This document shows positions 1-64,000 of a stretch of 64,000 bases of DNA, piece after piece (the first letter of the stretch is position 1; each line of letters opens with the position of its first letter). A program made the translations under genes and the position numbers. The stretch is from Lachnospiraceae bacterium. Lineage in GTDB: Bacteria; Bacillota; Clostridia; Lachnospirales; Lachnospiraceae. The notes under the pieces were generated by a model. The model worked only from the letters and a program-made list of their open reading frames with translations, was not told the DNA's origin and made no database searches. The stretch spans positions 1-64,000 of the forward strand of contig JAETTM010000010.1 in assembly GCA_021769135.1 (NCBI GenBank), written 5' to 3'.

Positions 1-2
1 CT

Positions 3-254
3 GAATATCAAGGAGAGGGAACTGGTTCTGCGATCCATATATATAATGAGGGAGGGGAAGAAGTTCTTACATACACTCAAGGAGTAGGGTGGCATGAGAA
101 AGAGACAAAAGCAGAAACGGGAGTACATTCAGCGTTAAAATCAGCATATTATGAGGCATACCATGATGCAAGAAAGGCGCTGAACACTGGAACAAATGTG
201 GAAATCACAAATGAAAATGTTGTGGTGCAAAGTAATTTCGATATGAAAGCATAA
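3..254 (+). CDS. C-terminal part of an unrecognised protein (runs off left edge)
   Basis: The frame is open from the first bases to the TAA at 252-254, giving about 83 residues without a start codon, so the gene begins outside the window. The visible part is hydrophilic and acidic, with the stretch ALKSAYYEAYHDARKAL followed by a short tail ending SNFDMKA. It has no signal peptide, membrane segment or motif I recognise. It lies 58 bases upstream of a secreted-protein gene in the same direction, so the two could be co-transcribed. No function can be assigned. Confidence 0.55.
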   Translation, partial: EYQGEGTGSAIHIYNEGGEEVLTYTQGVGWHEKETKAETGVHSALKSAYYEAYHDARKALNTGTNVEITNENVVVQSNFDMKA

Positions 255-312
255 AGCATGTAATTCAGCAAATGTATATAAGGGGAATTTGACAGACAGG
301 AGGAATACGATT

Positions 313-816
313 ATGGTAAAGTCAATGAAGAAAGTAAAGAGAATAATAGCGGTTGCTTTGGTATTCACAATGTTGTTCGTTTCACAGGTAACAGCGTTTG
401 CAGCGGGCACAGACAAAGCAACGAAGTCAGCAAATAAAGATATGTCGATTGCATTGATGCCGGGAGTTACAGGGGATTCCAATACGGTTACTTTTAATTT
501 TAACAGTTTGCCGGATAATGCGATTGTAAAAGAAGTTACAATTGATTGCTCTAATGCATCTGTAATCGGTGGAAAAGGTGCAATATTGGCACAGAGCCTT
601 ACAATTACCAGCCCAAGTGGGGAAACACATACTGTTGGTTGGGGCAGAGGTAATGTGACTACTACCAATTTATTTATTGCGGAAAAAGCTGCCGGAACAT
701 GGTCTGTGTATATGACAGGAACCAATATTGCATCTCCGAGTCTTGGTTCTGCATTTATTGGGGGTACAAAATATTCAAGACCTAAAATGACAATAACTTA
801 TATTTTAGAAGAGTAG
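313..816 (+). CDS. Secreted protein with signal peptide, possible P-domain-like fold
   Basis: This encodes about 167 residues. An AGGAGG at 298-303 lies nine bases before ATG 313, which favours this start over the in-frame TTG at 289. The N terminus is a clear signal peptide: KKVKR, then a hydrophobic run (IIAVALVFTMLFV), then a likely cleavage after AFAA near residue 32. The mature part is rich in beta-prone Thr, Ser and Val. It contains SLTITSPSGETHTV followed by AAGTWSVYMTG, a pattern like the LTSPSG...GTW of proprotein convertase P domains; that resemblance is weak inference. There is no cell-wall anchor. A hairpin terminator follows. Confidence 0.7.
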   Translation: MVKSMKKVKRIIAVALVFTMLFVSQVTAFAAGTDKATKSANKDMSIALMPGVTGDSNTVTFNFNSLPDNAIVKEVTIDCSNASVIGGKGAILAQSLTITSPSGETHTVGWGRGNVTTTNLFIAEKAAGTWSVYMTGTNIASPSLGSAFIGGTKYSRPKMTITYILEE

Positions 817-861
817 AATTAAATATTCCCTACATACGCATTTGTATGAATAACATTAAAT

Positions 862-905
862 AAAATCAGTCTTTGAGCTATAACAGTTTGGAGGCTGATT
901 TTTTT
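862..905 (+). terminator. Rho-independent terminator after the secreted protein
   Basis: AAATCAG pairs with CTGATTT. The stem continues through G-U pairs around a loop of about ten bases and is followed by a run of T. Confidence 0.65.
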
Positions 906-1070
906 ATGTGCTAAAAGGTGGCATATATCAGCTACAAATAGTGCAATCTGGCACTCTGAAAACAATTCCCTTTCAGTTATGATAGTTGCAGGCTTGAGAA
1001 AGCCAAAACAATTCAATAGGACACGCATACACCCGATTTTATTTTCGCCTTTTTATCCGTTCATGCTTAT

Positions 1071-1373
1071 GTGGGGATAAAGGGGTGGCAGAATCCCGTT
1101 TCGTGCGAAGATGTACCTGCAATGGATAACATTGTTGCCCGTGAAGGTATGGAGCAGAGGATTGTGCCTACTGGCATGGCAGTCAGAGGTAATGAGATAG
1201 AACGGCACCGGAATTTCAGCGAAAAGCATTTTTCGGGAGTGGCTGCCTGCGGATTTCGTCTGGTTGGGCATGACGGAGGCGCAGTGTGGGATGGAGCCGT
1301 CCCAGTGTATGTTACCCGTTTCGGGGATAAGCGAGAGCGTGATCTGATATTTTCAGATGAAACAGAGGGGTAA
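1071..1373 (+). CDS. Doubtful small ORF in the long leader before the toxin locus
   Basis: This is an open frame of 100 codons beginning at GTG with no convincing ribosome binding site. The product has no signal peptide, membrane span or known motif. Opposite-strand frames of similar length also exist, so length alone proves little. The region 906-1527 otherwise shows no gene. It holds the structured repeats listed below and may be mostly non-coding leader. Confidence 0.22.
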   Translation: MGIKGWQNPVSCEDVPAMDNIVAREGMEQRIVPTGMAVRGNEIERHRNFSEKHFSGVAACGFRLVGHDGGAVWDGAVPVYVTRFGDKRERDLIFSDETEG

Positions 1374-1464
1374 TGTGGCAGAAATGCCACGTTATCCTCT
1401 GATACAGGCAAGCCTTGCAGTTACCAGATAACAGCAGACAAGGCTTTCCTGTATGAGAGGATAA
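1372..1464 (+). repeat. Two consecutive hairpins upstream of the resolvase-like/MazF pair
   Basis: The first hairpin is GTGGCA (1375-1380), a GAAA loop and TGCCAC (1385-1390), extended by A-T and G-U pairs. Directly after it, a 26-base arm at 1392-1417 beginning TTATCCTCT pairs with an arm at 1439-1464 ending GAGGATAA; only two positions mismatch, with about 21 bases in the loop. No T-run follows, so this is not a plain terminator. It sits 60-150 bases upstream of the next gene and could be a leader RNA, a recombination site or an element end. Confidence 0.6.
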
Positions 1465-1527
1465 AGCCGGCAAAAACTTCTCTTTTGTTTCAGTCAATGA
1501 AAATAGAAGAAAGAACAGGTGATTATC

Positions 1528-1956
1528 ATGTGCAGTAATGTGAAAAGTTTTGAGGTCGGCGTGCTTGTGCATCCGGCAATCATGTTTATGAACTCCAACA
1601 AGTCAGAGAGCAATATCCGCCAACTCATTCAGCAGAACCGTCAGAAGTGCAGTATGGCAGGAATAGCGTTAATGAATGAAACTATTGTCAACAAAGGACC
1701 GAACAGGGACATTGACAGGGATGCGGTTAATATGCTGATTACCCGCCTGATTACCGGGCAGTATGATACGGTTGTCGTGGAGAACATGACTGATATAACA
1801 GCGGACGAGTCTGATCTGGAAGAATTTATGTATGACGCTGCCAACATCGGTGTCGGTTTTTTTGAACTTTCTACCATGCAGTACCATATTTATGATACAA
1901 CAAAGAGTCCTGCCGATAAGGAAAGACCGATATGGGGCGGGGGTAAAGGCTGCTGA
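1528..1956 (+). CDS. Resolvase-fold protein lacking catalytic residues
   Basis: This encodes 142 residues. AGGTGAT at 1517-1523 supports ATG 1528 over GTG 1519. The layout follows a serine-recombinase catalytic domain: an N-terminal strand (EVGVLVHPAI), a central segment with DIDRDAVNMLITRLITG, then YDTVVVENMTDITAD and NIGVGFFEL. These align with the RPDFQRMLEDIRKG, INCVIVKDLSRFGRN and LGVRFIAI segments of the recombinases downstream. The catalytic Ser position reads Pro and the conserved LSRxGR is replaced, so it should not cut DNA. The stop overlaps the start of the MazF gene (TGATG), in the slot normally held by an antitoxin. The homology is my inference from the pattern. Confidence 0.6.
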   Translation: MCSNVKSFEVGVLVHPAIMFMNSNKSESNIRQLIQQNRQKCSMAGIALMNETIVNKGPNRDIDRDAVNMLITRLITGQYDTVVVENMTDITADESDLEEFMYDAANIGVGFFELSTMQYHIYDTTKSPADKERPIWGGGKGC

Positions 1957-2321
1957 TGAAGATAAGGAGAGGAGATATACTGTATGCGGATTTGGGTGTA
2001 CAGTATCAGGGAAGTATGCAGGGCGGTATGCGCCCTGTGGTGGTAGTCAGTAACAACAGGGCAAACAAGCACAGCACTGTCATTACAGTAGTTCCGCTGT
2101 CTACTAAGATTTACAAGAAACAGAACCTGCCCACCCATGTATTCATATCGTCATATAAGACGGAGGGACTGGATCAGCACAGCGTGGCATTATGCGAACA
2201 GGTAACAGCTCTGAACTTTGACCGTATCATAGAACACATGGGAAAGGTTGATGAAGAAACGCTCGGCAGGATTACGGAGGGTGTACAGGTGCAGGTAGGA
2301 GTGTTTGACAGATATAATTAA
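1956..2321 (+). CDS. PemK/MazF-family endoribonuclease toxin
   Basis: This encodes 121 residues, the usual length for PemK/MazF. It opens with KIRRGDILYADLG and has the family block MQGGMRPVVVVSNN, then HSTVITVVPLSTK and a C-terminal HSVALCEQVTALNFDRI region. Family members are sequence-specific mRNA interferases normally held inactive by a small DNA-binding antitoxin. No typical antitoxin is visible; the only partner in the operon is the resolvase-like protein whose stop codon overlaps this start. A strong terminator lies about 30 bases downstream. In mobile elements such genes usually act in stabilisation or stress; which applies here is unknown. Confidence 0.88.
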   Translation: MKIRRGDILYADLGVQYQGSMQGGMRPVVVVSNNRANKHSTVITVVPLSTKIYKKQNLPTHVFISSYKTEGLDQHSVALCEQVTALNFDRIIEHMGKVDEETLGRITEGVQVQVGVFDRYN

Positions 2322-2349
2322 GGAAAGACATAACATCATATCTTTTGGG

Positions 2350-2373
2350 AGCCGGGCAGACGTCCGGCTTTTT
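2350..2373 (+). terminator. Rho-independent terminator after mazF
   Basis: AGCCGGGC and GTCCGGCT form an eight-pair stem with one G-U pair and an AGAC loop, followed by TTTTT. Confidence 0.8.
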
Positions 2374-2429
2374 ACATAGTTGCCAGTGTTCCATATGGCA
2401 GCATGAATTTTTTCAAAGGGAGGAATGGA

Positions 2430-2669
2430 ATGTCATTTGAGGAATTACAGTCAGTGGATATTCGGACAGTAAAACCGGAAGATGTTGTTGATATTCAGCA
2501 GATAAAGATAGATGATGGGCTTTCACAGCAGGAAAAGCGGAGGGAATTTATCAGGCAGGTAAAAAACCCTTACTGTTTCCGTGTGGGGAAAGTCATTGTC
2601 AAGGCAAGCTACAGCGGAAACGGGGTTTCCTTAAATGAACGGTTTGAGGAACTTGTAATGTCTGTATAA
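2430..2669 (+). CDS. Small DUF6870-like protein of mobile elements
   Basis: This encodes 79 residues. GGGAGG at 2418-2423 is six bases before ATG 2430, so this start is preferred over ATG 2403. The order of segments, SFEELQSVDIRTV, VDIQQIKID, REFIRQVKNPYCFRVGK and VIVKASYSG, matches my memory of the family catalogued as DUF6870. Members are found in integrative elements of gut Clostridia and have no known function. It stands alone between the MazF terminator and the recombinase operon. Confidence 0.65.
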   Translation: MSFEELQSVDIRTVKPEDVVDIQQIKIDDGLSQQEKRREFIRQVKNPYCFRVGKVIVKASYSGNGVSLNERFEELVMSV

Positions 2670-2711
2670 AAAAATTTGAAAAAAGTGTGGAAAAAAACCG
2701 GGATCTGTGTT

Positions 2712-2765
2712 AATCTAAGACTCAATAGGAAAACTAAATCATGTGCAAACTCTGAGTCTTAGGTT
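2712..2765 (+). repeat. Inverted repeat before the recombinase operon
   Basis: CTAAGACTCA at 2715-2724 and TGAGTCTTAG at 2753-2762 are perfect complements, extended to 12 of 13 by AAT/GTT flanks, with 28 bases between. It lies about 50-100 bases before the first serine recombinase. It could be a recombinase binding or attachment region, or a regulatory hairpin. Confidence 0.55.
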
Positions 2766-2766
2766 C

Positions 2767-2788
2767 ATTAAGATAGGGCTGTCTTAAT
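2767..2788 (+). promoter_or_regulatory. 22-bp palindrome, candidate operator for the recombinase operon
   Basis: ATTAAGATAG and CTGTCTTAAT form a near-perfect palindrome with only GG at the centre. The tight symmetry suits a dimeric DNA-binding protein better than an RNA hairpin. It ends 14 bases before the ribosome binding site of the first recombinase. Confidence 0.45.
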
Positions 2789-2815
2789 TGAAATCAAGGA
2801 AAAGGAGTGTTGCAG

Positions 2816-4480
2816 ATGGAAAACATCAATTCTATCATATATAATGCAGCCATCTATCTCCGGTTATCAAGGGAAGATGGCGATGTTGCAGAGGGCAGCA
2901 AACTCGTAAGCAACAGCATTTCAAACCAGAAAGCCTTAATCATGGACTTTCTGAAATCCCACACTGAAATCAAGGTACATTCCGTGTATGCGGATGACGG
3001 TTACAGCGGTGTCAATTTTGACCGCCCGGACTTCCAGCGTATGTTGGAGGATATACGGAAAGGCACGATCAACTGTGTCATTGTAAAAGACCTGTCCCGT
3101 TTTGGCAGGAACTATATAGAGGCAGGGCGGTATATCGAAAAGATATTCCCGATGCTCGGTGTACGTTTCATTGCGATTACGGACAATTATGACAGCATGG
3201 CGGCGGCTGGCGGCTATGGCAGTGATATGGTGGTTCCGTTCAAAAACCTCATAAATGACGCTTATTGCAGGGACATATCCATTAAGATCAGAAGCCATTT
3301 GGAAATGAAACGGAAAAAAGGGGAGTATATCGGCGCATTTGCCGTGTACGGATACCTCAAAGATGAAAGGAACAAGAACCATCTTATCATTGATGAATAT
3401 GCGGCAGGCGTCGTGAGGGATATTTTTGCAATGAAGCTGTGCGGCTTGAACCAGCAGACAATCGCTGACAGGCTGAACAGTGACGGTATCCTTTCCCCGA
3501 TGGAATACAAGAAAAGCATAGGCATCAATCTTGAAACGACGTTCAAAAAAGGGACGCAGGCGAAGTGGAGTTACAATGCGGTGCTTAGAATCCTCAAAAA
3601 TGAGGTCTATACAGGGGTGCTTACACAGGGCAAGCAGACAACACCGAACTACAAGGTCAAGACACGGGTAATGAAGCCGGAGGAAGAATGGGTAAAGGTA
3701 GAGAATACCCATGAGCCTGTTGTTTCAAGGAAAGACTTTAATCTTGTGCAGGAACTTCTAAAGCAGGACACAAGGATTTCCCCGGACAGGGAGGCGCTGT
3801 TTCCGCTGGCAGGGCTGCTTTACTGCGGGGACTGCATGGAACCTATGGTAAGAAAGACGGTTCCGGCGGGCGGCAAAAAATATGTGTATTATGTCTGCTC
3901 CGGCAATAAAAAGGACAAAACCTCATGCTCGCCGCACAGAATAGCAGAAGCAGATTTGACAGATTCCGTCCTTTGCCTGTTACAGATGCATATAGAAAAT
4001 GTGCTGACACTGGAGGCGGCAATGCAGGTCATAGAGAAAGCGCCGAAGCTGAAAGCAGACGTGGCAAAGTTTGATGAACGTATCGTAAGGAAACGTGCGG
4101 AACTGGAAAAAGCGGAAAAAAGAAAGCTGAATCTGTATGAGGACTTAAAGGACGGCATCATTTCCAAAAAGGAATACTTACAGTTAAAAGCGGAATATGA
4201 CCGCAGGATCAGTGAGGCGGAAACGGCAGTCGGCTCTTATGAGCGGGAAATGAAGCTGATACTGGAAAACAAGAGCAGTATGCACGAATGGATCAAAGAG
4301 TTTAAGCAGCACCGGAATATCCGGTCTTTAGACCGCAATGCGGCGGTAGTGATGATAAAGCGTGTCATGGTCTACAGTGCAGACAGGATTGAGGTCACAT
4401 ACAACTTTGAAGATGAATTTGCAAGGTGCAGCGAATATGTGGCTGCATACGGAGAGTCCGGCAGGAAGGAGGCAGTATAA
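2816..4480 (+). CDS. Large serine recombinase 1
   Basis: This encodes 554 residues. AAGGAG at 2802-2807 lies eight bases before ATG 2816. The catalytic resolvase domain spans roughly residues 10-160, with nucleophile Ser18 in AIYLRLSRED and the conserved VKDLSRFGRN. A recombinase domain follows (YGYLKDERNKNHLIID), then a zinc ribbon with paired cysteines (YCGDC and CS...SC) near 340-375 and a C-terminal coiled coil near 415-500. This is the architecture of phage- and Tn-type integrases that integrate or excise elements at att sites. The gene ends directly against recombinase 2. The three recombinases probably act together, though partner roles cannot be told from sequence. Confidence 0.93.
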   Translation: MENINSIIYNAAIYLRLSREDGDVAEGSKLVSNSISNQKALIMDFLKSHTEIKVHSVYADDGYSGVNFDRPDFQRMLEDIRKGTINCVIVKDLSRFGRNYIEAGRYIEKIFPMLGVRFIAITDNYDSMAAAGGYGSDMVVPFKNLINDAYCRDISIKIRSHLEMKRKKGEYIGAFAVYGYLKDERNKNHLIIDEYAAGVVRDIFAMKLCGLNQQTIADRLNSDGILSPMEYKKSIGINLETTFKKGTQAKWSYNAVLRILKNEVYTGVLTQGKQTTPNYKVKTRVMKPEEEWVKVENTHEPVVSRKDFNLVQELLKQDTRISPDREALFPLAGLLYCGDCMEPMVRKTVPAGGKKYVYYVCSGNKKDKTSCSPHRIAEADLTDSVLCLLQMHIENVLTLEAAMQVIEKAPKLKADVAKFDERIVRKRAELEKAEKRKLNLYEDLKDGIISKKEYLQLKAEYDRRISEAETAVGSYEREMKLILENKSSMHEWIKEFKQHRNIRSLDRNAAVVMIKRVMVYSADRIEVTYNFEDEFARCSEYVAAYGESGRKEAV

Positions 4481-6223
4481 ATGGCTAGGAAAAGCAGAAA
4501 GCCCTCTGTTTCCGAACAGGGTATGCAGAATGCAGCGGCACAGGCAAAAACGGAAATGAAGCTGTACCGGACGGCTGTATATGCAAGGCTGTCTGTGGAG
4601 GACAGCAAAAACCCTGATTGTGACACCATTGAGAACCAGTTATCGTTAGTAAGAAGTTATGTGGAGAGCAAACCATACCTCAAACAGACGGCAGAATACA
4701 TAGACAACGGTGTGTCAGGCACACGCTTTGACAGACCAGAGTTTATGAGGATGGTTGCGGACATGCGGGCAGGAGAGATTGACTGTATCGTGGTAAAAGA
4801 CCTTTCAAGGCTCGGCAGGAACTATCTGGAAGCCGGGGACTACCTCGAAAAGATATTCCCTTTCTTTGGGGTGCGCTTTATTGCAGTCACGGACGGCTAT
4901 GACAGCATCAATCCGAACACGGCAGAAGATGGTCTGATCATACCGCTCAAAAACCTTATCAATGAGGCATATGCAAAGGATATGTCAAAGAAAATCTCCA
5001 CTGCCATTGACATCAAGCAGCGGCAGGGGAAGTTCATAGGGTGCAGGGCGGCATACGGTTATATGAAAAGCCCGGAGGATAAGAACCAGCTCATTGTTGA
5101 CAGGGAAGTGAGCCACATCGTAGTAAGGATATTTGAGTGCAAGGCAGAAGGCATGGGCAATGCAGGCATTGCAAAAATGCTGAATGACGAAGGGATAGCA
5201 TCCCCAATGCGCTACAAATATGAAAAGGGACTGACAAAAAATAAGCGGTATGCCGACAGCCTCTGGAATGACGGCACAATCGCCGCTATGATTGTCAATC
5301 CGGTCTACATTGGAGATATGGAGCAGGGATTACAAAAAGAAGCGATGCACATGGGGATAAAGAAGCACAGGATAAAGAAAGAGGACAGGATATATGTGTC
5401 AGGAACCCATGAGCCTGTTGTGAGCCGTGAGCTTTTTGACAGGGTGCAGAAGCTGGTAGAGGAAAGAAAGCAGAGATATTTTGAGGGAAAGGAAAAGTAC
5501 AGCAGTATTGAAAGGAAAGACAGTAAGTTTGACAGCATCCTGTTCTGCGGTGATTGTGGCGGAAGGCTGAAATTTTGCAGACAGGCAGGTACACGCAATG
5601 GGAAGGTAAAGGTATATTACAAATATATCTGCCCTAACTCCGACGCTTATGGCGAGAAGTTCTGCAAAAAGAAATGTATTAAAATGCAGGATTTGGAGGA
5701 GGCGGTAGAAGCTGCCCTGCGGATGCACATGAAACTGTTCCTCGATACAAAGGAAGTTCTGCAAAGGCTGAACAGGACGGCACAGGCAAAACAGATAAAA
5801 ACAGATTACAGGCGGCAGATAACAGACACAAGGAACAGGCTGGAACGTGCGCAGTCCATGAACAGCAACCTTTACAATGATTATGCGGACGGACTGCTGA
5901 GCGAGAGGGATTACCTGTTTGCGAAGCAGAAATATGTGAAAGAGGCGGAAAACCTCACACAGAAACTTTCCGAACTGGCAGCGATGCAGACCACCTATGA
6001 GGCAGAATATGCGGGCAGTCAGGACTTTGCGAAAATCATGGAACAGTATGCAGGCTTTGAGGAACTTACATCAGATATAGTCCACGCACTGATCAGCCGC
6101 ATTGTTTTCTTCGGGGAGGGCAGGATTGAAATAGAATATGCCTTTGCCGATGAACTGAAAGCATTTGTGGAACTGGCAGAGAGCAGGGAGGAGGAGATCG
6201 CATGTATGCGGCAGGCAGTATAG
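4481..6223 (+). CDS. Large serine recombinase 2
   Basis: This encodes 580 residues. The start codon follows the previous stop with no spacer, and an AAGGAGG lies in the end of recombinase 1. The nucleophile is Ser38 in AVYARLSVED, preceded by a basic leader absent from the first protein. The LSRLGRNYLEAG block, the recombinase domain (YGYMKSPEDKNQLIVD), the zinc ribbon (FCGDCGGRLKFC with later Cys) and a long C-terminal coiled coil are all present. It is diverged from recombinase 1, so the array is an old paralogous set and not a recent tandem duplication. It overlaps recombinase 3 by 22 bases. Confidence 0.93.
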   Translation: MARKSRKPSVSEQGMQNAAAQAKTEMKLYRTAVYARLSVEDSKNPDCDTIENQLSLVRSYVESKPYLKQTAEYIDNGVSGTRFDRPEFMRMVADMRAGEIDCIVVKDLSRLGRNYLEAGDYLEKIFPFFGVRFIAVTDGYDSINPNTAEDGLIIPLKNLINEAYAKDMSKKISTAIDIKQRQGKFIGCRAAYGYMKSPEDKNQLIVDREVSHIVVRIFECKAEGMGNAGIAKMLNDEGIASPMRYKYEKGLTKNKRYADSLWNDGTIAAMIVNPVYIGDMEQGLQKEAMHMGIKKHRIKKEDRIYVSGTHEPVVSRELFDRVQKLVEERKQRYFEGKEKYSSIERKDSKFDSILFCGDCGGRLKFCRQAGTRNGKVKVYYKYICPNSDAYGEKFCKKKCIKMQDLEEAVEAALRMHMKLFLDTKEVLQRLNRTAQAKQIKTDYRRQITDTRNRLERAQSMNSNLYNDYADGLLSERDYLFAKQKYVKEAENLTQKLSELAAMQTTYEAEYAGSQDFAKIMEQYAGFEELTSDIVHALISRIVFFGEGRIEIEYAFADELKAFVELAESREEEIACMRQAV

Positions 6224-7806
6224 CGGCAAAAAAGGAATATGTGGTCTGCTTATATGTCCGGCTTTCCATAGAGGACGATGATGTATCCGGCAGCGCTTTC
6301 AAGACAGAGAGCGGCAGTATCACGACACAGAGGGCATTGCTCCATGATTATATTAAGAACCGGAAAGAGTTTGAAGGCTGCAAGGTCATTGAGAAATGCG
6401 ACGACGGGTTTTCCGGCACACACTTCGATAACAGACCGCAGTTCACGGAAATGATTGAACTTGCCAAAAAGGGGAAGATCAACTGTATCATCGTGAAAGA
6501 CTTCTCAAGGTTCGGCAGGGACTATGTGGAACTGGGAAATTATCTGGAACAGCTATTCCCTTTTATGGGAGTACGGTTCATATCTGTAAATGACAACTAC
6601 GACAGTGCGGAACTTGCAGACGGCACAACCGGAGGCTTGGACGTGGCATTTAAGAACCTGATCTATGACTATTACAGCAGGGAAATGTCAAGGAAACAGC
6701 GGATTGCATGGCAGCGCATGGCAGAAAAGGGGCAGTACAATTCAAATTGTGCCTTGTATGGCTACCGAAAATCAGAGGAAGATAAGCACAAACTGGTCAT
6801 AGAACCGGAAGAAGCGGCGGTTGTCAGAGAAATCTTCAATATGAAGATAGCCGGAACTGGAACGACACTGATAGCAAAGGCACTGAATGACAGGGGTATT
6901 CCCTGCCCGTCAGAATTGTACCGTTCCAGAGGGAACACAAGGCTGTGGAAAAACAAAGGCAGGAAATGTTACTGGACCGCCTGCAAGGTGGAGAACATTA
7001 TACGGGATGAAAAGTACACCGGGACTATGGTGCAGCTAAAGACAAAGCTGGATGCAGTCGGGGGAAAGCAGGTAAGCCGCCCAAAAGAGGAATGGGTACG
7101 GGTGGAGAACACCCACGAACCTATCATCACTTATCCGCAGTACATCAGGGCGGTATCCTCTTTGAAACAGCAGAAAGCAAAAGAAAGCAAAAAAATGAAG
7201 AATATCTATTATTGTGGGTGCTGTGGCAGGGCATTGTTCAATGCCCACTACGGAACCATCTTCTGCAAACAGCGGTCATTCAAGACTGGTTCCGATTGCA
7301 GTGACATTGAGATTAACAAGCATGAAGCGGATATGGCGGTGCTTGCGTCCGTCAGAAAAGAGGCAGAGATATTTCTTGACCGTGATAAGCTGTCAAGGCA
7401 GGTCATAAAGAGAAATTCCCCTTTATCCGTTAGTGACAGGATCAATTCCACAATGAGGTCGATTGAGGCAGCACAAAAAAGCTGGATTGCACTGTATGAT
7501 AAATACGCTGACGGAAAACTGGAAAGAGAATTTTTCCTGAATGAGAAAAAGCAGTATGACGCTGATATGGAGAAGCTGGAAGAAGAACTTGCGGCACTCC
7601 GGCAGGCACAGGAAGAAGAGGAAAGCGAACAGGAAGGCTCCCAAAGGAAAGCAGACCAGGCTATGGCATTTCTGGAAGAGGAAGAACTGACAGAGGATAT
7701 GAAAGACAAACTGATAGAAAAGGTCGTTGTCTATCCGGGTAACAGGATTGAGATAGTCTGGAAGTTTGAGGGACATTCTGCAAGCGGTATGACATTAGTA
7801 AAATAG
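6202..7806 (+). CDS. Large serine recombinase 3
   Basis: This encodes 534 residues. It begins inside the end of recombinase 2, with GAGGGAGGAG just upstream, so translation is probably coupled. The nucleophile is Ser22 in CLYVRLSIED. FSRFGRDYVELG replaces LSRxGRN but keeps the key Arg residues. A zinc ribbon (YYCGCCGRAL...C) and a glutamate-rich C-terminal coiled coil follow. Arrays of two or three large serine recombinases are known in SCC-type and clostridial elements. The gene is followed by a possible terminator and one small accessory gene. Confidence 0.93.
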   Translation: MYAAGSIAAKKEYVVCLYVRLSIEDDDVSGSAFKTESGSITTQRALLHDYIKNRKEFEGCKVIEKCDDGFSGTHFDNRPQFTEMIELAKKGKINCIIVKDFSRFGRDYVELGNYLEQLFPFMGVRFISVNDNYDSAELADGTTGGLDVAFKNLIYDYYSREMSRKQRIAWQRMAEKGQYNSNCALYGYRKSEEDKHKLVIEPEEAAVVREIFNMKIAGTGTTLIAKALNDRGIPCPSELYRSRGNTRLWKNKGRKCYWTACKVENIIRDEKYTGTMVQLKTKLDAVGGKQVSRPKEEWVRVENTHEPIITYPQYIRAVSSLKQQKAKESKKMKNIYYCGCCGRALFNAHYGTIFCKQRSFKTGSDCSDIEINKHEADMAVLASVRKEAEIFLDRDKLSRQVIKRNSPLSVSDRINSTMRSIEAAQKSWIALYDKYADGKLEREFFLNEKKQYDADMEKLEEELAALRQAQEEEESEQEGSQRKADQAMAFLEEEELTEDMKDKLIEKVVVYPGNRIEIVWKFEGHSASGMTLVK

Positions 7807-7822
7807 AATATTAGGCTTTAGG

Positions 7823-7888
7823 CAGGACTATATTGGCTCTAAAAACGGAAGTTACGTTTGTACATCGCTGGTTTAGTCCTGTTTTTTG
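7823..7888 (+). terminator. Possible terminator after the recombinase operon
   Basis: CAGGACTA (7823-7830) pairs exactly with TAGTCCTG (7874-7881), followed by TTTTTTG. The loop is long, about 43 bases, so the structure is less certain than a compact hairpin. Confidence 0.5.
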
Positions 7889-7910
7889 TTTTAGATAGGA
7901 GTATGTAAAG

Positions 7911-8306
7911 ATGGGCTTTACAAAGAGGGAGTTAGTTCAGTTCTTCGATGAATTGACAGGATTTATCAGTGAAGAAAAGCAGAGTAAAGCAAAAATCCTG
8001 ATACGGGGGTTTATACTTGACTTTGAGAAAAGCTACAAATATGAGGATGCAGTATTGCAGAAGGATGTGCCATATGTGCCGCCGTACTATATATCAGCAA
8101 TGCCGCAGTCCTTACAGGAAGAAATCAGACGGAAAATGACTGCAAAACTGACGGAATTGGGAGAGTACAGTCCTGAAAAAGTAGAGCATATGATGCACTT
8201 CAAAATTTATGATTTGAAAGAGCTGATCGACATTAAGGACTATGTGAAATGGGCAGATGAAGAAATTTACAGGGACTTTGCAAAGAAACTGGCAGCAAGC
8301 AGGTAG
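7911..8306 (+). CDS. Unrecognised small protein next to the recombinases
   Basis: This encodes 131 residues starting at an ATG with a weak AGGAG-type site. It is predicted largely helical and charged, with VPPYYISAMPQSLQEEIRRKM in the middle and no membrane span, zinc site or known motif. It lies downstream of the third recombinase and is the last complete gene before the flavodoxin remnant. By position it is probably cargo or an accessory (directionality) protein of the element. I do not recognise its family. Confidence 0.65.
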   Translation: MGFTKRELVQFFDELTGFISEEKQSKAKILIRGFILDFEKSYKYEDAVLQKDVPYVPPYYISAMPQSLQEEIRRKMTAKLTELGEYSPEKVEHMMHFKIYDLKELIDIKDYVKWADEEIYRDFAKKLAASR

Positions 8307-8550
8307 CAGGAATGGGGAAGTTTCCTGTTACGGCATATATGGTATTCTGAATAATGCTTTTAGGGCATGGCAAAGAAATCGGAATAAGTATTAGACACTA
8401 GGCGGTTGCAAAGGTAAAATTAGATTGGGGAAAGAAATTACTTCTTGATTGTATTAACCTCTAGGTTATTACTGCATAACAATTTGTGCAATTCCCTGTT
8501 GTGGGATTTAAGGATATAATGAAAGCGAAAAAAATGAAATTTTTTTTAGT
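8307..8550 (+). other. Right-end region of the element, no gene seen
   Basis: About 250 bases without a credible frame. It contains a short palindrome TAACCTCTAGGTTA at 8455-8468. It then runs into an A/T-rich stretch at 8528-8547, immediately before sequence that resumes a flavodoxin reading frame. The element/chromosome junction most likely lies between about 8500 and 8570. Confidence 0.4.
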
Positions 8551-8556
8551 CCATAC

Positions 8557-8802
8557 TTGACAGAAGAATTTCCGGTATGGTGGTACACGGCACCGGCAAT
8601 CATCCGGACATTCCTTGAGGCTTATGATTTTAGCGGGAAGGTCATTGTGCCGTTTGCGACGTCCGGCGGCAGCAGGCTTGGAAGGACGGCAGAGACCCTG
8701 CAGGAGCTTGTGCCTGCGGCGGCAGTGAAAGACGGAAAGCTCCTGAACGGCAGGCTGAATGCCGGAGAACTGAAAAAATGGGCGGATAGCTTTGAAAACT
8801 AA
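8557..8802 (+). pseudogene. Truncated flavodoxin, C-terminal half only
   Basis: The frame encodes FPVWWYTAPAIIRTF, then DFSGKVIVPFATSGGS and an ending with LNGRLNAGELKKW. This is the second half of short-chain NAD(P)H/FMN flavodoxins of about 150-180 residues. The N-terminal FMN phosphate-binding loop is absent, and there is no ATG or ribosome binding site in frame; upstream the frame dissolves into AT-rich DNA. The break coincides with the end of the recombinase element, which suggests interruption by insertion. The left half, if it survives, lies outside the window. Confidence 0.75.
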
Positions 8803-8840
8803 AATAATCTGAAAAGAAATGAAAGGAAAAGGTGAGAACA

Positions 8841-9593
8841 ATGGTAAAACAGACAGCAGGAAGGGATCAGCTTGGGGAGTTTGCCCCGAAATTTGCACAG
8901 TTAAACGATGATGTATTGTTCGGTGAGGTATGGAACAGGGAGGAAAAACTTTCTTTAAGGGACCGGTCCCTTGTGACGGTGGTATCTTTAATGGCGCAGG
9001 GACTGGTGGATTCCTCATTCCAGTTTCATCTGATCAGTGCAAAAAATAACGGAATTACAAAAGAAGAAATTGTAGAGATCCTGACCCACGCGGCTTTTTA
9101 TGCAGGCTGGCCGAAGGCATGGGCAGCTTTCCGTATGGCAAAGGAAGTCTGGACAGAGGAGACCTGCGCCGAAAGCGCGAAGGAGGCACATGAAAAAAGT
9201 ATGCTGCTCCCGGTTGGAAAGCCCAATGACGGCTTTGCACAGTATTTTATCGGGCAAAGTTACTTAGCGCCGCTGTCCACAGAGCAGGTGGGGATCTTTA
9301 ATGTCACATTTGAGCCGGGATGCCGGAATAACTGGCATATCCATCATGCCGCATCCGGAGGCGGACAGATTCTGGTATGTGTGGGCGGACGGGGATTTTA
9401 TCAGGAATGGGGGAAGGAGGCGCAGGAGCTTCATCCCGGGGATGTGGTAAACATTCCGGTTGGCGTGAAGCACTGGCACGGTGCCGCACCGGACAGTTGG
9501 TTTTCCCACCTGGCTGTTGAGGTTCCCGGTGTGGATGCTTCTAATGAATGGCTGGAAGCGGTGGATGACGGCTCCTATGGCTTATTGAAATAA
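8841..9593 (+). CDS. Carboxymuconolactone decarboxylase-cupin fusion protein
   Basis: This encodes 251 residues. AAAGGTGA precedes ATG 8841, which I prefer to GTG 8832. Residues 1-105 form an AhpD/carboxymuconolactone decarboxylase-like domain (LSLRDRSLVTVVSLMAQG, then EIVEILTHAAFYAGWPKAW); the CxxC of AhpD is not present. Residues 125-250 are a cupin with metal ligands in NNWHIHHAASGGGQ and a second His pair in GVKHWHGAAPD. Such fusions are common beside flavodoxins in Clostridia and are usually assigned to stress or aromatic metabolism without a proven substrate. It probably belonged to one operon with the flavodoxin now broken upstream. Confidence 0.88.
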   Translation: MVKQTAGRDQLGEFAPKFAQLNDDVLFGEVWNREEKLSLRDRSLVTVVSLMAQGLVDSSFQFHLISAKNNGITKEEIVEILTHAAFYAGWPKAWAAFRMAKEVWTEETCAESAKEAHEKSMLLPVGKPNDGFAQYFIGQSYLAPLSTEQVGIFNVTFEPGCRNNWHIHHAASGGGQILVCVGGRGFYQEWGKEAQELHPGDVVNIPVGVKHWHGAAPDSWFSHLAVEVPGVDASNEWLEAVDDGSYGLLK

Positions 9594-9597
9594 GAAA

Positions 9598-9870
9598 GTG
9601 GCAGATATTTATGAACAGGGCAGAACGAAGGCGGTTGGAAAAACAGGGGAAAACGGTGCGGAAAAACCGGTTTTGTCCATGCGGGCAAGCGATCTTGAAC
9701 GGATAAAGAGCGAAGCAAGAGAGGAAGCCGTGGATACCGCCATGGTTCTGCTGCTGGGGATTCCCATTAAGGTGCTGTGCGATAAATATAGGTGGGGAAT
9801 GAAAAAGCGTCTGCCTGAATTTGCGGAGGCGTTCCTTGAGGTATATTCGGATTTCTCTGAGGGGGTATGA
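9598..9870 (+). pseudogene. Frameshifted phage-type small protein
   Basis: An open frame of 90 codons from GTG contains ASDLERIKSEAREEAVDTAM and LPEFAEAFLEVYSDFSEG, a pattern I associate with small clostridial phage or plasmid proteins. It stops right after a run of five G at 9861-9865. In another frame the next bases read MTLEEFREFIPG, the expected continuation, so a one-base gain in the G-run would restore the protein. The continuation then meets DUF4405 sequence, so the gene is both frameshifted and truncated. Confidence 0.45.
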
Positions 9871-9886
9871 CTTTAGAGGAATTTAG

Positions 9887-10108
9887 GGAATTCATTCCCG
9901 GTATGTATTTTCGTTTTTACCTATAGAAAGCGGGCTTGCGATGGCAAGACGCCTGCACATATTGGGTTCTTATTGGGGATTTTTGCTGATGGGCCTGTAT
10001 CTGGGACTGCACTGGAATATGGTCCTGGGTGCGGTGAAGAGAAAGATTCCGTCACCTTCCTGCAAAGTTCGTTATGACGATTTGGACGACCCGGACGCTT
10101 TTGTATAG
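9887..10108 (+). pseudogene. DUF4405 membrane protein remnant
   Basis: The frame gives SRYVFSFLPIESGLAMARRL, HILGSYWGFLLMGLYLGLHW and a short hydrophilic tail. The RRLH...YWGF...HLGLHW pattern is the end of DUF4405 (cytochrome b561-like, flavinylation-associated) membrane proteins, which normally have about four helices. Only the last part is present; the 5' end joins the phage-type fragment with no start codon. It closes the damaged redox locus, and the strong terminator behind it was probably that operon's terminator. Confidence 0.6.
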
Positions 10109-10131
10109 CTTTGGAACAATTTGTTCCAAAG
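10109..10131. promoter_or_regulatory. 11-bp-arm palindrome
   Basis: CTTTGGAACAA and TTGTTCCAAAG are perfect complements around a single T. It starts one base after the DUF4405 stop. It may be the first of two stacked hairpins at the transcript end or an operator. Confidence 0.45.
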
Positions 10132-10139
10132 TGTCACCT

Positions 10140-10165
10140 GCCGCCTACACGGGCGGCTTTTCTTG
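10140..10165 (+). terminator. Rho-independent terminator of the old redox operon
   Basis: GCCGCC and GGCGGC pair around a six-base loop and are followed by TTTTCTT. Confidence 0.75.
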
Positions 10166-10267
10166 TGCCCGGGAACATCCCGGAGAAATGGAGGACTATA
10201 TGGCATTTTTCGCATCCGCCAGCACCATACTATTCCGAACCAAAGAATAAAAGACAAGCACCGTGGA

Positions 10268-10328
10268 AATGTGTATAACTTGCTATTCCGTCATGGAAAA
10301 GTCCATAAGACAGCAAGTTATGCACATT
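10268..10328 (+). repeat. Long inverted repeat upstream of the XRE-ABC gene
   Basis: AATGTGTATAACTTGCT (10268-10284) and AGCAAGTTATGCACATT (10312-10328) pair over 17 positions with one mismatch, loop 27 bases. The 470-base gap 10109-10577 contains no convincing gene apart from a 16-codon frame at about 10200. It holds this repeat and the symmetric sites nearer the gene. Confidence 0.5.
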
Positions 10329-10481
10329 ACGCACAGTGCCGACTACTACGGAATCCCTCTCACATCTATATCTTTTTTTGAATATCACAAACAAGATAGA
10401 TTTAGAGATAGCGGAATGATATAATCTGAATGTACATATTTCCTTATATTTCGTCAAATTCCGTTCAGAACTATACTGTCA

Positions 10482-10525
10482 GTAGAGTTAAAAAGCCCCA
10501 TTTTATCCAACTCTACCGTTGGTAG
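10482..10525 (+). promoter_or_regulatory. Overlapping dyads before the XRE-ABC gene, candidate operator
   Basis: GTAGAGTT (10482-10489) and AACTCTAC (10509-10516) form a perfect dyad. The second arm overlaps another one, CTACC-GTT-GGTAG (10513-10525). They lie 50-100 bases before a gene whose product begins with an HTH domain, so autoregulation is plausible but unproven. Confidence 0.4.
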
Positions 10526-10577
10526 GTGTTCATTTTTATGCCGGATTTATATAATTTGCCGCAAGCAGGAGGGCTGA

Positions 10578-11675
10578 ATGATGAATCAAATTAAGATTGG
10601 AGCTTTTATTTCCGAACGCCGGAAAGCAAAAGGCTGGACGCAAAGCCAGTTGGCAGAAAAACTGGAAATAACCGATAAGGCTATTTCAAAATGGGAAACA
10701 GGACGGTCTATGCCGGATTTATCTTTGTTTATGCCTTTATGCACTCTTTTAGACGTTACTTTGAATGAACTATTTGCGGGTGAGTGCATTGCAGAAGAAA
10801 AATTGAAAGAAAAAGCAGATGAGGTACTTATGGACGTGATTACAAATTGGTTAGGACATGATAAATGGGAATCAAAAGAAAGTGATACAACTCCTGAAAA
10901 TGTTTTGGAAGTTGAAAATGTTTCCAAACTCTATGAAACAGAAAATAATTCTGTATTAGCTGTAAATGACGTGAGTTTTCAGATACCGCACGGAAGTTTT
11001 GTTGGAATTATGGGGGCTTCCGGTTCTGGAAAAACAACATTGCTTAATTTAATAGCCACAATAGACAAGCCAACAAATGGGACGATACGAATAAGCGGAC
11101 AGAATATAGTGGATATACCAGACGAAGCCACCGCAGAATTTCGCCGCAGACATTTAGGCTTTGTTTTCCAAGAATACAATTTACTTGAAACTTTGACTAT
11201 CTATGAAAATATTGCGCTTGCTTTGACAATTAAAGAGATTTCCAAAGAAAACATTCGTCCAACGATTCAAAGTTTGTCTGAAAAGCTGGATATATCAGCG
11301 ATATTAGATAAGTTCCCATATGAGGTATCGGGAGGACAACGGCAACGCTGCGCCTGCGCCCGTGCTATTGTGGTAAATCCAGATATTATACTTGCGGACG
11401 AGCCTACCGGGGCATTAGATTCCCATGCTGCCAGACAGCTTTTAGACACCCTTGCTATGCTTTGTAAAGAGTACGGTGCAACAATATTGATGGTCACACA
11501 TGATGTCATGGCAGCCAGCTATTGTGACAGGATTTTGTTTATGAAAGACGGCGAAATAAAAGCTGCCTTAAACCGGGAACAGGAAAACAAACAGACCTTT
11601 TTCGCAGACATTTTGAAGAAAATAGAATTGATAGAGGGAGAAAGCCATGATGTACTTGAAGTTGTCAATCCGTAA
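10578..11675 (+). CDS. XRE-type HTH regulator fused to an ABC transporter ATPase
   Basis: This encodes 365 residues; GCAGGAGG precedes the ATG. Residues 5-65 are a complete HTH_3 domain (GWTQSQLAEKLEITDKAISK). After a linker of about 40 residues comes a MacB/BceA-type ATPase. It has Walker A GASGSGKTTLL, a Q-loop in FQEYNLLE, the signature VSGGQRQRCACARA, Walker B IILADEPTGALD and an H-loop in VTHD. All catalytic positions are present, so both halves look functional. The gene overlaps the permease start by 29 bases. The pair is clearly more AT-rich than its flanks, which suggests transfer. The fusion would let the transporter ATPase bind DNA directly, possibly its own promoter; that is inference. 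Confidence 0.9.
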   Translation: MMNQIKIGAFISERRKAKGWTQSQLAEKLEITDKAISKWETGRSMPDLSLFMPLCTLLDVTLNELFAGECIAEEKLKEKADEVLMDVITNWLGHDKWESKESDTTPENVLEVENVSKLYETENNSVLAVNDVSFQIPHGSFVGIMGASGSGKTTLLNLIATIDKPTNGTIRISGQNIVDIPDEATAEFRRRHLGFVFQEYNLLETLTIYENIALALTIKEISKENIRPTIQSLSEKLDISAILDKFPYEVSGGQRQRCACARAIVVNPDIILADEPTGALDSHAARQLLDTLAMLCKEYGATILMVTHDVMAASYCDRILFMKDGEIKAALNREQENKQTFFADILKKIELIEGESHDVLEVVNP

Positions 11676-12969
11676 TGCCAAGCGGTCTTTTCTAAATTAT
11701 CTTTTATATGTTGTTACTATGACCGTCCTTTTGGCGATTATAGAAGTATCTAATTGTATAACCATTATAGGAGAATCAGCCGGTTTTCAAGTGATTTCTC
11801 TGCCATTGCTGATAGCAGCCATTCAGATAGTTTTAGTTGGATATATAGACACTTTCATGCTAAAGCAGCGGGCAAAAGAATTTGCAAGCTATTTATTATT
11901 GGGTATGGAAAAAGGGAGATTAACCCGGCTGTTCCTATGCGAAGTCTTGTTGATTGGCTTTTGCTGCTATATAACAGGAACAACAATAGGTTTTTCCATA
12001 TATGGATTTTGGTATTTCCGTGAGCCATTGCACGAAATGAAACATTGCGGATTCCTTTATGGAAAAAGTATGTTATATACGTTTCTGTTTTTTGGCTTTA
12101 TTGAAACAGTGTGTTCTTTTCGATTGAAGCAACGCTTAGACAAGCTGCAAATAAGGGAGCTGATGTATGAAAGAAACCGCAATCAAGGCGTAAAAAATAT
12201 ATGGAACTATAAAAAATGGGGCATTATTTTCTTTTTGTGTTTTGTGTGTTTCATTGGTTGCGTTTGTAGCATTGTTTTTTTGCCGGAAGTTTATATTGTT
12301 TATCCCGTATCTGTTACAGCAATCCCTTTGCTAATATCTGTTTTTGCTTTTTACAAATGGGTGTTTGGCTATTTATATGCGTACAGGCGAATGAAATCCG
12401 TTAAGATATATCAAAAAGACAGGCTTTATATTATGGCAAATGTTACATCAAATCTTAAAACGGCGGCTATGGTTAATGCTGTTTTTTGCATATGCTTTTT
12501 GTTTTCCGGGGCTTCCTTTGTAACTGGAATACTGATATTGCAGCCGGAATTTCAGCTTTTTGATACGGCTATGCGCCAGTGGATGGGAACTTCACAAATA
12601 AGTATCTGTATTGTTTTTTTGGTTATTTATTTTTCGATACTATCTTTGCAGCAGATTATAGAAATTAGGCAAAATTCAAAAAGCAATCAGATAATGCGCT
12701 GTATGGGGAAAAGTGATAAGCGGATAGTAAGACTTGTGAATCAGCAGATAGCAATTAAATTATCCTCTCCAATGATAATGGCTTTATTGATTATTTTATT
12801 CTGCATACCGTTACTGAATGGAAAAATGAACTTAATATTGCCAGCTTCTTTGAATAATATTCTGCTCAAATTAACTGGTGAGTTTGGGGCGTGTATTTCA
12901 GTTTTTTATATTTGCTATTTTGGAATTGTAAGTGCTATGAGCAAACGGTATATATATTCCTCTAATTGA
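11647..12969 (+). CDS. FtsX/BceB-like ABC permease without the large extracellular domain
   Basis: This encodes 440 residues with about ten predicted membrane helices. The N terminus (LKLSIRNAKRSFLNYLLYVVTMT) is characteristic of BceB-type permeases of antimicrobial peptide transporters, which are usually about 650 residues. Here the loop between the seventh and eighth helices, which in BceB carries a domain of roughly 200 residues, is only about 25 residues long. No BceRS two-component genes are adjacent; the partner ATPase carries its own HTH domain instead. The likely role is peptide or lipid-directed drug export or detachment; the substrate is unknown. Confidence 0.82.
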   Translation: MMYLKLSIRNAKRSFLNYLLYVVTMTVLLAIIEVSNCITIIGESAGFQVISLPLLIAAIQIVLVGYIDTFMLKQRAKEFASYLLLGMEKGRLTRLFLCEVLLIGFCCYITGTTIGFSIYGFWYFREPLHEMKHCGFLYGKSMLYTFLFFGFIETVCSFRLKQRLDKLQIRELMYERNRNQGVKNIWNYKKWGIIFFLCFVCFIGCVCSIVFLPEVYIVYPVSVTAIPLLISVFAFYKWVFGYLYAYRRMKSVKIYQKDRLYIMANVTSNLKTAAMVNAVFCICFLFSGASFVTGILILQPEFQLFDTAMRQWMGTSQISICIVFLVIYFSILSLQQIIEIRQNSKSNQIMRCMGKSDKRIVRLVNQQIAIKLSSPMIMALLIILFCIPLLNGKMNLILPASLNNILLKLTGEFGACISVFYICYFGIVSAMSKRYIYSSN

Positions 12970-13010
12970 AAGCCGTCAAAACAATCGAAGCAACTAACAA
13001 CAGTAGGTAA

Positions 13011-13047
13011 TCAAAGGGCGACAGCCTAAAGTGTTGTTGCCCTTTGA
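13011..13047 (+). terminator. Hairpin after the ABC operon
   Basis: TCAAAGGGCGACA and TGTTGCCCTTTGA pair over 13 positions with one G-U. The following ATTATAAAT is T-poor, so it could be a weak terminator or an mRNA-stabilising hairpin. Confidence 0.55.
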
Positions 13048-13158
13048 ATTATAAATGCAACCGTAAACCATGCACCGCCCCATGTGGGAGAAAGGGGGAA
13101 TCATCTATGCCTTGCACAGAAGCATACAAGGAACACATTGCTTTTGATGATGCGTAAT

Positions 13159-13791
13159 CCGCAGCGTATGCAAAACAGCTGACGAAGTGGGTAAAGGACC
13201 AGGCGGTTGTTATGATTCAAGTGTATAGAAATGGCTTTATCGTTTATGACTCAAAATATCCGGAGGCAAATCTGAACGAAGCGGCGTATGACCGATATGC
13301 TGGGAATCCGGAAAACCATCCATTATATCCGTAAACTGAGCCAGGAAATTAAAATTCTGGAGGGAGGGGATTTGAGTTACCCCATTACAATTATAGGGAA
13401 GGATGAACTGGCGCAGCTTGCGGAAGGGTTGGATTCGATGCGTCAATCCTTCCTCCGGCAGACGGAACAGGAAAAGCAGCTTACGTTTGCCAATCAGAGG
13501 ATGATTACGGAGATGTCTCATGATTTGCGTACGCCGTTAACGTCCATCATGTTATATACCGAAATATTGTTGAAAAATAAATGCGAAAATGATGAACAGA
13601 AAGTATCCTACATACAGAAAATTGACAGGAAAGCCCGGCGGATGAAGCAATTGTCAGACCATTTGTTTGAATATGCGCTGATTACGGGGGAGGAGGAAGT
13701 GAAGCTGGAAGAACCCCGTCCGCTGTCAGCAGTTTTTTACGATTTGCCATCCGGACCGTTGTGGAACAAAACGGCCCAAACTTTGCGGTGA
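13159..13791 (+). pseudogene. Degraded sensor histidine kinase
   Basis: Two parts of a kinase lie in different frames. The first (from about 13159) reads QLTKWVKDQAVVMIQVYRNG and FIVYDSKYPEAN, an extracellular sensor segment. From 13288 another frame reads a HAMP-like ILEGGDLSYPITIIGKDEL and a HisKA domain with MSHDLRTPLTSIMLYTEIL. The second membrane helix between them and the whole ATP-binding HATPase_c domain are missing, and the frame ends in unrelated sequence at 13791. The remains resemble the BceS-like or VanS-like kinases common in Lachnospiraceae. No response regulator is nearby. Confidence 0.75.
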
Positions 13792-13866
13792 CGCTGTTGT
13801 TTAACATAAGGATGGCTGGCGAAGCCGGACATTCGTTGTTTTCGATGCTGCCACCGCCCACGCCAT

Positions 13867-14994
13867 CTAAATAGATTCATTGAATGCCGCTATAAAATTG
13901 AGTGCCGCCCCCGATGCGATGGCAGCCTTTTTATATTTGCATGTTTTCAAATAATCGGCCCTGTCTCCAAATGAATTTAATCGTTCGACCCGCCCGCGCA
14001 AAGCATCCATATATGTTTCGAGATACCCCCCGACATAGCCGCCAAGCACAATATTGCAGTCCAATAAGGCATGCACTGTATTTACCGTGAGCGCCAGGTA
14101 ATCCAAATATTTATCCCATATCATGGCAAGGCTTTTGTCGCCTTTTTCCAGTTCGAGAAAAAATTTTTGGAGATTTCCGCCCGTAAGGTTTGACAAATTA
14201 GTTGCAGCTAAATAAGTTTCCACGCATCCATTCTGCCCGCAGTAGCATTTTTGCCCGTTTGGTATTAAGGTTATATGGCCCACTTCCCCGGCTTTCTGCG
14301 TATCGCCGATATATACAATATCATCCAGCACAAAGCAGCCGCCTATATTGTTGCTTAACATAAGGTAAAATGCATTTTTCATATTGGGGTTTTTCCATAT
14401 TTCCGTATAGGCGGCAGCATTTGCATCATTAAACAGTTCAATCCGATAGGGGATATGTTCGGACAGCTTCTCAAAAACATTGGATTCCAGATTGATAATT
14501 TTATTAAACACAATTTTCTGGCGGTTGCTGTCCACCAGAACCGGCAATCCAATCCCGACACCGAGAATGTCTTGCTCCTGCAAGCCGGCTTTGGCGACAA
14601 ATTCTTTGACCAGGCTTCCCAGTTCGCGATAATAATCCTGCGTATCTGAAAATGCAGCATGATATTCTTCGGAAAGGATAATATCTCCCAAAAGATTTAA
14701 TGCGGCAATCGAAATGTGATTGTTGGTCACTTCTATGCCTAAAGCCGTTTTCGCATTGCTTATAATCGAATAGGCCGTTGCGTTTCGGCCTCCCGTATTT
14801 CCTTTTGAGCCTGTTGGCCGAATCAATCCGGCGGACATTAGTTCATCGATGTTTTTGGCCACGGTAGGGATACATAATTGCAATTCGCCGGCTAATTCCT
14901 GCTTGCTCAACTCTTCGCCCTGCAAAAAAAGCTGATAGATATTGGTCTTATTAATTTTTTTGATTTCCACATTTAAAGGCTTTTTATTTGACAT
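13867..14994 (-). CDS. ROK-family transcriptional repressor (rare-sugar locus)
   Basis: This encodes 375 residues from the ATG at 14994, with GGGAG upstream; an in-frame start 28 codons earlier lacks a good site. Residues 10-75 are a winged HTH (ELSKQELAGELQLCIPTVAK). The ROK sugar-kinase-like domain follows, with LGVGIGLPV, FNDANAAAYTE and the zinc motif KCYCGQNGCVE. It reads away from a dehydrogenase/epimerase operon. Boxes with AAAGTAATTA lie across its own -10 region and across the promoter of the divergent operon. It is therefore probably a repressor of both, relieved by a sugar ligand. Confidence 0.88.
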   Translation of the reverse strand: MSNKKPLNVEIKKINKTNIYQLFLQGEELSKQELAGELQLCIPTVAKNIDELMSAGLIRPTGSKGNTGGRNATAYSIISNAKTALGIEVTNNHISIAALNLLGDIILSEEYHAAFSDTQDYYRELGSLVKEFVAKAGLQEQDILGVGIGLPVLVDSNRQKIVFNKIINLESNVFEKLSEHIPYRIELFNDANAAAYTEIWKNPNMKNAFYLMLSNNIGGCFVLDDIVYIGDTQKAGEVGHITLIPNGQKCYCGQNGCVETYLAATNLSNLTGGNLQKFFLELEKGDKSLAMIWDKYLDYLALTVNTVHALLDCNIVLGGYVGGYLETYMDALRGRVERLNSFGDRADYLKTCKYKKAAIASGAALNFIAAFNESI

Positions 14995-15021
14995 AATAAA
15001 AAAAACTCCCGGTTGTTTTTG

Positions 15022-15062
15022 TAAAGTAATTACATTATATATTCCGGTATGTTTTTTTTCAA
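15022..15062 (-). promoter_or_regulatory. Promoter and operator of the ROK repressor gene
   Basis: On the minus strand TTGAAA (15062-15057), a 17-base spacer and TATAAT (15039-15034) are present. The sequence TAAAGTAATTACATTA at 15022-15037 overlaps the -10 and start region. Nearly the same box recurs in the divergent promoter at 15457-15472. Confidence 0.75.
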
Positions 15063-15132
15063 GCACATTTAAAAACATAATTCTGCCTTATATAGTAATT
15101 TAGACTTATATCCTTTATATTTTGCCAATTAT

Positions 15133-15388
15133 GTAACAGTTCAGCCCATGCCCATTTCATAAGCGGGCGTTCCCTCAGACCGCCATTTAGTTAACACCTT
15201 AGCCAGCTGTGAGAAGGATAAAATCCTCAAGGAGCCCTTTGAAAAACGCCGGCACTTAGGCGCTGTGCTTCAGCGCCTTATGTGTCCGCTGCGTTTTTCC
15301 CAGAGCGAAAGCGTGGCGACGGAGGATTTTATCCTTCTCGCAGCGTCCGATGTCATTAACTGCATGACATTGCTGACTGAACTGTTAC
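15133..15388. repeat. 256-bp composite palindromic element
   Basis: The ends are GTAACAGTTCAG (15133-15144) and CTGAACTGTTAC (15377-15388), perfect complements. Inside, an 18-base arm at 15211-15228 (GAGAAGGATAAAATCCTC) pairs exactly with 15322-15339. Nested within are GAAAAACGC/GCGTTTTTC and GGCGCTG/CAGCGCC hairpins. GCCATTTAGTTAACACC near 15173 is repeated in reverse orientation at 39045-39061. No coding frame fits. It separates the ROK gene from the divergent promoter and looks like a mobile or amplified non-coding palindrome. Confidence 0.75.
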
Positions 15389-15417
15389 TCAATTATAGGC
15401 ATTAGTCCAGGAAAACA

Positions 15418-15465
15418 TTGACAAAAGATAAATTACTTTATATAATCAAATTACATAAAGTAATT
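15418..15465 (+). promoter_or_regulatory. Consensus promoter with ROK operator
   Basis: TTGACA (15418-15423), a 17-base spacer and TATAAT (15441-15446) match the sigma-A consensus exactly. A perfect inverted repeat, AATTACTTTAT (15431-15441) and ATAAAGTAATT (15455-15465), brackets the -10. Binding there would block polymerase. Confidence 0.88.
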
Positions 15466-15489
15466 ATATTAAGTGAGGAGGAAATGAGG

Positions 15490-16572
15490 ATGAATGGAGC
15501 ACTGCCGAAAACGATGAAAGCATTGGTAGCGCATGACAAAGGAGATTACCGTTTTGAAAAAGAATGGCCGGTTCCGGAATGCGGGGATGATGATATTATC
15601 ATTAAAACGGAAGGCTGTGGAATCTGTGCGGGAGATTTAAAATGCTATCATGGAAACTCTACCTGGGGGGATGAAACTCATGTGAGATGGGTTAGGCCGC
15701 CTTTTATTCCAGGGCATGAATTCCTCGGACATGTGGCGGCAAAGGGGAAAAATGTGACAGAGTACGAGATTGGAGACCGCGTGATAGCGGACCAGATTGT
15801 TCCGTGCGGGAAGTGTAAATTCTGCAAAACAGGGCGCTATTGGATGTGCCAGCCCCATGCGACTTTTGGCTTTCAAAAAGAAAATAACGGCGGCATGGCA
15901 GAATATGTCCGTTACCCCAAAAACGCAGTGGTTTACCATGTGCCGGAGAATATGCCTTTGGAGCAGGCATTGCTGATAGAGCCGTATGGCTGTTCAAAGC
16001 ACGCGGTAGACCGGGCCAATATTGGAATTGAGGATGTGGTGGTAATTTCCGGGGCGGGCACCCTAGGCCTTGGAATGATAACCTATGCGCGGCAGATGAA
16101 TCCGGCAAAGCTGATTGTGCTGGATATGATGGATGAGCGCCTTGAAAAAGCGAAAGAATTCGGCGCGGACATTGTGCTCAACCCGGGAAAGGAGGATGCG
16201 TTAAAGAAAGTGGAAGAATTGACGGATGGATATGGGTGCGATATTTATATAGAAGCGACGGGATATCCGTCAAGCGTTGTTCAGGGGCTTCAGATGGTGA
16301 GAAAGCTGGGAACATTTGTGGAGTTTGGCGTATTTGCGGAGAAGACGGCGGTGGACTGGACCCTGATTGGCGATAATAAGGAGCTGAATGTGTTTGGGGC
16401 ACATCTTAGCCCGTATTGCTATCCATATGTGATAGAAAATATTGCAAACGGATTGTTGAAGACCAATGGAATCGTAAAGCATCTGTTTGATTTGGAAGAC
16501 TGGGAAAAAGCGTTTGAGTATGCAACCGGTAAATATGGCGATTTAAAAGTAGGTTTTCGGTTTGAATCATAG
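15490..16572 (+). CDS. Zinc-dependent alditol dehydrogenase (erythritol/L-threitol type)
   Basis: This encodes 360 residues. GAGGAGG at 15475-15481 is eight bases before ATG 15490, so the longer in-frame starts are rejected. It is a medium-chain dehydrogenase with the catalytic zinc region GCGICAGDLKCYHG and PGHEFLGH. The structural zinc cysteines are in CGKCKFCKTGRYWMC and a Rossmann GAGTLGLG. The overall pattern, including GDENKELNVFGAHL-like and SPYCYP segments, resembles characterised erythritol/L-threitol dehydrogenases more than threonine or sorbitol dehydrogenase. With the ketose epimerase gene 23 bases downstream, it probably oxidises a rare polyol to a ketose. Exact substrate uncertain. 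Confidence 0.85.
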   Translation: MNGALPKTMKALVAHDKGDYRFEKEWPVPECGDDDIIIKTEGCGICAGDLKCYHGNSTWGDETHVRWVRPPFIPGHEFLGHVAAKGKNVTEYEIGDRVIADQIVPCGKCKFCKTGRYWMCQPHATFGFQKENNGGMAEYVRYPKNAVVYHVPENMPLEQALLIEPYGCSKHAVDRANIGIEDVVVISGAGTLGLGMITYARQMNPAKLIVLDMMDERLEKAKEFGADIVLNPGKEDALKKVEELTDGYGCDIYIEATGYPSSVVQGLQMVRKLGTFVEFGVFAEKTAVDWTLIGDNKELNVFGAHLSPYCYPYVIENIANGLLKTNGIVKHLFDLEDWEKAFEYATGKYGDLKVGFRFES

Positions 16573-16595
16573 GTTTTATAAAGGAGAAAAGAAAA

Positions 16596-17465
16596 ATGAA
16601 GTATGGTATTTATTATGCATATTGGGAAAAAGAGTGGGAAGCGGATTATGTTCCATATGTTGAAAAAGTTGCATCGTTGGGGTTTGACGCGTTGGAGATT
16701 GGTGCAAAACCCCTTCCGGAATATACAAAAGAGCAGATTGCCGCATTGAAATCCAGTGCGGCTGCTAATGGGATTTCCCTTACAGCAGGATATGGGCCAT
16801 CCTATGAACATAACATTGGGGCAAAGGATGAAAGGATTCGGATGAATGCGAAAGAATGGTTTAAACGGCTGTTTGATGTTATGGGAGAGCTGGGGATTCA
16901 CCATTTGGGAGGTGCGTTGTATTCTTATTGGCCCGTTGATTTTTCCCATCCGGTGAATAAAGAAGAAGACTGGAAATACAGTGTAGAAGGAACGCGTATT
17001 CTGGCAGATATGGCGGCGCCGTATGATATTCAGCTTGGGATGGAGGTGCTGAACCGTTTTGAAAATCATCTGTTGAATAGTTCGGAGGAAGGGGTACGCT
17101 TTGTAAAAGAGGTTGATAAAGAAAACGTAAAGGTTATGCTGGATACCTTCCATATGAATATTGAAGAAGATAATTTTGCGGAAGCAATTGATACGGCAGG
17201 CGGCCTGCTGGGGCACTTTCATACAGGGGAGTGCAACCGGAAAGTGCCGGGCCAGGGGCGTATGCCCTGGAAAGAAATAGGCGATGCCTTAAGGAAAATA
17301 AACTATGACGGATATGTGGTAATGGAACCGTTTGTGCGCAGGGGCGGGCAAATCGAAAAGGATATCCATATCTGGAGGGAGATTCGTAGCGGCATTACCG
17401 ATGAAATGCTGGATAAAGAAGCGAGAGAGGCGTTGTTGTTTGAGAGGGAAATGTTTGAGGGATAG
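16596..17465 (+). CDS. D-allulose (psicose)/tagatose 3-epimerase
   Basis: This encodes 289 residues with AAAGGAG before the ATG. It starts KYGIYYAYWEKEWEADYVPY and keeps long stretches characteristic of clostridial D-psicose 3-epimerases: HLGGALYSYWPVDF, EVLNRFENHLLN, VMLDTFHMNIEED, HTGECNRKVPGQGR and VMEPFVRRGG. The four metal/catalytic residues (Glu of MEVL, Asp of MLDT, His of FHTG, Glu of MEPF) are all present. It converts between C3-epimeric ketohexoses such as fructose and allulose. Paired with the polyol dehydrogenase under one ROK-controlled promoter, it should feed a rare ketose or polyol into central metabolism. Confidence 0.92.
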   Translation: MKYGIYYAYWEKEWEADYVPYVEKVASLGFDALEIGAKPLPEYTKEQIAALKSSAAANGISLTAGYGPSYEHNIGAKDERIRMNAKEWFKRLFDVMGELGIHHLGGALYSYWPVDFSHPVNKEEDWKYSVEGTRILADMAAPYDIQLGMEVLNRFENHLLNSSEEGVRFVKEVDKENVKVMLDTFHMNIEEDNFAEAIDTAGGLLGHFHTGECNRKVPGQGRMPWKEIGDALRKINYDGYVVMEPFVRRGGQIEKDIHIWREIRSGITDEMLDKEAREALLFEREMFEG

Positions 17466-17591
17466 GCGGCGGAAAAAGGCAGGGTATGGGGTTGAAACGG
17501 CTACGTCACCACAGGCTCATCTGCTCATAATACGTTGATAAGTATAACCCTGATTTTGTGAAAAACATCTATTGAATTAGCATTAACATGG

Positions 17592-17620
17592 TGGAAATGA
17601 AATGGGAATTAGGGTATAAT
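17592..17620 (+). promoter_or_regulatory. Possible internal promoter before the DUF1349 gene
   Basis: TGGAAA, 17-base spacer and TATAAT (17615-17620). The -35 is poor, the -10 exact. The 230 bases between the epimerase and DUF1349 genes show no gene. Confidence 0.4.
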
Positions 17621-17696
17621 GAATTGCGTTGATGCGCATGTGCTTATCTGCTCTTCGCAGAAGGGCAGCGATATTAGGCGGGAATGGAGGACATAT

Positions 17697-18296
17697 ATGA
17701 ATTTAACATCTTTTAGCTGGACGAGGGAACCGGGGGAGTGCAGTATAAACGGGAACAGGGTGGAAATTGTCACAAAGCCCTATACCGATTTATGGCAGAA
17801 GACTTACTATCATTTTCAAAATGATAATGCCCCGGTATTTCAGATGGAAACCGAAGAGGAATTTTTCAGCTTTGTGGTGAAAACAGATTTTACGGAGAGC
17901 CATCACCGTTTTGACCAGTGCGGCATTGTCATGTATCTGGACAGCGAAAACTGGCTCAAAGGTTCTGTGGAATATGAAAATGGGGAATTTCAGCACCTGG
18001 GCAGCGTAGTGACCAATGGGGGCTATTCCGATTGGGCGACTACAGCTATTTCTGCGGATATAAAGTCCATGTGGTATCGTTTTAGCCGCCGGGAGGACGA
18101 TTATTGCATCGAATGCTCCCAGGATGGCGTGAACTTTAGCCAGATGCGCATTTGCCATATGCAGAAAGGAACGGGGAAAATTCGTTTTGGCATCTATGCC
18201 TGTTCCCCGGAGGATTCTTCCTTTAGGGCAATTTTCACGGATATGGAACTAATGGACTGCCAATGGAAAGCCCATGACGGGCAGCAGCCGGATTAG
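17697..18296 (+). CDS. DUF1349 (concanavalin-like fold) protein
   Basis: This encodes 199 residues. GGAGG at 17686-17690 is six bases before ATG 17697, so the upstream in-frame ATG is not used. It reads SFSWTREPGECSINGNRVEI at the start, then TDLWQKTYYHF, QCGIVMYLDSENWLKGSVEY and a C-terminal IRFGIYACSPED. This is the pattern of DUF1349/YwqG-like cytosolic beta-sandwich proteins of about 190-200 residues often found beside sugar-utilisation genes. It has no signal peptide. The reaction is unknown; position suggests a sugar-related accessory role. Confidence 0.8.
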   Translation: MNLTSFSWTREPGECSINGNRVEIVTKPYTDLWQKTYYHFQNDNAPVFQMETEEEFFSFVVKTDFTESHHRFDQCGIVMYLDSENWLKGSVEYENGEFQHLGSVVTNGGYSDWATTAISADIKSMWYRFSRREDDYCIECSQDGVNFSQMRICHMQKGTGKIRFGIYACSPEDSSFRAIFTDMELMDCQWKAHDGQQPD

Positions 18297-18373
18297 GGTA
18301 ACGGTTCGGCTCGGAGCTTCATGCTTGTTGGAAAGTTACGAATAGGCAGATGGGATAAAGTTTAGGAAAGGGT

Positions 18374-21300
18374 ATGGGCAATCGAATGTTTTTAACGGAT
18401 AGAAAACTGAAAAAGCGCATTGACGAATTGGAGAAGTACAGATACCGGGATGCGGCTGGGCTTGGGGCATTTGCCGCGGCGCAGGATATGGAAGGCACGG
18501 TGAATCCCAGGCTGCCCGAAAGCTATGAGGGCTGGGATAGCATAGAAGTGGGCGATACATGGAAAGGGCGGGATAAATATCTTTGGATGCATAAAGAGAT
18601 ACATATTCCTGCGCAGTGGAAGGGGAGGAAAGCGGTAGGAATTTTTGATTTCGGCAATACGGGGGGCGGGAATAATTCCGGCTTTGAAGCCATGCTTTAT
18701 GTGAACGGCAGCATGTATCAGGGCGTGGACGGGAATCATAAGGAAGTGTTTTTTGATGAGGAGCTTTACGGCACGGACGTGGATATTACTTTCCGGCTCT
18801 GGTCAGGGCTTGAAGGGGGAGGGGCGCCCAGGGAACAGGAGCACCGGATTGCCAGGGCCGATTTGGCATGGCTGGATGAAAAGACGGATGATTTTTATTA
18901 TATGGCGTCCATGGTATGGCAGGCTTTGGGGGAACTGAATGAAACACAGCCCGTGCAGCACGAACTCCGGAAAGCATTGGACGAGGCATGCCGGTTGATT
19001 GACTGGGCTTATCCCGGGAGCGAGGAATTTTATGAGTCCGTGTATCGGGCGGACGATTTTCTGAACGAATATATCGATGGGATGGATAAAAATTCCATGG
19101 TGAACATATATTGCGTGGGCCATACCCATATCGATATGGCGTGGCTTTGGAGGTTGAAGCATACGAAGGAAAAGGCTTCCCGCTCATTTTCCACGGTGCT
19201 GCGGCTGATGGAAATGTATCCGGAATATATTTTCCTCCAGACACAGCCCCAGCTTTATGAGTATATGAAGGAAGAATTTCCGGATATTTATGAAGAAATC
19301 AAAGAAAGGGTACGCCAGGGGCGCTGGGAAATTGACGGGGCCATGTGGGTGGAGGCCGACTGCAACCTGACAGGAGGGGAATCACTGACAAGGCAGATTC
19401 TGATAGGCAGCAGATTTATGAAGGAGGAATTCGGCAAAGAAACGGAATACCTTTGGCTGCCCGATGTGTTCGGCTATTCCTGGGCGCTGCCCCAGATTTT
19501 GAAAAAGGCCGGAATCCATACCTTTATGACTACGAAAATCAGTTGGAACCAATTTAACCGTATGCCCCATGATACCTTTTGGTGGAAAGGGATAGACGGA
19601 AGCGAAGTACTGACGCATTTTATCACCACGCCGGAGCCGGAACGGGAGAGGGATTCGTGGTTTTATACTTATAACGGGATGATTTCCCCCAGGACGGTGC
19701 AGGGGATTTGGAACGCTTACAGCGAGAAGCAGATGAATAAGGATTTGCTGATTTCTTTCGGGTTCGGCGACGGCGGAGGGGGAGTCAACAGGGATATGCT
19801 GGAAAACAGAAGGCGGATTGATAAGATTCCAGGGCTTCCCAATCTGAAAACATCTACGGCCGGGGAGTATTTCCGCAGGCTCCACCATATGGCGGAAAAG
19901 GGCGGGCAGCATATCCATATATGGGATGGCGAACTGTATCTGGAATATCATAGGGGAACATACACCAGCCAGGGATACAATAAACGGATGAACCGTAAAA
20001 TGGAATTGCTGTACCGCAAGATGGAGTGGCTGACGGTGATGGGCGCACTTTTGGCGGGGGATTTGAAAAAGGCAGGGCAGGAGAGGCTGACCGAAGGGTG
20101 GAAGCATCTTTTAACGAACCAGTTCCATGACATTATCCCGGGTTCATCCATCAGGGAGGTTTATGAAGACTGCAGAAAGGATTACGCTTATATTGAGGGG
20201 ATTGCCGATGAGGTAGGGAAGGAAGCTTATGGAAGAATACTGGAAGAAAAGGAAAATACCTATACGGTGTTCAACGCTTCCGGATGGGTCATGAGCCAGA
20301 TTGTTCCCATACCGGGAAATGCCCCTGGAATTTACAGGGATGCCGCAGGCCATGAGCTCCTTTCGCAAAAAGGGGATGGGGTGACTTATGTGGAGGTGAA
20401 AGAGGTGCCTCCCATGGGAACAAAAGCCATTTTCTTTGAAGAAGGAGATGGGAAGGGAACGGCAGGCTCTGTTTACGGGGAGGAGAAAGCGCAGAAGGCA
20501 GCTTATGCCGGAGGGAAAATTGGCGGAACAGAAGGCCTCGGGGAAAGGCGGATAAACGAAGACGGGCAGGGAACGTTTGCGGTACGGGGCAGGGAAATGG
20601 AAACGCCCTTCTATAAGATAACGTTTAACGAGTATGGGCAGATTTCCAGGCTGTATGATAAGGATTTCGACCGGGAGGTAATCCCGGTGGGGATGCGGGC
20701 AAATGTTCTGCAGGTGTTTGAGGACAAGCCCCTTGACTATGACGCATGGGATGTGGATATTTTCTATCAGGAGAAAATGCGGGAAATCAGGGAACTAACC
20801 CGTTTTGAAATCGCGGAAACAGGGCCGTTGTTCGTGAAGATACATTTGGAATGGAAATATATGAATTCTCATATCTTCCAGGATGTAGTCCTTTATGGCA
20901 GCAGCAGAAGAATTGATTTTCGGACACGGGTGGAATACCATGAGCGGTATCAGCTTTTGAAAGCGGCATTTCCGGTGGGTATTCGCTCCACTTTCGGCAC
21001 TTATGATGTGCAGTATGGCAATGTGAGGAGGCCGAACCATTGGAATACCAGCTGGGATTTGGCGAAATTTGAAACGGTTGCCCACAGATGGGCCGATTTG
21101 TCAGAGCGCAACTATGGGGTGAGCCTTTTAAATGACTGCAAATACGGACATGATATTAAGGATAATGTGATGCGCATTTCTTTGTTGAGGGCTGCGCAGT
21201 ACCCGGATTATCTCCAGGACCAGGGGGAACATGTATTTACCTATGCCTTGCTTCCCCATGGCGGTGATTTTGTGGAAGGGAAGACGGTTCAGGAAGCTTT

Positions 21301-21607
21301 TGCATTAAACCAGCCGATGGAAGCCATGGCGGGGGTATGCACCCTGGACTACGACAGTTTTTTGAATTTCGATAATGATCAGGTGGAACTGGATGCGGTG
21401 AAAAAGTCCGAGGACGGGAAATATATTGTGCTCCGTTTCCATGAATTTGCGGGTTCTGCGCAAAAAGTGACGGTAACTCCCGGATTTGCTTACCGGTCAT
21501 GGGCGGAATGCGATTTGAGGGAGCGGCCGGAGACGGATTTTTGCCAGGGGGAAATATGCGTAAAACTGCGTGCCTATGAGATTAAAACGGTGCTTGTTGC
21601 CCTGTAG
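18374..21607 (+). CDS. Alpha-mannosidase, glycoside hydrolase family 38
   Basis: This encodes 1077 residues, typical for bacterial GH38. The catalytic-domain marker VGHTHIDMAWLWRLKHT near residue 250 carries the zinc-binding HxH.D. LWLPDVFGYSWALPQ contains the Asp expected as nucleophile, and NQFHDIIPGSSI a further zinc-site His. Beta-sandwich domains make up the C-terminal half. There is no signal peptide, so it acts in the cytoplasm on imported alpha-mannosides. It follows the DUF1349 gene by 77 bases and precedes lrgA-like by 15, so the carbohydrate operon appears to continue into the membrane pair. Confidence 0.92.
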   Translation: MGNRMFLTDRKLKKRIDELEKYRYRDAAGLGAFAAAQDMEGTVNPRLPESYEGWDSIEVGDTWKGRDKYLWMHKEIHIPAQWKGRKAVGIFDFGNTGGGNNSGFEAMLYVNGSMYQGVDGNHKEVFFDEELYGTDVDITFRLWSGLEGGGAPREQEHRIARADLAWLDEKTDDFYYMASMVWQALGELNETQPVQHELRKALDEACRLIDWAYPGSEEFYESVYRADDFLNEYIDGMDKNSMVNIYCVGHTHIDMAWLWRLKHTKEKASRSFSTVLRLMEMYPEYIFLQTQPQLYEYMKEEFPDIYEEIKERVRQGRWEIDGAMWVEADCNLTGGESLTRQILIGSRFMKEEFGKETEYLWLPDVFGYSWALPQILKKAGIHTFMTTKISWNQFNRMPHDTFWWKGIDGSEVLTHFITTPEPERERDSWFYTYNGMISPRTVQGIWNAYSEKQMNKDLLISFGFGDGGGGVNRDMLENRRRIDKIPGLPNLKTSTAGEYFRRLHHMAEKGGQHIHIWDGELYLEYHRGTYTSQGYNKRMNRKMELLYRKMEWLTVMGALLAGDLKKAGQERLTEGWKHLLTNQFHDIIPGSSIREVYEDCRKDYAYIEGIADEVGKEAYGRILEEKENTYTVFNASGWVMSQIVPIPGNAPGIYRDAAGHELLSQKGDGVTYVEVKEVPPMGTKAIFFEEGDGKGTAGSVYGEEKAQKAAYAGGKIGGTEGLGERRINEDGQGTFAVRGREMETPFYKITFNEYGQISRLYDKDFDREVIPVGMRANVLQVFEDKPLDYDAWDVDIFYQEKMREIRELTRFEIAETGPLFVKIHLEWKYMNSHIFQDVVLYGSSRRIDFRTRVEYHERYQLLKAAFPVGIRSTFGTYDVQYGNVRRPNHWNTSWDLAKFETVAHRWADLSERNYGVSLLNDCKYGHDIKDNVMRISLLRAAQYPDYLQDQGEHVFTYALLPHGGDFVEGKTVQEAFALNQPMEAMAGVCTLDYDSFLNFDNDQVELDAVKKSEDGKYIVLRFHEFAGSAQKVTVTPGFAYRSWAECDLRERPETDFCQGEICVKLRAYEIKTVLVAL

Positions 21608-21622
21608 AAAAGAGGGATTTAA

Positions 21623-22024
21623 TTGAAATATTTAAAGCAATTTGGAATTATATTATTGATATCGTTTATAGGGGAGATGCTTCATGTACTTCTTCCGCTG
21701 CCTGTTCCTGCCAGCATATATGGGATTGCAATTTTATTCCTTTGCCTGGAGTGCAAAATCATTAAGGTGGAGGATATCAAGGAAACCAGCGTCTTCCTGA
21801 TAGAAATTATGCCGGTTATGTTTATTCCGGCCGCAGTGGGGCTGATGGATTCCTGGAAGATTATCAGGCCGTCATTGCTTCCTTATGGGATAATTACGGT
21901 AGTTACTACAGTGGCCGTGATGGCAGTATCCGGAAGGGTGGTCCAGTTCATCATGCGCCGAAGAGGAAAGAGATGCCCGGAGGAAATGAATCCTGGGGGC
22001 CGGGATAGGGGAAATTATGAATGA
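21623..22024 (+). CDS. CidA/LrgA-family membrane protein
   Basis: This encodes 133 residues from a TTG start 15 bases after the mannosidase stop. Four hydrophobic segments and the conserved LLPLPVPASIYGIAILFLCL block identify the CidA/LrgA (holin-like) family. The C terminus is hydrophilic and basic. It overlaps the LrgB-like gene by eight bases. LrgAB/CidAB proteins have been linked to autolysis and to pyruvate or organic-acid transport. Its position behind a sugar-degradation operon favours transport or overflow metabolism here, which is inference. Confidence 0.85.
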   Translation: MKYLKQFGIILLISFIGEMLHVLLPLPVPASIYGIAILFLCLECKIIKVEDIKETSVFLIEIMPVMFIPAAVGLMDSWKIIRPSLLPYGIITVVTTVAVMAVSGRVVQFIMRRRGKRCPEEMNPGGRDRGNYE

Positions 22025-22709
22025 ATTTTTTGAAACATCGGTATTTTTTGGCGTTTTTATCAGCCTGCTTTCTTATGGGCTGGGCATTGTACTGAAGAAA
22101 AAATGGAAGCTTGCTATTTTTAACCCTTTGCTGATTGCTGTCGCTGTCACCATTTTGTGCCTATGCCTGCTCCATGTGGATTATGCTGTTTATAAGGAAG
22201 GAGCGGCATGCATCAGCTTTTTGCTGACGCCGGCAACAATCTGCCTTGCCGTGCCGCTGTATGAACAGATAGAACTGTTGAAGAAAAATTATAAAGCGAT
22301 TATGATAGGCATTATTTCCGGGGTATTGACCAGCTTGACCAGCGTTTTCCTTTTGGTGCTGTTGTTCCGCATGGACTATGCCTCTTATGTGACTTTATTG
22401 CCAAAGTCCATCACGACGGCAATCGGGATGGGCGTTTCCGAGGAACTGGGCGGCTATGTGCCGATTACGGTAGCCGTGATAATTGTGACCGGGGTAATCG
22501 GGAATATGCTGGCGGAAACAATCTGCAAGGTCTTTAAAATAAGCGACCCTGTGGCGAAAGGCGTTGCCATCGGCTCATCCTCCCATGCAATCGGAACGGC
22601 GAAAGCGATGGAGATGGGGGATGTGGAAGGCGCCATGAGCAGCTTGTCCATTGTCGTTTCCGGAATATTAACGGTAATTGGGGCGAATGTTTTTGCGCAG
22701 TTTATGTAA
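22017..22709 (+). CDS. CidB/LrgB-family membrane protein
   Basis: This encodes 230 residues, the family length, with seven to eight membrane segments. It carries the diagnostic TLLPKSITTAIGMGVSEELGG and GVAIGSSSHAIGTAKAMEMG blocks. Its start overlaps the lrgA-like stop, so the two products are made together and form a membrane complex in known cases. There is no LytSR-type regulator nearby, unlike classical lrgAB. Confidence 0.9.
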   Translation: MNEFFETSVFFGVFISLLSYGLGIVLKKKWKLAIFNPLLIAVAVTILCLCLLHVDYAVYKEGAACISFLLTPATICLAVPLYEQIELLKKNYKAIMIGIISGVLTSLTSVFLLVLLFRMDYASYVTLLPKSITTAIGMGVSEELGGYVPITVAVIIVTGVIGNMLAETICKVFKISDPVAKGVAIGSSSHAIGTAKAMEMGDVEGAMSSLSIVVSGILTVIGANVFAQFM

Positions 22710-22737
22710 AAGGCAAATAATGCAGGAGGTATTGGCG

Positions 22738-22929
22738 ATGGCAGATTACAAACTGACAGAAAAAAAGATTGAGAAGTTTCAGGACTATTTATGGAATGAG
22801 GAGCATGCATGTTCAACGGTGGAAAAGTATGTTCGGAATAGTAAGGATAACTTCCATGGCCAGGAGAAGAAGGGGTGGAATTTAGTTTTGCAAATCACCA
22901 AAAATGGAAAAATGGAAAATATTTCATAA
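22738..22929 (+). pseudogene. N-terminal scrap of a tyrosine recombinase
   Basis: This encodes 63 codons with a perfect AGGAGGT before ATG 22738. The first 34 residues (LTEKKIEKFQDYLWNEEHAC, then STVEKYVRN) match the SAM-like core-binding domain of phage-type tyrosine integrases, which have about 300 residues. After SKD the sequence becomes unrelated and stops. No catalytic domain remains. It marks an old insertion at the end of the sugar operon. Confidence 0.6.
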
Positions 22930-22935
22930 AATCTG

Positions 22936-22964
22936 TTGAATCCTGTCCATGAATCTGTTACACT
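22936..22964 (+). promoter_or_regulatory. Promoter before the PD-(D/E)XK gene
   Basis: TTGAAT, 17-base spacer, TACACT at 22959-22964. The intervening sequence to 23086 shows no gene. Confidence 0.45.
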
Positions 22965-23086
22965 ATATCCACTCACAATTAATCTATAAACAAAGGCACC
23001 GGCTTCTAAGGTGTCGAATTCCATGGCATTTCTGCCATTAACCCCATTTTTAGAGATTAAAATAAAGGAAAAGGAGAGGATTGCTT

Positions 23087-24157
23087 ATGAGGAATGAACA
23101 GCTGACAAAGGATGAGGTACTGCGCCGGGTCGCAGAGGCCGGGATGGAGGAGGTCTATAATGGCATGCCGAAGGAATGGCAGGGGAAGTTTTTGCGTTTC
23201 TGTACCGGGGAAGGGGGGCTGCCCATTACCTATGACCCCTTCTTCAAAAAGGTATTCGACCCGGAGGTCCATCCGGAACGGCTCTCCCGGCTGCTTTCCT
23301 TGGTGCTGGGGAGGAAACTCAAGGTGCGCCGGGCGCTGCCCAATGAAGGAACGAGGATACTGGACGAGGGAAGCCTGCTGATAATGGACATCGTGGTGGA
23401 GATGGAGGACGGCTCCATAGCGGACGTGGAAATCCAGAAGGTGCCGTACCTGTTCCCCGGGGAACGTGCGGCATGCTATTCGGCGGATCTGCTGATGAGG
23501 CAGTATGTAAGGGTGAAGGGAGAAAAGGGGAAGAAGTTCTCCTACCGTGATATCAAGAAAGTGTACACGGTGGTGCTGCTGGAGAAAAGCGACGCAACCT
23601 TCAAGGCAGTGCCCAAGGTTTGGATGCATAGGTCGGGGAAGGATTTCGACACAGGACTGGAAATGGAACTCCCCCAGAAATATGTGTTCATAGCCCTTGA
23701 CATATTCCATAGGATTAGCCACAATAAAGTGGAAGGGGAACTGGAAGCCTGGATGCACCTGTTGTCCACAGACAATGTGGAGGTGCTAACCCGGATTGCC
23801 GGGGAATACCACGTTTTCATGGAAATCTTTGAAGAGATAGAGGCTTTCCGCCAAGATATAGGAGGTGTATTGGACATGTTTTCGGACGCACTGCGAATAT
23901 TGGATAGGAATACGGTACAGCTGATGATTGATGAGATGCAGGAGGAACTGGAAGAATCGAAGGGGAAGGTGAAGGAGCAGGCCAACGAGATAGAGAAGCA
24001 GGCCAACGAGATAGAGAAACAGGCCAGCGAAATAGAGAAACAGGACGATAAAATAAAGCAGCAGGCCAAAGTGCTGGAAGAAAAGCAAGGCGAATTGGAG
24101 AAGAAGGAGGAGAGGATTAAAGAACTGGAAAATTTGTTAAAGGAGCTTGGAAGGTAA
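23087..24157 (+). CDS. Rpn-like PD-(D/E)XK nuclease-family protein with coiled-coil tail
   Basis: This encodes 356 residues. AAGGAGAGG lies seven bases before ATG 23087. Residues 40-270 match the PDDEXK_2/Rpn transposase-like family: DPFFKKVFDPEVHPERLSRL, LLIMDIVVEMEDGSIADVEIQ with the active-site D...ExQ, and ALDIFHRISHN. The C terminus (about 285-356) is a glutamate/lysine coiled coil with three 21-base tandem repeats coding QANEIEK, QANEIEK and QASEIEK. Rpn relatives promote recombination or act as phage-defence nucleases; the repeat number could vary. It has its own promoter and a bidirectional terminator. Confidence 0.82.
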   Translation: MRNEQLTKDEVLRRVAEAGMEEVYNGMPKEWQGKFLRFCTGEGGLPITYDPFFKKVFDPEVHPERLSRLLSLVLGRKLKVRRALPNEGTRILDEGSLLIMDIVVEMEDGSIADVEIQKVPYLFPGERAACYSADLLMRQYVRVKGEKGKKFSYRDIKKVYTVVLLEKSDATFKAVPKVWMHRSGKDFDTGLEMELPQKYVFIALDIFHRISHNKVEGELEAWMHLLSTDNVEVLTRIAGEYHVFMEIFEEIEAFRQDIGGVLDMFSDALRILDRNTVQLMIDEMQEELEESKGKVKEQANEIEKQANEIEKQASEIEKQDDKIKQQAKVLEEKQGELEKKEERIKELENLLKELGR

Positions 24158-24208
24158 ATGCAAAAAAGCGTTTAATTAAGTGATAATTTCTGGTTATTGT
24201 ACAGGTCT

Positions 24209-24242
24209 GGGGGGAGTACTTTTTTCGTGTACTCCCCTTTTT
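24209..24242. terminator. Bidirectional terminator between convergent genes
   Basis: GGGGAGTAC and GTACTCCCC pair exactly over nine bases, followed by TTTTT. It serves the nuclease gene and, less strongly, the minus-strand deaminase gene. Confidence 0.85.
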
Positions 24243-24376
24243 GGCTCACATAGGAAAGTGACCTTTGCAAGAACGCCCTACGGGCAGAATATGCGCAGCT
24301 ATTTGGCTCGTTGCCCGCGGAAATAAAAAGTGTGCTGACGATGCGAGTGCTGACCGGATGGAGCGTTGGTACAGCC

Positions 24377-25096
24377 TTATGCAAAGGAAGAAATATCTGT
24401 AATGCAGACGGAATTTTCATGCAGCCAAAGGAAGCTGGCGGGGCATTCGGGGGAAACTGTCTGGCTTTGCAGCCTGGCATAGGCTTCCTGCTTATCGGCA
24501 CCGGTAGCCAGCAAGATAATCTGGCGGGAATCCAGCAGGTCTTTGATGCCTAACGTATATCCGGCGGAAACAGATTCCCCGTTTTCGGAAAGCATGGCAT
24601 GGGTTTTCGTCTTGGCGTGCAGGGCAGCTTGATGGGCGAAAGGATATGGTTCTTTGCCCGGCTCGTTCAGGCCCAGATGCCCGTTCTTTCCAAGGCCCAG
24701 TATACAGCAGTCGATACCGCCGGCTTCATGGAGCAGCCGGGAAACTCTTGCACATTCCGCATCGGAATCTTTTGCTAACGGATCGAAAGAAATATAACGT
24801 GGGGAATCTGCCGGAATTCCTAAAGGGGCCAGAAGGTGGGCCGCAATATAGTGTTCGCAGGTGGCCGCATTGTCTTTAGGGAGGCCGCACCATTCGTCTA
24901 GCTTGATGATTCGCATCCGGCTTATATCAATGTTTTCCGATTTTATCCTTTCTGCAAAAAGGCGGTAAGCGCCTGTGGGCGATGAGCCTGTGGCGATGCA
25001 GAACAAGGCATCCGGCTTTCTGAGCAGGGCCTCTATCATCATATCGCTTGCCAAGAGGCTCATTTCTTTGTAATTTTCCGATTTGACTATTTTCAT
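24377..25096 (-). CDS. Glucosamine-/galactosamine-6-phosphate deaminase
   Basis: This encodes 239 residues. GAGGAA six bases upstream supports the ATG at 25096 over the ATG four codons earlier. The NagB fold is clear: FCIATGSSPTGAYRLF binds phosphate, IIKLDEWCGLP carries the catalytic Asp region, and CCILGLGKNGHLGLNEPG has the Asp-His-Glu set. The segment PRYISFDPLAKDSDAECARV is closer to galactosamine-6-phosphate isomerase (AgaI) than to classical NagB. It removes ammonia from hexosamine-6-phosphate. It diverges from a ROK regulator, a PfkB kinase and a GH4 glycosidase, together suggesting use of an amino-sugar glycoside. Its leader carries the hairpin shared with the antiporter gene. Confidence 0.88.
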   Translation of the reverse strand: MKIVKSENYKEMSLLASDMMIEALLRKPDALFCIATGSSPTGAYRLFAERIKSENIDISRMRIIKLDEWCGLPKDNAATCEHYIAAHLLAPLGIPADSPRYISFDPLAKDSDAECARVSRLLHEAGGIDCCILGLGKNGHLGLNEPGKEPYPFAHQAALHAKTKTHAMLSENGESVSAGYTLGIKDLLDSRQIILLATGADKQEAYARLQSQTVSPECPASFLWLHENSVCITDISSFA

Positions 25097-25165
25097 ATAA
25101 TTCCTCATTTCTGCACAGCTTTTGTGTTGGATGGAGTCTGCGGATGCCGTGCGGACACAAACTCC
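25097..25165 (-). ncRNA. Structured 5' leader (candidate pseudoknot riboregulator), copy 1
   Basis: On the minus strand, GGAGTTTGTG (25165-25156) pairs with CGCAGACTCC (25142-25133) using two G-U pairs. They enclose a 13-base loop TCCGCACGGCATC. The loop bases TCCGCACGGC can pair at 9 of 10 positions with GCTGTGCAGA (25119-25110), only two bases upstream of the ATGAGG Shine-Dalgarno region. The same arrangement precedes the antiporter gene at 46088-46173. Formation of the pseudoknot could control access to the start of the deaminase gene. Confidence 0.6.
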
Positions 25166-25203
25166 GGACTGAAAAATTTAGTTTTCAATCTCTTTTCTTC
25201 CTT

Positions 25204-25254
25204 AATTATTAAATAAACTTAAATAATTATATGATGTAAAATTTAAAACATCAA
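25204..25254 (-). promoter_or_regulatory. Promoter and operator of the deaminase gene
   Basis: Minus strand TTGATG (25254-25249), 17-base spacer, TATAAT (25231-25226). AATTATT (25204-25210) and AATAATT (25222-25228) form a dyad over the -10 and start site. Its core TTAAATAAACTTAA resembles the site in the divergent ROK promoter. Confidence 0.65.
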
Positions 25255-25360
25255 TAAGAATATGGAATTTTAGAGTGAAACATTACAATATTGTGAAATA
25301 AGCACAAATAATATTAAATAAATACATAAAAAATGACGAAAACATTTTCCTGATAACATA

Positions 25361-25418
25361 TTGACAAAAATACTTTTGTGAAATATAATTTGAGTCATAA
25401 TAATTAAGAAACTTAATT
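25361..25418 (+). promoter_or_regulatory. Consensus promoter and operator of the ROK-pfkB-GH4 operon
   Basis: TTGACA (25361-25366), 17 bases, TATAAT (25384-25389), both exact. AATTAAG (25402-25408) and CTTAATT (25412-25418) form a dyad just downstream of the -10, at the transcription start, so bound repressor would block initiation. Confidence 0.82.
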
Positions 25419-25472
25419 AATTAATTCTCATAAAATCCGCTACGATATATGACATAGTTAGGGGGATATGAA

Positions 25473-26582
25473 ATGGCAAAATATGAACCGTCGCATTTAA
25501 AAACAATGAACACGAAGATTGTTTTCCGCGAATTCAGGAATAGAAGCGAGGAAGGGCTGTTCATCAATGAAATCGCCCGCATCAGCAAGATTAGCGTGCC
25601 TACGGTAATGAAAATAGTGGAATTCCTCGTGGAAAAGGAACTGGTAAAGACGGAGGAATGCACGAAGACGCGGGTGGGGCGGAAACCGAATATGCTTAAG
25701 CTGAACAGGGATAAATATTTCTCCATAGGGGTGATTTATGAAGGCGATTACCTTTCTTTGGGAATAGTGGATTTGGCTGGCAACGTTTATTATTATGTCC
25801 AGGTAAGGTGCGGGAAGCATTTCGAGGATTCCCTGATTGCGAATATTGACCGTCTGTTGGAAATCAGCGGCCGGAAAATCGCCGACCTGATAGGGATTGG
25901 CATTGGGGTGCCCTGCATTTTCGACAAAAGCAAATGTGAAATTACGGCACCGCTGCTGGGCATCAACGAACCTCGGTATTTCGGGGATAAAATAGAAGAA
26001 ATATCCGCCAGATACAAGACAAAAGTCTTTGTGGACAATGATTTAAACATTCAGGCTTTCGGCGAATATGCCTATATAAAGCCGGATACCAGGGAGGATT
26101 TGATTTTTATTTCTTTGGGAACCGGGCTGGGGGCCGGGGTTATCATCGATGGGAAGGCGAGAAGGGGGAACCGTAATATTTGTGGGGAAATCGGGCACAT
26201 GATGTTCGAATATTCCGAAGAGGACGAGAAAGCCGGCTGGTTGGAAAACAAGATTAACATTAAGGCGCTGGAAGAAAAGTTCGGCATTGCCAATGGGTTT
26301 GTACCAAACGGGGAAAAGCAGCAGGAAGCGGTGGAATATGTATCCAGGTATCTGGCGCTGCTGATTAATAATTTGATATTCAGCTATGATGTTTCCAATA
26401 TTGTTTTAAGCGGGCCGGTAATAGAAACATTGGGGAACGGGGTGATTGAACAAACCCAGAAAAAGCTGGATAAGATTTGCTACCGTTCGTTGGGCATCAA
26501 GCAGAAAAAGGCGCCGCTCCCGGGTATTTCAGGAGCCGGGCTGCTGGCGGGGAATATATGGCTGGAAGATCTTTTCCGCTAA
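25473..26582 (+). CDS. ROK-family regulator lacking the zinc motif
   Basis: This encodes 369 residues. An N-terminal winged HTH (INEIARISKISVPTVMKIVE) is followed by a ROK domain with IGIGIGVPC, FVDNDLNIQAFGEY and ISLGTGLGAGVII. The usual ROK zinc cluster CxCGxxGCxE after GEIGHM is replaced by FEYSEEDEKAGWLEN, so zinc is not bound there. The catalytic-type Asp of sugar kinases is also not obvious, in line with a pure regulator. It heads the operon with the PfkB kinase and GH4 gene. Operator-like dyads lie over its promoter and that of the divergent deaminase gene. Confidence 0.88.
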   Translation: MAKYEPSHLKTMNTKIVFREFRNRSEEGLFINEIARISKISVPTVMKIVEFLVEKELVKTEECTKTRVGRKPNMLKLNRDKYFSIGVIYEGDYLSLGIVDLAGNVYYYVQVRCGKHFEDSLIANIDRLLEISGRKIADLIGIGIGVPCIFDKSKCEITAPLLGINEPRYFGDKIEEISARYKTKVFVDNDLNIQAFGEYAYIKPDTREDLIFISLGTGLGAGVIIDGKARRGNRNICGEIGHMMFEYSEEDEKAGWLENKINIKALEEKFGIANGFVPNGEKQQEAVEYVSRYLALLINNLIFSYDVSNIVLSGPVIETLGNGVIEQTQKKLDKICYRSLGIKQKKAPLPGISGAGLLAGNIWLEDLFR

Positions 26583-26657
26583 TATGCTGCTCTGCAGCTT
26601 TTGCGGCAAAACGGCGGCGGATAGGATGGTATCCGGCTGGGAAAGGAGGATATAAGA

Positions 26658-27716
26658 ATGCTTCATAAGAATACAAAAGGCGATTTGGGTTTTAACATAT
26701 TTTTAGGATTTGACGGTTTTGTAGATAAAATATTGAAACCGGTCAGGCGTAAAGACAGGGAAAACACGGAATTTTTCCCTACGATGAAAGAGTTTGCGGA
26801 TTATCTTGCGGCAAAAGAAGGGAAGAGCTGCAGCGTGGCATTGGAAAAGGTGCAGGAAAAAATAGGCGGGAATATGCCTATTATGGCCAATGCATTGGGA
26901 ACGTTAGGCTGCAAGCCGGTTTGCGTAGGTACGATGGGCTTTCCGGAGGTCTTGCCGATTTTCCGGAGGATGAGCGGGAATTGTTCGTTGGTTTCTGTAG
27001 GCGATCCGGGCTACTGCGATGCTCTGGAATTTATATCGGGTAAGCTTATGCTGGGCGAAAACGGGGATATCGATGCATTGGACTACCGCAGGCTGGTTTC
27101 GGCAGTGCCGGAGGAAGAACTGGTTCGGTATTTGGATGAATGCGACGGGGCGGCTTTCTTAAATTGGGGGGAACTGATTGGCAGTAATGATATTTGGGAA
27201 AATATCCTGGCTCGGATACTGCCCAAATGCAAGAGTGAGAACAAAAAGATAATGCTCATGGACTTTTCGGATTTTTCCAAACGTCAAAAGGATGAAGTGG
27301 AGAAACTGACGGAACTGGTTAGGGGATATGCGCAGTATTTCGATATTGTGGTGAGCCTGAATGAAAATGAACTGGAGCAGTTTTCGGAGAAGCTTGGGTT
27401 TGGGGAAATGGAAATGGAAGAAAAGCTGTTGACTTTATCCAAACGGCTTTTGTGCAGGGAAATGGTACTCCATCTGCTGGGAACTTCCTGTTATGTGAAG
27501 GATGATAAAGTTTTTTACATAGAAAAGGAAATTGTGAAAAATCCAAGGACAATTACAGGAGGAGGTGATAACTTTAACGCCGGTCTGCTTTTGGGGCTTT
27601 TGCTGAAGATGGATATGGAAGCGGCAATCAGGCTTGGGGCAGGACTGTCATCCCTGTATGTAAAATTTGGCAGGGAGGTGACATGGGAGGAACTGGCGGA
27701 ATATAGTTTTCAATGA
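26658..27716 (+). CDS. PfkB-family carbohydrate kinase
   Basis: This encodes 352 residues with GGAAAGGAGG upstream. The ribokinase-like marks are IFLGFDGFVDKILKP near the N terminus, GGNMPIMANALGTLG (substrate loop) and the C-terminal ITGGGDNFNAGLLLGLLL. The last contains the catalytic Asp and anion hole, in a GGGDN variant of the usual GAGD. It phosphorylates a sugar or nucleoside hydroxyl in the cytoplasm. The gene lies between a ROK regulator and a GH4 glycosidase, so the substrate is probably the sugar released by the glycosidase; identity unknown. Confidence 0.85.
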   Translation: MLHKNTKGDLGFNIFLGFDGFVDKILKPVRRKDRENTEFFPTMKEFADYLAAKEGKSCSVALEKVQEKIGGNMPIMANALGTLGCKPVCVGTMGFPEVLPIFRRMSGNCSLVSVGDPGYCDALEFISGKLMLGENGDIDALDYRRLVSAVPEEELVRYLDECDGAAFLNWGELIGSNDIWENILARILPKCKSENKKIMLMDFSDFSKRQKDEVEKLTELVRGYAQYFDIVVSLNENELEQFSEKLGFGEMEMEEKLLTLSKRLLCREMVLHLLGTSCYVKDDKVFYIEKEIVKNPRTITGGGDNFNAGLLLGLLLKMDMEAAIRLGAGLSSLYVKFGREVTWEELAEYSFQ

Positions 27717-27804
27717 GACGGCTGGGAAGGGATATGCCAAATCGGAAAATGCGGAAGCAGGATATGAGAAAAATATGCGGAGTTGTAATTAGGAGGCAAT
27801 GGAT

Positions 27805-29187
27805 ATGGCAAGTGAGAGAAAAAAATTGAAAATTGCAATCATTGGGGCGGGGAGCGTTTCCTTTTGCCCGACGACGGTATCGGACATTTTAAGGAATGAA
27901 TCCATTAAGGATGCAGATTTGACGATTAGTCTGATGGATATTAATCAGGAAGCTTTGGATATCAGCAGCGAATTTTGCAGGAAACTAAAAGAGGTACATA
28001 AGCCGGATGCGGTCATCGAGGCGACTTTAAACCTGCGAGAAGCATTGACGGGGGCGGATTTTGTCGTGACGGCTATTGAGAAAGAAAGGTATTTTTATTG
28101 GTCGCAGGACTTCCATATCCCGAGAAAATATGGATTCCGGCAGATTTACGGGGAAAACGGCGGACCGGGCGGCATGTTCCATACGCTGCGTAACCTGGGG
28201 CCTATGCTGGAAATTGCAAAAATGATGGAAGAAGTATGCCCGGAGGCCTATCTTTTGAATTATACCAACCCGGAAGCGAAGCTGGTGGGGATGATTGCCA
28301 AAGCAACGAAAATTAAAGTGATAGGGCTGTGCCACGGAGAGCAGATGGGGGTAGATCAGGCGGCGAAAATATTGGAAATGGATAAGAGCGAACTGGAAAC
28401 GGAAGTCAGCGGCCTGAATCATTTCGGCGTGCTCACAAAACTGGTGGAGAAAAAGACAGGGCGTGATTTGTATCCATTGCTTCGGGAAAAAGAACTCAGG
28501 ATGGAAAAACTGGCCCTTTGGGACGAACTTGCCCTTTCCAGGATTTTACTCAGGGTTTACGGCGTGTGGGTATATCCGGGGGCAAACCATATCGGGGAAT
28601 ATCTGTCTTGGAGCGACCAGTTCCTTGCTTCAGCGCAAATGCAATATTTCTACGATCCCATGACGGAACAGCCCTGGTCGGATATAAGCAATGAGCCTCT
28701 GGAATTTATTTATTCCATCGGAGGGCGGAATTGGGAAAAAGAAATGTTTAAAAATGAAAAAAAGGATATCTTTAAGGATGCCTTTGATGCCAGCGGCGAA
28801 AGGGAGCAAAACCATGAATACGGCGTGCCGATTATAGAAGCCATAGCATTTGATAAACCGCTGCATGTCGGGGCAGTCAATGTAACCAACAAGGGCTATT
28901 GCCCCAGCCTTCCGGACGGAATGGTGGTGGAAGTGCCGGCGATGGTGGACGGGAACGGAATCCATCCCTTGCAGACAGAAAAAATCCCCGCCGGGCTGGC
29001 TGCCATGATGGCAACCCAGGGCAGCATTGCGGATTTGCTATATGAGGCCTATATGGAGAAGGACAGAAAGAAATTATTGCAGGCTATGCTTTTAGACCCT
29101 ACTATATCGAGCTATAGCAATGCAGTAAATCTTATAAACGAAATGTGCGAAGTACAAAAAGATATTTTACCGGAAATGAATTGGTAA
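27805..29187 (+). CDS. Glycoside hydrolase family 4 (NAD/Mn-dependent, alpha-type)
   Basis: This encodes 460 residues. AGGAGG at 27791-27796 is eight bases before ATG 27805, so the ATG two codons earlier is rejected. The NAD-binding loop is IIGAGSVSFCP. The metal-binding cysteine lies in GLCHGEQMG, and LLNYTNPEA, YGENGGPGGMFHTLRNLG and SGLNHFGVL are GH4 blocks. CH rather than CN at the metal site is typical of alpha-glycosidases and alpha-galacturonidases in this family. GH4 enzymes cleave phosphorylated or free glycosides by a redox-elimination mechanism in the cytoplasm. The substrate is not determinable here. Confidence 0.9.
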   Translation: MASERKKLKIAIIGAGSVSFCPTTVSDILRNESIKDADLTISLMDINQEALDISSEFCRKLKEVHKPDAVIEATLNLREALTGADFVVTAIEKERYFYWSQDFHIPRKYGFRQIYGENGGPGGMFHTLRNLGPMLEIAKMMEEVCPEAYLLNYTNPEAKLVGMIAKATKIKVIGLCHGEQMGVDQAAKILEMDKSELETEVSGLNHFGVLTKLVEKKTGRDLYPLLREKELRMEKLALWDELALSRILLRVYGVWVYPGANHIGEYLSWSDQFLASAQMQYFYDPMTEQPWSDISNEPLEFIYSIGGRNWEKEMFKNEKKDIFKDAFDASGEREQNHEYGVPIIEAIAFDKPLHVGAVNVTNKGYCPSLPDGMVVEVPAMVDGNGIHPLQTEKIPAGLAAMMATQGSIADLLYEAYMEKDRKKLLQAMLLDPTISSYSNAVNLINEMCEVQKDILPEMNW

Positions 29188-29279
29188 ATGGGGATTTTGC
29201 GGCAGAAGCCGGAAAGTTCCGGGTATATATTGCGCCGGATGCAGCGGAGGAAAACTTTGCCGAGTTTGAGCTGCAATAG
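29187..29279 (+). pseudogene. C-terminal scrap of a GH3-type glycosidase
   Basis: In a frame shifted by one from the GH4 gene the bases read NGDFAAEAGKFRVYIAPDAA and end FAEFELQ. This resembles the last strand pair of the fibronectin-like domain that closes GH3 beta-glucosidases. It has no start, and the body of the enzyme is absent. It suggests a deletion that removed a neighbouring GH3 gene. Confidence 0.4.
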
Positions 29280-29312
29280 GAAGGATTAATGCGCATATAG
29301 CGGGTCTGCAGG

Positions 29313-29365
29313 CCGGGAGAAAGCATGGGCAGGAAATTATGCCGTTTTGCTTTCCCCCGGTTTTT
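29313..29365 (+). terminator. Rho-independent terminator of the GH4 operon
   Basis: CCGGGAGAAAGCA and TGCTTTCCCCCGG pair with one bulge, followed by TTTTTG. Confidence 0.65.
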
Positions 29366-29496
29366 GTACGTTTAGTAAAGAAGATTCAAAATCGGGGAAG
29401 CCATTTTTGTGTCTCAAAATCGGATTGCCGCGGTTCGGAAAATAGGATATGATAGAGATGGAATCGCAACAGTAAATTGAGAGAGGCAGGCTGACA

Positions 29497-30024
29497 ATGA
29501 TACATTTATATACCGGAGAAGGAAAAGGAAAGACAACGGCATCCATCGGGATGTGCGTGAGGGCAGTGGGGAGAGGGATGCGGGTATGCTTCGCCCAGTT
29601 TATGAAGGGGAACGATACAGGGGAATTATATGTGCTGAAAAATCTGCCGGGTATCACCGTTTTGCGCAGCGGAAAAAAATTTGGCTTTTATTCTGCTTTA
29701 TCCGAAGAAGATAAAGCGGAGCTTACGGATATCCATAACCATATTTTGGACGAACTGATAGATGCGGTAAAGGAAGGGAGCTATGATATGGTGGTCCTGG
29801 ACGAGGTGACATACCCCGTAAAATGGCGGCTGGTGGATACGGAGAAAATCAGGCAGCTGCTGAATGCGGGAAAAAGGGAGGGGGAAGGCGGGATAGAACT
29901 TGTCCTGACCGGGCGCGGTGCGGAAGACTTTATGATAAATTCCGCAGACTATATTACAAAGATGGAATGCATACGCCATCCATATACCCGTGGGATAATC
30001 GCCAGGGAAGGGATTGAATATTAA
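29497..30024 (+). CDS. cobO: Cob(I)alamin/corrinoid adenosyltransferase (CobO/BtuR type)
   Basis: This encodes 175 residues, the usual length. The P-loop GEGKGKTTASIG directly follows the start, then VCFAQFMKGN, MVVLDEVTYPVKWRLVD and VLTGRGAEDFMINSADYITK, all CobO/CobA/BtuR blocks. It transfers the 5'-deoxyadenosyl group of ATP to the cobalt of reduced corrinoids to give adenosylcobalamin precursors. I see no cobalamin riboswitch in the 130 bases after the preceding terminator. The next gene upstream is unrelated. Confidence 0.93.
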   Translation: MIHLYTGEGKGKTTASIGMCVRAVGRGMRVCFAQFMKGNDTGELYVLKNLPGITVLRSGKKFGFYSALSEEDKAELTDIHNHILDELIDAVKEGSYDMVVLDEVTYPVKWRLVDTEKIRQLLNAGKREGEGGIELVLTGRGAEDFMINSADYITKMECIRHPYTRGIIAREGIEY

Positions 30025-30135
30025 GGTAAATGGAACAAAGGCCTCGCGGGATGATATAGGTTGGCGCGCCTCGTCATTTGAATAGCGATAAAAACAGCGG
30101 CCCCAAATTGAAATGGAAGGGATAAGAGTACAGAT

Positions 30136-30876
30136 ATGTTACGTTTTTTTCCAGATTTGCTGGATAGTTTTTTAGAACCGTCTTTTTTGGAGAGGATACA
30201 AAGGAAATATCATTATGGGGAAGAGCAGATGGAGGATTTGAAGGCAGTGGCGGAAGGGATGCTGCCGTTAATGACCGAAGAAGCCTTTTGGGAGAGGAAA
30301 GAATGGAGCGCTCCTTTGACGGAAAAAGGGGGCAGCGGGGCCAAGGATAAGCAATGGGAGTCGGTTGTCATATCTTTAGGATGGAAAGTGGATGAACTGC
30401 AGGAAAACTACAGCCGGAAGGGGATGTTATCCGAGTGCTATATGCTGGAGGTCCTGGCCGGTGAAGTTTTGCTGGATAGTTATGGAGCATATAACCGGTA
30501 TATACAGGAGAATACGGACTGGCATGTGGCGAGGTATCATTTTCTGGGCAGCGAGGAAGAATTTCCGCTGGAAATGCTGCCTGGAATCCTGGGAGATACC
30601 GTCATGCAGGGCGCAGGCCAGGCGATGGCGGGGCGAGAAGTGCGCGGGATAATCTGCAACAGCGCCTTTTGCATACAGCCCAAAAAGAGCGTTGTATTTA
30701 TAGCGCAGCTGACGAAAGAGGAATTCATCCGCTGCCCTGGCATTTGCCTGGGGTGCGGCAGTTCGCACTGCCCTAACCGGGTGAGGGAAGATTCTGTCAG
30801 GGAACGGCTGTCGGCCAGGTTGGCGGACCTGCCGCCGCATTATGGATATGGGAGAATTTTCGGAAATTTGGTGTGA
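30136..30876 (+). CDS. Uncharacterised protein, possibly MetH-activation-like
   Basis: This encodes 246 residues. The middle part (SECYMLEVLAGEVLLDSYGA, then DWHVARYHFLGSEEEFPLEM) has the feel of the corrinoid-methionine-synthase reactivation domain, with a Cys-rich tail RCPGICLGCGSSHCPNR that could bind a metal or Fe-S cluster. The short Cys motif near NSAFCIQPKKS is also typical of that group. The link to corrinoid chemistry is my inference, supported by the adenosyltransferase gene just upstream. No membrane span or signal peptide. Confidence 0.5.
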   Translation: MLRFFPDLLDSFLEPSFLERIQRKYHYGEEQMEDLKAVAEGMLPLMTEEAFWERKEWSAPLTEKGGSGAKDKQWESVVISLGWKVDELQENYSRKGMLSECYMLEVLAGEVLLDSYGAYNRYIQENTDWHVARYHFLGSEEEFPLEMLPGILGDTVMQGAGQAMAGREVRGIICNSAFCIQPKKSVVFIAQLTKEEFIRCPGICLGCGSSHCPNRVREDSVRERLSARLADLPPHYGYGRIFGNLV

Positions 30877-30952
30877 AGGAGGAATGCCCTGAGGGAATTT
30901 CATTTCCTGCACACTATTTTTCTTTTCCAATATATTAATTAATAAGATAAAT

Positions 30953-31516
30953 ATGGAGATTATATATTTGGAAGAGAAAAAGAAAATAATAACCAACCCT
31001 TGCAGTTTTAACGGTATAAGGCCTGCTATGGTGGATTTGCCATATCCCCCGATTCAAATAAGCGGCCGGAACCAGTCCTATGCGGATTTGCTCAGCGTGG
31101 ATTATTGCGGTGCGGTATCGGAACTTTCCGCCATTACCCAATATATTAATAATGAGAACCGCATATCCTGTGAGAAATGCGCTATGGCCAAGACGCTGTT
31201 AAGCATTGCCGTAGCCGAGATGATGCATTTGCAGAAGCTGGGAGAACTTATTGTGCTGTTGGGGGGAAACATTAGTTTTACGGCAAAGATGCGCAATGGA
31301 AAACGGAAGATGTGGACTCCCGAATATTTGAATATACCGGAAAACGTGGGGAAAATGCTGTTGGCGGACATAGAAGCCGAAAAAGGAGCGATACGCCAGT
31401 ATGAAATGCATATTCAAATGATTGGGGATCCGTGTGTACAGGCAGTCCTGGAAAGAATTATCAAAGATGAAGAGTACCATATCATGATGCTGAAAGCGCT
31501 GCTGCAGGAAGTATAA
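30953..31516 (+). CDS. Ferritin-like diiron protein
   Basis: This encodes 187 residues. The ATG at 30953 has no good ribosome binding site; TTG 30968 with GGAG upstream is an alternative start. A four-helix ferritin-like core carries the iron ligands: SELSAITQYINNE, AVAEMMHLQKLGE (ExxH), DIEAEKGAIRQYEMH and IIKDEEYHIMMLKALL (ExxH). Such small ferritin-like proteins in Clostridia resemble rubrerythrin, bacterioferritin or CotJC-type manganese catalases. It probably handles iron or peroxide. It is followed by a terminator, so it ends the short corrinoid/iron cluster. Confidence 0.75.
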   Translation: MEIIYLEEKKKIITNPCSFNGIRPAMVDLPYPPIQISGRNQSYADLLSVDYCGAVSELSAITQYINNENRISCEKCAMAKTLLSIAVAEMMHLQKLGELIVLLGGNISFTAKMRNGKRKMWTPEYLNIPENVGKMLLADIEAEKGAIRQYEMHIQMIGDPCVQAVLERIIKDEEYHIMMLKALLQEV

Positions 31517-31541
31517 GCATTGGGATGGAGCGGGCCGTGCC

Positions 31542-31576
31542 ACGAGCAGGGGAAGAAAACTTCCCCTCTCGATTTT
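31542..31576 (+). terminator. Rho-independent terminator
   Basis: CGAG-C-AGGGGAAG and CTTCCCCT-CTCG pair around an AAAA loop, followed by ATTTTT. Confidence 0.8.
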
Positions 31577-31607
31577 TGGTGTGGGAAAGTGGACATTATA
31601 CGATTTC

Positions 31608-31637
31608 ATTGACAGAAAAAAGGGAGTAAGAGTATAA
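31608..31637 (+). promoter_or_regulatory. Promoter of the sensor kinase/solute-binding pair
   Basis: TTGACA (31608-31613), 18-base spacer, TATAAT (31632-31637). Confidence 0.75.
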
Positions 31638-31730
31638 TACTTTTATCTGGAATGAAGCGTCTGTAAAACAGGCGATATAGCATTTTTATCTGGACTTGGG
31701 ATACTGCAAAGCAGCATCATAGGGGGTAAC

Positions 31731-33920
31731 GTGAAAAGGAAGCAAATTAGAAATATGTTAAGTAAAGAAGTATCTCCGTTGCTTTTTTCCATAATATTGG
31801 TTTTTTGCATTTTAGGCACGGTAGTATTTGCTGTATCGCGGAAAATAACTGAAGAAATGTCTTCTTCAGCCATTCATAATTTAAGCGAAAGCCTGGTTTT
31901 AATCAGGGGAACCATAGAAGCAATTTTAATGAAGGAATCAGAGTTCCAGCAGCTGATTGCCCAGGAAATTGCAATGATGGATGATCCGGAAGAATTCGTT
32001 TCCACTTATAATAGAAACCAGACAATGGTGAAGATGTCGATAATATTGGAAGGGAAGACTGAAGGGGTCTCCAATACAAGCGAAAACTTCTCGGAAGAAG
32101 GGCTGGATTTTTCCGCTGGGGAAACGGTAGGGGGCTTACCGATTTCACAATCTTATCTGAACGATATGGGAACATGGGCATACACGATGAAATGCCCCAT
32201 AATAAGGGATGGGGAGAAAATTGCATGCCTTTATATAGAGTATATTTATGATTCGTTTGATGAAGCCTTGCCTGAGGGGTTTTATAATGGCAGCGCAATG
32301 CTTTATATTATGGATGCGGAGAGCGAGAGGCTGGTCCTTAAGCCCAAAGGGATGGGGGAACGCAATGCAGGGCATGTGAACCTGGAAGATTTTTACCGCG
32401 CCAACCGTATCCTGGAAGAAGACCTGCAAGAAGAAGTCGCGGAATGTATCGATCAGGGGAAGGACATCATGTTTTACCATGACATTCAGGAACAGCATTC
32501 CCTGATTTATATGTGGGCGGTGAATGATGGGGCGATTTACCTGATTGGCTATGTGCCGATTGAAGCGATTCAGCAGGAAGGACGGACAGTTAACCAGAAT
32601 ATTTTGGTCGTGGTAATCGTGATGCTGGTAGCCTTTTTCCTGTGCTGCCTGCTTTATTATCTGAATCAAAGACAGCAGATGAGAGTCAGGAAGGAGCGGG
32701 AAAAGGAAAGGGAAATGCATAACAAGCAGTTGGCGGAGGCATTGCAGGCGGCCCAAGTGGCGAGCAATTCCAAGACAATGTTTCTTTCCAATATGTCCCA
32801 TGATATCAGGACGCCGATGAATGCTATTCTGGGATTTACTGCTTTACTGGGGAAGGATGCGGAAAACCCTTCTAAAGTAAGGGAGTATACGAATAAAATT
32901 ATGGCTTCCGGCCAACATTTGCTAAGCTTGATTAACGATATCCTTGACGTATCTAAAATTGAGAGCGGGAAAGTGGTGCTGACCATCGGCGAGTTTACCA
33001 TAGAGGATCTGATGTCTTCTGTGGATACAATCATACGGCCGATGGCAAATGCGAAAGGGCAGAATCTTCATACTTCCGTAACCGGGCTCAAGCATGAATA
33101 CTTGGAAGGGGATGAGACAAGGATTAATCAGGTTTTGATTAACCTTCTTTCCAATGCGGTGAAATATACGCCCAATGGAGGGAACATCTGGTTCCGCATA
33201 ATAGGGTTGGAGCAATATTCCAGCCAATTCGAGCATATCCGGTTTGAAGTGGAGGATGACGGGTATGGGATGACGCAGGAGTTTTTAAAGACGATATTTG
33301 AAGCTTTCACAAGGGCGGAAAACAGTACAACGAATAAAGTGCAGGGTACAGGGCTGGGCATGGCTATCACAAAAAATATTGTAGAGTTAATGGGGGGAAC
33401 AATAGAGGTCTCCAGCGAAGTTGGCCAGGGAAGCCTTTTCCGGGTGGAGCTGGAATTGCGTATATTGGACGAGCAGGGCATAAAAAAAGAGGAAGATAAG
33501 GCAGAGGAGGACATGGAGGAATTTAGTCTGGAAGGCCTGCATCTCCTTGCTGCGGAAGATAATGAAATCAATGCGGAGATTCTGCTTGAACTTTTAGACA
33601 TCGAAGGAATCAATTGCGAGATTGTGGAAAATGGGAAACTAGCGGTAGAACGTTTTGCGAATTCTGAGGAAGGGGAATTCGATGCAATACTGATGGATGT
33701 CCAGATGCCGATAATGAACGGCTATGAAGCTACAAAGGCAATACGTAGATTGGAGAGGGAGGATGCATCCAAAATACCGATTATTGCTATGACGGCCAAC
33801 GCATTTGCGGAAGATGTAAAAGAAGCTCTGGATGCCGGCATGAATGTTCATGTGGCAAAACCAATCGATATGGAATTGTTAAGGAAAGTTATTTATCAAT
33901 GTATGCAAAGAAAGGATTAG
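31731..33920 (+). CDS. Hybrid sensor histidine kinase with receiver domain
   Basis: This encodes 729 residues from GTG 31731. One membrane helix lies near residues 15-36, then an extracellular sensor of about 255 residues and a second helix near 292-314. HisKA follows with the phospho-acceptor His in FLSNMSHDIRTPMNA. HATPase_c has INLLSNAVKYTPNGG and GTGLGMAITKNIVELMGG. The C-terminal receiver (about 600-725) has the phospho-acceptor Asp in DAILMDVQMPIMNGYEA and Lys in HVAKPID. No DNA-binding output is attached. The solute-binding lipoprotein gene starts seven bases downstream, so the sensor may read that protein's ligand. Confidence 0.92.
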   Translation: MKRKQIRNMLSKEVSPLLFSIILVFCILGTVVFAVSRKITEEMSSSAIHNLSESLVLIRGTIEAILMKESEFQQLIAQEIAMMDDPEEFVSTYNRNQTMVKMSIILEGKTEGVSNTSENFSEEGLDFSAGETVGGLPISQSYLNDMGTWAYTMKCPIIRDGEKIACLYIEYIYDSFDEALPEGFYNGSAMLYIMDAESERLVLKPKGMGERNAGHVNLEDFYRANRILEEDLQEEVAECIDQGKDIMFYHDIQEQHSLIYMWAVNDGAIYLIGYVPIEAIQQEGRTVNQNILVVVIVMLVAFFLCCLLYYLNQRQQMRVRKEREKEREMHNKQLAEALQAAQVASNSKTMFLSNMSHDIRTPMNAILGFTALLGKDAENPSKVREYTNKIMASGQHLLSLINDILDVSKIESGKVVLTIGEFTIEDLMSSVDTIIRPMANAKGQNLHTSVTGLKHEYLEGDETRINQVLINLLSNAVKYTPNGGNIWFRIIGLEQYSSQFEHIRFEVEDDGYGMTQEFLKTIFEAFTRAENSTTNKVQGTGLGMAITKNIVELMGGTIEVSSEVGQGSLFRVELELRILDEQGIKKEEDKAEEDMEEFSLEGLHLLAAEDNEINAEILLELLDIEGINCEIVENGKLAVERFANSEEGEFDAILMDVQMPIMNGYEATKAIRRLEREDASKIPIIAMTANAFAEDVKEALDAGMNVHVAKPIDMELLRKVIYQCMQRKD

Positions 33921-33926
33921 GTTGCT

Positions 33927-35234
33927 ATGAAAGGGAAGAAGGGCGGGAAGATTAGAAAGGCATTATTTGCATTCCTGGCAGGGATGGGCATACTGTCCAT
34001 AGCTGCCTGCGGCAACAAAGGCAGTTCAAAGAATGGGGTGATAATTAGCGAGAAGGGGGAAGATAAGGTGGTCAATTTATTTGGCCCTATGGAAAAATCA
34101 AGCCCGGATGCTAAAAATATTTCAAGGACTGCTTTTGATTTGACGGTAGGCATGGCCGAAGAGAGGTTGGGCCTGACCGTGGAGTATAGGACATATACGG
34201 CAGAAAATTACCAGGAAAAAACGTACGATGATGTAACGTTGGATCGGGTGCGTAATGGCATGGATGATTTATATCTGTTAAACCCGGATACCATACAGGT
34301 GCTTGGCGAGGAAGGGAAGCTTTTAGACCTGTCGGAACTGGATTGTGCCAAAAATTTGAGGGAAGTGGTCAAAATCGCGAATACGGTGGATGGGAAGCTG
34401 GTGGCAATTCCGCAGGAAGTCGTAGTTCACGGGTTGTTTGTAAATAAGGATATGTTTGACCAGTATGGGCTTAAACTCCCGGAAACGCCGGAAGACCTGT
34501 TGGAGTGCTGCCGGGTATTCAAAGAAAACGGGATAGAAACTCCTATCGGGGCAAACCGTTGGTGGCTGGAAAATTTTGTCTTTGCTCAGGCTTATGCGGA
34601 TTTGTATAACGGGGGAAATACGGAAGCGGAAATAGAGGCGCTTAATAGCGGGGAAAGCAAATACAGCGATTATATGCGCCCGGGATTTGAGTTTTTGCAG
34701 GAACTGATAGACAAAGGATATATTGACGCCAAAACGGCATATACCTATGAAGCGATTGAGGGGGAAGGGCCGGATTTCCTAGCGCAGAAAACGCCGATTG
34801 TAATGGCATATTGGAGCGCTGCCAATGCGGAGACCGCTTATGGGAAACCGGATTTTGAACTGCAGGTAATCGGTTTTCCCAGCAGCCGCGGGCCAATGCC
34901 GGTAGTATCTATGACCGGCTACGGCATTAATGCAGAGGCGGAACACCTGGAAGATACGAAGAATGTTTTGGAAATCATCCTTTCCGATGAAGCGCTTCAG
35001 TTATACGCGGAGACGAATAACGTTATCTCGCCTTCCAAAAATGTGGAAGTGGAGTATATCCCTGCATTGCAGCCACTAAAGGAAAGGATTGAAGAGAATG
35101 TATATGTGCTTGGTTCCAATGCGGGCATGAAGGTGGAGCAATGGGGGAATACATGTCTGATTGTGCGGATGCTTTTAAATGGCTCCACAGTAGATGAGTG
35201 CATGGCAGAGTTCGACAGATTGCAGGAAGAATGA
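33927..35234 (+). CDS. Extracellular solute-binding lipoprotein (orphan, family 1 type)
   Basis: This encodes 435 residues. A basic N terminus and hydrophobic run end in the lipobox LSIAACGN, so the mature protein is lipid-anchored at Cys28. The body has typical carbohydrate-binding SBP elements: GKLLDLSELD, LVAIPQEVVVHGLFVNKDMF, PETPEDLLECCRVFKENGIE and a C-terminal helix with MLLNGSTVDECMAEFD. No ABC permease or ATPase genes are nearby; it follows a hybrid sensor kinase by six bases. This supports a sensory, periplasm-like accessory role rather than transport, by analogy with kinases that sense liganded binding proteins. Confidence 0.85.
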   Translation: MKGKKGGKIRKALFAFLAGMGILSIAACGNKGSSKNGVIISEKGEDKVVNLFGPMEKSSPDAKNISRTAFDLTVGMAEERLGLTVEYRTYTAENYQEKTYDDVTLDRVRNGMDDLYLLNPDTIQVLGEEGKLLDLSELDCAKNLREVVKIANTVDGKLVAIPQEVVVHGLFVNKDMFDQYGLKLPETPEDLLECCRVFKENGIETPIGANRWWLENFVFAQAYADLYNGGNTEAEIEALNSGESKYSDYMRPGFEFLQELIDKGYIDAKTAYTYEAIEGEGPDFLAQKTPIVMAYWSAANAETAYGKPDFELQVIGFPSSRGPMPVVSMTGYGINAEAEHLEDTKNVLEIILSDEALQLYAETNNVISPSKNVEVEYIPALQPLKERIEENVYVLGSNAGMKVEQWGNTCLIVRMLLNGSTVDECMAEFDRLQEE

Positions 35235-35359
35235 ATATATGCAGCACGGTTATCATACATAAATGGACGAATGATGACAGGATGATGATTGCCTGCTGTA
35301 ATGATGGCACAAGGCCTGTAATTTTTAAAATTGAGCGGATTGATATACCCGAAACCTAG
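35231..35359 (+). CDS. Short downstream ORF, possible remnant
   Basis: This encodes 42 codons starting at an ATGA overlap with the solute-binding protein stop. It reads TVIIHKWTNDDRMMIACCND then GTRPVIFKIERIDIPET. No family is recognised. It may be a genuine coupled micro-protein or the scrap of a longer gene; the rest of the gap to 35451 shows no gene. Confidence 0.3.
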   Translation: MNICSTVIIHKWTNDDRMMIACCNDGTRPVIFKIERIDIPET

Positions 35360-35451
35360 GAAGAAGCACGATGGCTGGAAAAGCAGGATTTTACAAATAG
35401 AGCGGACGAAGCTTATACCGGGTGACTAACCCTGGAACAGGAGATAAATTT

Positions 35452-36219
35452 ATGTATAAGTTATTGATATGTTTTATTGCAGGAATAGGGGCTGGGCTGG
35501 GCACCGGATTTGCTGGGATGAGCGCTGCGGCGGTAATCAGCCCGATGCTGATTACATTTCTGGGGCTTCCGGCCTATGAAGCGGTGGGGATTGCACTGGC
35601 CAGCGATGTCTTAGCCAGCGCGGTAAGCGCTTATACCTATGGGAAGAACAAGAACCTGGACATTAAAAACGGGATTGTGATGATGGTGACAGTATTGCTG
35701 TTTACGCTGTTCGGAAGCTGGATAGCCAGCCTCGTTCCAAATACAACGATGGGGAGCTTTTCCGTTTTCATGACGCTTTTACTGGGAATAAAATTTATCG
35801 TCAAGCCGGTCATGACAACGAAAGAATCCATGGCGGCGGTAAGCGGGAGAAAGAGGATGGTCCAGTCGGTGGCAAGCGGCATGGTAGTAGGGTTTATATG
35901 CGGTTTTGTCGGCGCGGGAGGCGGGATGATGATGCTCCTGATATTGACCAGCGTACTTGGATATGAATTGAAGACAGCGGTGGGAACCAGCGTCTTTATT
36001 ATGGCGTTTACCGCATTCACCGGGGCTGTCAGCCATTTTGCCATAGGAGGGCAGCCGGATATGTTCTGCCTGATATTCTGCATCTTGTCCACCCTCCTTT
36101 GGGCTCGGATTGCGGCAAAATTTGCCAATAAAGCCAGCGCCATCACCTTAAACCGCGCCACAGGCGTGGTGCTGGCGGTTCTGGGGGCGGCTATTTTGGC
36201 GGTGAATTATTTGAGGTAG
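35452..36219 (+). CDS. TauE/SafE-family membrane carrier
   Basis: This encodes 255 residues. CAGGAG at 35438-35443 lies eight bases before ATG 35452, so the start ten codons earlier is rejected. Eight membrane segments are visible, with the two family repeats GIGAGLGTGFAGMSAAAVISP and GFICGFVGAGGGMMMLLILT. Family members export or import sulfite, sulfoacetate or related organosulfur anions; the substrate here is unknown. It stands alone between the sensor pair and a strong terminator. Confidence 0.88.
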   Translation: MYKLLICFIAGIGAGLGTGFAGMSAAAVISPMLITFLGLPAYEAVGIALASDVLASAVSAYTYGKNKNLDIKNGIVMMVTVLLFTLFGSWIASLVPNTTMGSFSVFMTLLLGIKFIVKPVMTTKESMAAVSGRKRMVQSVASGMVVGFICGFVGAGGGMMMLLILTSVLGYELKTAVGTSVFIMAFTAFTGAVSHFAIGGQPDMFCLIFCILSTLLWARIAAKFANKASAITLNRATGVVLAVLGAAILAVNYLR

Positions 36220-36260
36220 GTATTTGAAAGAATCTAAGCTTTTCTTTCCTCTTTCTATGT

Positions 36261-36305
36261 CAGCGAGAAAACTGGGCGATATACCGCATTTCTCGCTGTT
36301 TTTTT
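36261..36305 (+). terminator. Rho-independent terminator after the TauE/SafE gene
   Basis: CAGCGAGAAA and TTTCTCGCTG pair exactly over ten bases, followed by TTTTTTT. Confidence 0.88.
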
Positions 36306-36422
36306 GTGGCAGAAGAATAAAGATTTGCAGAAAGGTTTTGTTGATTTTAAGGGAAGATGCGGCTATACTTATAGCTAAAGAACGATATTTGCAAATCGCT
36401 ATAGGGAAGGAACAGACAATTT

Positions 36423-38111
36423 ATGGCAAGAACAGTAGGGATTGGACACCAGGATTTTGCGAAAATCCAAAAAGAGAAATATTTTTATATTGACAAAACA
36501 GATTTTATAAAGGACTGGTGGGAAAATGGAGACAATGTGACATTGATTGCCAGGCCCCGCCGGTTTGGAAAGACATTAAATATGAGCATGCTAGAGAAGT
36601 TCTTTTCGGTTGATTATGCAAATAGGGGTGATATTTTTCAAGGGCTTTCCATATGGGGGGAAGAGAAATACAGACAATTGCAGGGAACATATCCGGTCCT
36701 TTTCTTAAGTTTTGCGGATGTAAAAGAGAATACTTTTCCACAGGCACGGAAAAAAATATGCCGTTTGATTAAGGAACTCTATAACCAATATGATTTCCTT
36801 TTGGAAAGCCCACTGATGAATGAAAGTGAAAAAATAGATTTTGCCCTTATTTCGCCAGAGATGGAAGACAATCAAGCCGCTTTTTCTTTAAAAGCATTGT
36901 CCGGATATCTATACCATTATTATGAGAAAAGAGTAATCATTCTTCTGGATGAATATGATACGCCTATGCAGGAAGCCTATGTCAATGGGTATTGGGATGA
37001 AATGGCAGCTTTTATCAGAAGTTTGTTCAATTCTACGTTTAAGACAAATCCTTATCTGGAACGGGCGATTATGACAGGGATTACAAGAATCAGTAAAGAG
37101 TCTATTTTCTCTGATTTGAACAATCTGGAAATAATAACGGCTACTTCCAACAAATATGCGGAATATTTCGGCTTTACGGAAGAAGAGGTATTTACGGCAT
37201 TGGAAGAATATGGGCTTTCGGACAAGAAACAGCAGGTAAAAGAATGGTATGACGGCTTTACCTTCGGAAATTGTACAGATATCTATAATCCCTGGTCTAT
37301 TATAAATTATTTGGATAAGAAAGAAATAGGTATTTACTGGGCAAATTCCAGCAGTAACAGTCTTGTGGGAAAGTTAATTCGGGAGGGAAGCCCGGAAATT
37401 AAGATGACGATGGAAGAACTGTTACGGGGTGGAATCTTTCATACTACATTTGATGAGCAGATAGTATTTAACCAGTTGGACCAGGGGGATGATGCTGTGT
37501 GGAGCCTTTTGGTGTCAAGCGGGTATTTGAAGGTGATACACTATGAATTTAATGTGGCACGCCGGAGGGCAGAATACAGCCTGCAGCTGACTAACCTGGA
37601 AATTCAGGTGATGTTTGAACAAATGATTGAAAGGTGGTTTGGCAGCTGCCGCCGGGTCAATAATGCGTTTTTGCAGGCGCTGATGGAAGATGATGTAAAA
37701 GGGATGAATATTTTTATGAATAAAGTAGCACTGCAGACTTTCAGTTACTTTGATACGGGAAAGAATCCTTCCGAGGGAGAGCCGGAGCGGTTTTACCATG
37801 GCTTTGTACTGGGCATGATGGTGGAATTGGCGGACCGGTATGCGCTGACATCCAACAGGGAGAGCGGTTTCGGAAGGTATGATGTGATGATGGAGCCGAA
37901 AAGGCAGCAGGATAACGCAATTATCATTGAGTTCAAGGTACAGGATATGGATGAAGAGGAACTGGCGGATACGGTGGAAGAGGCATTGCGCCAAATAGAA
38001 GAGAAAGATTACCAGGCGTTGCTTATAGCCAAAGGGATTCCGGAAAAACGGATACGGAAATATGGCTTTGCTTTTTGCGGGAAGAAAGTGTTGATTGGCA
38101 ACGGGGATTGA
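36423..38111 (+). CDS. AAA-ATPase-like/PD-(D/E)XK nuclease protein, copy 1
   Basis: This encodes 562 residues. Residues 1-220 match the AAA-ATPase_like family: YFYIDKTDFIKDWWENGDNV, then Walker A-type RPRRFGKTLNMSML and Walker B-type VIILLDEYDTPMQEAY. The C terminus (about 450-560) is a PDDEXK_9 nuclease-like domain with GRYDVMMEP and AIIIEFKVQDMDEEELA holding the D...ExK residues. Such genes are present in many copies in Bacteroides and gut Clostridia, with suspected roles in mobile-element or defence biology but no established function. A distant paralogue lies at 56514-58145. A perfect 16-base-pair terminator follows. Confidence 0.88.
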   Translation: MARTVGIGHQDFAKIQKEKYFYIDKTDFIKDWWENGDNVTLIARPRRFGKTLNMSMLEKFFSVDYANRGDIFQGLSIWGEEKYRQLQGTYPVLFLSFADVKENTFPQARKKICRLIKELYNQYDFLLESPLMNESEKIDFALISPEMEDNQAAFSLKALSGYLYHYYEKRVIILLDEYDTPMQEAYVNGYWDEMAAFIRSLFNSTFKTNPYLERAIMTGITRISKESIFSDLNNLEIITATSNKYAEYFGFTEEEVFTALEEYGLSDKKQQVKEWYDGFTFGNCTDIYNPWSIINYLDKKEIGIYWANSSSNSLVGKLIREGSPEIKMTMEELLRGGIFHTTFDEQIVFNQLDQGDDAVWSLLVSSGYLKVIHYEFNVARRRAEYSLQLTNLEIQVMFEQMIERWFGSCRRVNNAFLQALMEDDVKGMNIFMNKVALQTFSYFDTGKNPSEGEPERFYHGFVLGMMVELADRYALTSNRESGFGRYDVMMEPKRQQDNAIIIEFKVQDMDEEELADTVEEALRQIEEKDYQALLIAKGIPEKRIRKYGFAFCGKKVLIGNGD

Positions 38112-38144
38112 AAAGTGAAAGGAATGTGGCTTTTAAAATATATG

Positions 38145-38194
38145 AAGACCTCCGGACTGATGTAAGGTGTTTGCTCAGTCCGGAGGTCTTTTCT
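38145..38194 (+). terminator. Long perfect-stem terminator
   Basis: AAGACCTCCGGACTGA (38145-38160) and TCAGTCCGGAGGTCTT (38175-38190) pair over all 16 bases, with a 14-base loop and TTTTC across the 3' end. Confidence 0.82.
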
Positions 38195-38270
38195 AGAGAA
38201 TATAATAATATAAGCCTATCTTTGACAGTTGGACATAGGCGCGAAAAACCTCTCTACGAATATACATTTT

Positions 38271-38513
38271 CTAAGCACTTTTCCTTTCCAATTCTTCAAT
38301 CCGCTTTTCAAGCTGGTCTATCTTCTTTATCAACAAGCCGATGGAATCCCTTTCCAGCTTGCAGGCGTTTACTTCATGGTGGAGGGATTCCAATTCATTC
38401 TCAATTGTGTCAAAATGTTTCTCTATAGTATCAAAACGCTTATTTGCCCTTTCTTCCACGCCCCCTATTTCTTCTAAAATAGCATGAAGCATCATTTTTA
38501 CTTCATCGTCCAT
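38271..38513 (-). CDS. Small coiled-coil protein
   Basis: This encodes 80 residues. AAAGGAG upstream supports the ATG at 38513 (MDDEVKMMLHAILEEIGGVE). The rest is a heptad-rich helix: RFDTIEKHFDTIENELESLH and DQLEKRIEELERK. It has no membrane span. Small dimeric coiled-coil proteins of this kind are frequent in clostridial genomes, often near AAA/nuclease or transposon-type genes, but no function is established. Confidence 0.72.
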   Translation of the reverse strand: MDDEVKMMLHAILEEIGGVEERANKRFDTIEKHFDTIENELESLHHEVNACKLERDSIGLLIKKIDQLEKRIEELERKSA

Positions 38514-38736
38514 ATGTTTGTATCTCCTTTTCAAATATGTATCATAAGTATATCATATCGAAAGTGTAAAGTCTATGCAATTCATTACACTTGACAGTAA
38601 CAAGGATATGTGAAGTAAAAACTCCCCCTATAAAATCCTCCCATCATATGATATAATTTCTAAATAGAAAATAATAACAACAGCTATTAGAAGTACCCCC
38701 TAGAGTAAAACATCAAACAAAGGCGGATAATAACAT

Positions 38737-38991
38737 ATGGAAACGATAGATTTTTGCAAAAGCCTGGACTTTATGAAGCTGGGCCAGGCAATCAACCGGG
38801 GAAACTGGCAGATAGCGGCAAGCATCCTGCAAAGGATGCAAAGGCAGGCAGCAGAGGTGGGCTGCGATACGTTTGACCGCAATTTTATCCAGCTAAAACA
38901 ATGCCTGATGCGCAAGGAGCAGCTGGCGGCAAAGAATATACTGGCACTGATTATTGCCAGGCGTACACAGATTCTGAATAACTCAAAGTAA
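38737..38991 (+). CDS. Unrecognised small helical protein
   Basis: This encodes 84 residues. The sequence is helical and basic, with FCKSLDFMKLGQAINRGNWQ and QLKQCLMRKEQLAAKNILAL. It has no signal peptide or membrane span. It lies alone between A/T-rich intergenic DNA (38514-38736, no gene seen) and a repeat element. Its codon pattern is regular, so it is probably a real gene; family unknown. Confidence 0.62.
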   Translation: METIDFCKSLDFMKLGQAINRGNWQIAASILQRMQRQAAEVGCDTFDRNFIQLKQCLMRKEQLAAKNILALIIARRTQILNNSK

Positions 38992-39015
38992 GGTTATTTC
39001 CGCGGGAAATGGGGT

Positions 39016-39076
39016 AAGTGCCCGATGTCATTAAGTTAATGGCGGCGGTGTTAACTAAATGGCATCGGTCGAGTGC
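39016..39076. repeat. Palindromic repeat related to the 15.1-15.4 kb element
   Basis: CCGATGTCATTAAGTTAA (39022-39039) pairs with TTAACTAAATGGCATCGG (39051-39068) at 16 of 18 positions. GGTGTTAACTAAATGGC is the exact reverse complement of a segment of the element at 15133-15388, which also contains CCGATGTCATTAA. Confidence 0.65.
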
Positions 39077-39190
39077 CTATAGGTATCTGGGTGGCTGCCG
39101 CGAGGTTTATCTACTTTTGGAAGAAGAAAGGATGCCGCCCCGGCGAGGGGCTAAAGGGCAACATACCATGGAGAAATAAGGGGAGATAAA

Positions 39191-39655
39191 ATGTTTAAAG
39201 GTCTGTTCAAAATAAAATCGAATGCAGCCAAAGCAAATGAGGCAAAGGCAAACGCGGCAAAAGCAAATGAAACAAAAGCCGGCACAGGACAAGAAATAAA
39301 GCCGGGTATAGGGCCGGATAAAAAGCAAAACATAGGACAGGATAAAAAGCAGGACTTAAAACAGAATACAATGACAAACGAAGACGACATCATCCGCAAA
39401 CACATGAAATTTTATGGCCAGGTGCAGGGAGTGGGCTTCCGTTACAGCTCACGCTATTGCGCACTGGAGCTGGGTGTGACCGGATGGGTGCGGAACGAAT
39501 GGGATGGAAGCGTGGAAATGGAAGCGCAGGGGCCGGAAAGGCAGATTCAAAGGCTTGTACAGATGCTGAACAGCGGGAAATTTATTTCCATTGAGAGGAT
39601 AGAGGAAGAAATCATTCCGCCGGTGGAAGGGGAGCGCAAATTTAGCGTGCTGTAG
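39191..39655 (+). CDS. acyP: Acylphosphatase with a low-complexity N-terminal extension
   Basis: This encodes 154 residues; a bacterial acylphosphatase is about 90. Residues 68-154 are the enzyme: HMKFYGQVQGVGFRYSSRYC with the phosphate-binding VQGVGFR Arg, then GVTGWVRNEWDGSVEMEAQG with the catalytic Asn and the GxV signature. The first about 65 residues are a Lys/Ala/Gln/Asn-rich tail with repeated AAKANE/AKANAAKANE and DKKQN units and no hydrophobic run. It hydrolyses acyl phosphates. The extension is unusual; an internal start near ATG 39371 or 39401 might give the normal-size enzyme, but has only weak ribosome binding sites. Confidence 0.85.
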   Translation: MFKGLFKIKSNAAKANEAKANAAKANETKAGTGQEIKPGIGPDKKQNIGQDKKQDLKQNTMTNEDDIIRKHMKFYGQVQGVGFRYSSRYCALELGVTGWVRNEWDGSVEMEAQGPERQIQRLVQMLNSGKFISIERIEEEIIPPVEGERKFSVL

Positions 39656-39783
39656 CATAAGTATGGTGCGGGTGGGCGGCTTTTGGTGCGGAATTGCCAA
39701 GGCTGCCATATGGCTCCAAAGGCAGATGAGTAGTTTTTAAACGAAACGGACTTAATGATTTAATGTAGTGCATGAGGTGAGCA

Positions 39784-41706
39784 ATGTTCCTTTTTCATAT
39801 AGCGGCATTTCTTATTTTAATAATATGTATTTCCTGGAAATTCAGAATCTGGCTGGTGGAAGCTTTCCCTGTGGGATGTTCTGTTCTTGTCCTTTTTCTT
39901 TACGTTCTTTCCTTTTTCAGGATATTGTCTTTTTCCGATTATGCGGCGGTGGCGATAGTGGCAGCTGTTTTGGTATATGCCGTCATTGCGGGCAGGAAAG
40001 GGAAAGTGCATGGAAGAAACAGGCAAAATGTGTTTCGTTTTGCCATGCAGGAACTTTTATCCCCCAGCGCCCTTACTGCCCTTGCCATGGCAGCAATTGT
40101 TACGGCATGTGTAAGCGCCAAGCTGGTGAGCTGGTGGGATGATTATAATTTTTGGGCAACGGATGTGAAGGCGTTATTTTATCTGGACGGCTTTGCCGGG
40201 CGGTATGGAAATGTGGCGGCGGAATTCGGGGATTATCCGCCGGGAACGCAGATGATGAAATGGTGGTTCCTTCACTTTTCTCCCAAAGAATTTAAAGAAG
40301 GGCTGATGTTTGCCGGATATTATTTTATGAATCTATCCTTTCTGTTCCCGCTGCTTCGCAGGCTGAAAAGAAGGAATATCCTGACAATGGCGGCATCGGC
40401 GGCAGCCCTTTGGCTGTTCCCGTCGGCAGCGGAGGTATTCTGGTGCGATGGGTGCTGCGCGGATTTGACTATGGCGCTGGTATATGGGAACTTTCTGGCG
40501 GCTGCTGCGGACTGGAAGAGGCATGGCCAGCCGTTTTATTATATCCGTCAGGCGTTATTTTTGATGGTGCTGGTGTTGGTAAAAAATACGGGATTTATCT
40601 GGGTGGCTTTCGGGCTGTTGTTTACCTACGGCTATCATTTTCTCAAGCATAAGATGGAAGACACAGAAAAAGTGGAAAGAAGGAAGGACAGGCGTGCGCT
40701 TTTTTTGGTGACTCTGCTTCCAGTACTGACGGAAATTTCCTGGCTGGGCTTTTGTCTTATGAACCGGAGGGTGGCCAAGCTGACGGGAACGGCCATCCAG
40801 ATGGCAACGGGTGGGATGAATATTCCGGACTATCATGAGGGAATGGTAAAAGCTTTTGCAGAAGCGTTTGTGAAATGGCCGCTGCACCGGTGGAATACGA
40901 TTGCAGTGGACTTAAGCCCCCTAAGCTTATATTTGCTGCTGCTACTTTTCGTCTTTGTGTTCTGCAAATGCCATGTGCTGGATAAGCGGACGGCGGTTTA
41001 TACCGGGGGATTCCTGGCGGCGACGGGGATTGTTTTTTATGGGATTAACTTAGTGAGCCATCTGACTATATTTGTGGTGGAGACACAGTATCTGGAGCCC
41101 TTTGGAATGGTATCTTCCATAGAAAGGTATGGGGCGCCTTTTGCTATTGGAGGGTTATATCTGCTGGCATTTTATGTGCTGGAAGAGTGCAGGAAGAAAA
41201 TCGGCCTGGTGCTTTGCATGTTGTTCGTGTTTCTGACCGCGGATTACGGAAGCGCTTACAGGGCATTGTACGGCTATAGGAGCGGAACTGAGGAAATAAT
41301 GGCGGAACGGGAAGCCATTATTGATGAAAAAGGGGAAAAGTTTTTGGAGGCGGTGGAAGCAGGGCAAGGCAAACCGACAGGCAGGGTGCTTTATTTAAGG
41401 GATATTTCCGATATAAGCTGGGTCAGAAATACGTATTTAGGGTTTGAAGCGTCTCCTGTTTCGGTGATGCACGGAAATATAGATGCTTCCGTGTGGACGG
41501 GGCAGGATATTGTAAATGCTTTAAGGGATGCCCATGCGGATTTCCTTTATGTGGATGAGATTGAAGGGGATAAGGAAGCGCTGTTTGATGGGTTGCTGGA
41601 AGAAGGGGAATTCCGGTATGGCTGCCTGTACCGGGTGGAGGATGGGTATGGCCGATTGTATCAGGCGGAAGGCTGTTTGGCCCAGAGCGGCACAGCAGGC
41701 CCGTAG
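39784..41706 (+). CDS. Multi-pass GT-C-like membrane glycosyltransferase
   Basis: This encodes 640 residues with GAGGTGAG upstream. About 11-12 hydrophobic segments span residues 5-500, and a C-terminal soluble domain of about 130 residues follows. The loop KLVSWWDDYNFWATDVKALF after the third or fourth helix has the acidic residues expected in the first extracytoplasmic loop of GT-C (PMT/GT39-like) enzymes. The gene directly precedes a GT2-GtrA fusion that would supply a lipid-linked sugar. I infer that it transfers sugars to an envelope polymer; acceptor unknown. Confidence 0.65.
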   Translation: MFLFHIAAFLILIICISWKFRIWLVEAFPVGCSVLVLFLYVLSFFRILSFSDYAAVAIVAAVLVYAVIAGRKGKVHGRNRQNVFRFAMQELLSPSALTALAMAAIVTACVSAKLVSWWDDYNFWATDVKALFYLDGFAGRYGNVAAEFGDYPPGTQMMKWWFLHFSPKEFKEGLMFAGYYFMNLSFLFPLLRRLKRRNILTMAASAAALWLFPSAAEVFWCDGCCADLTMALVYGNFLAAAADWKRHGQPFYYIRQALFLMVLVLVKNTGFIWVAFGLLFTYGYHFLKHKMEDTEKVERRKDRRALFLVTLLPVLTEISWLGFCLMNRRVAKLTGTAIQMATGGMNIPDYHEGMVKAFAEAFVKWPLHRWNTIAVDLSPLSLYLLLLLFVFVFCKCHVLDKRTAVYTGGFLAATGIVFYGINLVSHLTIFVVETQYLEPFGMVSSIERYGAPFAIGGLYLLAFYVLEECRKKIGLVLCMLFVFLTADYGSAYRALYGYRSGTEEIMAEREAIIDEKGEKFLEAVEAGQGKPTGRVLYLRDISDISWVRNTYLGFEASPVSVMHGNIDASVWTGQDIVNALRDAHADFLYVDEIEGDKEALFDGLLEEGEFRYGCLYRVEDGYGRLYQAEGCLAQSGTAGP

Positions 41707-41820
41707 ATTTTGCGTGCGGTACTGTCGGGCAGCATGGCATCTGGTTTTGCGGCTGCTGTGGAAAAACGCCATGGATGGAGTGCTGGTAACAGATATAACA
41801 GAAAGGACACAATCATTATT

Positions 41821-42894
41821 ATGGAGCAGACAAAACTCAGATGGGAAGTGCCGGTGGTGATTCCCTCCTATGAGCCGGATGAAAAATTACCCGCCTTATT
41901 GAAGGATTTAAAGGCTGCGGGTTTTCGGAATATAGTGTTGGTGGACGATGGAAGCGGTGGGGAGTACGGGCATTTTTTTCGGGAAGCGGAGACGCTTTAC
42001 GGCTGCCATGTGCTCCACCATGCGGTGAATCAGGGGAAAGGAAGGGCTTTGAAGACCGCCTTTAACTATTGCCTGGGAGAATATGAAAACATGCCAGGGG
42101 CAGTGACCGCCGATTCGGATGGGCAGCATTCGCCGGAATGTATCCTGGCTTGCGTAGATGCCATGCTGGCCCACCCGGAAGCATTGATTTTAGGCTGTCG
42201 GTGCTTTGAAGGGGAGGATGTGCCTACCCGGTCCGAATTCGGCAACAAATGCACCAGGGCAGTAATGAAATACTTGACGGGCATTACTGTTTCGGATACG
42301 CAGACGGGCTTGCGGGGGATTCCGGCATCTTTCATGGAACAGCTCCTTATGGTGAAAGGGGAACGGTTTGAATTTGAAACCAATATGCTTCTGGAAACGA
42401 AAGCCAGGCAAATCCCCATTGTGGAAGTGCCGATTCGCACAATTTATATAGAAGAAAACAAAACAAGCCATTTTAACCCTGTTAAAGATTCGGTTAAAAT
42501 ATATATGGTTTTTGGAAAATTCCTGTTCTCCTCATTATCTTCCAGCGTAGTGGATTTAGCATTATTTTCCCTGTTTTGCCTGTTGCTTAAGGATATGAAG
42601 TGGGGGAATATCACCTATATAACGGCAGCTACTGTATTTGCCAGAATCCTTTCCGCGCTGTATAATTATTTAATGAATTTGAAAGTAGTGTTCCAAAGCG
42701 ACAGCCCGGTAAAAACCACCTTGCCCCGGTATGTATTGCTGGCAGCGGTGCAAATGTCGTTAAGCGCTTTCCTGGTAGGCAAACTATACCCCTTGTTTGG
42801 AGGATTGGAAGTATTGGTGAAAATGCCGGTGGATATCCTGCTGTTTTTCCTAAGTTATGTCATCCAACGGGAATTCGTATATGCAGGAAAGTAA
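41821..42894 (+). CDS. GT2 glycosyltransferase fused to a GtrA-like flippase domain
   Basis: This encodes 357 residues from ATG 41821, preceded at a distance by AAAGGAC; a longer frame upstream lacks support. Residues 8-230 form a GT2 domain like dolichyl-phosphate-mannose or bactoprenol glucosyltransferases: VVIPSYEPDEKLPALLKDLK, IVLVDDGSGG, VTADSDGQHS and DTQTGLRGIP. Residues 240-357 are a GtrA domain with four membrane helices. Such fusions make and flip undecaprenyl-phosphate-linked sugars. With the GT-C protein upstream this is a complete short pathway for decorating a surface polymer. Confidence 0.88.
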   Translation: MEQTKLRWEVPVVIPSYEPDEKLPALLKDLKAAGFRNIVLVDDGSGGEYGHFFREAETLYGCHVLHHAVNQGKGRALKTAFNYCLGEYENMPGAVTADSDGQHSPECILACVDAMLAHPEALILGCRCFEGEDVPTRSEFGNKCTRAVMKYLTGITVSDTQTGLRGIPASFMEQLLMVKGERFEFETNMLLETKARQIPIVEVPIRTIYIEENKTSHFNPVKDSVKIYMVFGKFLFSSLSSSVVDLALFSLFCLLLKDMKWGNITYITAATVFARILSALYNYLMNLKVVFQSDSPVKTTLPRYVLLAAVQMSLSAFLVGKLYPLFGGLEVLVKMPVDILLFFLSYVIQREFVYAGK

Positions 42895-42931
42895 CAGTTC
42901 AGCCTTTCGGCTGCCCTGTTACGCAGGAAAG
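42883..42931. repeat. Hairpin repeat flanked by a 9-bp direct repeat
   Basis: GTAACAG...CTGTTAC with inner AGCC-TTTC-GGCT makes a 31-base hairpin right at the stop codon of the glycosyltransferase. GCAGGAAAG stands on both sides (42883-42891 and 42923-42931), like a target-site duplication. The TAACAGTTCAGCC arm recurs at 15134, 49104 and, inverted, 56391. Confidence 0.65.
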
Positions 42932-42961
42932 CCCAACACCCCATAGAAAGGAAGACAAATT

Positions 42962-43945
42962 ATGCTGTTTCGATGTAAAAACTGCGGCGGCAATGTCATA
43001 TACAGCCCGGAAAAAGGAGACATGTACTGCCCCCACTGCGACGGAATTGACAGCGGGGAAAAAGAAGTCTCCGAAGAGAAAACAATATGTGTCAACTGCG
43101 GCGCACCGTTGGAATTAAAAGAATACAATTCTACCTGCAAGTGCGAATACTGCGGCAGTTATATCATTGTGGATGAAAGGGTGAGCGGAGCATACCGGCC
43201 AGGGCTGCTCCTGCCTTTTCGGATAGGGATGAAGCAGGCAGTGGAGCTGTTGAAGAAAGAATTTAAAAGCAGGGTCTTTACGCCGGGCACATTTCTGGAC
43301 GAATCCACATTAGAAGAAATGAAAGGGATGTATGTTCCTTTTTGGATGTATGATTATGGGGCGGATTGCACCTACATAGGGCAGGGAACAAAAGTCAGGG
43401 TCTGGACCGGAGGGGATACGGAATATACGGAAACTTCCTATTACCGTGTAGTGCGGAAAATGGGGATAGACTTCCAGAAAGTGCCGGTGGATGCATCTAT
43501 AGAAATGCCCGATGATGTGATGGATTTGATGGAGCCTTTTGACTACAACGGCCTGGAGGATTTTCAGGAAAAATACATGTCCGGCTTTTACGGGGAAATT
43601 TACAACCAAAAGGCGGACGAGTTGGAAGGGCGGGCGCATCAGAAGGCGGAAAAAGATGCGGAATGCCTGCTTCAGGAAACGCTGACCGGATATACCACGC
43701 TCATCCCGGAGCAGAAAAGCATCAAGATGGACCCCAAAGCGACCCACTACACCCTTCTCCCGGTGTGGCGCTATATTTATAAATATCAGGAAAAGGAGTA
43801 CCCCTTTTATGTCAATGGGCAGACCGGGAAGATTATCGGCTCCACCCCGGTATCGAAGAAAAAGGTTTTGGCTTATGGGGGAACCGTATTTGCCGCGGTC
43901 TGGATGGCATTATCTCTGGTGATTGGGATATTGGAAATTCTGTAG
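42962..43945 (+). CDS. Zinc-ribbon protein with one C-terminal membrane helix
   Basis: This encodes 327 residues. Two zinc ribbons occupy the first 70 residues: FRCKNCGGNVIYS with YCPHCDG, and CVNCGAPLE with CEYCGS. A soluble domain with LLPFRIGMKQAVELLKKEF and MYVPFWMYDYGADCTY follows, then a predicted helix at about 308-326. This architecture is common in Firmicutes as a TFIIB-type zinc-ribbon membrane protein, often beside TPM or SPFH proteins, without a known role. The TPM gene follows within 45 bases. Confidence 0.8.
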   Translation: MLFRCKNCGGNVIYSPEKGDMYCPHCDGIDSGEKEVSEEKTICVNCGAPLELKEYNSTCKCEYCGSYIIVDERVSGAYRPGLLLPFRIGMKQAVELLKKEFKSRVFTPGTFLDESTLEEMKGMYVPFWMYDYGADCTYIGQGTKVRVWTGGDTEYTETSYYRVVRKMGIDFQKVPVDASIEMPDDVMDLMEPFDYNGLEDFQEKYMSGFYGEIYNQKADELEGRAHQKAEKDAECLLQETLTGYTTLIPEQKSIKMDPKATHYTLLPVWRYIYKYQEKEYPFYVNGQTGKIIGSTPVSKKKVLAYGGTVFAAVWMALSLVIGILEIL

Positions 43946-43987
43946 CAGCTTGTTTTTGCTGTGCGTGAGTGCAGAATCGGAAAGGAT

Positions 43988-44869
43988 ATGGATGTTATTG
44001 AGATGAAACAATATTTACGTTATTTTAAATGGTTGTTTGCGGCAGTGGGGGTTTTGGCAGTCGTATACATAGGGCTTCTCGCGGCGCATAGCGCGGCATG
44101 GGGAAAGGCAAGGGGAAATGGGGAATGCCGGACGGAAGAGAGGGTTTTTGACTATGGCGGCGTCCTTTCGGAAGAGGAAGAAGAAAAGCTAAGGAAGCTG
44201 ATTGCCAAAAAGGAAAAACAGACGGGCTGCGATATCGTACTCGTTACGTTAAATGAATCGCTGAAGGAATATGCCAGGGAACGGGAAGGGAATGTTCCCT
44301 ACAGGGAATTCGTCAGGGTGTTTGCCGAGGAATTCTATGATTCCAATGCCTTTGGCTATGATAAGCCGATTGGTGACGGGGTGATTCTTGTGGATAACTG
44401 GTATAGGGAAGACGATGGGCGAATCTATACATGGCTGTGCACTGTGGGCAGGGCGCAGGAAAAGTATACGGATGCAAGGGTGAACCGTTTGTTGGATAAT
44501 GTATACCGTTATATAGAAGAAAACCCATACAAGGCATATGAGACATATATCAATGATTTCGGCCATGATATGACGGGAAGCGGGATGATTTCCTTCCGCC
44601 TGCCGCGTTCCCTTCCCCCTCTGGCAGCGGTTATTTCTATGGCCATTTTTGTTATTCTCCATTGGAGTTATAAAAAAGGGAAAAAAACGGTATCGGCCAC
44701 GGCCTATATAAAAGGAAAACCCCAGCTATATAACAGGGAGGATATTTTTCTCAATAAAAGGGTGACCAGAAGGCCGATTCAGAGAAATACCGGCGGTGGA
44801 AGAGGCGGTGGTGGCGGAGGAGGAGCAAGCCATGGCGGCCATCACGGGGGTGGCGGCCACAGCAGATGA
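43988..44869 (+). CDS. TPM-domain membrane protein with glycine-rich tail
   Basis: This encodes 294 residues; GGAAAGGA lies close before ATG 43988, and ATG 44003 is a possible alternative. One helix near residues 14-35 is followed by the extracytoplasmic TPM domain: VFDYGGVLSEEEEEKLRKLI, TGCDIVLVTLNES and GDGVILVDNWYREDDGR. A second helix follows near 210-228. The C terminus is a GGGRGGGGGGGASHGGHHGG type tail rich in Gly and His, which could bind metal. TPM proteins act in photosystem repair, phosphatase or membrane-protein maintenance roles elsewhere. It forms a pair with the zinc-ribbon protein. Confidence 0.85.
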   Translation: MDVIEMKQYLRYFKWLFAAVGVLAVVYIGLLAAHSAAWGKARGNGECRTEERVFDYGGVLSEEEEEKLRKLIAKKEKQTGCDIVLVTLNESLKEYAREREGNVPYREFVRVFAEEFYDSNAFGYDKPIGDGVILVDNWYREDDGRIYTWLCTVGRAQEKYTDARVNRLLDNVYRYIEENPYKAYETYINDFGHDMTGSGMISFRLPRSLPPLAAVISMAIFVILHWSYKKGKKTVSATAYIKGKPQLYNREDIFLNKRVTRRPIQRNTGGGRGGGGGGGASHGGHHGGGGHSR

Positions 44870-44883
44870 TTTTGCCGGAAATT

Positions 44884-44920
44884 GGCAGCGATTTCAGGAC
44901 TGCGCTGCCATTTCCTTTTT
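44884..44920. terminator. Weak terminator between convergent genes
   Basis: GGCAGCG and CGCTGCC pair exactly around a 12-base loop, followed on the plus strand by ATTTCCTTTTT. It overlaps the last codons of the antiporter gene. Confidence 0.45.
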
Positions 44921-46087
44921 CTCATCCTTCGTATAAAGCATTTTTAAGACAATCGGCGTCAATATGGAAGATACCAGGATTAGCAAAATAACCGCCGTAA
45001 AATAATCTGCGGACAAAAGCCCGGCCGCAAGCCCTTTCTGCGCCACGATAAGGGCCACTTCCCCCCGCGTCATCATCCCTACGCCGATTTTCAAGGAATC
45101 CGCCGCACTGTACTTGCATAATTTGCTGGTGAGGCCGCAGCCAAGAACTTTGGCGAACAGGGCCACAATAACAAAGCAAATGGAGAATGCAATCAGCTTG
45201 CCGTTCATGCTGTCAAAGGAAGTCTTCAAACCGATGCTGGCAAAGAAAACGGGGCCGAAAAACATATAGGAGCTCACATCCACTTTTCTTTCTATGTATT
45301 CGTTATCGCTTAAATTGCATAACACAACGCCAGCCACATAAGCGCCGGTGATATCGGCAATGCCAAAATACCTTTCGGCGATATAGGACAGGGCGAAACA
45401 AAATGCCACGCCGACGATAGGAATCCGCCTTGTATGCGGGTAACGTTTATCCAGGGTGAGGAACATTTTATAAACAAAATAGCCGCCCACAATAGCTACT
45501 ACAAAGAAAGCGATGGTCTTCACAACAACCATTCCGGGATTCGAATCCGGGTTTTTAAACCCGATGACAAAAGTAAGGACAACAATGCCGATTACGTCAT
45601 CGATAATAGCGGCGCTGACAATAGCTGTGCCTACCTTGCTCTTGATTTTTCCCAATTCCTGCAAAGAAGCTACCGTAATGCTCACGCTGGTTGCCGTCAT
45701 AATCGTTCCCATAAATACTGCCTTATAAAAATTCTCGCTTCCCCATGGAGCCATGCCGTAAAAGCCCATATAGAGGAGGGCGCCGCATACCAATGGAACA
45801 AAAACGCCCGCACAGGCGATTAGGAAGGCCACCGGCCCTGTTTTAATCAGTTCCTTCAAATCGGATTCCAGCCCTACGGAGAACATTAATATGATTACGC
45901 CCACTTCCGCCATTTCCGTAATAAATTCCGTCTGGGTAATCCATCCCAATACGCAGGGCCCTACGAGAAGCCCGGCAATAATCTGCCCAACCACCTGGGG
46001 GGCTTTGAACTTCCTGGCAAGGATGCCAAGACATTTCGCAAAGAGCAGTATGATAGCCAAATCCCTTAGTACTTCATAAGATTCCAT
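44894..46087 (-). CDS. Monovalent cation:proton antiporter, CPA2 family
   Basis: This encodes 397 residues from the ATG at 46087, with GAGGAAA upstream; the ATG four codons earlier overlaps that site and is rejected. About 12-13 membrane helices are predicted. The N terminus (KFKAPQVVGQIIAGLLVGP), VGVIILMFSVGLESDL and the paired-Asp motif SAAIIDDVIGIVVL are NapA/KefB-type CPA2 features; two adjacent Asp residues suggest electrogenic Na+/H+ exchange. There is no TrkA-N domain. The mRNA leader carries the same hairpin as the deaminase gene at 24.4 kb. Confidence 0.9.
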   Translation of the reverse strand: MESYEVLRDLAIILLFAKCLGILARKFKAPQVVGQIIAGLLVGPCVLGWITQTEFITEMAEVGVIILMFSVGLESDLKELIKTGPVAFLIACAGVFVPLVCGALLYMGFYGMAPWGSENFYKAVFMGTIMTATSVSITVASLQELGKIKSKVGTAIVSAAIIDDVIGIVVLTFVIGFKNPDSNPGMVVVKTIAFFVVAIVGGYFVYKMFLTLDKRYPHTRRIPIVGVAFCFALSYIAERYFGIADITGAYVAGVVLCNLSDNEYIERKVDVSSYMFFGPVFFASIGLKTSFDSMNGKLIAFSICFVIVALFAKVLGCGLTSKLCKYSAADSLKIGVGMMTRGEVALIVAQKGLAAGLLSADYFTAVILLILVSSILTPIVLKMLYTKDEKKEMAAQS

Positions 46088-46173
46088 AATTTTCCTCATT
46101 TCTGCGCTGCTTTTTATCTATGCTGATTCCTGCGTATCATAAGTTTGTGGATGCGGCGCAGACACAAACTTAT
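46088..46173 (-). ncRNA. Structured 5' leader (candidate pseudoknot riboregulator), copy 2
   Basis: On the minus strand ATAAGTTTGTG (46173-46163) pairs perfectly with CACAAACTTAT (46149-46139) around the 13-base loop TCTGCGCCGCATC. The loop bases TCTGCGCCGC can pair at 9 of 10 positions with GCAGCGCAGA (46110-46101), three bases before the GAGG Shine-Dalgarno region. Compared with the copy before the deaminase gene, two stem pairs change compensatorily (T-A to G-C, A-T to G-C) and one pseudoknot pair changes A-U to G-C. The predicted transcript starts only about ten bases before the hairpin. Confidence 0.65.
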
Positions 46174-46189
46174 TCATATTCCACAAATA

Positions 46190-46218
46190 GTTATAGTCGC
46201 AAAATAAATATATGTCAA
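46190..46218 (-). promoter_or_regulatory. Promoter of the antiporter gene
   Basis: Minus strand TTGACA (46218-46213), 17-base spacer, TATAAC (46195-46190). Confidence 0.78.
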
Positions 46219-46236
46219 GACAGAAATTTTCAAATT

Positions 46237-46268
46237 TAAAACCCCCCATACGATGGTATAGGAGGTTT
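46237..46268 (-). terminator. Terminator of rpsT
   Basis: On the minus strand AACCTCCTATAC and GTATGGGGGGTT pair over 12 positions with two G-U, followed by TTTAAATTT. Confidence 0.7.
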
Positions 46269-46306
46269 CTTCCGGTTGTATAAATGTTTTTATCTATATC
46301 TCAAAG

Positions 46307-46570
46307 CTAAGCCATTTGATTTACGGCTTGAGCAAGACGGGATACTTTTCTGGAAGCTGTATTTTTGTGGTATACGCCCCTTTTAGCCGCCTTATCAATC
46401 GCAGAAGTAGCAGCCAGCAATGCGGCATCTGCAGCGGGCTTATCGTTTGCTTCGATTGCAACATGTACTTTCTTAATCGCTGTCTTTACGCCGGATTTGA
46501 TGGATTTATTCCTTGCGGCTTTGGTTCTGTTTACTAAAATCCTCTTCTTTGCAGATTTGATGTTAGCCAA
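46307..46570 (-). CDS. rpsT: 30S ribosomal protein S20
   Basis: This encodes 87 residues, the normal size. The opening MANIKSAKKRILVNRTKAAR and the basic helical body with Ala-rich C terminus are diagnostic. The start codon is TTG with a perfect TAGGAGGTGTG ribosome binding site; a UUG start is also known for E. coli rpsT, where it takes part in autoregulation. S20 binds 16S rRNA early in 30S assembly. The gene diverges from gpr, the classical Firmicutes arrangement apart from orientation. Confidence 0.97.
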   Translation of the reverse strand: MANIKSAKKRILVNRTKAARNKSIKSGVKTAIKKVHVAIEANDKPAADAALLAATSAIDKAAKRGVYHKNTASRKVSRLAQAVNQMA

Positions 46571-46618
46571 GACTCACACCTCCTATTATGATTAATCCTT
46601 TGGTTTTCGGGAATGTTA

Positions 46619-46692
46619 CATTAAATGCGGACACGGACGTTTTAATGCAAACACACGTATATTATTGTAGAGTAAGACTTTCCGAATGTCAA
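46619..46692 (-). promoter_or_regulatory. rpsT promoter and leader hairpin
   Basis: Minus strand TTGACA (46692-46687), 17-base spacer, TACAAT (46669-46664). The leader then contains CATTAAA (46647-46641) and TTTAATG (46625-46619), which can pair, a possible site for feedback by S20. No gene lies in 46571-46800. Confidence 0.75.
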
Positions 46693-46800
46693 TACATAAT
46701 TTGCTTATTTCTGTAAAAAATAGGGCTTATGGAAGTTTTTTGGGGCAATCAAATTTGAGCCTGCATAGATTAAACAAAGAAAAGGTTTGGGAGCGGACAG

Positions 46801-47667
46801 ATGAGTTGTTTTCAGGTAAGGACGGATTTGGCCTTGGAGGCGAAAGAAAGCATCAAGGAATCAGAAGAGGGAATCCGGGGCGTCAGAGTGGAAGAAAGCT
46901 ATGACGAAGAAAATGAAATCAGGGTTACGAAAGTAATAATCGAAACGAAAAACGGCGCGAAAGCCATGGGGAAACCTATGGGCACATACGTAACGCTGGA
47001 AGCGCCGGGGATGGCGGAACCGGAGGAAGACTACCATCAAGAGATTTCTTCGGAATTGGCAAGGCAGCTGAAAAGCATTATCCCCAATGCGGAAAAAGAG
47101 CAGTCTGTGCTTATCGTGGGTCTGGGGAACCGCGATGTGACGGCGGATGCCCTGGGCCCTAATGTGGCGGATAATTTGTTCATTACCAGGCATGTGGTAA
47201 AAGAATATGGGAAGGCGGCTTATAATAAATCACGTATGAATATGGTAAGCAGTATTGTTCCGGGGGTAATGGCGAAAACGGGGATGGAAAGCGCAGAAAT
47301 TATAAAAGGGGTGGTTGAGCAGACGAAACCTACCATAATCATAGTAGTGGATGCGCTGGCGGCCCGTTCCACCAAACGTTTGAACCGGACGATACAGATT
47401 ACCGACACGGGGATACATCCGGGCTCCGGGGTAGGAAATCATAGGAATGCCTTGACGGAAGAAAGCCTGGAAGTGCCTGTAATCGCTATTGGGGTTCCCA
47501 CTGTGGTGGATGCGGCTACGATTGTGAATGACGCCCTGGCGGACAAAGCGCCGGTCAACCTGACGGAGTTAAACAATATGTATGTTACCAGCAAGGATGT
47601 GGATTATCAGATTAAGCAGATTAGCCACATTCTTTGCGATGCAATTAACGAAGCGTTGGAATTATAA
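46801..47667 (+). CDS. gpr: Germination protease GPR
   Basis: This encodes 288 residues. It begins SCFQVRTDLALEAKESI; RTDLALEA is the zymogen autoprocessing sequence. The propeptide is very short compared with the 15 or so residues in Bacillus. VLIVGLGNRDVTADALGPN, SSIVPGVMAKTGMES and TDTGIHPGSGVGNHR are the family blocks. GPR cleaves small acid-soluble proteins when spores germinate. It is followed by spoIIP, as in many spore formers, and shows that this organism sporulates or descends from a spore former. Confidence 0.95.
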   Translation: MSCFQVRTDLALEAKESIKESEEGIRGVRVEESYDEENEIRVTKVIIETKNGAKAMGKPMGTYVTLEAPGMAEPEEDYHQEISSELARQLKSIIPNAEKEQSVLIVGLGNRDVTADALGPNVADNLFITRHVVKEYGKAAYNKSRMNMVSSIVPGVMAKTGMESAEIIKGVVEQTKPTIIIVVDALAARSTKRLNRTIQITDTGIHPGSGVGNHRNALTEESLEVPVIAIGVPTVVDAATIVNDALADKAPVNLTELNNMYVTSKDVDYQIKQISHILCDAINEALEL

Positions 47668-47706
47668 AATTTTTTCCGGCATATAATTGCCTAAGGCGAA
47701 GAGGTG

Positions 47707-49104
47707 ATGCGGTTGTATTCCGGAAATAAGGACAAGAAAACGAAATGGAAGCATAGATTTAAAAGGGGCTGCATGGCAGCCTTGATAGGAACGGCAGTTT
47801 TCTGCGCCCTGTCGGCATCATTTTCGGCAAAAGGGAAAGCCGGGGGAAGCCGTTTTTGGGGTAAAGCGGCCATTTGGGTGCAGGGGCAGATTAACCGGAC
47901 CTATCTGCCTGTTTTTGCTTTTATGGAAGAAGAGACAGGCATACATAAGGATGCGGCAGAACTGCTTCGGGATGTGATTCTGCTGCAGATGCCCATATAC
48001 AAATACAGCGAGGAGCAGGGCCGGATTCAAATCAGCATAGAGGATGAGGACACTTTCGACATGCTGATAAGGGAAGAAGGAACGGATGAAGACAGGAAAG
48101 GGCTGGAAGAAGGGGCGTTGGAATATGAAGAGGATGCCCTTCATATAGACGGGGATTTGGAAAGGGCCATGAAAGAAGAGAATGAATCCTATCATGAGGC
48201 TGCGGAAGAAGAAAGAGAGCGGGAAACGGAAGAAGAAGAGGAAAGCGGAGAGGTGGAAGAAGTGCAGGGTCAGGAATTCCAGAAAGCTCAGAAGAAAAGC
48301 TTTGAATATGACTGGAGCAGCCTGACGGAATATGAGGATATCGTATCGGCTTTTTATGCCATCGACAGCACCACATCGATTACGGACCAGCAGCTGAACC
48401 TGGAAAACCTGCTGGGAAAAGACATGGAGCTGCAGCATGATTCGGATGAGCCCCAGATATTAATCTACCATACCCATTCCCAGGAAGCGTTTGCGGATTC
48501 CGTGGAGGGGGATACATCCACGACAATTATAGGTGCGGGAGACCGGCTTGCCCAGATACTCACGGAAAAGTACGGATTCAACGTGCTGCATCATACGGGC
48601 CAGTACGATGTGGAAGCGCGGGATTATGCCTATTCCAATGCGCTCCCGGCCATAGAGCAGATACTTGCGGAGCATCCTTCCATTGAAGTGGTGATTGACC
48701 TGCATCGGGATGCGGTGGCGGAAGGGCGGAAACTGATGGTGAATTTGCAGGGGCGGCCCACTGCCCAGTTCATGTTCTTTAACGGCTTAAGCAGGACAAG
48801 GAAAAACGGGGATATTTCTTACTTGGAAAATCCTTATGTGGACGACAACCTGGCATTTTCCTTCCAGGCCCAAATAGCCTGCAACGAATATTACCCGGGA
48901 TTGGCCAGAAGGATTTATTTGAAGGCATACCGGTATAATATGCATCTGCGGGCGAAATGCATGCTGATTGAGTTAGGGGCGCAGACCAATACGGTGGAAG
49001 AAATTATGAATGCCTGCGACCCGTTAGCCCATGTATTGGCAAAAGTCCTTAGCGGGGAAACAGGGATGGAAGCCAGGGAGACGGCGGGAATCGAGATGGA
49101 ATAA
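47707..49104 (+). CDS. spoIIP: Stage II sporulation protein P, peptidoglycan hydrolase
   Basis: This encodes 465 residues. GAGGTGAT overlaps ATG 47707, so TTG 47713 six bases later may be the true start. A basic N terminus and a membrane helix (AALIGTAVFCALSASF) anchor the protein outside the membrane. A Glu-rich linker occupies about residues 120-200. The catalytic domain has IYHTHSQEAF, VVIDLHRDAVAEG and MLIELGAQTNTVEE, whose His and Glu residues bind zinc. SpoIIP cleaves peptides and amide bonds during engulfment with SpoIID and SpoIIM. It lies 37 bases after gpr. Confidence 0.95.
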   Translation: MRLYSGNKDKKTKWKHRFKRGCMAALIGTAVFCALSASFSAKGKAGGSRFWGKAAIWVQGQINRTYLPVFAFMEEETGIHKDAAELLRDVILLQMPIYKYSEEQGRIQISIEDEDTFDMLIREEGTDEDRKGLEEGALEYEEDALHIDGDLERAMKEENESYHEAAEEERERETEEEEESGEVEEVQGQEFQKAQKKSFEYDWSSLTEYEDIVSAFYAIDSTTSITDQQLNLENLLGKDMELQHDSDEPQILIYHTHSQEAFADSVEGDTSTTIIGAGDRLAQILTEKYGFNVLHHTGQYDVEARDYAYSNALPAIEQILAEHPSIEVVIDLHRDAVAEGRKLMVNLQGRPTAQFMFFNGLSRTRKNGDISYLENPYVDDNLAFSFQAQIACNEYYPGLARRIYLKAYRYNMHLRAKCMLIELGAQTNTVEEIMNACDPLAHVLAKVLSGETGMEARETAGIEME

Positions 49105-49118
49105 ACAGTTCAGCCCGA
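49104..49118 (+). repeat. Dispersed repeat copy (single arm)
   Basis: AACAGTTCAGCCCGA starts at the spoIIP stop codon. The exact reverse complement lies at 56389-56403, and the AACAGTTCAGCC core at 15135 and 42893. Confidence 0.5.
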
Positions 49119-49226
49119 TTTTGAAAATTAATAGGCAAGAGAATGGACAATAGCGGCAAAGATATGGTATACTTACTCCGATTAAAATGGATGGCGGAAT
49201 TGCCGGAAAAACTGCGGAGGAAACGA

Positions 49227-51041
49227 ATGTCGAGTATAGACCAGAGTAAAATCAGGAATTTTTGTATTATTGCCCATATCGACCATGGAAAGTCTACGCT
49301 GGCGGACAGGATTATAGAGAAGACGGGGCTTTTGACCAGCAGGGAAATGCAGTCCCAGGTTTTGGACAATATGGATTTGGAAAGGGAAAGGGGGATTACC
49401 ATCAAGGCCCAGACCGTCCGTATTATTTACCGTGCCATGGACGGGGAGGAATATATTTTTAATTTAATCGATACTCCCGGGCATGTGGATTTCAATTATG
49501 AAGTGAGCCGAAGCCTGGCGGCCTGCGACGGCGCTATTTTGGTGGTGGATGCGGCTCAGGGGATTGAGGCGCAGACGCTGGCGAATGTATATCTCGCCCT
49601 TGACCATGACCTGGATGTATTTCCGGTGATTAATAAAATAGACTTGCCCAGCGCCCAGCCCCAGTGGGTGAAGGATGAAATTGAGGATATTATCGGGTTG
49701 GAAGCCCAGGATGCGCCCATGATTTCCGCAAAGAACGGAATCGGCATCGAGGATGTCCTGGAAGCGGTGGTGAAAAAAATACCGGCTCCCTCAGGAAGTG
49801 CGGACAAGCCGCTGCAGGCATTGATTTTCGATTCTTTGTATGATTCGTATAAGGGCGTTATCGTGTTTTGCCGCATCAAAGAGGGAAGGGTGAAAAGGGG
49901 AACGGAAATACTGATGATGGCCACAGGCGCGAAAGCGGAAGTTGTGGAAGTGGGGTATTTTGGCCCCGGCCAGTTCATTCCATGCAACGAATTATCCGCC
50001 GGAATGGTGGGCTATATCACCGCCTCCATTAAAAATGTAAAGGATACGGCGGTGGGGGATACGGTAACGGATGCGAAAAACCCCTGCGCGGAACCCCTGC
50101 CGGGATATAAGAAGGTAAATTCCATGGTGTTCTGCGGCATGTATCCGGCGGATGGGGCGAAATATCCCGATTTGCGGGATGCCCTTGAAAAGCTTCAGCT
50201 AAACGATGCCGCGCTGCAATACGAGCCGGAAACATCGGTGGCGCTGGGCTTCGGTTTCCGGTGCGGTTTCCTCGGGCTGCTGCATCTGGAAATTATTCAG
50301 GAACGCCTGGAACGGGAATATAACCTGGATTTGGTAACTACGGCGCCCGGGGTTATTTACCGTGTGTATAAGAATAACGGGGAAATGATTGAATTGACCA
50401 ACCCTGCGAACCTGCCCGACCCATCGGAAATCGCCTATATGGAAGAGCCGATTGTCAGCGCGGAGATTATGGTGACCACGGAATTTATCGGGTCCATTAT
50501 GGAACTGTGCCAGGAGCGCCGTGGAAAATATCTTAGCATGGAATATATGGAGGAAACCAGGGCGCTGTTAAAGTATGAACTGCCTTTGAACGAGATTATT
50601 TATGATTTCTTCGACGCGTTGAAATCCCGTTCCAGAGGATATGCGTCTTTTGACTATGATTTGAAGGGATATGAGGAGTCTAAACTGGTGAAGCTGGATA
50701 TTCTGATTAACCGGGAGGAAGTGGATGCCCTGTCCTTTATCGTGCATGCGGACAGCGCCTATGAGAGGGGCAGGAAAATGTGCGAGAAGTTAAAGGATGA
50801 AATCCCAAGGCATTTGTTTGAAATCCCGATTCAGGCGGCGGTAGGGGGCAAAATTATCGCCAGGGAGACGGTAAAGGCCATGCGCAAGGATGTGCTGGCA
50901 AAATGTTACGGCGGCGATATCACCCGTAAGAAGAAGCTTCTGGAAAAGCAGAAGGAAGGGAAGAAGAGGATGCGTCAGATTGGCAATGTGGAGATTCCGC
51001 AGAAAGCCTTTATGAGCGTGCTGAAATTGGATGATAAATAG
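49227..51041 (+). CDS. lepA: Elongation factor 4
   Basis: This encodes 604 residues. GGAGG at 49216-49220 is six bases before ATG 49227, so the ATG at 49143 is rejected. The GTPase motifs are complete: [25 protein letters not shown] and [12 protein letters not shown]. The EF4-specific C-terminal region includes [15 protein letters not shown]-like and [11 protein letters not shown]-type segments and the closing [20 protein letters not shown]. It back-translocates or remodels stalled ribosomes and acts in 30S assembly. It is followed nine bases later by hemW, the standard order. Confidence 0.97.
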
Positions 51042-51049
51042 GGGAAAGG

Positions 51050-52288
51050 ATGAAGAAAATAAAGAGGAAACTTAGCATCTATATTCATATCCCTTTTTGC
51101 ATTAAAAAATGTAATTATTGTGATTTTTTGTCTTTTCCGGCAGGAGAGCGGGAGAGGGAGAGGTATCTGGGGGCTTTGCTTCGGGAAATCGAAGGGGAGG
51201 CCCATAAATATAAGGATTATTTTGTGGATACGGTTTTCCTTGGCGGGGGAACGCCTACGGTGCTTTCGGGGAAGCAGATAGGGAGGGTGCTGGAGGAATT
51301 GAAGGCAGGGTTTTCTTTTGTGGGCGGCAGCAACATCGGTGGCATGGCGGAAATTACCATGGAGGCTAATCCGGGTACGGTAGATAGGGAGAAATTGGAG
51401 CAGTGCAGACAGGCAGGGGTGAACCGGCTAAGCATCGGTGCACAGTCTTTGCGGAATCAGGAATTGGCTCTATTAGGGAGGATTCATAGGGCGGAAGATT
51501 TTTACCAGGCATATCGGTGGGCCAGGGAAGCGGGATTTGGGAATATCAATGTGGATCTTATGGCGGCTTTGCCGGGGCAGAAGCCGGAAGAATATCTGGA
51601 AACGCTGCGCAAGGCGGCGGATTTGGGGCCGGAGCATATTTCAGCCTATAGCCTTATCGTGGAGGAAGGAACCCCTTTTTATGATTGGTATGGGGAAGGC
51701 GGGGGAAGGGAACGTCAGGAAAAAGCAAATGGATATGCAGGGAGAGGGGAGGAAGACAGCGCAGGCGCAGGAGAGGGCATGCCTGCTCTTCCTTCCGAAG
51801 AGGAAGAGCGGCTGATGGATGAATGGACCGGAAAAATCCTGGGGGAATATGGATATCGCCGGTATGAAATATCCAACTATGCCAGGCCGGGCTACGAATG
51901 CAGGCACAACATGGCCTATTGGAAAAGATATGACTATGCAGGGTTCGGGCTGGGGGCTGCTTCCATGGTGGGCAATGTGCGCTGGAAGAACAGCGCCGAT
52001 ATGGGGAAATATCTTGGCTGCATGGAGGCGGAAACGGTGAAAGAAGAAGTATGTGAGTTAAGCATACAGGAACAGATGGAGGAATTCATGTTCCTGGGGC
52101 TTAGGCTGACAGAAGGGGTTGGAAAGAAGGAATTTTATGAGGCTTTCGGGGAAGATATGGCATCGGTATACGGGAAAGTGATGGAAAAGCTGGAAAGCCA
52201 GGGGCTTGTGACGGACGGGGAGAGGGTAAGACTCACACCTTATGGAAGGGATGTGAGTAATTACGTGATGGCGGAGTTTTTGTTTTAA
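51050..52288 (+). CDS. hemW: Heme chaperone HemW (radical SAM, HemN-like)
   Basis: This encodes 412 residues. The radical-SAM cysteines are in FCIKKCNYCDF, followed by VFLGGGTPTVLS, MEANPGTVDREKLEQCRQAG, NRLSIGAQS and GRIHRAEDF, all HemW/HemN blocks. Aromatic CNYC rather than the HemN CxxxCxxCxC indicates HemW. An insertion of about 35 residues, rich in Gly, Arg and Glu, interrupts the protein after PFYDWYGEG and before PSEEEERLMDEW. HemW transfers heme to apoproteins. It ends the lepA operon; hrcA-grpE-dnaK, which often follow, are not here. Confidence 0.92.
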   Translation: MKKIKRKLSIYIHIPFCIKKCNYCDFLSFPAGERERERYLGALLREIEGEAHKYKDYFVDTVFLGGGTPTVLSGKQIGRVLEELKAGFSFVGGSNIGGMAEITMEANPGTVDREKLEQCRQAGVNRLSIGAQSLRNQELALLGRIHRAEDFYQAYRWAREAGFGNINVDLMAALPGQKPEEYLETLRKAADLGPEHISAYSLIVEEGTPFYDWYGEGGGRERQEKANGYAGRGEEDSAGAGEGMPALPSEEEERLMDEWTGKILGEYGYRRYEISNYARPGYECRHNMAYWKRYDYAGFGLGAASMVGNVRWKNSADMGKYLGCMEAETVKEEVCELSIQEQMEEFMFLGLRLTEGVGKKEFYEAFGEDMASVYGKVMEKLESQGLVTDGERVRLTPYGRDVSNYVMAEFLF

Positions 52289-52377
52289 GCTTGGAACTGG
52301 ATAATGATGAAGGAACGCTGTATGGGAAAGCGATGAAATCCTGTATGGCGTTTTTTATGTAAAAAAAGTAATTATTA

Positions 52378-52406
52378 TTGAAATGTGAGTCACATTATGA
52401 TAGTAT
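52378..52406 (+). promoter_or_regulatory. Promoter with palindromic operator in its spacer
   Basis: TTGAAA (52378-52383), 17-base spacer, TAGTAT (52401-52406). The spacer holds the perfect palindrome AATGTGA-G-TCACATT (52382-52396). GTGAGTCACAT recurs exactly at 52548-52558, inside the beginning of the regulator gene, suggesting a second binding site and autoregulation. Confidence 0.7.
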
Positions 52407-52511
52407 TTAGAATGATGATTATTATATCAAAATAATATAATATGAGAAAAAAGTATGGGAGTAAAAAGTATGCAAAGGCCATAAGACGGAAATATGGGAA
52501 AGGGTATGGAA

Positions 52512-53435
52512 ATGACAGATAATATTGTTCAGGATGATTATAAAAAAGTGAGTCACATATTATTGACATCTGAAATGAAAAGTATAATTGATAATTTTCT
52601 GACAAAGCAAATGATGCGGATTATACTTTTGCTATTGGACTGCACTTTGACGAATAAAGAAATTGCGCAAAAGATGGGGCTGACATCCAGTGCGCTCAGC
52701 AGCATTTTGAAGAGGATGAAAAAATGCGAGGTGGAATTGCTGGCCGTTCAAAAACAGGACAAGAACGTTTTGTATTCCCTGACACCCATCGCGCAGGAAT
52801 ATGCAGAACAGAATTTGGTTGTTAAAGACAAAAAGGATGTAAAGTTGATACAGATTAACGAAAAAAAAACATTGGAATGGGTAAAATGCCACGATGCGCT
52901 TGAAAAACTGAAAGAACGGCTGGGGGAAGACTGGGACGTGGAATTCCTGCGATGCTGTGTTATGTATTATGAAAATGGGAAAAAAGGAGAAATCCCGCAG
53001 GCAGCTGCCTTTTTTGAAGCAATGGAGAATATAGCGATAGCGGAACAGCCGCAGCAGATGGAAGATATCCTTCATGAGCTGGGAAACGAAAGCTGCGGGA
53101 AATTATGTCTAAAATATATGAACAAATGTATTTCTGTAAGGAAACTATGTTCTTTGTATGAGGAGGACTGGAAATTGGCCCATCTGTTTATCGACGATGT
53201 TTTTTCGGGCGAAAGAATGTGCGTCAGCTATGAATTTCTGGCTAAAAGCGGGGAACTTGGCAAGGAAGATATAGTGAAAATGATAAAGGGTCTGGAGGAA
53301 ATTATGGCACAGTCGAAGAAGATGGAATTGTCCAGAGGGGATTTTGCGGATATTTGGAACAGATATTTTTACCCGCATGAAAAGTTGCTCGATAAGATTG
53401 CAGATAAATATGAGGCTAAATACCGTAGCAGATAA
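52512..53435 (+). CDS. Unrecognised winged-HTH regulator
   Basis: This encodes 307 residues. AAAGGG seven bases upstream favours ATG 52512; ATGs at 52494 and 52506 are possible. Residues 35-100 form a winged HTH of MarR/ArsR type (TNKEIAQKMGLTSSALSSIL, then a wing NVLYSLT). The remaining 200 residues are helical, with an LGEDWDVEFLRCCVMYYENG segment, and match no effector domain I know. Its promoter contains a palindrome repeated inside the gene. The membrane protein gene 46 bases downstream is the only co-directional partner, so the two probably form a unit. Confidence 0.75.
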   Translation: MTDNIVQDDYKKVSHILLTSEMKSIIDNFLTKQMMRIILLLLDCTLTNKEIAQKMGLTSSALSSILKRMKKCEVELLAVQKQDKNVLYSLTPIAQEYAEQNLVVKDKKDVKLIQINEKKTLEWVKCHDALEKLKERLGEDWDVEFLRCCVMYYENGKKGEIPQAAAFFEAMENIAIAEQPQQMEDILHELGNESCGKLCLKYMNKCISVRKLCSLYEEDWKLAHLFIDDVFSGERMCVSYEFLAKSGELGKEDIVKMIKGLEEIMAQSKKMELSRGDFADIWNRYFYPHEKLLDKIADKYEAKYRSR

Positions 53436-53481
53436 TTTCTTGATGGGCATTTTCTTGTTTTATATCTGAGGGAATATAATA

Positions 53482-54738
53482 ATGGGGAAATGTAAAAAGA
53501 AAAAGAAAAAATTTCATAGATGGTATAAGGCCATAAAAAAAGACCTGATTCCCGTGTTGGGGTTTTTGACAGTAGTTTTTGAACTCATCAATGCTTTTGT
53601 GGAGTGTGTGAATCATTGGGGAGCTTTGGCTATTGTCATAGCATTGTTTCTGATATATTTACATGAGGAATACAGGTATTATAAAGATATAGAGGAGGAT
53701 AAAAGAGAGTGTGAGCAGAGGAAGGAAGAATTAAGGGAAAAATTAATAAAAAGTGAAGAGGAAGATGAACGGAAAAAAATATCTGACCAAGAGGCGACGC
53801 TGGAAGATAAGCATGAGAGGAAGCAGAAATTCATAAAAAAATCCAGGAGACGTATTCGAATTGCCTTTTGGATAGCTGCGGCGATAAGCGTTTCCGTATT
53901 CGTGTACGGGTTAGCTGTGGGAAAAGTGGAACAGGGAACGGAAGGAATAGCGAAAAATGAAAGCAGCGCCGAGAAAGATAAGGACGGCAAAAGAATAGTG
54001 GAAAAAGTGACGGGAGAAAATGGGGAAACAACGGACAGTACGGACCAAAACGGGGCAGAAATACCGGACATTCATTTTATTTTAGATGAGCCGGACAGGC
54101 TTAAAACATTGACCGATGAAATGATAAAGGATGTATTTTATGTATCGAACGTATCCCCTGAAAAAAATGGAGAAGAAGTGTCCAGCCATATGGATGGCAT
54201 ATTTGGGAAGAAAAGGAAAGATACGTCGGGCAATGCTTCGATAGTAGAGCAGGGAGTAATCGATGAAGCTTCAAAACAGGAAGCTATATTTAAAAACGAT
54301 ATGCAGAGGGCAGCGGAATGCAAAAGCCGGAATGATGAAGGAGGATGGCGGAATCATATACCTCATTCCAATGATTTGGAAAGTGACATCATGAATGAAA
54401 GGGAGCAGTTCTGGAATTTGGAGAAACCCATATTCGGCAGCACTTTGGCATTTTTGATGGCAAACAGCAATCAGGAATTGGCGGATGAATATAAATTGCA
54501 GGGCGGCAGGCCGGAAACGGTGATTTTTTACTGGGTGGAATCCATTATATGGACGGAACGGGGGCTTTCCTATGAGAATTTGTCCCAAGAGGACAAGGAT
54601 GAGTATTATCCATATCTGAAAGCCAGATACAAGGATATTTATGATTTTATAGAAGCGCATGAAGACGAGCCATGGGCACAGGAAGAGACTTATCAGGAAA
54701 TCAAAGAAAAGGCTTATGCAATTTATTTGGAGATGTAA
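53482..54738 (+). CDS. Unrecognised membrane protein with coiled coil
   Basis: This encodes 418 residues. A highly basic N terminus (GKCKKKKKKFHRWYKAIKKD) precedes two adjacent hydrophobic segments at about 22-38 and 46-61. A charged coiled coil (EEDKRECEQRKEELREKL onward) runs through about residues 70-120, and a third helix lies near 127-146. The last 270 residues are probably extracytoplasmic or cytoplasmic and soluble, acidic at first, then helical with FYWVESIIWTERGLSYENLS. It follows the HTH gene closely. No family is recognised. A membrane sensor or effector controlled by the upstream regulator is a fair guess only. Confidence 0.72.
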   Translation: MGKCKKKKKKFHRWYKAIKKDLIPVLGFLTVVFELINAFVECVNHWGALAIVIALFLIYLHEEYRYYKDIEEDKRECEQRKEELREKLIKSEEEDERKKISDQEATLEDKHERKQKFIKKSRRRIRIAFWIAAAISVSVFVYGLAVGKVEQGTEGIAKNESSAEKDKDGKRIVEKVTGENGETTDSTDQNGAEIPDIHFILDEPDRLKTLTDEMIKDVFYVSNVSPEKNGEEVSSHMDGIFGKKRKDTSGNASIVEQGVIDEASKQEAIFKNDMQRAAECKSRNDEGGWRNHIPHSNDLESDIMNEREQFWNLEKPIFGSTLAFLMANSNQELADEYKLQGGRPETVIFYWVESIIWTERGLSYENLSQEDKDEYYPYLKARYKDIYDFIEAHEDEPWAQEETYQEIKEKAYAIYLEM

Positions 54739-54805
54739 TCTAATACGATGTAGCTGCATGGTTTTGGCCTCTGTATGGTATTGGAGGTAAAGAACGCATA
54801 TGGGA

Positions 54806-54857
54806 TTGACAAAAAGACAACACCATGTTATATTTTAAATGTCAACACTATGTTATA
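54806..54857 (+). promoter_or_regulatory. Promoter and direct-repeat operators of the blaI-like gene
   Basis: TTGACA (54806-54811), 17-base spacer, TATATT (54829-54834). AACACCATGTTATA (54819-54832) and AACACTATGTTATA (54844-54857) are near-identical direct repeats, each with an AACA-N3-TGTT dyad, over the -10 and start site. This fits repression by a BlaI/MecI dimer pair. Confidence 0.8.
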
Positions 54858-54876
54858 CATTAAAGAGGGCAAAACT

Positions 54877-55260
54877 ATGGTACAGAAAATATCCGATGCA
54901 GAGCTTGAAATTATGAAAATTGTATGGGGAAATCCGCAGGAAGTAACATTGTTTCCCTATATCATGAACGGGCTGGCGGCCAGGGGCAAGCCATGTCAAA
55001 AGAATACCTTGATTGTGCTGTTGTCGCGGCTGATTAACAAAGGTTTTTTAAGCGCGGAAAAAATCGGGCGCCGCAATGAATATACCGCGCTGGTTTCAGA
55101 AATGGAATACCAGACGGCGCAGACGAAAAACTTCCTGGATAAAATATATGAGGGAAGTGCAAAGGGCCTGGTTTCTAATCTGATTATGGGCGACCTGCTG
55201 ACAGACGAGGAATACAAGGAATTAAAAGAACTGTTGGAGAAAGGAAGGGAGAAGCAATGA
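54877..55260 (+). CDS. BlaI/MecI-family repressor
   Basis: This encodes 127 residues from ATG 54877 behind AGAGGG. The winged HTH is typical: KISDAELEIMKIVWGNPQEV, then PCQKNTLIVLLSRLINKGF and EYTALVSEMEYQ, followed by a helical dimerisation tail ending LKELLEKGREK. BlaI repressors bind dyads as dimers and are inactivated when a BlaR1-type membrane protease is triggered by beta-lactam or other cell-wall signals. The M56 gene overlaps its end by four bases but is broken, so repression may be permanent. Confidence 0.92.
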   Translation: MVQKISDAELEIMKIVWGNPQEVTLFPYIMNGLAARGKPCQKNTLIVLLSRLINKGFLSAEKIGRRNEYTALVSEMEYQTAQTKNFLDKIYEGSAKGLVSNLIMGDLLTDEEYKELKELLEKGREKQ

Positions 55261-56374
55261 ACGTAGTTTGGAAAACCTACTTGTCCATGTCTTTTTCCGG
55301 AGGGCTGCTCATCCTTATATTGCTTTTGGGGAAACGGTTTTTGAAAGATAAAATCAGCCGGCAATGGCAGTATTATATTTGGCTCGTTGTCATTTTGCGT
55401 CTCCTTCTGCCTTTCGGGCCGGAAATAAATTTGCTGGGAAAAACTTATCAGCCCGTTGACCGGGCAGCAACCCAGGCTGCCTTTTTGCAGCAACCACAGC
55501 CTCTGCTAAACACATCGGGAGACGTTCTTGCCTCGGATGACGGCATAGGACAGAGCGGCGAAAATGCGAATAGGATGGCGGATAAACCGGCAACGGCACA
55601 GCCGCTGCAAGAGATTGCCGTGCTGGCAGTCAATCACGTCTGGCTGGTGTGGCTGGTGGCTGCGCTGGTGCTGTTAGTACGAAAGATAACAATCTATCAG
55701 GGTTTTTCATCCATGTATTGTATTGCCGGGAGTGGATGTTTCTGAAAAGGATTTTCAATATATTGTCCTGCATGAACTGACGCATTACAAACGGCGGGAT
55801 ATGTTTTACAAATGGCTGGTACAGGTTACGGTCTGCCTGCATTGGTTCAATCCTCTCGTGCATCTTATGAGCCGGGAGATTACCAGGGCTTGTGAATTTT
55901 CCTGCGATGAAGCTGTCCTTGCCAGAATGGGGGGCGACAATGCGCAGGATTATGGGAAAACCCTGCTTGACGCTATGGCGGCAGTGGGGAAATACAGGGA
56001 AAATATCGGGGCTGTTACTTTGAGCGAAAATAAAGAGCTGTTGAAAGAAAGGATAGGTGCTATTATGAAGTTTAAGGAGAGGACAAAAGGCGTTAAGGTT
56101 TTGACTGCCATACTAACTGCCTGTGTGATTTTTGGGGCGTCCTTTGTTGGGGTTTATGCAATGGAAACTTCTGTAGATAAAGGATTATTACTATCAGGGG
56201 CAGCTGGTCAACATTTTTCTGGATATCCGCGCCAACAAGTCCTTTTACACGCTGGATATGAACCCGGAGGGAACCGTTAATATTAAAATCATCCGCGACG
56301 AAAATGATAAAGTCACGGATGCTGCCTATATGACTGAGGCGGAAGTGGAAGAATTGCTTGGCGATATGGGATAG
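55257..56374 (+). pseudogene. Broken BlaR1-type M56 metallopeptidase
   Basis: The frame begins at 55257 with three membrane helices (LILILLLGKRFL, YIWLVVILRLLLPF, VWLVWLVAALVLLV) and stops at 55745. From about 55700 another frame continues with PCIVLPGVDVSEKDFQYIVL and the zinc motif HELTHYKRRDM, then EFSCDEAVLARMGG and a fourth helix, to about 56200. A further frame change then leads to a tail ending EELLGDMG. About 40-60 residues between YQGF and PCIVLP are missing at the first junction. The sensor domain is replaced by a short tail. BlaI upstream is intact. Confidence 0.82.
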
Positions 56375-56388
56375 CGCAATGTGCTGCT

Positions 56389-56404
56389 TCGGGCTGAACT
56401 GTTA
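56389..56404 (-). repeat. Dispersed repeat copy, inverted orientation
   Basis: TCGGGCTGAACTGTTA is the reverse complement of the TAACAGTTCAGCCCGA repeat seen at 49104 and, in part, at 15134 and 42892. Confidence 0.5.
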
Positions 56405-56441
56405 TCTTTTACAGGCAGGATGGCGGAAATTGATTGATAAA

Positions 56442-56470
56442 TTGATAAACGGGAAACTTTATGCTAAAAT
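56442..56470 (+). promoter_or_regulatory. Promoter of the second AAA-ATPase/nuclease gene
   Basis: TTGATA (56442-56447), 17-base spacer, TAAAAT (56465-56470). Confidence 0.6.
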
Positions 56471-56513
56471 ATATATATTTTGATATGTATATGTTGGGAA
56501 AGGGGCTGCGGAT

Positions 56514-58145
56514 ATGGGAAAGTTTTTAAACAGTTATGCTCCCTTTGAGGATTACAAAGAAATTGCCAAAACCAGATTTTTTGTGGATAAGACAATGCTG
56601 TTGGATGAAATGATTTCTTCTGTTGCAGTGGATGGGCAGAAGTACATTTGTATTACCAGGCCAAGGCGTTTTGGCAAAAGTGTGATGGCAAATATGGTTG
56701 GAGCCTTTTTTGGAAAGGCGGCTGATGCAAGAGCAATATTTGACCGATTAAAAATAGCGAAGTCGGCTCAATATGGGCAGCATATAAACCGTTATGAAAT
56801 GATTTATATCGATTTTAGCAGAATGCCCCGCAACTGTGAAGAATACACTCAATATATAGACCGTATCCAGGATGGGATTAACCATGATTTGATGGAGGCT
56901 TATTCGGACCTGGAGCTGGATGTCGGCAAGGCAGTTTGGGATAACCTTCAAACAATATTTGAACGGACGAAAGATAAATTTGTTTTTATTATGGATGAAT
57001 GGGATGCTGTTTTCCATAAGGATTTTATTTCCGAAGATGAGAAAAAAAATTATATAGAATTTATCAGGAATCTGTTAAAAGGCCAGGCTTATGTTGAGTT
57101 TGCTTATATTACAGGCATATTGCCGATAGTTAAATATTCCGATGGATCCGAATTAAATATGTTTAAAGAATATAGTATGGCTACAAGGGCAAAATTCGGC
57201 ACATATTTTGGCTTTTTGGATGAAGAAGTGGACAGACTGTTCGAAATATATCGGCAAACGGTTTCAAATCCCTATATTACCCGTGAAGATTTGCGGTTTT
57301 GGTATGATGGATATTATACAAAAGCAGGGGAGAGAATCTACAATCCCCGTTCTATTGTATGTGCGTTATCGGATAATGAATTGACAAATTATTGGACCAG
57401 TTCAGGAACATATGATTCAGTCTTCAGTTATATCAAAGATAATGTGGCAGAGGTTCAGGACGACATTGCCTTGCTGTTTGCCGGTGAAGCCATTGCCATT
57501 GATATGCAGGAACATGCGGCAACTGCGATGCGCCTGGAAACAAAGGATGAGATTTATTCCGCAATGGTAGTGTATGGGCTGCTGACCTATAAGGATGGAT
57601 TTGTTAAGATTCCGAACAAGGAATTGATGGATAGTTTTGCCTCTATGATGAAAAAAGAAAAATCGCTGGGATATATTTACAATTTGGCAAATATTTCGAA
57701 AAAAATGCTGGGGGCAACGCTTTCTGGCGATACTGAAAGGATGGCGGGAATTTTGGAATATGCCCATGATACGGAGTCGCCTATTTTTGCTTATAATAAC
57801 GAAATTGAACTGGCAGCAGTGGTTAACCTGGTTTATCTTGCGGCAAGGGATATATACCGCGTAGAACGGGAGGATAAGGCTGGGAAAGGGTATGTGGATT
57901 TTATTTTCTACCCGCAACATAGAAATAGGGACGCTCTGATTTTGGAATTGAAGGTGGACAGTACACCGGAGGACGCAATTGAACAGATAAAAAATAAAAA
58001 TTATGCGCTGCGCTTTAAAGGGAAACTGGGAGAAAAAGCGGTGCATATGGGAAGGATTCTGGCCGTTGGGATTAGTTATAATCGAAAGACCAAAAAGCAT
58101 TTTTGTAAGGTGGAAGATATTACATTATTGCAAATTTCCAGTTGA
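56514..58145 (+). CDS. AAA-ATPase-like/PD-(D/E)XK nuclease protein, copy 2
   Basis: This encodes 543 residues. The N-terminal half has RFFVDKTMLLDEMISSVAVD, the P-loop variant TRPRRFGKSVMANMV and Walker B FVFIMDEWDAVFH. The Asp-Glu-Trp-Asp replaces the Asp-Glu-Tyr-Asp of the first copy. The C-terminal half ends in a PDDEXK_9-like domain, GKGYVDFIFYP followed by ALILELKVDSTPEDAIEQIK. The two copies share architecture but only scattered identities, so they are old paralogues or independent arrivals. Its own promoter and an isolated position fit a cargo-type gene. Function unestablished. Confidence 0.88.
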   Translation: MGKFLNSYAPFEDYKEIAKTRFFVDKTMLLDEMISSVAVDGQKYICITRPRRFGKSVMANMVGAFFGKAADARAIFDRLKIAKSAQYGQHINRYEMIYIDFSRMPRNCEEYTQYIDRIQDGINHDLMEAYSDLELDVGKAVWDNLQTIFERTKDKFVFIMDEWDAVFHKDFISEDEKKNYIEFIRNLLKGQAYVEFAYITGILPIVKYSDGSELNMFKEYSMATRAKFGTYFGFLDEEVDRLFEIYRQTVSNPYITREDLRFWYDGYYTKAGERIYNPRSIVCALSDNELTNYWTSSGTYDSVFSYIKDNVAEVQDDIALLFAGEAIAIDMQEHAATAMRLETKDEIYSAMVVYGLLTYKDGFVKIPNKELMDSFASMMKKEKSLGYIYNLANISKKMLGATLSGDTERMAGILEYAHDTESPIFAYNNEIELAAVVNLVYLAARDIYRVEREDKAGKGYVDFIFYPQHRNRDALILELKVDSTPEDAIEQIKNKNYALRFKGKLGEKAVHMGRILAVGISYNRKTKKHFCKVEDITLLQISS

Positions 58146-58189
58146 CAAAATGGAACATATTGCATATTCTGGGATGAGAAGATGAAAAA

Positions 58190-58482
58190 GGCGATGACCG
58201 GATAGAGTACGCTATGGGAAGATGACAGAGAGGGAGTGCAGCAGCTGGAAGCAGTCCTGGTTGGAAAATAGCGGAAGTGCATCTGTAAGCTGATGCGGGG
58301 AAGGGGCAGGAAACGGCTCTTGTATCCGCGTACGGGGAAGGCACGTTAAGCCGTGAAATGTACCCGCCTTTTCGGGTACATGGAAAGGGAGAGACGGCAA
58401 TGCCGCCTTTAATGAGAGTGGAACCGCGGATGAACTTCGCCTCTTAATCTTAACGCCGGTTAGGATTGGGGCGGAGTTTTTT
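58190..58482 (+). promoter_or_regulatory. T-box riboswitch, cysteine-specific
   Basis: The leader of cysE-cysS has an AGTA-containing stem I. In its 3' side GGAAGTGCATCTG holds the specifier TGC (58278-58280), a cysteine codon. The T-box sequence GAGAGTGGAACCGCGG lies at 58414-58429; its TGGA suits the ACCU... end of tRNA-Cys, whose discriminator base is U. A terminator follows: AACTTCGCC...GGCGGAGTT with inner TTAATCTTAAC/GGTTAGGATT and TTTTTT to 58482. Uncharged tRNA-Cys should stabilise the antiterminator and switch the operon on. Confidence 0.93.
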
Positions 58483-58522
58483 AGTGCACGGCGAAGTCCG
58501 CTGTATAGAAATGGAGAAAAAT

Positions 58523-59194
58523 ATGGGTATTTTGAACAGGCTGAAAGAGGAAATAGCCGTCATCAGGCAAAGGGATCCGGCGATTCATTCGTCCATGGAG
58601 GTTTTTTTGTATCCCAGCTTTAAGGTGATGCTGCATTACCGGCTGGCCCACAGGCTGTATTTGAAAAAGCATTACTTTCTTGCCCGGTGGGTATCCCAAA
58701 GGGGGGTGCGCAAAACAGGAATCGAGATTCATCCCGGTGCAGTGATAGGGAAGGGCTTTTTTATCGACCACGGGAACGGGGTGATTATCGGGGAAACGGC
58801 TGTAATCGGGGATAACGTGACCCTGTATCAGGGGGTTACCCTGGGGGGAACGGGAAAGGAACATGGAAAGAGGCATCCCACAGTAGGGAATAATGTAATG
58901 ATAAGCGCCGGGGCAAAGGTGTTAGGTTCCTTTAAAATTGGGGATAATTCTAAGATAGGGGCAGGAAGCGTAGTGCTGAATGAGGTTCCGCCCGGCTCTA
59001 CGGTGGTAGGCGTGCCCGGCAGGGTGGTAAAAAGGAAGAAAAGCTGCCTGCCCCAGGAAGAAATGGACCATATCCATTTGCCGGATCCGGTAAAAGAGGA
59101 TATCGCCAATCTGCGGAGGGAGAACAGCGAATTGACCAACCGGCTTCTGGAACTGGAAAGAACGGTGAGGCAGATGAAAAAGGAAATGAGCTAA
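58523..59194 (+). CDS. cysE: Serine O-acetyltransferase
   Basis: This encodes 223 residues. GGAG six bases upstream supports ATG 58523; earlier in-frame starts lie within or next to the T-box terminator. The N-terminal helices (AVIRQRDPAIHSSMEVFLYP) and the left-handed beta-helix of hexapeptide repeats (GVVIGETAVIGDNVTLYQ-like, HPTVGNNVMISAGAKVLGS) include the active-site IDHGNGVIIGETA region. A C-terminal coiled coil replaces the usual short tail. It makes O-acetylserine for cysteine synthesis. It is co-transcribed with cysS under the cysteine T-box. Confidence 0.93.
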   Translation: MGILNRLKEEIAVIRQRDPAIHSSMEVFLYPSFKVMLHYRLAHRLYLKKHYFLARWVSQRGVRKTGIEIHPGAVIGKGFFIDHGNGVIIGETAVIGDNVTLYQGVTLGGTGKEHGKRHPTVGNNVMISAGAKVLGSFKIGDNSKIGAGSVVLNEVPPGSTVVGVPGRVVKRKKSCLPQEEMDHIHLPDPVKEDIANLRRENSELTNRLLELERTVRQMKKEMS

Positions 59195-59243
59195 TATGCC
59201 TGGACAAAGTTGCAGGCGGAGAGAAAGGAATGGTTATCGAAAC

Positions 59244-60653
59244 ATGAAAATTTATAACACACTGTCAAAAAAGAAAGAGGATTTCGTACCTATTGAGGAA
59301 GGGAAGGTGAGAATGTATGTCTGCGGGCCTACAGTCTATAACCTGATTCATATCGGGAATGCCCGCCCGATGATCGTATTCGATACGGTAAGAAGGTATA
59401 TGGAGTATAAAGGGTATGATGTGAATTATGTGTCCAATTTTACCGATGTGGATGATAAAATTATTAAAAAGGCTATGGAAGAAGGGGTGGACGCTTCTGT
59501 AATTTCCAAACGGTATATCGAGGAATGCAAGAAAGATATGGCCGCAATGAACGTAAAGCCTGCCACTACCCATCCTCTGGCAACCAATGAAATCGGCGGG
59601 ATGCTGGATATGATTGAAACGCTGATGGAAAAGGGATATGCCTACAAGGCTGAAGATGGAACCGTTTATTTTAGGACGCGAAATTTTAAGGAGTACGGAA
59701 AGCTTTCCCATAAAAACCTGGACGATTTGCAGGGGGGGAACCGTTCCCTGCTCGTATCAGGGGCGGAGCAGAAGGAGGACGCTTTGGATTTTGTGCTCTG
59801 GAAACCGAAAAAGGAGGGGGAGCCTTATTGGGAATCCCCCTGGTGTGACGGGCGGCCCGGATGGCATATCGAATGCTCGGTGATGAGCAAGAAATATCTG
59901 GGGGATGAAATAGATATCCATGCCGGCGGGGAAGATTTGGTATTCCCCCATCATGAAAACGAAATTGCCCAGTCGGAGGCGGCCAACGGAAAGATTTTTT
60001 CCAAGTATTGGATGCACAATGCATTTTTGAATATCGATAATAGGAAGATGTCCAAATCCGCAGGGAATTTCTTTACGGTCAGGGATATCAGCGAGAAGTA
60101 TGATTTGCAGATACTGCGGTTCTTTATGCTTTCCGCCCATTACAGAAGCCCGTTAAACTTCAGCGCGGAGCTGATGGAAGCGGCGAAGAACGGCTATGAG
60201 AGGATTGTAACCAGCGTGGGCAATTTAAATTATCTGCTGGAAAATGCGCCGTCCGGGGAATTAAAGGATGGGGAACGGGAACTATTAGAGGAAGCGGGGG
60301 CTTTTACGGACAGGTTCGACGAAGCTATGGACGATGACTTTAATACGGCGGATGCGATTGCGGCTATCTTTGAATTGGTGAAATTTGCCAATACCCATGC
60401 AGGGCAGGAAAGCAGCAAGGCGTTTTTGCAGGCTTTGAAGGAAGAAATCAAGGAACTGTCGGACATTTGCGGGCTGATTGTGGAGAAAAAAGAAGAACTG
60501 CTGGACGCTGACATTGAGGCTCTGATTGAAGAGCGCCAGGCGGCCCGTAAGGAAAAGAACTTTGCAAGGGCGGACGAAATCCGTAAGGAACTGCTGGACA
60601 AAGGGATTATATTGGAAGATACCCGTGAAGGTGTGAAATGGAAAAGAGCGTAA
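59244..60653 (+). CDS. cysS: Cysteinyl-tRNA synthetase
   Basis: This encodes 469 residues from ATG 59244; the longer frame from 59196 has no support. The class I signature is HIGNARPM, and KMSKSAGN carries the second catalytic motif. The zinc cysteines and His are in [20 protein letters not shown] and [10 protein letters not shown]. The C-terminal DALR-type helical region ends [14 protein letters not shown]. It charges tRNA-Cys, the effector of the T-box upstream. It overlaps mrnC by 16 bases. Confidence 0.97.
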
Positions 60654-61078
60654 ATTTGTTAAGGCAGATAGAAGAAGCTTTTGCGTGTAAAGAGGAGGAT
60701 ATACGCACATATTCGCCTCTTACACTGGCTTATATCGGGGACTGCATATATGATGTGATTATCCGTACCGTGGTGGTGGAACGGGGAAACCGGAGCGTGA
60801 ACCAATTACATAAAACTGTAGTCCGGTATGTGAATGCAGGTACTCAAGCCAGGATGATAGAAGCTTTGCAGGAATATTTGACGGAAGAAGAGCAGGGCAT
60901 TTACAGGAGGGGGAGGAATGCAAAGTCTTCTTCCACAGCCAAGAATGCCTCCGTCACCGATTACCGGAAAGCGACAGGGATGGAGGCGCTGCTGGGTTAC
61001 CTTTATCTGAAGGATGAGATGGGAAGGGCAATCGAGCTGGTGAAGCGTGGTATTGGATGCTTAGGAATGGAAATCTGA
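60638..61078 (+). CDS. mrnC: Mini-ribonuclease III
   Basis: This encodes 146 residues. The RNase III catalytic domain without a double-stranded RNA-binding domain is clear: YSPLTLAYIGDCIYDVIIRT with the catalytic Asp, the VNQLHKTVVRYVNAGTQARM block, and RRGRNAKSSSTAKNASVTDY before a second acidic site in GMEALLGYLYLKDE. It matures the 23S rRNA ends. It overlaps cysS, as in Bacillus and most Clostridia. Confidence 0.95.
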   Translation: MEKSVNLLRQIEEAFACKEEDIRTYSPLTLAYIGDCIYDVIIRTVVVERGNRSVNQLHKTVVRYVNAGTQARMIEALQEYLTEEEQGIYRRGRNAKSSSTAKNASVTDYRKATGMEALLGYLYLKDEMGRAIELVKRGIGCLGMEI

Positions 61079-61198
61079 AAATTAAAACTTTCAAATATGA
61101 ATTTTTGATTAAGATTGAATTAATATTTGGCAAAAGTGTGGAAGTTTGCCGGGATAGAGTTATATAATGAAGAAGACGGAAAGGAATGGGGAAAGGGA

Positions 61199-61939
61199 AT
61201 GAGGTACGAAGAATTTACAATAGAGGGAAGAAATGCGGTGCTGGAAGCGTTCCGCTCAGGAAAGACGATAGACAAGCTGTTTATTTTGGACGGCTGTAAG
61301 GATGGCCCTGTGGAGACGATAAAAAGGGAGGCGAAAAAGCATGATTGCATCCTCCGTTTTGTAACGAAAGAGCGCTTAAACCAAATGTCGGAGACGGGAA
61401 AGCATCAGGGGGTAATCGCCTATGCGGCAGCTTATGAGTATGCCCAGGTGGAGGATATCCTTAATTTGGCGAAGCAGAAAGGGGAGCCGCCGTTTATCCT
61501 GCTGTTGGATAATATTGAGGATCCCCATAACCTAGGGGCGATTATACGTACGGCGAATCTGGCAGGGGCCCATGGGGTGATTATCCCTAAGAACCGCGCG
61601 GCAGGGCTTACGGCAGCGGTGGTCAGGGCATCGGCCGGAGCGCTGAATTATACGCCGGTGGCGAAGGTAACCAATCTGGCGAAAACGATGGAAGATTTGA
61701 AGAAACAAGGCCTGTGGTTTGTCTGCGGGGATATGGACGGCACACCGATGTATAAGCTGGATTTAAGAGGCCCTATCGGCCTGGTTATCGGCAGCGAAGG
61801 GGAAGGGGTAGGCCGGGTGGTGAAAAAGACCTGCGATTTCGTGGCCTCCATTCCTATGAAGGGGAATATTGATTCCTTGAATGCGTCGGTGGCAGCAGGA
61901 GTACTGGCTTATGAAATCGTAAGGCAAAGGATGCAGTAG
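61199..61939 (+). CDS. rlmB: 23S rRNA (guanosine-2'-O)-methyltransferase, TrmH/SpoU family
   Basis: This encodes 246 residues from ATG 61199; the 24 upstream codons from 61127 are not conserved-looking. An N-terminal substrate-binding domain (EEFTIEGRNAVLEAFRSGKT) is followed by the SPOUT domain: LLDNIEDPHNLGAIIRTANL, VIIPKNRAAGLTAAVVRASA, IGLVIGSEGEGV and IPMKGNIDSLNASVAAGVLA, the three knot motifs. It methylates a conserved guanosine of the ribosomal peptidyl-transferase region. Its place after cysS-mrnC is the usual Firmicutes order. Confidence 0.95.
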   Translation: MRYEEFTIEGRNAVLEAFRSGKTIDKLFILDGCKDGPVETIKREAKKHDCILRFVTKERLNQMSETGKHQGVIAYAAAYEYAQVEDILNLAKQKGEPPFILLLDNIEDPHNLGAIIRTANLAGAHGVIIPKNRAAGLTAAVVRASAGALNYTPVAKVTNLAKTMEDLKKQGLWFVCGDMDGTPMYKLDLRGPIGLVIGSEGEGVGRVVKKTCDFVASIPMKGNIDSLNASVAAGVLAYEIVRQRMQ

Positions 61940-62000
61940 GGAAAGCATCCGGTATAGGGGAGAGTCGATTTCCGCGAGGCAACGAGCCAAGAAGGAGAGT

Positions 62001-64000
62001 ATGGTTATTGATATGAGAAAAAGAAGGAGAAAAGGATATTCGGCACATAAAATAATGCTGGTAGGGATAGGCGTATTGTCCATCGTTTTGATGGCGGTAT
62101 TAATAACGAAGGTTTATCAAATCCATCAGGAAAAGCTTCAGATGGAGGAGTGGCAGATACGGCATGACGAAGTGCAGGCGGAGCTGGATGATGCGGCAAT
62201 GAAGATAAAGGAATTGTCGGAGGACAGCGTTGCGCTGCAGACATTTCTGGAGGAAGAACTGAACCGGAAGCAGGAAGGGGAAGAGACTTCCGTGGACTGG
62301 GAGAATTTGCCTCAGAGCGGGGATGCCATTCTGGTGGCGGAACCTGAGCCGGTACAGCCCCAGCCCCCGGCGGAACCTGACAATGGCGTTGCCGACAACA
62401 GCGAAGCAGTGATGGCATTTGCAGAAACGGTATCCAATAATGCCATTGTGATATCTGAAGAGGACGAAACAGTATCCAACAACAGCCTCCCTGTGCCGGA
62501 GGAAGACGAGACAGTGTCCAACAACAGCCTCCCTGTGCCGGAGGAAGACGAGACAGTGTCCAACAACAGCCTCCCTGTGCCGGAGGAAGAGGAGACAGTG
62601 TCCAACAACAGCCTCCCGGTACAGGAGGAAGAGGATGAGACGGTGTCCAACAATAGCCTCCCGGTACCGGAGGAAGACGAGACGGTATCCAACAACAGCC
62701 TCCCTGTGCCAGAGGAAGACGAGACAGTGTCCAACAACAGCCTTCCGATGCCGGAGGACGAAACGGTATCCCAGAATAATACTGTGGAAGAGCCGGACGT
62801 ATCCATATCTGGCAATGCGGTAGTGGACGGACAGGTGATATCTTTTGAATATGACGAAGCGGACTTAACCTTGGAGGCACGGAGGAATATACGTTCATCC
62901 CATGAAGAGACGGAACAGGTAAACGCAAAAGACAAAGAGATTATCAGCAACAGGAGCATTAATTTTTCCGACATGAAAATCGCCTGCCTGGGAGACAGCA
63001 TAACTTCGGGGAGCAATATGGATAATCTGGATAATTATCAGCAATATTCCTACCCTTCTGTCCTGAAGAATATTCTGAATGCAAAAGAGGTTTATAATCT
63101 TGGAATCGGCGGTTCTTCCTATGGGAGATATTGGGATAAAGCGTTCGTGGACAGGTATAAGGAAATCCCCCAGGATGCGAATATCATATTGGTGATGGGC
63201 GGCACTAATGACGGGTTCGCCGCATCCCAGAAGGAGATGGGAAGCCTGTCGGAGAAGAAGCCCAGGACGTTTTATGGCGATGTTGATGAACTGATGCGGG
63301 GGCTGAAGGAAAATTATCCGTCGGCGAAGATTATTTTTGCAACCCCCCTGCCCAATGTGCTCCATGACTATTTGAGGAACCAGAGGGATTATCTGCTGCC
63401 TCAGAGCGCGTTCGCCCAGGCGATTAAGGAGCTGGCGGCGCAGTATGATATCGATGTGATAGATTTGTATAATTCGAATATATTGGATACCCATGATGCA
63501 CAGATTATATCCAGCTATATGCCGGACGGCGTGCATGGCAATCCGGCGGGGTATCAGGTACTGGCCGAACATATGGCCAGCCAGATTATCCGGATTATGG
63601 AAAAAGACAGGATGGCCGAGGCTACGGTCAGCGGGAATACCGCAGCCGGTGACGCGGCGGCAGGAACCGGCGGAAACGGGATGCCGGGAACGGTGAGCCA
63701 AAATACATCGGGTATAGCAAATCCTCCCGGTTTAAAGGATGGAAAATGGATAGATGAGGACATGACCCAGGAAGAAAAAACAAAGCAATTAAGAAGGGCC
63801 GAGGAATTGAGCCAGAAAGCGGCGCAGGGCGCCATGGTAGTAGAACCGGCAGCGCAGGAACAGGGCGCTGGAAATGACAGCAATGGGGAAGCCTCTCAAG
63901 GGGCTGCCACGGCTGGAAGCGGGCCTGCAGAAAGTATGCCTGTGGAGGAAGAGCCGGTGAATAACTATCAGTATGGCGGGGAGGCTATTGTGATACAGTA
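62001..64000 (+). CDS. Membrane-anchored SGNH/GDSL hydrolase with tandem-repeat linker (partial)
   Basis: This encodes at least 666 residues and is open to the right edge. AAGGAG stands just before ATG 62001. A basic N terminus and one membrane helix (LVGIGVLSIVLMAVLI) are followed by a short coiled coil. An acidic linker comes next, with seven ETVSNNSLPVPEED-type repeats of 14 residues (about 144-255). The SGNH hydrolase domain (about 320-540) has block I KIACLGDSITSGSN, GIGGSSYG, VMGGTNDG and the catalytic DGVHGNPAGY. The C terminus is another low-complexity Gly/Ala/Glu tail. It acts outside the cell on the wall or a glycan, perhaps as a deacylase. The end of the gene is not visible. Confidence 0.88.
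   Translation, partial: MVIDMRKRRRKGYSAHKIMLVGIGVLSIVLMAVLITKVYQIHQEKLQMEEWQIRHDEVQAELDDAAMKIKELSEDSVALQTFLEEELNRKQEGEETSVDWENLPQSGDAILVAEPEPVQPQPPAEPDNGVADNSEAVMAFAETVSNNAIVISEEDETVSNNSLPVPEEDETVSNNSLPVPEEDETVSNNSLPVPEEEETVSNNSLPVQEEEDETVSNNSLPVPEEDETVSNNSLPVPEEDETVSNNSLPMPEDETVSQNNTVEEPDVSISGNAVVDGQVISFEYDEADLTLEARRNIRSSHEETEQVNAKDKEIISNRSINFSDMKIACLGDSITSGSNMDNLDNYQQYSYPSVLKNILNAKEVYNLGIGGSSYGRYWDKAFVDRYKEIPQDANIILVMGGTNDGFAASQKEMGSLSEKKPRTFYGDVDELMRGLKENYPSAKIIFATPLPNVLHDYLRNQRDYLLPQSAFAQAIKELAAQYDIDVIDLYNSNILDTHDAQIISSYMPDGVHGNPAGYQVLAEHMASQIIRIMEKDRMAEATVSGNTAAGDAAAGTGGNGMPGTVSQNTSGIANPPGLKDGKWIDEDMTQEEKTKQLRRAEELSQKAAQGAMVVEPAAQEQGAGNDSNGEASQGAATAGSGPAESMPVEEEPVNNYQYGGEAIVIQ
62430..62780 (+). 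repeat. 42-bp coding tandem repeats in the SGNH hydrolase gene
   Basis: Seven units of about 42 bases encode ETVSNNSLP plus five to seven acidic/proline residues, with a degenerate unit on each side. Units 1-3 are almost identical at the base level; one unit carries an extra codon. The number of units is likely to vary between strains. Confidence 0.9.

Follow-up and report, generated by a model that had tools for sequence, protein, structure and literature searches.

The usual view of cis-acting RNA regulators is that they are passed on with their gene or pathway. In the H-type riboswitches SAM-II, SAM-V and preQ1 a loop strand pairs at or next to the Shine-Dalgarno (SD) sequence, and the third loop is A-rich. 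Ribosomal-protein leader pseudoknots, for example that of S15, form a structure at the ribosome-binding site that acts on initiation, and each of them controls one operon. The pnuC motif RNA is listed with pnuC genes and, in the part of the source that deals with this motif, is given a possible pseudoknot with the ribosome-binding site of the adjacent coding region (PMC8632094). A second group of relevant systems consists of the pneumococcal repeats BOX, RUP and SPRITE. According to the sections of the source devoted to them, these elements have terminal inverted repeats, BOX and RUP also show target duplications, and an excess lies between convergent genes (PMC3049150). The module that we describe here departs from the usual view of cis-acting regulators: it has multiplied before unrelated genes.

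Our analysis started from two leaders in the window, that is, the whole stretch of 64,000 nucleotides at the start of contig JAETTM010000010.1 of a Lachnospiraceae bacterium. The first leader (46,085-46,218, minus strand, like every part of both leaders) precedes a gene for a cation:proton antiporter (44894..46087; Na_H_Exchanger, PF00999, by Pfam), which is 397 aa long when read from the ATG at 46085-46087. The hairpin P1 consists of a 5' strand ATAAGTTTGTG (46163..46173) and a 3' strand CACAAACTTAT (46139..46149) that form 11 of 11 pairs around a 13-nt loop TCTGCGCCGCATC (46150..46162). Bases 1-10 of the loop are the 5' strand of a second helix, P2, and the last three (ATC) are unpaired and conserved in our alignment A1. 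A variable linker with an A-rich end follows (46111..46138; lengths and A-rich ends were compared in 154 copies), and then the 3' strand of P2, GCAGCGCAGA (46101..46110). This strand forms 9 of 10 pairs with loop positions 1-10 and is supported by covariation in the family; the only mismatch, a C.A at loop position 8, is also the most variable pair of the family. The extended SD AGAAATGAGG (46094..46103) begins within the P2 3' strand, which it overlaps with its AGA, and the start codon lies 6 nt past it. The 11-bp stem and the 9 of 10 loop pairs claimed by the original prediction can thus be read directly from the DNA. The same holds for the consensus promoter that it had named (46190..46218; TTGACA at 46218-46213, 17 nt, TATAAC at 46195-46190), a promoter-like site that would start the transcript about ten bases before P1. 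The orthologues in two genomes of the genus (G001 and G002) have the same promoter, and both are without the element.

The second leader (24,377-25,190 including its gene) precedes a gene for a Glucosamine_iso family protein (24377..25096; PF01182 by Pfam; 239 aa; ATG at 25094-25096). Its outermost part is an upstream hairpin H0, GATTGAAAAC-TAAA-TTTTTCAGTC (25167..25190; seen in the sequence and in a script listing). It is followed by the P1 5' strand GGAGTTTGTG (25156..25165), the 13-nt loop TCCGCACGGCATC (25143..25155), the P1 3' strand CGCAGACTCC (25133..25142), the P2 3' strand GCTGTGCAGA (25110..25119) and the SD AGAAATGAGG (25103..25112). Hence, a hairpin, a 13-nt loop and loop pairing beside the SD are present at both sites in the window where they had been predicted, the two genes are unrelated, and the differences between the two stems are compensatory, as had been claimed. 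In the 15 other genomes of the genus, the Glucosamine_iso gene has no close orthologues, just relatives of 29-32% identity in 13 of them. In both leaders the SD (46094-46103 and 25103-25112) itself holds an ATG, which at the 6-nt spacer shares its frame with the probable true start. As a consequence, the list of open reading frames begins both genes four codons early (401 and 243 aa). Gene callers may be misled in the same way, since the ATG of the SD is in frame whenever the spacer is 6 nt.

We confirmed that both leaders are copies of a large family of dispersed RNA modules of about 65-115 nt. Some 70 to 100 unrelated genes in the host genome are preceded by such a module. A strict pattern of loop end, linker, P2 strand and SD matched 13 times in the host genome and not once in a reversed control. 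The sequence GCAGAAATGAGG, with at most one mismatch, matched 188 times compared to 12 times in the control. Outside the window, a start codon with an open reading frame of at least 60 aa comes after 73 of 77 distinct sites with exact GCAGAAATGAGG; many of these sites have no hairpin and contain the 3' part of the module only. A first structural search, which permitted loops of 12-14 nt, found 39 hairpin copies with loops of 13 nt throughout. From 32 of these 39 copies we built a covariance model that contains P1 as its sole helix and does not include P2. This model matches the host genome at least 143 times at E≤10, at least 103 times at E≤0.01 and at least 71 times below 1e-6, counts that rest on 150 scored out of 3183 candidates. 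Many of the weaker matches keep, by eye, little beyond the 3' end. In the window, the first copy (46172-46094) scores 75.1 bits (E=5.8e-17) and the second (25165-25103) 70.7 bits (E=7.2e-16), strong scores that are expected, since the model was made from host-genome copies and both are among its 32 training rows. At E≤5 the window has five more matches, of which one is the complement of the first copy (E=0.002) and four are at chance level (E 0.1 to 4.1).

Within the genus, 11 of 16 genomes (the host included) have a model match; six of them have at least 40 matches, and five genomes have none. Outside the genus, 15 of 100 genomes match the model with 1-12 copies each. A pattern scan of named genomes gave at least 80 records; of the 80 listed, all but four are labelled Lachnospiraceae or other Clostridia and similar bacteria; the matches listed include Parablautia, Acetatifactor muris, the strains 10-1, 28-4, 526-35 and C-53 and many MAGs. 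The four unrelated Proteobacteria among the pattern matches listed have no model match, and hence their pattern matches are due to chance. A family-wide pattern scan found a match in 158 of 397 genomes, mostly single ones that look chance-like by eye. Among viral contigs, the only pattern match (L302:7799-7861) lies before an apparent cation ATPase gene, perhaps in host DNA. A comparison with Rfam 15, which had been proposed as a check, gave no match at gathering scores in the window or in eight loci that include both window copies, only an unrelated tRNA in nine copy-bearing loci and, in a permissive search around the first copy, just irrelevant weak matches. Searches of open-access PMC papers showed no description of the family, which apparently is unreported. 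The 3' end of 16S rRNA, sought in the host assembly, gave no match.

The support for the structure is comparative, not energetic. In nested folding of the leader alone, which does not allow pseudoknots, the first copy favours a different structure, and its stability is unremarkable (z=-0.51); the second copy reaches z=-2.29. Comparison of the copies, in contrast, shows that P1 and P2 are preserved by compensatory change. In the training set of 32, P1 is paired in 100% and P2 in 94.7% of cells, with double changes in 7 of 10 and 4 of 10 pairs, respectively. Two larger alignments were fitted to P1 and not to P2: A2, with 84 matches from the host genome (82 distinct), and A3, with 105 matches from 94 other loci (92 distinct), among them 68 of the 80 named-genome records listed. 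In A3, 96.8% of P1 cells and 95.6% of P2 cells are paired, and double changes number 127 compared to 40.9 in shuffles. In A2, 92.6% of cells are paired overall, with 113 double changes compared to 27.6. None of 500 shuffles was as high in either case. If the partners are slid by 1-3 columns, pairing falls from 92.6% (A2) and 96.2% (A3) to 25-46%. A single P2 pair illustrates the range of states: UA 40, GC 34, AU 7, CG 2, GU 2 and other 3. The complete set of seven core P2 pairs is present in 136 of 154 copies, which were extracted with a loop pattern that fixes some loop letters and requires at least eight P1 pairs; in 1000 partner swaps the mean was 58 and the maximum 75. Whole genomes also differ in their main pair: the loop core is GCGCTGC in 19 of 19 printed rows of G009, with GCAGCGC in most rows where the partner is printed, and the host genome mainly has GCGCGGC with GCCGCGC.

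Where P2 runs into the SD, pairing is looser than in the core of P2. At loop position 3, 21 of 89 cells of A3 and 34 of 75 cells of A2 lack a pair, and at loop position 1 the numbers are 5 of 87 (A3) and 15 of 76 (A2). The pseudoknot that engages the SD region nevertheless appears conserved across the aligned copies: the core of P2 adjoins the SD, and the overlap with the AGA of the SD is less strict. The H-type plan with pairing beside the SD, on which the original prediction was built, hence gains support from both helices over the whole family. The unpaired ATC and the A-rich end of the linker are conserved as well. The full module reads, in order, H0, the P1 hairpin with its 13-nt loop, the variable linker, the P2 strand and the module's own SD, past which the start codon lies. 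In H0, too, pairing is kept with different letters (for example GAGTGAAAGATTT/AAATCTTTCACTC, GATTGAAAATT/AATTTTCAATC and GGTTGAAAGAAT/ATTCTTTCAACC). Two copies (L351 and L402) have variant loops of about 16 nt that seemingly still offer seven bases for P2.

One could argue that these pairings are DNA-level hairpins of a non-autonomous transposon and that RNA structure is irrelevant. Dispersal and hairpins would fit such an element. However, G.U cells exceed A.C cells in both helices, 53 to 4 in P1 and 27 to 4 in P2 of A3, and 57 to 9 and 32 to 14 (the weakest contrast) in A2, with the P1 end pair and loop positions 1-3 omitted. This excess points to selection on the sense strand, that is, on RNA. 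Furthermore, orientation and start-codon spacing are fixed, and the partners are pseudoknotted instead of being inverted ends, which makes a DNA-level explanation very unlikely. The shuffles, the swaps and the G.U test all ignore relatedness, and many copies are recent duplicates.

For 77 of 84 matches in the host genome (79 fetched loci), an open reading frame of at least 50 aa begins 3-9 nt past the SD, 52 times at exactly 6 nt. Of the seven exceptions, two are the upstream copies in tandem pairs (L102 and L343), and five have a short reading frame at a normal spacer (L107 twice, L355, L359 and L144); most of these five are weak matches. Over all loci, 138 of the 154 pattern-extracted copies are likewise placed before the start of a reading frame. 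These counts show that the modules are located at start codons. In 43 of 75 scored copies a reading frame of at least 100 aa on the same strand ends within 200 nt upstream, and only 7 of 75 scored copies have TTTT between loop and SD. Since the site often appears to be internal to an operon and there is no obvious terminator, action at the level of translation is most likely. The covariance-model check of the original prediction thus gave further copies upstream of genes, with covariation present and not lost. A mobile repeat lying at random intergenic places, which the same prediction had considered as a contrary outcome, describes the family in part: it behaves like a dispersing repeat, and it is sited at ribosome-binding sites, not randomly.

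Which genes follow the module? A Pfam scan of 70 of the 77 downstream proteins found sugar ABC and PTS transporters, glycoside hydrolases, acetate kinase, phosphofructokinase, malic enzyme, UDP-glucose enzymes, the tRNA synthetases for His, Thr and Pro, SAM synthetase, CTP synthase, uracil and nicotinate phosphoribosyltransferases, a sigma factor, RelB and MazE antitoxins, a coat protein, MATE, TatD and others. None of the 70 matches a transposase. Sugar metabolism is common among them; by eye, no single pathway emerges, and neither does the common pathway or ligand that is expected downstream of a translational H-type riboswitch. This bears on the suggestion that the antiporter and the sugar-phosphate gene share a metabolite or ion riboswitch. 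The loop-to-SD plan of an H-type pseudoknot is what such a riboswitch would look like. However, the targets are too many and too unrelated, Rfam contains no matching riboswitch, and the antiporter has 11 relatives in 10 other genomes of the genus, none of which has a model match. The frequent position close behind another gene on the same strand does not agree with a shared signal either. We have therefore dropped the two-gene ion or sugar signal on the basis of the gene list and the element-free antiporter leaders, and consider a riboswitch highly improbable.

A broader form of co-regulation is conceivable. The copies could form a regulon under a single trans-acting factor, either an RNA-binding protein or one associated with the ribosome, and could have multiplied because co-regulation was favoured. 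The conserved unpaired bases, a P1 sequence conserved beyond the needs of pairing, and the many central-metabolism and sugar-uptake genes among the targets are in line with this idea. It is unlikely all the same: antitoxin, spore-coat and other genes are mixed in, and in close relatives the target genes are often without the element.

We consider it probable, judging from sequence comparison, that the module is a dispersing (mobile or gene-converted) leader, equipped with an SD of its own next to an H-type pseudoknot, and that it acts on the initiation of translation. A module would be copied into a leader, in its H0 form just 3' of an existing SD, and its own SD, from which the start codon is usually 6 nt away, would become the initiation site of the gene. 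In the mRNA, P1 and P2 would form the pseudoknot. P2 would abut and partly take up the extended SD and crowd the landing site of the 30S subunit, so that initiation would depend on the opening of P2. The result would be a gated or insulated ribosome-binding site. Many genes may tolerate the module because a working SD is restored.

Among H0 copies with enough flank, 59 of 97 have an SD core within 18 nt before H0, compared to 7 and 9 in the next two 18-nt bins; the other 38 have no SD core where expected. Among copies without H0, an SD core precedes P1 in 11 of 49 (4 and 6 in the next two bins). The criterion for H0 is permissive and includes chance hairpins, one of them at the window promoter. 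These counts, together with the differences between relatives given below, strongly indicate that the module spreads by copying into leaders and that its H0 form inserts immediately 3' of an SD already in place; the gene would then be started from the module's SD. SD cores shortly before the GTG or TTG at the start of H0 could also be taken to open a small reading frame that controls the pseudoknot through a leader peptide. Yet the common H0 types read, by eye, into the module in different frames with different stops, so that there is no conserved peptide, and copies without H0 exist. We consider leader-peptide coupling highly improbable.

Copies in stretches of G009 and G015, picked as good matches, are near-identical by eye over about 90-115 nt, most of them with H0. 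Many near-identical dispersed copies together with empty sites in relatives, both of which are found here, are what characterizes small interspersed repeats. Module presence varies gene by gene between close relatives. Among 17 ackA loci from relatives in the genus, G002 alone shows a model match, and a plain SD is present in the close orthologues of G001, G003, G012 and G015. The host ackA carries two nested elements, the younger directly between the SD of the older and the ATG. For the antiporter, the orthologues in G001 and G002 (92-93% protein identity) carry AGGGAGG in an ordinary leader. At the host antiporter gene the module has taken the place of the native leader and its SD and does not just interrupt it. 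When 18 gene starts were queried, 21 orthologous leaders came up in G001 and G002: six with a full match (L395, L398, L399, L402, L405 and L407), four with a partial or eroded one (L394, L401, L403 and L414) and eleven with none (L408 is ambiguous by eye, and the match at L397 belongs to another gene). A sugar permease (L036) shows the difference most cleanly: G001 has GAGAGGGGGCAGAGGA-ATG, and in the host this purine run and the ATG are separated by the full unit. Part of the turnover could be explained by losses besides gains.

A selfish or neutral repeat is the main rival explanation. The fold would then serve mobility or keep the new SD usable, without carrying regulatory information, and P1 and P2 would be kept since copies that spoil a ribosome-binding site get removed. 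Near-identical copies before unrelated genes, the differences between close relatives, the lack of a gene theme and the presence of eroded and 3'-only remnants all agree with it. Against it stand the copies at orthologous places, in which pairing outlasts divergence beyond the obvious need of an insulator. The G002 leader L177 has GCGCCGC with GCGGTGC where its host counterpart L002 has GCGCGGC with GCCGCGC, and pairing is likewise kept in diverged copies at L017 and L031; in the shared case L016/L405 one of seven core pairs is lost. The conservation of the unpaired ATC and of the A-rich linker end is also not accounted for. We regard a purely selfish or neutral repeat as a serious but doubtful alternative. 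A constant target-site duplication was not seen by eye in the G009 and G015 copies, the orthologous leaders or the 3'-only leaders, and the latter two sets show, by eye, no constant terminal inverted repeats.

Several other leaders deserve mention. Nested or tandem copies occur at L102 and L059 in the host genome and at L308 in G015, with the younger copy behind the SD of the older or of a remnant. At L074, a 5'-truncated copy that extends from the linker hairpin to the SD lies directly behind CAGGAG before a gene start, which might hint at copying. We rejected 5' truncation as a sign of reverse transcription: L074 is suggestive, but most 3'-only leaders have, by eye, no SD at the break. Genes in three genomes (L026, L410 and L379) are preceded by another recurring leader piece, in which GAAAGGAG comes after AAAGTC-loop-GACTTT, and at L026 the pseudoknot element is located behind the SD of this piece. 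A T-box before thrS in G001, possible by eye, was not retained, as Rfam gave no match at the gathering score.

Returning to the dispersing leader, one could go further and propose that the niche of this mobile element is the gap between SD and start codon. The replacement SD and the pseudoknot would keep the insert harmless or useful, copies would nest, and some 70-100 genes per genome in one lineage would come to share a common translation gate. We offer this extension tentatively and give it slightly less than an even chance. If the module does gate initiation, then one mobile RNA has rewired the translation of a good part of a genome. Gating of initiation is testable in cultured gut Lachnospiraceae.

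How does the module compare to the known systems? It shares with SAM-II, SAM-V and preQ1 a loop strand that pairs at or beside the SD, and an A-rich third loop. Unlike these riboswitches, it has no Rfam match and no gene theme, its copies disperse, and its linker is long and variable. S15-type leaders are alike in having a structure at the ribosome-binding site, whereas the module precedes many unrelated genes. A possible pseudoknot with the ribosome-binding site is common to the module and the pnuC motif RNA as described in the relevant part of its source (PMC8632094); the module differs in lacking a gene theme and an Rfam match. Like BOX, RUP and SPRITE, as far as the sections of the source on these repeats describe them, the module is short and structured, has many copies per species group and can lie in transcribed leaders (PMC3049150). 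Compared to those descriptions, it is bound to start codons, occurs in one orientation, supplies an SD and contains a covarying pseudoknot. Hence, the family resembles pseudoknotted ribosome-binding-site leaders in its plan and small interspersed repeats in its spread, without having all the defining features of either.
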